Of a stretch of DNA of 23,155 bases, positions 1 to 23,155 are shown piece after piece. The notes below the pieces were generated by a model. The model worked only from the letters and a program-made list of their open reading frames with translations, was not told the DNA's origin and made no database searches. The stretch's first letter is position 1; each line of letters opens with the position of its first letter. Origin of the DNA: a virus; IMG/VR virus record IMGVR_UViG_3300003691_000055, positions 1-23,155 of that record; one strand, written 5' to 3'. The translations under genes and the position numbers were made by a program.

Positions 1-3000
1 TTCACCATTAGTTAAGATTACAAAAGAAGCTACCACATCAGAATTAACATCACTAAAATTCTGTAAAGTAAGAATGGAATGAGTATTTGCTGATAACTGG
101 GAAGGTTTAGCTCCTATCCATTGCCATGTAGCAGGAAAAGAAAGAGTCCTATCTGTGACAGTATTATTCATTATTTTAATTGTTTTAATAACACTTCTAT
201 CAAAACTCATATTAGCAGTTGTAACTGAAAAATCACTATTAATACTATATATTTCAATATCAGGACTACTAAAATCAATGATTTTTGATGGTGTTATTGC
301 ATTAATGTTTATATTATCAGAATAAGATCTATAAGTGGCATCTGCATAACCCTTATTAATTAAGGACTTAGAAGTAAACCCAGATGAATAATCACCTCCA
401 TACTCCAACCCTTTTGTTATAGATCTAGCATCACTGAAATAAACACCTCCTTCTGAGAATAAAGTACTTTGATTATTAAGGTCAAAATAGATATAAGCAT
501 TATCATTTGAAGTTCCTTGTCTAGTACCAAAATACATTAATCCTGATTCATTATTACCAGTAACATTAGATTTTTGAAATCCGAGGTTACTTTGAGAATA
601 ATCAGCTTGTAATGCTGTGTTTATTGATAAGAATCCTCCATCAGCTACGGCAGTAGATAGTGAAGAAAATGATGAAGTGAGTACATTATTATCTCCTAAA
701 TTAAAATATTTAGTATCAGACTCAGTTTTATCATAATAATTAGAACTAGCTGCTGACCATATGGGATCAGTTTCAGTATATGAAGTAATATATCCATTAG
801 GATTAGTTGAATTATAAGGAGTATAACCTAATGCAGTAGTTACATCACTAGATGATACATCATCCTGATCAAGTTGCAACTCAGTATAAGTAGTATTATT
901 ATCTATATAATTAGTAGAGTGAATAGTACCTTGAGTGGTTAAAGTCCAATCAATTATACTATTTCCAATAGGTATAGTAGGTTTATTAGTTAAATCATTA
1001 TAATCTTTATCCCATGCTGTATAAATAGGATCAGTTTCATCAGCATTAATAAAATGATCTAAATCACTAATTTGACTTTCTGTGATAGATAAAGCAGATT
1101 CATGTTGAGTAACTGCTCCTTGAGTAACATTAAGATCAGGAACATCAGCCCAAACTACAACAGCAGTTAAATCATTAAGTTCTGCAAAAGTAGGATCTAA
1201 TACAATTGATCCACCAATATTATATCCAGTTGGTACACCTCTTAAATCCTGTGTTACTGTACCACCCATTAAATTAATCCATTGACCTGTATTATTATAT
1301 TTTAAAGGTATTTTACAAATAAGAAATGCTGTTGTTTGGTAATTTTCTGGAATTGTACTAATAGCATATGAAGGATTATCATTTAAAGCTTCTACATCAG
1401 AATCATGTCCTGCAGTTGGTAAATTAATAAATGTTTTTTGTTGACCCATAGAGTTCATTGATCCCCAAATTGTAAATACTACTCTATCATTATTTACAAT
1501 GGATGAACCATCAGCATATTCTCTAATATCACCAATATCTGTAATCTTCTGATTAGGTGTTAATGTACCTAAACCACTTGCATTAGCAACCCATATTCCA
1601 TCAGTACTTATATCTGTTGCAACCCATGTATTTCTATGTAATTGGAATACCATACCTTCTGTTGTAGTCAAATTAATAATATCAGGTGCACCTTCTGTTA
1701 TAGTAAGTGTTTGGGCAATACCACCATTATGAACATATTCTGCACCAATAAACCTTAGTTTCTCTCTAATTTTTGATAGTTGACCTCTAAGATCAGTTCC
1801 ATAATGAGATTCATCCATTCTTTGAAATAATAAAGCTCCATCACTTGCTACTTCAACATCACTCTGAATTAATGCAATGCCACACCATGCAAATTCTCCT
1901 GTTGGAAATACAGTAGATGAGTTTAATTGAGCAACACCACCACTATGAGTTACATATATGTAATTCATAACTTCATTAGCTAAAGTACCTTCAGTAAGCT
2001 GGATTCTAGCTCTACCACCAACTCCTGTTCCTGTAGTACAATCTAAATCATATTCAGAACCTCTACCAAAAATATACTCTACATCTCCACCACCTATTTT
2101 TTCAACTTCAAAATACACATTACCACCAGAAGTTGTTAAAAATATATCTTGTTTATCTTCACTTGTACCAGCTATAATTTTAGCTAACCCATGATAAATA
2201 GTATCACCATTTACATATAAATTACCAGAATGTAAATTAGCTGTTCCATCTTGACCTAACCATACATCAGTAGTTTGAGAAGAACCAAATGTAGCAGTGT
2301 GTGATCCTTTACCTATTGATCTACCTATTATTATTTGATCATCTTGATTATGATTTTCTGGTTGAGTTTGATATCCTATAAATATTGAATTTGTACTGCC
2401 ACCATTAAGTTCACTTTCTTCACCTACTGTAGTACCAGATAAATATCCAATTGAAATATTAGTATGACCATTTGTGTTATTTTCTAATGCTGAATGACCA
2501 AGTACTGTATTTCTATATCCAGATGTATTTTTATACAAAGCACTTTTACCAACAGCTGTATTTTTTTCACCATCAATATTAAAAGCCATTGCTGATTGTC
2601 CAATAGCAGTATTATCAATACCTGATGTATTAGACCATAAAGCAGCATTACCTAATCCTGTATTATTATCAGCATTAGAAGATTGCAATACTCCATATCC
2701 AATAGCTGTATTTGAACCACCTGTAGTATTACCATTTAAAGCATTAAAACCTAACCCTAAGTTTGCATTTTCAAAATCGGAAGTAACTAGATATGTTTGT
2801 AAATCAGATATTTGACTTTCAGTAATGGATATCCCAGTTGATTTATCCCATGCTATATAGACAGGATCAGTTTCAGTTTGTAAACCTAAATTAGCAGCAT
2901 GAATAGTAGCATTTCCATTTTCCCCAAAATAAATGTCAGTAACATTGTCATCTCCAATTGTAGCTGTATTTGAACCATTACCTATAGCATTTGCACCTAA

Positions 3001-3795
3001 TACTATTTGATTAGTTTCACCATCTGAATTAGCTACAGTTTGAGAACCTAAAAAGACAGAGTAAGATGCATTTGTATTCATACTACCTATATCTCTTTCT
3101 CCTGCTAGATATCCAAGTCCTACATTATAAGAACCATTAGTATTTCTATATAATGCTCCTTGTCCTATAGCAGTATTATAACTACCTGTTAAAAGACTAT
3201 ACATACTTGCATTACCAATACCAGTATTACTAGTTCCTGTAGTTAATGATCTAAGTGTTAAATATCCAAAAGCTGCATTTTCCCATCCAGTAGATAAACC
3301 TTCTAATGAATGCATACCAATAGCAGTGTTATTAGCTCCTGAAGATATATTAGCACCAGTGTTAGCACTTGCTATTATTATATTTCTATTAGTTCCATCA
3401 GGAATAATTATTTTACCAGCAACTTCTAAATCATTTAGATGAGTATATCCAGCTTTTAAAATTGGAGTTTCACCTATTAATCTCCAAGACGTATCTCCTA
3501 TTTTTTCTAAACCTGTAGGTTGATTTATAGCAGTTTTTAATACATAATTAGCACTATCAGAAATCCATATAGGATCTGTTTCAGGATTATTATTATCACC
3601 AACAAAATTAAATACAGCATCAGCAGTAGGAACATTTAATGTATCACCTTCAATAATACTGTCTGTAAATCCAATTATTTTAGAATTACCTAAACTAATT
3701 TCAGTTCTTACTATAACTTTATTAAACTCAGCTGTTTGTGCTTGTGTTAATGACATTGTAAATAGTAAAACTAGTAATGTTATTAATTTTTTCAT
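1..3795 (-). CDS. Large tail fibre / adhesin-like protein with signal peptide and YadA-head-like repeats (3' end outside window)
   Basis: An open frame of 1265 codons runs without a stop from the ATG at 3795 to the left edge, so the C-terminus is missing. The product opens with MKKLITLLVLLF...TQAQT, a textbook Sec signal peptide with cleavage expected after TQA. Residues ~156-230 and ~343-455 hold 17-residue repeats (NTAIGxxALxxNTxGxx) of the kind found in YadA-type adhesin heads and Bacteroidota surface proteins. Four ETDP motifs (residues 72, 308, 920, 1008) followed by Asp/Tyr-rich linkers, and two copies of SITESQISDL, are typical of phage fibre shafts. Residues ~540-700 form a beta-rich middle domain. 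The gene ends the fibre cluster, 11 nt after the preceding stop. A receptor-binding fibre is the best guess from context, but a signal peptide is unusual for a virion protein; a phage-encoded host-surface adhesin is the alternative. Confidence 0.8.
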   Translation of the reverse strand, partial: MKKLITLLVLLFTMSLTQAQTAEFNKVIVRTEISLGNSKIIGFTDSIIEGDTLNVPTADAVFNFVGDNNNPETDPIWISDSANYVLKTAINQPTGLEKIGDTSWRLIGETPILKAGYTHLNDLEVAGKIIIPDGTNRNIIIASANTGANISSGANNTAIGMHSLEGLSTGWENAAFGYLTLRSLTTGTSNTGIGNASMYSLLTGSYNTAIGQGALYRNTNGSYNVGLGYLAGERDIGSMNTNASYSVFLGSQTVANSDGETNQIVLGANAIGNGSNTATIGDDNVTDIYFGENGNATIHAANLGLQTETDPVYIAWDKSTGISITESQISDLQTYLVTSDFENANLGLGFNALNGNTTGGSNTAIGYGVLQSSNADNNTGLGNAALWSNTSGIDNTAIGQSAMAFNIDGEKNTAVGKSALYKNTSGYRNTVLGHSALENNTNGHTNISIGYLSGTTVGEESELNGGSTNSIFIGYQTQPENHNQDDQIIIGRSIGKGSHTATFGSSQTTDVWLGQDGTANLHSGNLYVNGDTIYHGLAKIIAGTSEDKQDIFLTTSGGNVYFEVEKIGGGDVEYIFGRGSEYDLDCTTGTGVGGRARIQLTEGTLANEVMNYIYVTHSGGVAQLNSSTVFPTGEFAWCGIALIQSDVEVASDGALLFQRMDESHYGTDLRGQLSKIREKLRFIGAEYVHNGGIAQTLTITEGAPDIINLTTTEGMVFQLHRNTWVATDISTDGIWVANASGLGTLTPNQKITDIGDIREYADGSSIVNNDRVVFTIWGSMNSMGQQKTFINLPTAGHDSDVEALNDNPSYAISTIPENYQTTAFLICKIPLKYNNTGQWINLMGGTVTQDLRGVPTGYNIGGSIVLDPTFAELNDLTAVVVWADVPDLNVTQGAVTQHESALSITESQISDLDHFINADETDPIYTAWDKDYNDLTNKPTIPIGNSIIDWTLTTQGTIHSTNYIDNNTTYTELQLDQDDVSSSDVTTALGYTPYNSTNPNGYITSYTETDPIWSAASSNYYDKTESDTKYFNLGDNNVLTSSFSSLSTAVADGGFLSINTALQADYSQSNLGFQKSNVTGNNESGLMYFGTRQGTSNDNAYIYFDLNNQSTLFSEGGVYFSDARSITKGLEYGGDYSSGFTSKSLINKGYADATYRSYSDNININAITPSKIIDFSSPDIEIYSINSDFSVTTANMSFDRSVIKTIKIMNNTVTDRTLSFPATWQWIGAKPSQLSANTHSILTLQNFSDVNSDVVASFVILTNGE
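2434..2769 (-). repeat. Second block of 51-nt (17-residue) NTAIG-type coding repeats
   Basis: After an ETDP linker the motif resumes: NLGLGFNAL, NTAIGYGVL, NTGLGNAAL, NTAIGQSAM, NTAVGKSAL, NTVLGHSAL and a closing NISIGYLSG unit. Both blocks close with GYLxG followed by a serine- and asparagine-rich stretch, which suggests the whole block plus cap was duplicated as one unit. Confidence 0.8.
3100..3330 (-). repeat. First block of 51-nt (17-residue) NTAIG-type coding repeats
   Basis: Four consecutive 17-residue units start with NTAIG, NAAFG, NTGIG and NTAIG, followed by a variant unit starting NVGLGYLAG. The pitch is exactly 17 residues. DNA identity between units is degenerate, so this is a protein-level repeat rather than a recent tandem duplication. 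Confidence 0.8.
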
Positions 3796-3806
3796 TTTTT
3801 TAATAT

Positions 3807-4343
3807 TTAATTTGTATTTTTTTCAACTCTGAAATGTATGATAGCATTTGTAGAACATCCAATTTCAAAAGTTTCTACAGTTATATTTCTTAATCTTGTA
3901 CTAACAATTGTATTTGTAGCTATACTAATAGCTGTTACAAAAATAGATATTTCATCTGCATCATCACCCATTTTTGGAAAATTAATAATTTCATATTCAC
4001 CATCACCTTCTACATCAGCAACAAAAGTATATGTTATTTTTCCAGAATAATATTCTTGTTGTACACTTGAACTGGTAGAAGCTTTTAAAATTAAGTCATT
4101 ATTTGTAACTCCATTCCTAAACCAATATTCAGTGAAATTTGGGTTTATACCATCAGGATGTGTAATCCCAATGGTTAAACCCAAATGTCTTACCCCTTCA
4201 ACTCCTATTGGTGAACCTTCATTAAAACATTGACCAATTGCTATACCAATAGAATGGTATGGACCATATTTTAAGTCTATAGGTTTTTGAGAATTTATAT
4301 AAATCCCCATTGGTAATCTAAATGCTGTTCCTGAGTAAGCCAT
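3807..4343 (-). CDS. Small fibre-associated protein sharing its N-terminal module with the next fibre gene
   Basis: A 178-residue protein. Residues 1-90 closely match the N-terminus of the 548-residue fibre encoded just upstream: both contain FRLPMGIYIN, KPIDLKYGPY, a GLTIGI strand, TEYW and a TNNDLxLK end motif. The C-terminal ~85 residues are a different, beta-rich segment with an acidic DVEGDGEYEI stretch and the sequence GCSTNAIIHF near the end. It starts 6 nt after the upstream gene's stop and ends 11 nt before the large fibre gene, so it belongs to the same operon. It could be a short fibre, a fibre adaptor or a shortened paralogue in which the shared head carries a different tip. Function is inferred from context only. 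Confidence 0.7.
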   Translation of the reverse strand: MAYSGTAFRLPMGIYINSQKPIDLKYGPYHSIGIAIGQCFNEGSPIGVEGVRHLGLTIGITHPDGINPNFTEYWFRNGVTNNDLILKASTSSSVQQEYYSGKITYTFVADVEGDGEYEIINFPKMGDDADEISIFVTAISIATNTIVSTRLRNITVETFEIGCSTNAIIHFRVEKNTN

Positions 4344-4348
4344 AATTT
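4261..4348 (-). repeat. Duplicated 5' gene segment, copy 1
   Basis: An 88-nt stretch covering the start of the 178-residue gene aligns without gaps to 5914-6001 at the start of the 548-residue gene. By hand count about 73 of 88 bases match. The identity includes the few bases just upstream of the ATG, so the duplication took the translation start along. Confidence 0.75.
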
Positions 4349-4349
4349 C

Positions 4350-5996
4350 TTATTGTGAGATAGTTATTTTATAATTTGCATCAACACCATATCCAGATGG
4401 TAAGATTGATTCATAAACATCATATGATACTGGATTCCCACCTGCATCATCAACACTGATTGTTGTTATACTAAAAGTCGATGTTACATCAGCAAAAGCA
4501 GATTCAACATACTGTACTAAAACATTAGATCCAAATATAACAGCAAAAGTTGTCTTTAAGGTACTAGGTTCTAATGTTATAGTAAATTCACCATTATTAA
4601 TAGTATCTAAATAATCAGACTGTAGACTTCTTACATCATCACTATCTACAACAACTGTATCAAATCCATACCAAAATTTATATCTACCTTTTACAGATTT
4701 AGTTATTGCAACATGATTACCTGCAACCCTTTGTGGATCAAGATTTACACCTGCATTACCTTTGTTATCAAAATATTGTCCTGTACCTGCATCATAAGTT
4801 GCTCTTGCTGAAAAACTATTTAATCCATGAGCAATGATTATATTTTTTACAAATATAGCAGTAGCATTTGAAATATCATCAACACCATTTAAAAGTAATG
4901 TATAATTAGTTGCTTCACCAACCAAAGGATTAACATTTGTTGTTCCATCACCATCTTTAATAGTACCTCTAATAAATATACCTGTAGTAGTAATTTCTAT
5001 ATCTGTTCCAACTTCAACAATTGAAGGAGCAGAACCAAGTGATATACCAAATGTTTTATCCTGAGAAATGTAAGCTTGTATACTAGGAAATAATATCATA
5101 TCAATTAATGTAGATATTGATTGACCAGTTAAATCACCAGCAGTTGTACCAACAGCAATACCACCATGATCTTCAGGTGTTGTTGTATTTGGGTCCATAG
5201 CTGATACATATATACCATCAGAAGATACTGGAATCCACATCCTTGTACCATCAGCTAAACTAGATAATACATATCCATCTATAGCAGGATTATTTAAACT
5301 GTTTTCTTTTGTTGCTAAAGCTGCAACTAAATCTGGTTGATTAGCAATATCACCACCAATATTACCCCATATAGTTGCTATGTCTGCAGATGCAATTTTC
5401 ATCCATCCAAGATCAGTTTTAACAGCCAAATCACCTAATGCCCAGACAGATATACCACCTAAATCAGTAGAACCTGCTGTAGTTACTCTCCAAGCAAAAC
5501 CAGTTGTTAATGCACCAGATATATCAGGAGTATTAGAAAAAGCATCCCAAGGACCTTGTAATCTAACTGTTAGTGCTATTGCTGCATCTATAGCAGCCTG
5601 TTGTGGTGTAGATACTATTTTATTAATATCTGCTGTATTATCAACATTACCTAAGTTAATATGCTCCTTTAGTAAAGTAATATCACCATTTTCATTAGGT
5701 AAGATAGTATTAACTGATTCAACTGTTCCTGACCCAACACCACTTGATTTCAAAGTTAAGTCATTATTTGTCAGTCCATTATCCCACCAATATTCTGTTA
5801 CTGTCCCATTTATTAAAATACCAATTGTCAAACCTTTATATCTAACACCTTCTTGATATACTGGTGAATCAACATGAAAAGCATGACCTTCTTCAGTACT
5901 AGTACCCAAGTATGGTCCATATTTTAAGTCTATAGGTTTATTAGCATTTATATAGATACCCATAGGTAATCTAAAAGCTGCACCATTAAAAGCCAT
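4350..5996 (-). CDS. Tail fibre protein with shared N-terminal and C-terminal modules
   Basis: A 548-residue modular fibre. Residues 1-90 are the module shared with the 178-residue neighbour. Residues ~95-150 contain LPNENGDITL and INLGNVDNTADINK, the classic tail-fibre shaft pattern (GxVxL...LGNVDNTxD). Residues ~150-270 are a linker domain with a GPWDAF start and VLSSLADGTRMWIP. From DHGGI at residue ~276 to the end is a 273-residue domain paralogous to the C-terminus of the 525-residue fibre upstream, sharing DHGGI, GDL.G, the DxxxFP stretch, GQYxDN, RVAGN/RIAGN, QYVESxxADVT and YDVY...YGVxANYKI. The DNA at its 5' end repeats that of the downstream gene. Role in host binding is inferred from these fibre motifs. 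Confidence 0.8.
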   Translation of the reverse strand: MAFNGAAFRLPMGIYINANKPIDLKYGPYLGTSTEEGHAFHVDSPVYQEGVRYKGLTIGILINGTVTEYWWDNGLTNNDLTLKSSGVGSGTVESVNTILPNENGDITLLKEHINLGNVDNTADINKIVSTPQQAAIDAAIALTVRLQGPWDAFSNTPDISGALTTGFAWRVTTAGSTDLGGISVWALGDLAVKTDLGWMKIASADIATIWGNIGGDIANQPDLVAALATKENSLNNPAIDGYVLSSLADGTRMWIPVSSDGIYVSAMDPNTTTPEDHGGIAVGTTAGDLTGQSISTLIDMILFPSIQAYISQDKTFGISLGSAPSIVEVGTDIEITTTGIFIRGTIKDGDGTTNVNPLVGEATNYTLLLNGVDDISNATAIFVKNIIIAHGLNSFSARATYDAGTGQYFDNKGNAGVNLDPQRVAGNHVAITKSVKGRYKFWYGFDTVVVDSDDVRSLQSDYLDTINNGEFTITLEPSTLKTTFAVIFGSNVLVQYVESAFADVTSTFSITTISVDDAGGNPVSYDVYESILPSGYGVDANYKITISQ

Positions 5997-6001
5997 AATT
6001 T
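5914..6001 (-). repeat. Duplicated 5' gene segment, copy 2
   Basis: Partner of the segment at 4261-4348. It encodes the FRLPMGIYIN and KPIDLKYGPY motifs. The DNA-level similarity shows a relatively recent duplication or gene conversion between neighbouring fibre genes. Confidence 0.75.
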
Positions 6002-6007
6002 TTATTT

Positions 6008-7585
6008 TTAAGTTACTATTATTTTATAATTTGCAATTACACCATAAGGAGCAGGTAATACATTTGTATATACATCATAATCTAAACTACCAACACCACC
6101 ATCACTAATAGATAATTCCTGTTTTGTGAAAATAGCTGTTACATCTGCATATGATGATTCAACATATTGAATTTTTATATTCTTTCCTCTTGGTATAGCA
6201 ATAGCAATTTTTAATGAATCATCAGGTATTACCAGATTAAATTCACCTTCATCTGAGCTATTTAAAAATTCAGAAGGCATTAGTTTTACCTCACCTGAAT
6301 TTGTAGGTGTTACATTTACACCATAAAATATTTTTTGTCTTCCCATTACATTAATGTTATTAGATGATTTATTTCCTGCAATCCTATAGCTATCAAGATT
6401 ATCTGCTTGTTCACCAGTATTATCATAATATTGTCCTTCACCCGGATTATGCAATGCTGAACAATACCAAATATTACTACCTTTCAATATTGTTTGTTCA
6501 ATATGTAACTGACCTGTTTCATTAGTATCTACTAGTGAATCATCAAAGAAAAAATTAAAACTATTTTCATAACCTACAAGTCCATTAGGGTTAAGGATGC
6601 CGTTACCATTTATAATTGTTCCTCTGTCAAACATAGAAGTAAAGTCTGCAACATGTATAGTACCAACTTCAACAATAGTAAGTGATGGACTTTTTATTAA
6701 AGTAAGACTCTTATTCTGACCAATTTTTGCTTCGACAGTTGGAAACACAATTTTATCAAACATCTCACTCATAGTTTTACCATTTAAATCCCCTGCTTTT
6801 GTCCCAGATTTAATACCACCATGGTCTTCTTGTGATTCAGTATCTAAATGTACTAATGGTGTATAAACAGCACCAGAATCTACAGGGTTGCTTATTTTTA
6901 ACCAATCATCTGCTGATGTACCATTACCACCTCCACCATATACTATCCAATCACCTTTGATCCAAGATCTATTTTCATCCTGTGAATTTATACCATCATG
7001 ATCTACAATCCAATACCATCCTTCTTTCCCAATGCTTACCTCAGTACTAGGAAATAAATTTGTTTCTGGATTCCAAAAACCTTTTAATATATAAGTGTTT
7101 TGACCACCTATTATATTTTGTAATTGACTAAAATTAACAGCATCACTTGAACTTTCACCATTTGCAACTTTGAATTTTATAGATGCATTACCACTACTGT
7201 TAGCTTTATTATTTATACCATGAGCATCAGATGTATTTATAATATGTTTATGCAAATCTTCACTTGTGATTAAAATACCTTGATAATACAATGCTTCAGC
7301 TTTATCTACAATATTGTTATCATTTTTGTCATATACTCCCCTAAACATCATCTGATCATTAATTGCAATACCACCCAAAGAAACAATACCGTTTTTCTTA
7401 ACTAATGAATTTATTGAATCTCTTGGTTTAGTATCGACAATAGTCAAATACAAAATCATGCTATCTTCATCAAGTACTAATAATCCTCTATTATCAAAAG
7501 AACCAAAATATGATAAAATATCATCAACTCTAACACTATAAAGTGCTGAGTTTCTTTTTTGTAACTTTTTAAATTGATTGTTCAT
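6008..7585 (-). CDS. Tail fibre protein with EF-hand-like loop and shared C-terminal module
   Basis: A 525-residue protein. The N-terminal ~100 residues are unrelated to the neighbouring fibres and end with DKNDNNIVDKAE (residues 86-97), whose D/N/N/I/D/E spacing (1,3,5,7,9,12) fits an EF-hand-like calcium loop. Residues ~165-245 contain GFWNPETN, GWYWIV, GDWIVYGGG and ADDWLKI, a Trp-rich beta domain seen in Bacteroidota phage fibres. From DHGGI at residue ~254 to the end is a 272-residue domain paralogous to that of the 548-residue fibre. Its ATG overlaps the stop of the 160-residue gene as TAATG, so translation is probably coupled. A host-recognition fibre is the likely role, from motifs and location. 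Confidence 0.78.
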   Translation of the reverse strand: MNNQFKKLQKRNSALYSVRVDDILSYFGSFDNRGLLVLDEDSMILYLTIVDTKPRDSINSLVKKNGIVSLGGIAINDQMMFRGVYDKNDNNIVDKAEALYYQGILITSEDLHKHIINTSDAHGINNKANSSGNASIKFKVANGESSSDAVNFSQLQNIIGGQNTYILKGFWNPETNLFPSTEVSIGKEGWYWIVDHDGINSQDENRSWIKGDWIVYGGGGNGTSADDWLKISNPVDSGAVYTPLVHLDTESQEDHGGIKSGTKAGDLNGKTMSEMFDKIVFPTVEAKIGQNKSLTLIKSPSLTIVEVGTIHVADFTSMFDRGTIINGNGILNPNGLVGYENSFNFFFDDSLVDTNETGQLHIEQTILKGSNIWYCSALHNPGEGQYYDNTGEQADNLDSYRIAGNKSSNNINVMGRQKIFYGVNVTPTNSGEVKLMPSEFLNSSDEGEFNLVIPDDSLKIAIAIPRGKNIKIQYVESSYADVTAIFTKQELSISDGGVGSLDYDVYTNVLPAPYGVIANYKIIVT

Positions 7586-8067
7586 TATTTATGTTTTGAT
7601 AGTTGTACAGTATCACCCATTTCTAAATCAAATGTAAATTCTATTTTTGCAATCGGATCAGGACTTGGTTCATTATTTTTACTAACATCTTGTGTTATAG
7701 AATAATAAATAGTAGTATTATTTATAATTCTAATACCATTAACATGAACTTTTGTTTTTTCCATATCTAAAAATTTAATATCAAATTCAAAACTATTTTG
7801 ATCTTCTTGATCAGTAAGTTTTTTAGTTTCATATTCAAATCCAGATATAGAAGTAGATCCACCAGTGATATCATCCCATACATTATTACCTAAATACCTA
7901 TATTCTTTCCATACACCAGCTTCAAAAGCATTTATTCTCATACCTTCATATAAAGAATTAGATGGTATTTCTTCTTTTGTTTTATAATCTAACAATGGTC
8001 CAGTGTAACCTTTTGCATCAGCTGGTTTTGGAGCTTGTGTATTTATATTATCGCTTAAAGTTATCAT
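7585..8067 (-). CDS. Small fibre-associated structural protein
   Basis: A 160-residue protein opening with MITLSDNINTQAPKPADAKG, a leader typical of small fibre-cluster proteins in Bacteroidota phages. Residues ~25-70 (KTKEEIPSN, EGMRINAF, WKEYRYLGNNVWDD) look like a shortened relative of the N-terminal module of the 548- and 178-residue proteins, which place a GVRYxGLTIG strand and an EYW strand at the same positions. The C-terminal half is beta-rich and acidic. It overlaps both neighbours as TAATG junctions (8067 and 7585), which argues for coupled translation and fixed stoichiometry with the fibres. No enzymatic motif is seen, so an adaptor or short fibre is a guess. Confidence 0.65.
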   Translation of the reverse strand: MITLSDNINTQAPKPADAKGYTGPLLDYKTKEEIPSNSLYEGMRINAFEAGVWKEYRYLGNNVWDDITGGSTSISGFEYETKKLTDQEDQNSFEFDIKFLDMEKTKVHVNGIRIINNTTIYYSITQDVSKNNEPSPDPIAKIEFTFDLEMGDTVQLSKHK

Positions 8068-9575
8068 TAGCTTAGTTTTAAATTATAAATAAAATTACCT
8101 GTCCATTGCATTATATAGACAAAGTAAGCTTTATCATTAATAAATATTTCATTGTTGTAAGATACAATAAATTGTAATTGATTTTCATCACCAATTGATG
8201 ATTTATCTAACCCTGATGTATCATCTAAATTTTCCCAAATAGTATATTTAGAATGTTCTTCTTTTGCAACAACAATGTAAGTTATTTCTCCTACAATATT
8301 GTTTAGTTTTGTTGTAAAACCTTGTTGTAAATTATCTGACAAAGTAACTGAAGAATTAGTTAAAACTTCATCAGCAGTAACTTTACTTGTCAAATTAGAA
8401 TCTCTTTTACCAACATATGTTGGATTTATCCATTTAGTCATGAGTTCAATTGTTTCAACATTGCTACCACTTAACTTCCAAATAACACTACCTCTTGTAT
8501 TTCTTATATATGATTTATTACTAGCATCTTGTGATGTACCACTAGTTTGTAGTTGTATTATTTCACCATAACCACTATCATCTAATATCAAATCTGATGG
8601 TGTTTCATTATTATCCCATGAAAAAACAACTGGGTTGATAACAGTATTTATTGCTACAACTGGTTGGTAGCCTTGATATGTAAGGTTTGAAATACTTGCT
8701 GTAGTAGGATTTTCAGGATCAGGGATTACATTGGTTATAACACATAAACCAAGTGGATTTTTAGAGTAACAATTTGATAATTCTTGTATAATTTGATCTA
8801 TGTTTATATTTAAATCAATGGTACATTTTTTAACTTCTTCTAAATTAAATAATGATATAACATACGCTGTATCTGTTATTTTTGTTTGACCAGTAAAAGA
8901 ATCAATACCAATTGGATCATCAGGTAAACCACCTGTTCCACCACCAGTATTTGTTGGTGCTACATAAAGTGTAGCAAAATCATTTTCAATAACATAGAAT
9001 AATAAAAAATAATAAAGTATTTGCAATCTAAGCATATCTATATTATTTGGTAATCTACCATAAACATCTAATTCATTAATTGAATTGCTAACACCATTAA
9101 TTATTCTAACATCTTTATTTATTACATCATTGATACAACAAACATAATTTCTTGTATATTGTGGTGTAATTAATTGACCTAGATAGAGATACATAGTAGT
9201 AGTCATAAATGACAATTCTTTGTATTCTTTTATTGTTGGGTCTTGACCATTATAACAAGAATCACTTTTAATATTTGAACAGTTACAAATGAAATCTTTT
9301 ACACTTTCAATTATAGTTTTTTTATATTCTGGAAAATAGTTGACATTTATTACATGGTCTACTCCATCACCTGTTCTTAATAATATTTGATAAACACCTT
9401 CTTGATCAAAATTAACACTTGTACTTTTACCTGCTTGTATAAATACTGCTGGTGTAATTACAATACCAGTACTTGTAACTAATTGGTAGCGTAGCTCAGA
9501 TGTAGCATGTATATTTGATATTTGATGTACCAAATTTATAACTACATATCTATAATAATTATTACTTATATCCAT
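8067..9575 (-). CDS. Cysteine-rich virion structural protein, probably tail/fibre attachment
   Basis: A 502-residue protein without a recognised enzymatic motif. Residues ~1-80 look like an Ig-like beta sandwich (alternating hydrophobic strands, DQEGVYQILLRTGDG). Residues 90-280 are largely helical and hold all eight cysteines (C97, C99, C107, C146, C147, C251, C269, C278), including a CNC and a CC pair. A Gly-rich hinge (TGGGTGG, ~209-216) interrupts this part. The remaining ~220 residues are beta-rich and cysteine-free, ending with a YIMQWTGNFIYNLKLS strand. Proteins of this layout occur next to fibre genes in Bacteroidota phages, but I cannot name a function. It is the first gene after the terminator at 9590-9631 and is coupled to the next gene through TAATG. 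Confidence 0.65.
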   Translation of the reverse strand: MDISNNYYRYVVINLVHQISNIHATSELRYQLVTSTGIVITPAVFIQAGKSTSVNFDQEGVYQILLRTGDGVDHVINVNYFPEYKKTIIESVKDFICNCSNIKSDSCYNGQDPTIKEYKELSFMTTTMYLYLGQLITPQYTRNYVCCINDVINKDVRIINGVSNSINELDVYGRLPNNIDMLRLQILYYFLLFYVIENDFATLYVAPTNTGGGTGGLPDDPIGIDSFTGQTKITDTAYVISLFNLEEVKKCTIDLNINIDQIIQELSNCYSKNPLGLCVITNVIPDPENPTTASISNLTYQGYQPVVAINTVINPVVFSWDNNETPSDLILDDSGYGEIIQLQTSGTSQDASNKSYIRNTRGSVIWKLSGSNVETIELMTKWINPTYVGKRDSNLTSKVTADEVLTNSSVTLSDNLQQGFTTKLNNIVGEITYIVVAKEEHSKYTIWENLDDTSGLDKSSIGDENQLQFIVSYNNEIFINDKAYFVYIMQWTGNFIYNLKLS

Positions 9576-9589
9576 GATGCTAAATTAAT

Positions 9590-9631
9590 AAAAAAAAGGG
9601 ATTGGGAAAATAAATTCCTTCCCCCTTTTTT
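9590..9631 (-). terminator. Rho-independent terminator after the 377-residue structural gene
   Basis: On the minus strand AAAAAAGGG and GGAA pair with TTCC and CCCTTTTTT around a short AT loop, and the 3' arm runs into eight T residues. It sits in a 79-nt gene-free gap, 24 nt past the stop of the 377-residue gene, and would separate abundant head proteins from the fibre genes. Confidence 0.75.
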
Positions 9632-9654
9632 AATGAAGATTAAAAAAATGATGA

Positions 9655-10788
9655 TTATACTCCTGCAATAGCCTTTAATGTTGGTAAAGGAAATTTAGCT
9701 GTCGAAGCAGCAGCTTTATTTAAAATGAAATATGTACTTTGATTGTTTAGATGTTCTAACCAACCAGCAACAGAAAATTGCATATATTCCAATGTTACTA
9801 TTGTATATGATTCAGACTTGGAAGCAATAAAATCTGCTTTCTGGAATGGTAAACCATGTGTTCCAGATTGTCTGTAAACAGAACCATTACCACCAAAACC
9901 TTGTGCTAAATATTCAAGTTCTTGAACATCATAACCTTTACCGGTTTCATAAACCATTTCAGTAGTTGTTGCAACAGTTCCCCATCTACAAGTACCACCT
10001 AAAATAGAAGTAACAGCTTTAATTTGTCTTTGTTTGAAATACTTAGCATTAACATTACAGAATGAATACATTTCAGAGAAAGTATTTACTGCAATATCTA
10101 ATTCTAAGTCACTTGAATCAGTAACAGCTCTTACTAGAGCAAGTACTTCTTCAGTTGTATGTGTTGCTGGTGATGCATTACTATCAGTCCATACATCAGT
10201 AGCAGGATCAAAAGTTATTGGTTCATCAGTTATAGCTCCACCTTTTATAACCATTCCTAAGAATTTGTCAGGATCGATAGCTATTTGAGCAATCCATTGT
10301 GCCGTTGCTTCAGCTGTACCATCATCAGATGCACCTACTGAACCTACACACTTTGTATTAGCCATGAAAACCTTACTTGCCTGATTAGCACCATATCTAA
10401 CATACACGTCACTGTTTCCTCTAAAATCTAACTTCAAACCATAATCATAGTTTGTAGCATTAGCTCCTGATTCAGCAACTACACCTTTTACATTAATTAC
10501 TTGTGCTACAGCAGCTTGATCATCTGCAACATTAAAATTTGTAATTCTAGCATGTTGGATATGTGTACCAGTAGTTTCATACACTTCATTCAACACACCT
10601 AAAGTTCCATTACCTATATAGGCAATCTTAAAGTTAGTTGGTATTTTTGTTCCTACTACAGCAGCTAAGCCAGTATCATAGTCAAATACACCCCATTCAC
10701 CAACAGCTAAACCAGAAATAGTTCCTGTTTCTTTAGCTGCACTTTCAGGTAAAAACAGTACTTTGCATACATGATTGTTCACACTCAT
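9655..10788 (-). CDS. Virion structural protein (377 aa), possibly major tail or head-decoration protein
   Basis: A 377-residue soluble, Ala/Gly/Thr-rich protein with no catalytic motif. It begins [17 protein letters not shown] and contains an early [15 protein letters not shown] segment, a long middle domain and a C-terminal part with [21 protein letters not shown] and [11 protein letters not shown]. It comes third after the capsid gene, 10 nt from the preceding stop, and is followed directly by a strong terminator. By eye its codons are less A/T-biased than its neighbours, as for the capsid gene. These features suggest an abundant virion protein; tail tube, head fibre or decoration are possible. 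No similarity I can name with certainty decides between them. Confidence 0.6.
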
Positions 10789-10798
10789 AATATTTGTT

Positions 10799-11533
10799 TT
10801 AGTTATTTATTATTTGTTTCATTATTGAAACATCTTTTTTCATTTGGTAACTATCTGATAACACTAAATCATTAGTTGTTAGTAATACAGCTAAATCTAC
10901 TATTTCATCATGTGTTATTTCATCTAGTATACAATCTTGATAACCAGTTAATTCTTTGCCAGTTGGTAATAAATATTTACCACCTATGAAATTTTCAGCA
11001 TTATGTATATAAGGATGTTTTGTTATATAGTTTATACTGAATGACTTAACTGTAAAATTATTTGTAAATACTTTTATACCATAATTAAAAAATCTAATGT
11101 TGCATTCTCCCCATTCAAAATCTGAATTAAAAAATACACTATTAATATTTCTATCATCATGTTTTATAACTATAGTATTTAATTCTTTTTCAACACCACC
11201 TTTACTACATAATAACTTTGCAGTTGATAAGTAATATAAGTAATTTGTAAAATCTAAAGAATAATTTATTTCTGATGAATTAGAATTTACAACTTCTAAT
11301 TCATGATTGTTTGAAATTAAAGGTCTTAAGTCATCAATAGTTCTTTGAATTTTTTCAAAACCTTTACTGGTACTTTTTAATCGTGGTTTAGCAATTAATA
11401 ATATATACATGTTTAATGCTCTGTTAAGAACCCTATCTATTTCAGGGATCTTCAAACCAGTATAAGCATTACTATCTATTTTATTTAGCTTCTGCTTAAA
11501 ATCATAGTGCATATTTTTAATTGATCCATCCAT
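10799..11533 (-). CDS. Putative head-tail connector / neck structural protein
   Basis: A 244-residue protein. The N-terminal part ([25 protein letters not shown]) is helical and resembles the start of connector-like proteins found downstream of capsid genes in Bacteroidota phages, where a short helical region leads into beta strands. The C-terminal half carries a [12 protein letters not shown] strand, a YQDCILDE stretch and a helix with [17 protein letters not shown], the usual end of this family. It lies 4 nt after the preceding gene and 10 nt before the next. I infer a neck or adaptor role from position and these weak family resemblances; no catalytic residues are visible. Confidence 0.5.
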
Positions 11534-11537
11534 TATA

Positions 11538-12329
11538 TTATAATTTTTCTAATATTAGTGCTTTAATTGCTTGATTTTCAGGATTAGAAAGATGTTTGAC
11601 TGCTTCATCAGTATTAAACCCAATTCTATCACCCATATAAAGAACAGCATTACCTTCTTTTTGTAATATATTCTTATGAATAGCTTCTAAAACTAATGCT
11701 CTATCATAAATAGATTGTTTTGTTCTACTAATTAGTATTGTGAATTCCTCAATTTTTGTATCAAGAATTTCATCCATCTCAACATCTAAGTAACTCTGAC
11801 TTTGACCTCTCATTGATTTGCCAGAGATGATTTGTATAATATTAGCTTTGTCATCTGTGTTCATTTTCAACACAATTTCATTTGCTTTTCTCTTTTGTTG
11901 TATTTTTGTAGCTTTAATTTTTACTTCTTCAGCTTCATCAAAAATAACAAATGTTGCATCTGGATATAAACCTTCTTCAAGACCTGCTTGTGAATTTGCA
12001 ACAAATTTACTTGCTTTCAGAATTCCTATTTTAATAATATCTAATGATTTATTAGTATCAAAAATTGTTGTTCTGTATGGTAGCTTTACCTGTGCTGTTT
12101 TTGATCCCCAAAAAGGATGTCCTTCATCTGGGTTATAATCATCTGATAGATCAAAACCAGTTGCAGCAGATAATTTTTCTTTTTCTTCTTCTGATAAACC
12201 AGTAGCATATTTACCAGTAGCATCATCATATAATGATTCTAATACTAATGGTTGGCTAAAACTTTCTTTGTTATATTTACCATGCCATTTTTTTACATCT
12301 GTTGGTTTAACTTTTATTAAAGTACTCAT
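11538..12329 (-). CDS. Conserved Bacteroidota-phage structural protein downstream of capsid gene
   Basis: A 263-residue protein recognisable as a common family in Bacteroidota phages: N-terminal KKWHGK motif, then TGLSEEEKEKL, a PFWGSK segment (~residues 72-77), LPYRTTIFDT, KIGILKASKFVANS, EGLYPDATFVIFDE, EVKIKATK and a closing helix with NPENQAIKALILEKL. The family lies close to capsid genes and is thought to be a virion or head-completion protein; its precise role is unknown to me. The start ATG follows an A-rich leader about 30 nt past the capsid hairpin. It is followed closely by the connector-like gene. Identification of the family is from recalled motif similarity, not a search. Confidence 0.6.
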   Translation of the reverse strand: MSTLIKVKPTDVKKWHGKYNKESFSQPLVLESLYDDATGKYATGLSEEEKEKLSAATGFDLSDDYNPDEGHPFWGSKTAQVKLPYRTTIFDTNKSLDIIKIGILKASKFVANSQAGLEEGLYPDATFVIFDEAEEVKIKATKIQQKRKANEIVLKMNTDDKANIIQIISGKSMRGQSQSYLDVEMDEILDTKIEEFTILISRTKQSIYDRALVLEAIHKNILQKEGNAVLYMGDRIGFNTDEAVKHLSNPENQAIKALILEKL

Positions 12330-12359
12330 TTTCTTATCTTTTTAATTTACATCATTTTT

Positions 12360-12394
12360 AAAAGAAACAGGTTGTTCATCACACAACCTGTTTC
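12360..12394 (-). terminator. Strong hairpin after the major capsid gene (terminator or mRNA stabiliser)
   Basis: A perfect 12-bp stem, GAAACAGGTTGT with ACAACCTGTTTC (12383-12394 and 12364-12375), has a 7-nt loop and is followed by TTTT then AAAAA on the minus strand. It lies 20 nt past the capsid stop. The short U-run suggests partial termination or 3'-end protection, which would raise capsid mRNA above the downstream genes. Confidence 0.65.
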
Positions 12395-12414
12395 ATAATC
12401 TCTATTATATGTTA

Positions 12415-13866
12415 TTAGTTTCTGGTCAAAATTAATTCACCACATCTAGTCACATCTTCTACGTGTAACCCTACTTGCTTTTCAACATGCATTTCATAGT
12501 AGTTACCTGAGTGAGACATTAAACCACCCTTATTTGGTCCATAAGGATTTGATAAACCACCTACATAACCTAATTTGTAACCATTCTTTTTGTTCATAAT
12601 TTTTACATTAGAACTAGCACCTTCACCACTAAAGTCAAGGAATGTGATTCTTTGAGATTCAATAGGAAATCCTGTTAATTCATCAATTTCAAAGTTGATT
12701 TCTCTATCATCATATAATGGGTTATGAATTAATTCTAATTCAGCACCATTAGCCATTATATATTTTGTGAATTGATAACCAGCTTGTAAAGCATTACTTG
12801 AATACTCAGAAGTAGTTGTGTCCATAGTAAGACCTTGAACAACTTGGATAAATCCAGTTCTTTCAGCCCATGCTTGGATAGCTCTGTGGAATAATAACAT
12901 TCCATATTCACCTGTAAAACCTTTAATTTTTCTCTTAACACCCGGCTTAACTCTTGAATAGAAAATATCCATAAGATATTCTTCAATCATTTTAGCTGTT
13001 AAGTGACTATATCTATGTACGTGACCATCTTCTAACATTTCTTGTAGTCCGGGACCACTAAAAATAGGTCTACCATTTGCACCTGTTACTGTATCAGTAC
13101 TTCTTGAATACCAGAAACCTCTTTCAAGTTCTCTATACCATTGTTGCCAATACTCTACTTCTGCATACTTTACCCAACTTTTATGGGTTTGACCTTTGGT
13201 ATCTTGAATACCAACTGCAAGAACTTCATCACTAGCATCACCAGTAACTTTATACTTCTTACGATATCTACCCATTCTATTAGTTAATGCAAGTGGCATA
13301 CTGTACTGAGTAGAACCTGATTGTTCAGCAGCTTCTTCATACTGAGAGTACAATTTACCCCATTGTTGTCCGGGGGTTAAAAATTTAACTGGTAAGAATG
13401 CATTTGGATCATCACTCATTAGACGAACCACATACTGTGTTCCTGTACCATCTTTTTTAACTTCTTCTTGGATTCTACATTGGTACTTCTTATTAGAAGT
13501 TCCGGGAAAAATAACATCACCCGGTTGATACCAATTTTCATCAAGCTTCATCTTGAATGGTTGTCTCCTTTTACCCGGAGTAGAGTTACCAGCTTCAAGG
13601 TTTTCAACAACAACTAAAGGTCTAGTATTAGCACCTTTAAGTTCCCATTCCCACTGAGTACTACCAATAGTTTCTTCTTTACCCAATCCAACTAGGTTGG
13701 AAGTCAGTGGGTTGTCAGAATATCTATGAGCAGTAAAAAGTTGGTTCATCTTTGATCCAATTGCTTCTGGCTTGGCAATAAGAGCTGCACCTAAGTGGTT
13801 CATCTCTGTCATGTTAGCATGCCATGGCATTTGCTTAGTGACCATTTTACTTTGTAATAAACTCAT
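12415..13866 (-). CDS. Major capsid protein
   Basis: A 483-residue protein directly downstream of the scaffold-like gene, in the usual terminase-portal-scaffold-capsid order. It has no catalytic or membrane motif and is a mixed alpha/beta soluble protein. Recognisable blocks include WEWELKGANTRPL (~72-84), the ENWYQPGDVIFPG strand (~110-122), WQQWYRELERGFWYSRS, YSRVKPGVKRKIKGFTGEYG (~309-328, with FHRAIQAWAERTG following), and IHNPLYDDREINFEIDE. The size fits an HK97-fold capsid subunit without a cleaved domain. The leader is A-rich (AAAACAAAAATTAAACAATT before ATG) with no Shine-Dalgarno. More G/C-containing codons than neighbours and a stable hairpin after the stop fit very high expression. 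The assignment rests mainly on order, length and context. Confidence 0.85.
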   Translation of the reverse strand: MSLLQSKMVTKQMPWHANMTEMNHLGAALIAKPEAIGSKMNQLFTAHRYSDNPLTSNLVGLGKEETIGSTQWEWELKGANTRPLVVVENLEAGNSTPGKRRQPFKMKLDENWYQPGDVIFPGTSNKKYQCRIQEEVKKDGTGTQYVVRLMSDDPNAFLPVKFLTPGQQWGKLYSQYEEAAEQSGSTQYSMPLALTNRMGRYRKKYKVTGDASDEVLAVGIQDTKGQTHKSWVKYAEVEYWQQWYRELERGFWYSRSTDTVTGANGRPIFSGPGLQEMLEDGHVHRYSHLTAKMIEEYLMDIFYSRVKPGVKRKIKGFTGEYGMLLFHRAIQAWAERTGFIQVVQGLTMDTTTSEYSSNALQAGYQFTKYIMANGAELELIHNPLYDDREINFEIDELTGFPIESQRITFLDFSGEGASSNVKIMNKKNGYKLGYVGGLSNPYGPNKGGLMSHSGNYYEMHVEKQVGLHVEDVTRCGELILTRN

Positions 13867-13884
13867 AATTGTTTAATTTTTGTT

Positions 13885-15039
13885 TTAAAAAAAATCTGAC
13901 AAAGGTCTTTTTGCTGCATTAGATGTTTTAATTTCAACGTTGGTCTTTGCCTTTTGTAATTTATCTTTTAATTTGACAGTTTCTTTTGTTTGAGCTTTAA
14001 CTTTCAAACCAGAAATATCAAAATCACTTTTTATTAATTTAGCTAACAGGATTAATTTCTTTTCATCTTTCATTAATTTTTTTAAACCTTCTTGTAATCC
14101 AGTAACATATTTGTTGTTACCCGCTTTTACTGCTGGTTCTGTAATGAATGATAGCAATTCTTTTTTGTCTTTTGCAGTTATTTCAAAATCTTTTACTGTT
14201 GTAATAGAAGATAAAGAGTCTTTAATAGTTTTCTTGAATGCTTTTACATTATCTTGTTCAAGTTTGATTGCATCTTTATTTGATTTATCTATAGCTTTTA
14301 TTTTTTTAGCTTGATCTTTTTCAATCTTCGTTAAATATTTTTCAGCATATTTAGCAGTCTTACCAGTATCTTCTAACCATGATAATTTTTCGTCAATATC
14401 TTCAGGTTCAATACCTTCTACATTTTCAAAATAATATCTGGCAACAACTTTTTGAAATTTTTCATCTTCTAAATCTCCTTTTGGTATAGAAGATGAAGTT
14501 TGTAAAACATCAAAAAAAGATCTAGTTTCACCACCATCTCTTTTATGTTTCAAAAATGCAGTAGCATCATCATCCAATTCTTCAAAGAAACCTTCAAATG
14601 TTTCACTAACTCTATTATTTACTTCATTCTCATGAAGTTCAATAAATGCTTCTTCATCTATAGTATCTTCTGGAATTTCAACAGATGAAAGCACTCCTTT
14701 TTCTTTCATTCCTGTAGCTAATATATTAAAGAACTTTTCATCAGTTTCCTGACTGTTATTAGGTTTTTCAACTTTATCTATTTTTTCAACTTTATCTATT
14801 TTTTCAACTTCCTTTTCATCAGTTTTTTCTTCATCGTCAAAATTTAAAATTCCATCAACATTGGTTTTTTCAGTTTTTTCAGTTTTCTCAACTTTCTCAA
14901 CTTTCTCAACTTTCTTCGCTTGTTTTTTTTCTTCAGTTGATAATGTTTCTTTTTTTGATGTTATTGTTTCATCATTTAAATCCCATGAAAATGATTTTAA
15001 TTTTTCATTTTCAGCAGTTTCATTTTTTTTATCACTCAT
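13885..15039 (-). CDS. Putative capsid scaffolding protein with Lys/Glu repeats
   Basis: A 384-residue, highly charged protein between portal and capsid genes, where scaffolds usually sit. Residues ~40-60 are KVEKVEKVEKTEKTEKT and ~77-95 VEKIDKVEKIDKVEK, low-complexity repeats encoded by 9-nt and 18-nt tandem repeats. The middle is acidic (EGFFEELDDDATAFLKHKRD, then GGETRSFFDVL). The C-terminal half is predicted coiled coil with many Lys residues, closing with KRPLSDFF. Low complexity, high charge and coiled coil are typical of scaffolds, which guide procapsid assembly and are then lost or cleaved. No protease motif is visible, so it is not obviously a fused prohead protease. It starts after a 74-nt gap and ends 18 nt before the capsid ATG. 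Confidence 0.65.
   Translation of the reverse strand: MSDKKNETAENEKLKSFSWDLNDETITSKKETLSTEEKKQAKKVEKVEKVEKTEKTEKTNVDGILNFDDEEKTDEKEVEKIDKVEKIDKVEKPNNSQETDEKFFNILATGMKEKGVLSSVEIPEDTIDEEAFIELHENEVNNRVSETFEGFFEELDDDATAFLKHKRDGGETRSFFDVLQTSSSIPKGDLEDEKFQKVVARYYFENVEGIEPEDIDEKLSWLEDTGKTAKYAEKYLTKIEKDQAKKIKAIDKSNKDAIKLEQDNVKAFKKTIKDSLSSITTVKDFEITAKDKKELLSFITEPAVKAGNNKYVTGLQEGLKKLMKDEKKLILLAKLIKSDFDISGLKVKAQTKETVKLKDKLQKAKTNVEIKTSNAAKRPLSDFF
14764..14810. repeat. 18-nt tandem repeat (2.6 copies) in the scaffold-like gene
   Basis: On the plus strand the unit TTTTTCAACTTTATCTAT occurs twice in a row with a partial third copy. On the coding strand it gives VEKIDK repeats. Identical copies point to recent slippage, and copy number could vary between isolates. 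Confidence 0.9.
14865..14909. repeat. 9-nt tandem repeat (5 copies) in the scaffold-like gene
   Basis: Five 9-nt units, TTTTTTCAG twice, TTTTCTCAA once and CTTTCTCAA twice on the plus strand, encode alternating TEK and VEK tripeptides. The sub-variants lie in order, as expected from stepwise slippage. Confidence 0.85.
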
Positions 15040-15045
15040 TTTTTA

Positions 15046-15090
15046 CAAATTTAAGTTTTATTATTAATAATAGTACATAATCATTATTAA
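15046..15090 (-). promoter_or_regulatory. AT-rich inverted repeat and TAnnTTTG-like box before the scaffold-like gene
   Basis: The 74-nt gap between portal and scaffold genes holds a perfect 8-bp inverted repeat, TTAATAAT...ATTATTAA (15064-15071 and 15083-15090), and on the minus strand TAAATTTG at 15046-15053, which matches the Bacteroidota -7 consensus TAnnTTTG. The box is only 6 nt from the ATG, so a transcript started from it would be nearly leaderless, and no clear -33 TTTG is visible. It may be a weak internal promoter for scaffold and capsid genes, or chance in AT-rich DNA. Confidence 0.25.
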
Positions 15091-15113
15091 CTATTGTTAT
15101 TATCCTAATAGCC

Positions 15114-17486
15114 TTATGACCCGCTTGGTTGTTTATTTAATTTCTTTTTCTCTATTGTATTTTTCTCTTTGTCCTGTGTCTTCTGATGTTTGAATTTATC
15201 TTCATCTAATTTTTGCTTTTTAATTTTAAGTTCAGCATCAACCCCAAATTTAGCAACTTCTAGGACATCTGGTACATCATTATTATTAACATCTTTATTT
15301 TCTGCAAAACCTAATGCTAATATAGTCTGTTTTTGTATTTCAGTTTTCCTATCTTCTTCTGCTTTAAGAACAACTAATTCTTTTGCTCTTTGATGTTCTT
15401 TTTCTGCATTTTCATCTTCAAGGGTTTTAAGTTCTTTTTCATGTGTAAGTCTTTGCTGTTCCATTGCATTTGTTTCTTTTCTCTTTCTTTCCTCAGCAAC
15501 TTCTAACAATTCTTCTGCTTCAGTAATACTATCAGTCTTCATGATTTTAACAATATCAGACATATCAATTGTTTGATTTTGCATAGCAGTAAGTCCAAGA
15601 TTATTAAGTGCTTCTTTCACTTTTACAGAATCCATACTATTTGCTACAAAGAATCCAAATTTAGATAATGATAATAAATCTTTATCTACTTTAATTATTT
15701 CTCTTGAAAAATCATCTAATATATAATCTAAAGCTTCTATATCATTTGTTGAATAAGCTACTGCAGATAATTCTAAAAAGTATGTAAGTGTTGCTGTTTT
15801 TATATTATTGTGCCAATCAAAGTATGGTTCAATAATATAACTACCTTGTTGTATTGCTTGTTCTGCATTCTTGACAGCTTGGTATTGACCAAATCTACCT
15901 TCCATTTCTTTTGTAACACCAATTGCATTACCAGCTCTAGCTTCAATATATTCAGCAAGTTTTATATACTTCTCAATATCTGAAATAAGAGACATATCAA
16001 TCTCTTTAGCTGCTGTAGCCACTTCTGTAGCACCATTTCTATTACCTTCTTCATTAGGATTCATAAATCCAATCTTTATCTTATCAAGATAAGCTAAGAA
16101 TTTCTTCATACCTATTTTTTGACTAGTAGGTATGAGGTTCATATTAAGTAGTAATATTTTACCTTTATCAGATGCCATTAACATTTCAATCCTGTACATT
16201 ATAATATTATAATAATACTGATATAATTTAATTCTGTCCACTAGGGATGTGGCTTCACTATTCATATTATCAACAAAACCACCACTATAAGGTAACTTAA
16301 CATTATATAAGTTATCCATATCTTTTGGTTGTGATGGAACAGGTCTAAGATTTTTATATATATCATGACCAATTTTATAACCTTCATACACTTCTGGTAT
16401 ATTCTGCCATACAATATTTACATCACCAGCTTCTTCATTTAATCTATATCCTTCATCCACAATGCGTTCTTCAACAGTCATAGTTTCAGGATCTATATAT
16501 GACAAGAATCCAATTTGTTTTATTGCTTTCCAAGTCCTATGAATTACTTTTATTTTATTGATTTGATTTTCATTATCAAATGATAATTCATCTGCAGAAG
16601 AACCATTTGTACCAAGTTCATATATTGTTCTTATTTCATCATCAGTAAGAGTATCAAACATTTCAATAATAGCTGTAGGTGATAACCATAAATCTACACC
16701 AGCATATTCACCATCTTGTATATAATCACCTTCTGATAAATTGTCACCATAAAAATCAAGAGGGTTAACAACTTTTAGAACTGGTTTACCATTTATAATT
16801 CCAGACCAATATATCTGTGCAGCACTTATAATACTATGTTTCCAACCAGTATTAAATTTTTCTTGTATTTTTTGTTCTTTAATTGTGTATTTAAATATTT
16901 GAGACATTGCTATTTCAGCAGGATCTTGGTGTTTTCTTTTCATGTAATGATCCACTTCTGGTGGTGTCATTGCTTGAATCTCTTGTTGTATTACTTTACT
17001 TATTTTGTCTTTTTCTTCTTTTGATAGATCAGAACCTTTAGTTTGTTCTGCATACTTCATTTCAGCTTGTTCTTGTATAGGTGACATTATTTGTTGAATG
17101 ACATACTCTCTATATTTATCAAATTTGGCTGTTTCCTTTCTAGTTGTTGCTTCTGGGTTTACTGCATTAATTCTCCAAGCAAAAGGTCTTTCTAGCTCCA
17201 TACCAAGTAAAACTTTCATTTTACCACTTATGATATCTTTATTTGTAAAATCAGCAGGTAAATCACCTGTCTCTTCACCAAGTGGTTTATAAATGTATTC
17301 AAAATCTTTCTTATCAATTATACCATTAAATAGATTATAATTAACTTTTAGATTTTTATTACTCCTACTAGAATCTTCATCCTGAGAAAAAAAATTGATT
17401 TGTATAAAACTATCAATGGAATCTTTATACCATTGTTTTTTATTTCTATTCTTTTCTATTTCTGATAATAATCTTTTAGTTTCCAT
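15114..17486 (-). CDS. Portal protein
   Basis: A 790-residue protein next to the large terminase, of the long portal type found in crAss-like and other Bacteroidota phages (P22-like length). N-terminal markers are VNYNLFNGI (~49-57), DLPADFTNKDIISGK and LLGMELERPFAWR. The central part holds TKEMEGRFGQYQAVKNAEQA (~525-545) followed by YIIEPYFDWHNN, typical of these portals. Residues ~650-720 are a long charged coiled coil. DVNNNDVPDVLE at 732-743 has perfect EF-hand-loop spacing, followed by a Lys/Glu/Gln-rich tail to the end. The portal forms the dodecameric DNA channel at one capsid vertex and docks the terminase. It starts 6 nt after the terminase stop. The C-terminal helix could form the barrel seen in P22-like portals. 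Confidence 0.85.
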   Translation of the reverse strand: METKRLLSEIEKNRNKKQWYKDSIDSFIQINFFSQDEDSSRSNKNLKVNYNLFNGIIDKKDFEYIYKPLGEETGDLPADFTNKDIISGKMKVLLGMELERPFAWRINAVNPEATTRKETAKFDKYREYVIQQIMSPIQEQAEMKYAEQTKGSDLSKEEKDKISKVIQQEIQAMTPPEVDHYMKRKHQDPAEIAMSQIFKYTIKEQKIQEKFNTGWKHSIISAAQIYWSGIINGKPVLKVVNPLDFYGDNLSEGDYIQDGEYAGVDLWLSPTAIIEMFDTLTDDEIRTIYELGTNGSSADELSFDNENQINKIKVIHRTWKAIKQIGFLSYIDPETMTVEERIVDEGYRLNEEAGDVNIVWQNIPEVYEGYKIGHDIYKNLRPVPSQPKDMDNLYNVKLPYSGGFVDNMNSEATSLVDRIKLYQYYYNIIMYRIEMLMASDKGKILLLNMNLIPTSQKIGMKKFLAYLDKIKIGFMNPNEEGNRNGATEVATAAKEIDMSLISDIEKYIKLAEYIEARAGNAIGVTKEMEGRFGQYQAVKNAEQAIQQGSYIIEPYFDWHNNIKTATLTYFLELSAVAYSTNDIEALDYILDDFSREIIKVDKDLLSLSKFGFFVANSMDSVKVKEALNNLGLTAMQNQTIDMSDIVKIMKTDSITEAEELLEVAEERKRKETNAMEQQRLTHEKELKTLEDENAEKEHQRAKELVVLKAEEDRKTEIQKQTILALGFAENKDVNNNDVPDVLEVAKFGVDAELKIKKQKLDEDKFKHQKTQDKEKNTIEKKKLNKQPSGS

Positions 17487-17492
17487 AATACT

Positions 17493-19631
17493 TTAGCTTC
17501 TACTATATAAATCTAGTTCCAATATTTCTCTTGCAATTTGTGATTGTGTATTCTTTCCATATTCTTTTCCTTCTTCTTCTTCTTCTAATTGGAACATAAC
17601 CATCATAAATGACATGACCCTATCAAAGTTTCCTTTTCTACTGTATGCAATCAATTCTTGCAATAAACCAATATCTACAATAGTTTCCAAATTTAAAACT
17701 TTTTTTCCAGTTTCATCATAATCTCTTTCTGCTAGTAACCAGATCTTTATATATTTTTCACCAGCATCTTTCAATTTATCTACCATATGAATACCATAAA
17801 TTCTTGAAACAGTACTATTTTTGATATTTTTTGATATAACAGCATCAGGTTGAGATGCTAGTAAATGTAGCTTTCTTCTTCTTCTAAAATAACTTACCAC
17901 TTCAGTTACTTCATTTTCATGCATCATTTCCAAATTGTATAACTCACATAACATTTCAACATTTCTATTAAATATATCTGATGTTTGTGGTCTACCTACA
18001 TACCAAGCAACTAAGATATCTCTTGTGTATGAAAAGTTATTCGATGATTTATAGATATATATAGAACCTAATGATACACCTTCTGATTGATCTTGTCTAT
18101 ATGGGTCATAACCAGCTTTATAGAACCCAACTTGTGGGTCATTAACTGGTGGTTCAAGAATAACAACTGCACCAGTTTTATCCTTTTCCTTCATTGGAAA
18201 GTAGTTGATTGGTGTCAACTTACCTTTTAGATCTGGTTTTATTTTTACTTTACCATCTTCTTTATATAAGGTTACTGGTTGTGTTTTCTTACTATATAAT
18301 TCTTGTTCAATTACTGTTGCTAGTCTAGCTCTCAATTCTTCAACTGGAAATTCATTACCTGATACTTGTAAGAAAGCTTCTTCTGGACTGAATGGATATT
18401 GTTGTGTATATTCATTTAATGCACTACTACCAGAAGTTTCCATGATTATCTTCTGTCTTTCATTTTCTTCATGTGCTTTGGCTGCTGCATTATCAGAGTT
18501 ACCATCTTGATCAATGAATCCCGGCTTGTTCCAATAATCAGGTACAAAAAATCCACATTTGGATGTCTCATGTGTTTTGTTATCCCAAATATTTTTGAAA
18601 GGTAATAATTTATAAGGTATTGGATTGTAAAACATTTCAGCAAAATCAGTAGTTGCATTATCCATATCACCACCTGTACCAAATACTAACATTTGACCAG
18701 TAGTATATATACCATCTTCCATAGCTGGTTTGGTTTTCATGTAAGACTCTTTGAGATTTGGGAATTTACCAGCCTCTTCAAATTCAACCAAAGTACCATC
18801 CTTACCAATAGCAGCATCAGGGTTATCACCAAACGATAATGCCATGATAGTAGACTTATATCCCTTTTCAACTGATATATTGTTTTCATCTTTTTCTTCA
18901 TAAGATGCTTTCTTGTGACTTACTTTGTTTACAAAATCTCTTGCTTTAGCCCATCCTGTATGCTCATTGAAAAAGTTAACATAATCATTAGCCATTTTCA
19001 TAGTACCTTCTGGGTAAAGATATTTTTTATCAAAAGCTCCAATGATAGTTACAGAATTCTCAATTGTGTTATAGTTATTAGCAGCCATCCAACCATTTTT
19101 GTAAGAGTAACCTTTACGTCTTGATTTTCCTACAATAACATGAAAACCACCCTTTAAATAATCAGGTAATATTTGAACTTCTAATCCTAAACCTTCAATG
19201 TAATCTAATTCTGCTCCCCATCTAGCAATGTCAACAACATGATAATAATTATAATCACTGGACCAAAAAGAGGGAAAGGTAACATCTTTAGCTGCACCAT
19301 TCCCTCCTATTCTTGCCATTCTTCTTTGTTCAACAATACTTAAATTACTTGCTTCAGCTATCATACTTTCTTCAGCTTCTACAAATTCTTTTGTTAATTT
19401 AATCTGAGCAAAGTTTAGATAACCATAATGATTACCTGTTATATAAAGACCACCTGATGAATAACCATCTTGGCATCTTCTTAGTTGTTCATTCCAATAT
19501 TCTTTCCATGCAGGTGAACCCCATGGGTCTGGACAGTAATATCCATGCTTCAAGAAATGATTTGCTTCTTCTCTTAATGTTTCAGTATTTACAAAAATAC
19601 CATCAGAATTTCTTTCAGCGTAAACTTGCAT
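17493..19631 (-). CDS. terL: Terminase large subunit (DNA-packaging ATPase and nuclease)
   Basis: A 712-residue protein with both terminase domains visible. The N-terminal region contains WKEYWNEQLRRCQDGY and ITGNHYGYLNF, a pre-ATPase signature of Bacteroidota-phage terminases. The ATPase has a variant Walker A, VGKSRRKGYSYK (167-178), Walker B LVEFEEAG (281-288) with the catalytic Glu pair, and a coupling motif VFGTGG (316-321). The nuclease (RNase H fold) begins at KAGYDPYRQD, whose D509 is the first metal ligand; an acidic D670 in NFDRVMSFMMVM is a likely last one. It pumps DNA into the procapsid through the portal and cuts concatemers. It is the first gene of the head module, 32 nt downstream of a small gene, with the portal following after 6 nt. 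Confidence 0.95.
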   Translation of the reverse strand: MQVYAERNSDGIFVNTETLREEANHFLKHGYYCPDPWGSPAWKEYWNEQLRRCQDGYSSGGLYITGNHYGYLNFAQIKLTKEFVEAEESMIAEASNLSIVEQRRMARIGGNGAAKDVTFPSFWSSDYNYYHVVDIARWGAELDYIEGLGLEVQILPDYLKGGFHVIVGKSRRKGYSYKNGWMAANNYNTIENSVTIIGAFDKKYLYPEGTMKMANDYVNFFNEHTGWAKARDFVNKVSHKKASYEEKDENNISVEKGYKSTIMALSFGDNPDAAIGKDGTLVEFEEAGKFPNLKESYMKTKPAMEDGIYTTGQMLVFGTGGDMDNATTDFAEMFYNPIPYKLLPFKNIWDNKTHETSKCGFFVPDYWNKPGFIDQDGNSDNAAAKAHEENERQKIIMETSGSSALNEYTQQYPFSPEEAFLQVSGNEFPVEELRARLATVIEQELYSKKTQPVTLYKEDGKVKIKPDLKGKLTPINYFPMKEKDKTGAVVILEPPVNDPQVGFYKAGYDPYRQDQSEGVSLGSIYIYKSSNNFSYTRDILVAWYVGRPQTSDIFNRNVEMLCELYNLEMMHENEVTEVVSYFRRRRKLHLLASQPDAVISKNIKNSTVSRIYGIHMVDKLKDAGEKYIKIWLLAERDYDETGKKVLNLETIVDIGLLQELIAYSRKGNFDRVMSFMMVMFQLEEEEEGKEYGKNTQSQIAREILELDLYSRS

Positions 19632-19656
19632 ATATTATTTTTAATTTAAAACATAT

Positions 19657-19674
19657 ATTCACATTAATGTGAAT
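19657..19674. promoter_or_regulatory. Perfect 18-bp palindrome just upstream of the terminase gene
   Basis: ATTCACATTAATGTGAAT is a perfect 18-bp dyad with no loop. It overlaps the stop codon of the 61-residue gene and lies 26 nt upstream of the terminase ATG. Candidates are an operator for a dimeric regulator or a recognition site for packaging. With this base composition one such palindrome in 23 kb can arise by chance, so position is the main argument. Confidence 0.35.
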
Positions 19675-19849
19675 TAGGATTTGGCATATTTACTTTAAAT
19701 ATGATTAATAAATCCCACGAAGCAAAGTTAATATTTAATTTCTTAGAAATATCTTTTTTAATTTTACTTTGTCTGGTTGATTTTGTAACAATAAAACCAG
19801 TATAAGTTTCATTATCTAATTCACCAGTATATTTATATCTATTTACCAT
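19664..19849 (-). CDS. Small protein of unknown function (61 aa)
   Basis: A 61-residue basic protein starting MVNRYKYTGELDNETYTGFI, followed by a Lys/Ser/Arg-rich stretch (TKSTRQSKIKKDISKKL) and a hydrophobic end (WDLLIIFKV). Not recognised. It overlaps the upstream 100-residue gene by 7 nt, which supports it as a real, coupled gene, and ends in the palindrome before the terminase. Its basic middle would allow nucleic-acid binding, but that is speculation. Confidence 0.5.
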   Translation of the reverse strand: MVNRYKYTGELDNETYTGFIVTKSTRQSKIKKDISKKLNINFASWDLLIIFKVNMPNPNSH

Positions 19850-20145
19850 ACTTTTTTATTCTTTGCTTGCATAATTTCATGACCATTAGTAACTAGTAAT
19901 CTAGCAAAAGCATCAATATTAATTTTTAATCCCCAACTCATACCATTTTTTAGTCTAACAGTTGTACAAGGTACTCCATTAGTTTCACTTTTATTGAATG
20001 ATTCTACATCACTTAATTCCATAAACATTGTACCCGGTACTAAAGTAGGTTTAACATCTAATATTTTAATCATGTCTTCTGATAAATGATCTGTATCAGG
20101 GTTATCTTCAAAATCTACTTCAAATTCATAATATACTTTTTTCAT
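19843..20145 (-). CDS. Hypothetical protein (100 aa)
   Basis: Not recognised. The 100-residue protein is acidic at the N-terminus (VYYEFEVDFEDNPDTDHLSE), with a central VPGTMFMELSDV and a C-terminal basic end (QAKNKKVW). One cysteine, no membrane segment, no catalytic motif. It begins 4 nt after the upstream stop behind an A/G-rich leader (AAAGAG) and overlaps the next gene by 7 nt, so it is part of the small-gene operon upstream of the terminase. Confidence 0.6.
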   Translation of the reverse strand: MKKVYYEFEVDFEDNPDTDHLSEDMIKILDVKPTLVPGTMFMELSDVESFNKSETNGVPCTTVRLKNGMSWGLKINIDAFARLLVTNGHEIMQAKNKKVW

Positions 20146-20149
20146 CTCT

Positions 20150-20479
20150 TTAATCTTTTATAAATGTTTTTAGAGCTTCTTCTCTTGTTTCAAAATATCT
20201 GCCTGTCCAACTATTACTATTAGTTTTAAGATCATAATACCATATACCAAAATACATATCATTTTCTATAACTACACCTTCAGTCATTTTCTGACTTAAA
20301 TGATTTATACTAGCATGATGTTCATGTAATACACAAGCACCTTTGAAAGATGTAGCAGCAACAGTAGCTACATGAGAAGGTTCTTCTAATTGATTAACTT
20401 GATCTAAACTATATTGACCTATCCAGACTTCAAATCTTACTATAGGTGTTTTTTCTATTTTCTTTGTTGTATCAGCCAT
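20150..20479 (-). CDS. Hypothetical protein (109 aa), conserved-looking alpha/beta fold
   Basis: A 109-residue protein. After a Lys-rich start, residues 14-30 read VRFEVWIGQYSLDQVNQ, then a VAATSFKGACVLHEHHAS segment, a central MYFGIWYYDLKTNSNSW strand pair and a C-terminal TGRYFETREEALKTF helix. The strand, exchange helix, strand, helix layout suggests a small alpha/beta fold, and the ending resembles modules in other Bacteroidota phage proteins where a GxYFxTxxEAxxxF motif closes the domain. Function is unknown. Its ATG overlaps the stop of the peptidase-like gene (TAATG at 20479), so the two are probably translated together. Confidence 0.6.
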   Translation of the reverse strand: MADTTKKIEKTPIVRFEVWIGQYSLDQVNQLEEPSHVATVAATSFKGACVLHEHHASINHLSQKMTEGVVIENDMYFGIWYYDLKTNSNSWTGRYFETREEALKTFIKD

Positions 20480-20769
20480 TATTTTTTTGTTTTTTCAAAT
20501 TGATGTAATAATAATGAAAATTGTTGTACAAAATCTTCATCTTTTGATAAATCATCTTTATTTAATGTATCAAGAATAGCATGTACAACTTCATGATATA
20601 ATGTTTGTTCGATTGCTGAATCAGTTCTTTCATTTCCATCAGTTTGTTTTTGTATTAAAATCTCTGATGTATGGTAATTACATGCACCATAAAATCCTTT
20701 ATCATCTAATTTTTGATTGTCTACTTTAACAGACCAATCAATTCCTCCTAGTGTGAATTTTTCAATCAT
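20479..20769 (-). CDS. Mini zinc-metallopeptidase-like protein (HEVVH)
   Basis: A 96-residue protein with an HExxH zinc-binding motif at H59-E60-VV-H63, in QTLYHEVVHAILDTL. E78 in the helix that follows (SKDEDFVQQFSLLLHQF) is a likely third ligand, as in small gluzincin-like phage peptidases. The N-terminal half is a beta hairpin (GGIDWSVKV, then CNYHTSEILIQ). Such minimal HExxH proteins are common in phages; substrates are mostly unknown, and maturation of a virion protein or host targeting are both possible. This is one of the few genes here with a clear Shine-Dalgarno: AGGAG, 9 nt before the ATG. It overlaps the 26-residue micro-ORF by 8 nt and the next gene by 1 nt. Confidence 0.7.
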   Translation of the reverse strand: MIEKFTLGGIDWSVKVDNQKLDDKGFYGACNYHTSEILIQKQTDGNERTDSAIEQTLYHEVVHAILDTLNKDDLSKDEDFVQQFSLLLHQFEKTKK

Positions 20770-20842
20770 TTAATATATCTCCTATAATTTCAAATATGAA
20801 TATTATTAAACTAATAAACCAATTTCTTTTTTTATTTTTCAT
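20762..20842 (-). CDS. 26-residue membrane-like micropeptide
   Basis: The 72-nt gap between two genes is fully used by a 26-codon ORF. Its ATG overlaps the upstream stop as TAATG (20844-20840), and its TGA lies 8 nt inside the next gene. The product starts MKNKKRNWF (strongly basic), continues with a hydrophobic stretch ISLIIFIFEIIGDIL and ends in Asn-Asp. A positive N-terminus followed by one hydrophobic helix is the layout of small phage membrane peptides. Translational coupling on both sides is the strongest support. The AGGAG of the next gene lies within this ORF. Function unknown; it is short enough that chance cannot be excluded. Confidence 0.5.
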   Translation of the reverse strand: MKNKKRNWFISLIIFIFEIIGDILND

Positions 20843-21417
20843 TATCTATCTTCTGTTGATTTTTCAAAAAAGTTAATAGTTCTACCACCTTTACCTTTTG
20901 ATGCTTCGGCAGTCTCACTGTAAATAGTTTCTTTCATACCACCAAGTGTTTTTACAATCTCATTGGTATCTTTCAAAGCTCTTGTGACATCTGCAGGTTT
21001 ATGTACTGGTGTCCCTGTTCTAGTTACTAATGTTAAATCTACATCACCAAAGAACTTTTTTAATTGTTCTGCTCCTTGTAAAGCTGCTTCATAAAATGCA
21101 ACTGTAGGTGATGCTTCTTCTTGTAATCCAGTATATAATTTTACTCCTTCATCTATTAATACCAACTCATGAAATCCTTGTTGATCATTGTTTGGATCTA
21201 TAGCATTAATTATTTTGTCACTTCTTATGTCCATTCCGTAATCAATGAAAGGATTTGCTTTGTCATAAGAACACATAAACTCTATGTAAGCAAATTGTTT
21301 TAATGCTCTATCTTTTTTCACAGTCATATCCAACTCCCATAATTCACCAAATGGATGAATCAAAAGAGTGGATGGATGTGGCATCACTTTTAAATCTTCA
21401 ATTATAAATAGTGTCAT
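20842..21417 (-). CDS. Conserved phage protein of unknown function (191 aa)
   Basis: A 191-residue protein. The start MTLFIIEDLKVMPHPSTLLI, then HPFGELWELD, leads to FAYIEFMCSYDKANPFIDYG (47-66), a block I recognise from proteins near terminase genes in Bacteroidota phages. The middle helix (~100-135) ends in KKFFGDVDLTLV, and the C-terminus (DVTRALKDTNEIVKTLGGM, then GKGGRTINFFEKS) is basic. No catalytic motif or membrane segment. It overlaps the upstream gene by 4 nt (ATGA) and the micro-ORF by a TAATG junction. A role in packaging or head assembly is only suggested by the neighbourhood. Confidence 0.65.
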   Translation of the reverse strand: MTLFIIEDLKVMPHPSTLLIHPFGELWELDMTVKKDRALKQFAYIEFMCSYDKANPFIDYGMDIRSDKIINAIDPNNDQQGFHELVLIDEGVKLYTGLQEEASPTVAFYEAALQGAEQLKKFFGDVDLTLVTRTGTPVHKPADVTRALKDTNEIVKTLGGMKETIYSETAEASKGKGGRTINFFEKSTEDR

Positions 21418-21794
21418 ATTCTAATCCATTTTTCTAAATCTTTACTATACTTTTTAAATAATGAAGCATTTGTAGAAATATAATCTGTAGTCATTAATAC
21501 ATTCATATTATAAGTTGTCTGGTCCATCTTGCCTTTGTCATAACTATCTTGGCTAAACTTTAGTAATGACATTACCTTACTAGGTGTAGGACTAAATTTA
21601 CCTAGATACTTAAATCTAAATTCAAATAATTTACCAGTTGACAATTGCCTTTTCATATGTAGGAAAGGAGTTTTACATATATTCTCAAAATCTTTATAGT
21701 TCATTGTTGATTCTGATTCAATAAAGTATTCCTCTATCAACTTATTTCTTTTTTCTTTCTTTCCTTTTACAGATCGTTCTACGAAATTTTTCAT
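21414..21794 (-). CDS. Conserved phage protein, possibly HU/IHF-superfamily-like (126 aa)
   Basis: A 126-residue basic protein. Residues ~33-73 read FENICKTPFLHMKRQLSTGK, then FEFRFKYLGKFSPTP. A helix followed by a beta strand with a (R/K)xxGxF turn is how HU/IHF proteins enter their DNA-binding arm, and crAss-like phages carry divergent HU/IHF-type proteins. The rest is helical. No arm of typical HU length is seen, so the assignment is weak. The N-terminus is Lys/Arg-rich (RSVKGKKEKRNK). It begins at a TAATG overlap with the winged-helix gene and ends in an ATGA overlap with the next, marking a tightly coupled trio that could assist packaging. Confidence 0.55.
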   Translation of the reverse strand: MKNFVERSVKGKKEKRNKLIEEYFIESESTMNYKDFENICKTPFLHMKRQLSTGKLFEFRFKYLGKFSPTPSKVMSLLKFSQDSYDKGKMDQTTYNMNVLMTTDYISTNASLFKKYSKDLEKWIRI

Positions 21795-22129
21795 TATTCC
21801 TCATTATTTATTAGTTTGAATTGATAAGTCTGTTCATGTCCATTAGGGAAGAGAATGGGCAAGATCTCATTGTTAATAATGAAACCTTTGTTCTTTAAGC
21901 TTTTCATATAATTAGATATACCTGCAGCTTTAATTTTCATTCTCTCCTTAATAATCTTCTTTGCTGTTGTTCCGAATCTATCACTTGCTATAATACCATC
22001 AAGACTCATAAAATTAGCCAGTAACTCAATCTCTTTTGGAGTTAAAGTTACTGGTAATAAAGGATTAATGATCCTCAAATGAGTACTGAAATATTCAAGT
22101 CTTGACAGACTCATTGTTTTCTTAATCAT
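21794..22129 (-). CDS. Winged-helix DNA-binding-like protein (candidate small terminase or regulator)
   Basis: A 111-residue protein. Residues ~27-60 (VTLTPKEIELLANFMSLD, then DRFGTTAKKIIKER) form helices, and 64-84 (KIKAAGISNYMKSLKNKGFI) read as a helix-turn-helix: turn at AAGIS, recognition helix NYMKSLKNKG. The closing strands (LPILFPNGHEQTYQFKLI) would be the wing. This layout is common in phage proteins encoded upstream of terminases. DNA binding is well supported; whether it acts as small terminase subunit, which no other gene here clearly supplies, or as transcription regulator is undecided. It overlaps the next gene by a TAATG junction. Upstream lies the interrupted micro-ORF region. 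Confidence 0.6.
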   Translation of the reverse strand: MIKKTMSLSRLEYFSTHLRIINPLLPVTLTPKEIELLANFMSLDGIIASDRFGTTAKKIIKERMKIKAAGISNYMKSLKNKGFIINNEILPILFPNGHEQTYQFKLINNEE

Positions 22130-22174
22130 TTCTTTCTTTTTTTCTTCTTAGGTGTTAGATGAGTATTTCTTTTT

Positions 22175-22228
22175 CTAATCTTTTTTAGGCTCTACGTAGT
22201 TTCCGTTTTCATCATAATAACTACCCAT
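22175..22228 (-). CDS. Micro-ORF (17 aa), possibly the 5' part of an interrupted 33-codon gene
   Basis: The ATG lies within the last codons of the Tad2-like gene (overlap 8 nt). The product MGSYYDENGNYVEPKKD stops just after an A6 tract (22181-22186). The +1 frame then reads IRKRNTHLTPKKKKRKK and ends in a TGA that overlaps the ATG of the winged-helix gene. Removing one base in the A6 tract joins both parts into a 33-residue protein, acidic first and very basic at the end, filling the 91-nt gap exactly. This could be a real small gene with a homopolymer error, a mutated gene or a frameshifting site. Confidence 0.4.
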   Translation of the reverse strand: MGSYYDENGNYVEPKKD

Positions 22229-22556
22229 ATGTATACCAATCTTTTACCAATGCATCTTCTACAGAAGGTGAATAACTCTGGATTAAATTACTCTTGTTTA
22301 CAATAGCAAGCTGATTAGTATAATAAAGTGCATCTAATTGGAAGTTCTCTTTATCAGCAAACCTTTTCACAAACTCATCTTTTACAAGTTGTGGTAAAGA
22401 TTGCATATTAGGTACAATAACTTCATTAATAGTTGAAGGTACTTGTCTAAACACAAAAAGATTTAAATCTGACCACCAACCTAATCTTGAAACCATTTTA
22501 CCTTCTTCTAAAAGTGCTACAGCTTCACCAAATGTTAAACTCTCATTTCTATTCAT
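22221..22556 (-). CDS. tad2: DUF2829 / Tad2-family protein (Thoeris anti-defence-like)
   Basis: A 111-residue protein with the family pattern of DUF2829: LTFGEAVALLEEGKMVSRLGWW (F9 to W28, core R24, G26, W27), a FVFRQVP strand, and a closing YSPSVEDALVKDWYTY where P97, S98, D101 and D106-W107 match the xPSxxDxxAxDW ending. The insert VIVPNMQSLPQLVKDEF between them is the variant form found in Bacteroidota phages. Tad2 of phage SPO1 binds the Thoeris signal (gcADPR) and blocks the defence; this is known for family members, not shown here. It follows the upstream SWTPEKVF gene after 13 nt, an arrangement in which these domains often occur fused. Confidence 0.8.
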   Translation of the reverse strand: MNRNESLTFGEAVALLEEGKMVSRLGWWSDLNLFVFRQVPSTINEVIVPNMQSLPQLVKDEFVKRFADKENFQLDALYYTNQLAIVNKSNLIQSYSPSVEDALVKDWYTYG

Positions 22557-22569
22557 AATGTTTTGTTTT

Positions 22570-23007
22570 TTAGTTTTTAAAATTTTCTATCCGTTCTACT
22601 AATATTGTCAGGTAATACTTCATACCCATTAATTGTTGTTTTAACAATGTTTTCTCATTGTGATATGTTATTTTATTTGTTTTAGGAATTTTATTCTCCT
22701 TTATGTCTTTTTCTAATTCAGATATTTTAACTTCTAATTGTCGTGCTTCAATCATCATGTTATATTCAATTGGAGACTTATTATATACATCTAATTTATT
22801 TGGTAATACTTTGATCAACTTATAAGAATCAACAAATACTTTTTCAGGAGTCCATGATTTATAACCACCTTCGTATTCAACTTCATAACCATCTCTTGGT
22901 GGATTTGTATTATCTCCGGTTCTATAACCCAAATCTCTAGCATACTGTTCATTCATTGGTACAACATTCTCTAATAATTTTATTCCTAAGAATTGTTTTT
23001 TTGTCAT
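22570..23007 (-). CDS. Two-domain small phage protein (SWTPEKVF motif and crAss001_48-like helical end)
   Basis: A 145-residue protein if the ATG at 23007 is used. A longer frame would begin at a TTG 12 codons upstream (23043), but the ATG has an A-rich leader (AAAATAAAAATC) and sits just behind a promoter-like element, so it is preferred. Residues 40-58 read GYEVEYEGGYKSWTPEKVF, a motif that in many Bacteroidota phages directly precedes a Tad2/DUF2829 domain in the same polypeptide. The C-terminal helices (~86-145), with LLKQQLMGMKYYLTILVERI, resemble the crAss001_48-related family, whose function is unknown. Here the parts are recombined: motif plus helical domain in one gene and Tad2 in the next. 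Confidence 0.65.
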   Translation of the reverse strand: MTKKQFLGIKLLENVVPMNEQYARDLGYRTGDNTNPPRDGYEVEYEGGYKSWTPEKVFVDSYKLIKVLPNKLDVYNKSPIEYNMMIEARQLEVKISELEKDIKENKIPKTNKITYHNEKTLLKQQLMGMKYYLTILVERIENFKN

Positions 23008-23022
23008 GATTTTTATTTTAGA

Positions 23023-23051
23023 CAAAGATATACAAAACTTCAATACAAAAA
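23023..23051 (-). promoter_or_regulatory. Candidate Bacteroidota-type promoter
   Basis: On the minus strand TATCTTTG (23030-23023) matches the -7 consensus TAnnTTTG exactly. A TTTTTG (23051-23046) lies 15 nt upstream as a -33 element, slightly closer than the usual 17-21. The -7 box ends 15 nt before the chosen ATG, giving a leader of about 10 nt. It is the best promoter candidate in the window and could start the whole small-gene and packaging operon. Confidence 0.5.
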
Positions 23052-23155
23052 TGAACTTTCTTCATTACTGTTATGAACAATAATGTGGGGATTTTTTCTT
23101 GGTAAATTTTTTTGGAAGTTTTCTTGTTTGTGATCCCCCTATCACTACACCCCCC
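23052..23155. other. Gene-free right end with short inverted repeats
   Basis: No credible ORF. The stretch holds a 5-bp hairpin, GTGAT-CCCCCT-ATCAC (23130-23145), and a second pair GGGGAT (23087-23092) with ATCCCC (23133-23138) about 40 nt apart, and it ends in a run of C residues, unusual for this AT-rich DNA. It may contain upstream promoter sequence, an upstream terminator or a contig end. Confidence 0.4.

Follow-up and report, generated by a model that had tools for sequence, protein, structure and literature searches.

A predicted Sec leader on a fibre-type protein of a crAss-like phage, and related leaders in the fibre blocks of other Bacteroidota phages

On the usual understanding, tailed phages put their virions together in the cytoplasm. 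How, then, could a fibre-type gene that opens with a signal peptide supply an exported protein to a virus assembled inside the cell? The question is raised by one end of a 23,155-nucleotide stretch of viral DNA (IMG/VR record IMGVR_UViG_3300003691_000055, positions 1 to 23,155; hereafter the window), a 23 kb viral contig whose genes lie mostly on the minus strand. The contig belongs to the crAss-like phages: the major capsid protein (12415..13866, minus strand; Pfam Crass_capsid, E 1.8e-145), with 64% identity to its counterpart in Flavobacterium phage FpV4, the portal protein (15114..17486, minus strand; phrog_6547, E 4e-161) and the large terminase subunit (17493..19631, minus strand; phrog_6681, E 4e-156) are all present, in the order typical of the group.

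The ORF in question (1..3795, minus strand) starts at an ATG at position 3795 and encodes at least 1,265 residues; it stays open to base 1 without a stop, and its C-terminus lies beyond the contig end. Because the upstream sequence carries in-frame stops and the preceding gene ends only 11 bases away, the leader sits at the true gene start, while a second in-frame methionine at residue 14 would in principle permit a leaderless start. Residues 1–19, MKKLITLLVLLFTMSLTQA (3739..3795, minus strand), combine a positively charged n-region with a hydrophobic core, Thr at −3 and Ala at −1, and are followed by QTAEF, making Gln20 (3736..3738, minus strand) the predicted new, and predicted pyroglutamate, N-terminus. 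The whole layout, MKK-LITLLVLLFTMSL-TQA before Q, has every sequence hallmark of a Bacteroidota Sec/signal peptidase I leader of the Q-rule type, the rule being that Gln occupies +1 in a mean of 71% of Bacteroidetes signal peptidase I substrates, whereas Chlamydiae and Spirochaetes typically stay under 20% (PMC5837995). Judged by sequence, then, the N-terminus is a textbook Sec leader of this type.

To count as a leader under our simple, strict rule, an N-terminus needed a net positive charge, then an eight-residue hydrophobic stretch, small residues at −3 and −1, and Gln at +1. Shuffled N-termini pass this rule at 0.044%, and shuffles of the window ORF's own N-terminus at 0.6%; a rule-based scan of 200 large ORFs from viral contigs with TAIG fibres returned no leader. 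Within the window's phage group 12 of 821 ORFs carry Q-rule leaders, a frequency that, like the others given here, is drawn from loci gathered for other purposes and not from an unbiased survey; a DNA pattern for WDKDYNDL yields no unbiased frequency either, since the 15 stretches that it found were mostly known already. The start codon, the upstream stops, the strict rule and the shuffles together bear out what an earlier note on this DNA had claimed, namely that a real Sec-type leader stands at the gene start.

Behind the leader the ORF is repetitive and modular, and it lies within the virion structural block. Two blocks of TAIG (YadA-head-like) repeats, at residues 146–310 (2866..3360, minus strand) and 345–530 (2206..2763, minus strand), have matches among PHROG families of tail spikes and virion structural proteins (phrog_6002, phrog_4636 (tail spike) and phrog_23837; E 1e-22 to 1e-27), in agreement with the earlier description of the protein as adhesin- or fibre-like; the remark that a fibre would be an unusual thing to export is likewise supported. 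Beyond the repeats, the module SITESQISDL..ETDPIYTAWDKDYNDLTNKP (residues 906–942; 970..1080, minus strand) contains short stretches 50–80% identical to Cellulophaga phage proteins phi18:3 gp085, phi19:1 gp101 and phi10:1 gp092 and to a protein of locus L003, all of them leader-bearing, and LINKGYADATY (residues 1145–1155; 331..363, minus strand) has its counterpart, LITKGYADATY, in the phi18:3 gp085 family. The stretch ETDPxYxAWDKDYNDL is 80% identical to phi18:3 gp085 over 20 residues, and a TAIG block recurs in gene 31 of phage Ingeline. As only short modules align, we rejected membership of the gp085 family (PHROG 17619); the window ORF may work like gp085-family proteins, with a kinship that is modular and not full-length. 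Neither this ORF nor either of two leader-bearing phage proteins matched anything in a PDB sequence search, and a single-sequence AlphaFold2 model of residues 526–898 was too poor to use (mean pLDDT 33). A trimeric autotransporter adhesin (YadA, type Vc) would have a leader, a head and stalk and, at its C-terminus, an outer-membrane barrel; the ORF shows a leader and head-like repeats, its C-terminus lies beyond the contig end, and no Pfam YadA model was reached in the 1,265 residues present.

The four upstream genes of the same module all lack a leader. Among them are a small protein of 178 residues (3807..4343, minus strand), a fibre- or tail-like protein of 548 residues identified by PHROG comparison (4350..5996, minus strand) and a fibre-like protein of 525 residues (6008..7585, minus strand) with a YadA stalk segment at E 5e-5, under the curated cut-off. 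The first two (3807–5996) have a common N-terminus, MAxxGxAFRLPMGIYINxxKPIDLKYGPY, perhaps a shared virion-attachment segment.

The earlier note treated the leader as an oddity of one gene; applying our rule to phage loci both related and unrelated to the window, we find instead runs of two to five adjacent Q-rule leader genes in the fibre blocks of a crAss-like relative and of several Cellulophaga phage families. The crAss-like relative (L024/L264), with 75% capsid-protein identity to the window, has five in succession (730, 145, 159, 2,053 and 147 aa), the first with TAIG repeats as in the window ORF. Five also follow one another in Cellulophaga phage phi10:1 (345, 401, 777, 317 and 496 aa) and four in locus L003 (394, 625, 1,407 and 112 aa); there are four each in phi19:1 and Ingeline, three in phi18:3 and two each in phiSM and phi38:2, and phi46:3 has such a run as well. 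The Cellulophaga phages with these runs span the Assiduviridae, Pachyviridae, Duneviridae and an unclassified contractile-tailed group. Counting phage proteins of at least 250 aa, Gln stands at +1 in 32 of 39 distinct leaders, against the published host mean of 71% (PMC5837995). Further small leader ORFs (147 and at least 197 aa) lie downstream of the giant leader gene on the crAss-like contig, at 12306–14798 of L264.

Several of these proteins are recorded as parts of virions. GenBank lists phi18:3 gp085–087, phi10:1 gp091–094 and phi19:1 gp101–104 as structural on the basis of experimental MS/MS proteomics, and all eleven have a leader (with Lys instead of Gln at +1 in phi19:1 gp104); in phi10:1 and phi19:1 four such genes are adjacent. 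MS/MS detection could include an abundant exported protein that co-purifies, and the window ORF shares only modules with the annotated proteins; both points weigh against the reading that we favour below. A search of ten leader-bearing phage proteins for a Pfam T9SS domain came back empty (the C-terminus of the window ORF being outside the contig), so that no known route would take them past the periplasm. A protein search with phi10:1 gp094 across 397 genomes from the family of one Flavobacterium genome gave three weak partial matches only.

Other fibres do without a leader. None was found within the stretches scanned of the fibre genes of FpV4, crAss001, phi14:2, phi18:1 and phi38:1, or of 11b, 6H, FCL-2 and P12024L, and in L089, a relative nearer to the window (capsid protein 82%), the fibre module in the corresponding position is likewise leaderless. 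The leader pathway is thus not obligatory in Bacteroidota phages and, given these leaderless relatives and the leaderless neighbours within the window, gain and loss of the leader seem to follow exchange of fibre modules. Comparison of homologues in phages and host genomes, which the earlier note had proposed, shows that leaders recur in several phage lineages and in 43 of 50 TAIG ORFs with a complete 5′ end from prokaryote genomes, mostly Bacteroidota (Gln at +1 in 38), but in none of 72 such ORFs from viral contigs, which were gathered by TAIG similarity and whose hosts are mostly not identified. The contrast could suggest that the gene was captured from a host protein. That origin, also raised in the earlier note as capture of a host adhesin, gains from the chromosomal Bacteroidota TAIG proteins with Q-rule leaders and loses from the second TAIG block of the window ORF, for which the top 15 matches are without exception viral, to leaderless phage fibres; the first block has a mixed set of matches.

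Where leaders are present, they bear signs of having been kept. Five distinct leaders precede a related downstream part in the gp085 family, and all five obey the Q-rule. Residues 55–777 of phi10:1 gp093 and 117–844 of Ingeline gene 32 are 49% identical behind unrelated N-termini, yet both proteins have a Q-rule leader. Between phi10:1 and phi18:3 the gp093-type leader differs by six synonymous and no replacement codons of 20; the balance is less clear for the gp094-type leader and the pairs are non-independent, so we take the codon and swap evidence as support and not as proof. When profiles of the mature N-domain from the gp085 family were set against phi18:1 gp60/61, which have no leader, no relation emerged, leaving us with no leader-bearing and leaderless pair that shares one N-terminal domain. 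Taken together, recurrence, the MS/MS notes, the N-terminal swaps, the synonymous-only change and the TAIG contrast make the fibre leader look selected and used.

The reading that we favour, tentatively and with somewhat less than even confidence, is that the window ORF encodes a fibre-type adsorption protein with a working leader, in a crAss-like phage that infects Bacteroidota; this protein would be exported, cut by signal peptidase I and joined to the virion at lysis. The product would leave the cytoplasm via Sec; host signal peptidase I would cut before Gln20, and a host enzyme would cyclise the exposed Gln to pyroglutamate. The cleaved fibre would then fold in the periplasm and, on lysis of the cell, attach to a particle complete in all other respects, a periplasmic pool freed by lysis being what the absence of T9SS domains from the ten leader-bearing phage proteins fits. 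T4 tail fibres and P22 tailspikes can attach to finished particles in vitro. Soluble copies freed at lysis may also act on neighbouring cells or receptors. Extended to the Bacteroidota tailed-phage set as a whole, the proposal would be one of two-compartment fibre assembly in Caudoviricetes, in which adsorption subunits exported by Sec and bearing a pyroglutamate cap would reach the particle at lysis, from outside the cytoplasm; of this wider version we are more doubtful.

Could the exported protein work mainly on or around the infected cell instead, blocking or destroying receptors or capsule or aiding spread, its presence in particles being secondary or due to co-purification? The Q-rule leader of the window ORF would serve that end, and a leader-bearing relative in phiSM with a GDSL lipase and a carbohydrate-binding domain, the pectate-lyase families among other leader-bearing relatives and the exported type of the TAIG proteins of Bacteroidota genomes all lend it some weight. 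We nevertheless think it unlikely, in view of the position within the virion structural block, the MS/MS annotation of eleven leader-bearing proteins from three phages and the lack of a recognised surface-anchoring or T9SS domain. The earlier note had offered an exported adhesin in place of a virion fibre, which proves a false choice, relatives that share modules with the ORF being MS/MS-annotated as virion proteins. Its other proposal, a hydrophobic anchor, would have the leader remain uncleaved as an N-terminal helix plugging the fibre into the virion; the conserved N-terminal segments of the gp093 and gp094 families do resemble fixed attachment modules, and leader proteins are placed in virions by the MS/MS annotation. 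A retained anchor is disfavoured, however, since each of the five different leaders on orthologous gp085-family proteins retains Gln at +1 behind small residues at −3 and −1, a cleavage site for which an anchor has no need, and the fibres of nine other Bacteroidota phages have no such helix; we regard it as quite unlikely.

It is similarly improbable, in our judgement, that the leader is a remnant of the capture of a host surface protein and of no use to the phage. Q-rule leaders on nearly all TAIG proteins of Bacteroidota genomes, set against their absence from 72 viral TAIG contigs, are what such a remnant would predict, but leaders stand on runs of two to five adjacent genes, outlast N-terminal swaps and in one family show synonymous change only, and the second TAIG block of the window ORF is nearest to leaderless phage fibres. 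AT-rich genomes do yield hydrophobic peptides rich in K, I, L and F, so that a leader-like N-terminus might arise by chance at an AT-rich gene start; with shuffle rates of 0.04–0.6%, none among 200 large ORFs in TAIG viral contigs and clustering in fibre blocks, we give this explanation almost no credence.

The closest known counterparts of the window ORF are the Cellulophaga structural proteins of phi18:3, phi10:1 and phi19:1 (PHROGs 17619, 37350, 21199 and 16053), which resemble it in leader and in position within the fibre block and share ETDPxYxAWDKDYNDL and LIxKGYADATY with it, the TAIG block being shared by the Ingeline relative; they differ in belonging to other phage families, and their deposited annotation is silent on leaders. 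The TAIG proteins of Bacteroidota genomes (Pedobacter and others) combine the same Q-rule leader with TAIG repeats, but belong to bacterial loci, which may include prophages, and are not known from virions. Conversely, the TAIG tail fibres of cyanophages and pelagiphages place these repeats in a virion fibre, as here, whereas the viral TAIG contigs are leaderless in 72 of 72 cases. The tail fibre gp22 of crAss001 (PDB 7qoj) is likewise a crAss-like fibre, but has no leader, and its gene lies between those for portal and capsid. In Porphyromonas gingivalis prophages, Q-rule signal peptides have already been noted on phage genes; those genes lack an assigned function and are not tied to fibres or virions (PMC10367356). 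In the full-text literature searched, which does not extend to the 2013 Cellulophaga phage paper, where prior notice is possible, no account of Sec leaders on phage virion fibres came to light; the term 'signal peptide' is absent from the main text of a later survey of flavobacterial phages.

If virion proteins with host-matched Sec leaders occur in runs and keep those leaders when N-termini are exchanged, one part of the particle would follow another route than the rest, a proposition that can be tested at once in the Cellulophaga phages in culture. Leader-bearing fibre genes of Bacteroidota phages could be mistaken for host-derived genes during annotation, and the leader would also affect how the fibres and depolymerases of these phages are expressed for study.

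Export leaders turned up in a few other phage proteins. In the crAss-like Cellulophaga phage phi14:2, gp002 (283–1278 of L105) carries an export leader and an OmpA domain. A fibre-like ORF of 1,052 aa with the WDKDYND motif (9809–12967 of L276) has a leader that lacks the +1 Gln (VLVAA before D) and is perhaps a case outside the Bacteroidota. Flavobacterium phage FCL-2 encodes a Q-rule leader protein of 147 aa (45363–45806 of L247) with the mature start QVGIATTTPTETLDVNG, which resembles that of several TAIG proteins of Bacteroidota genomes (VGIGTTTP).
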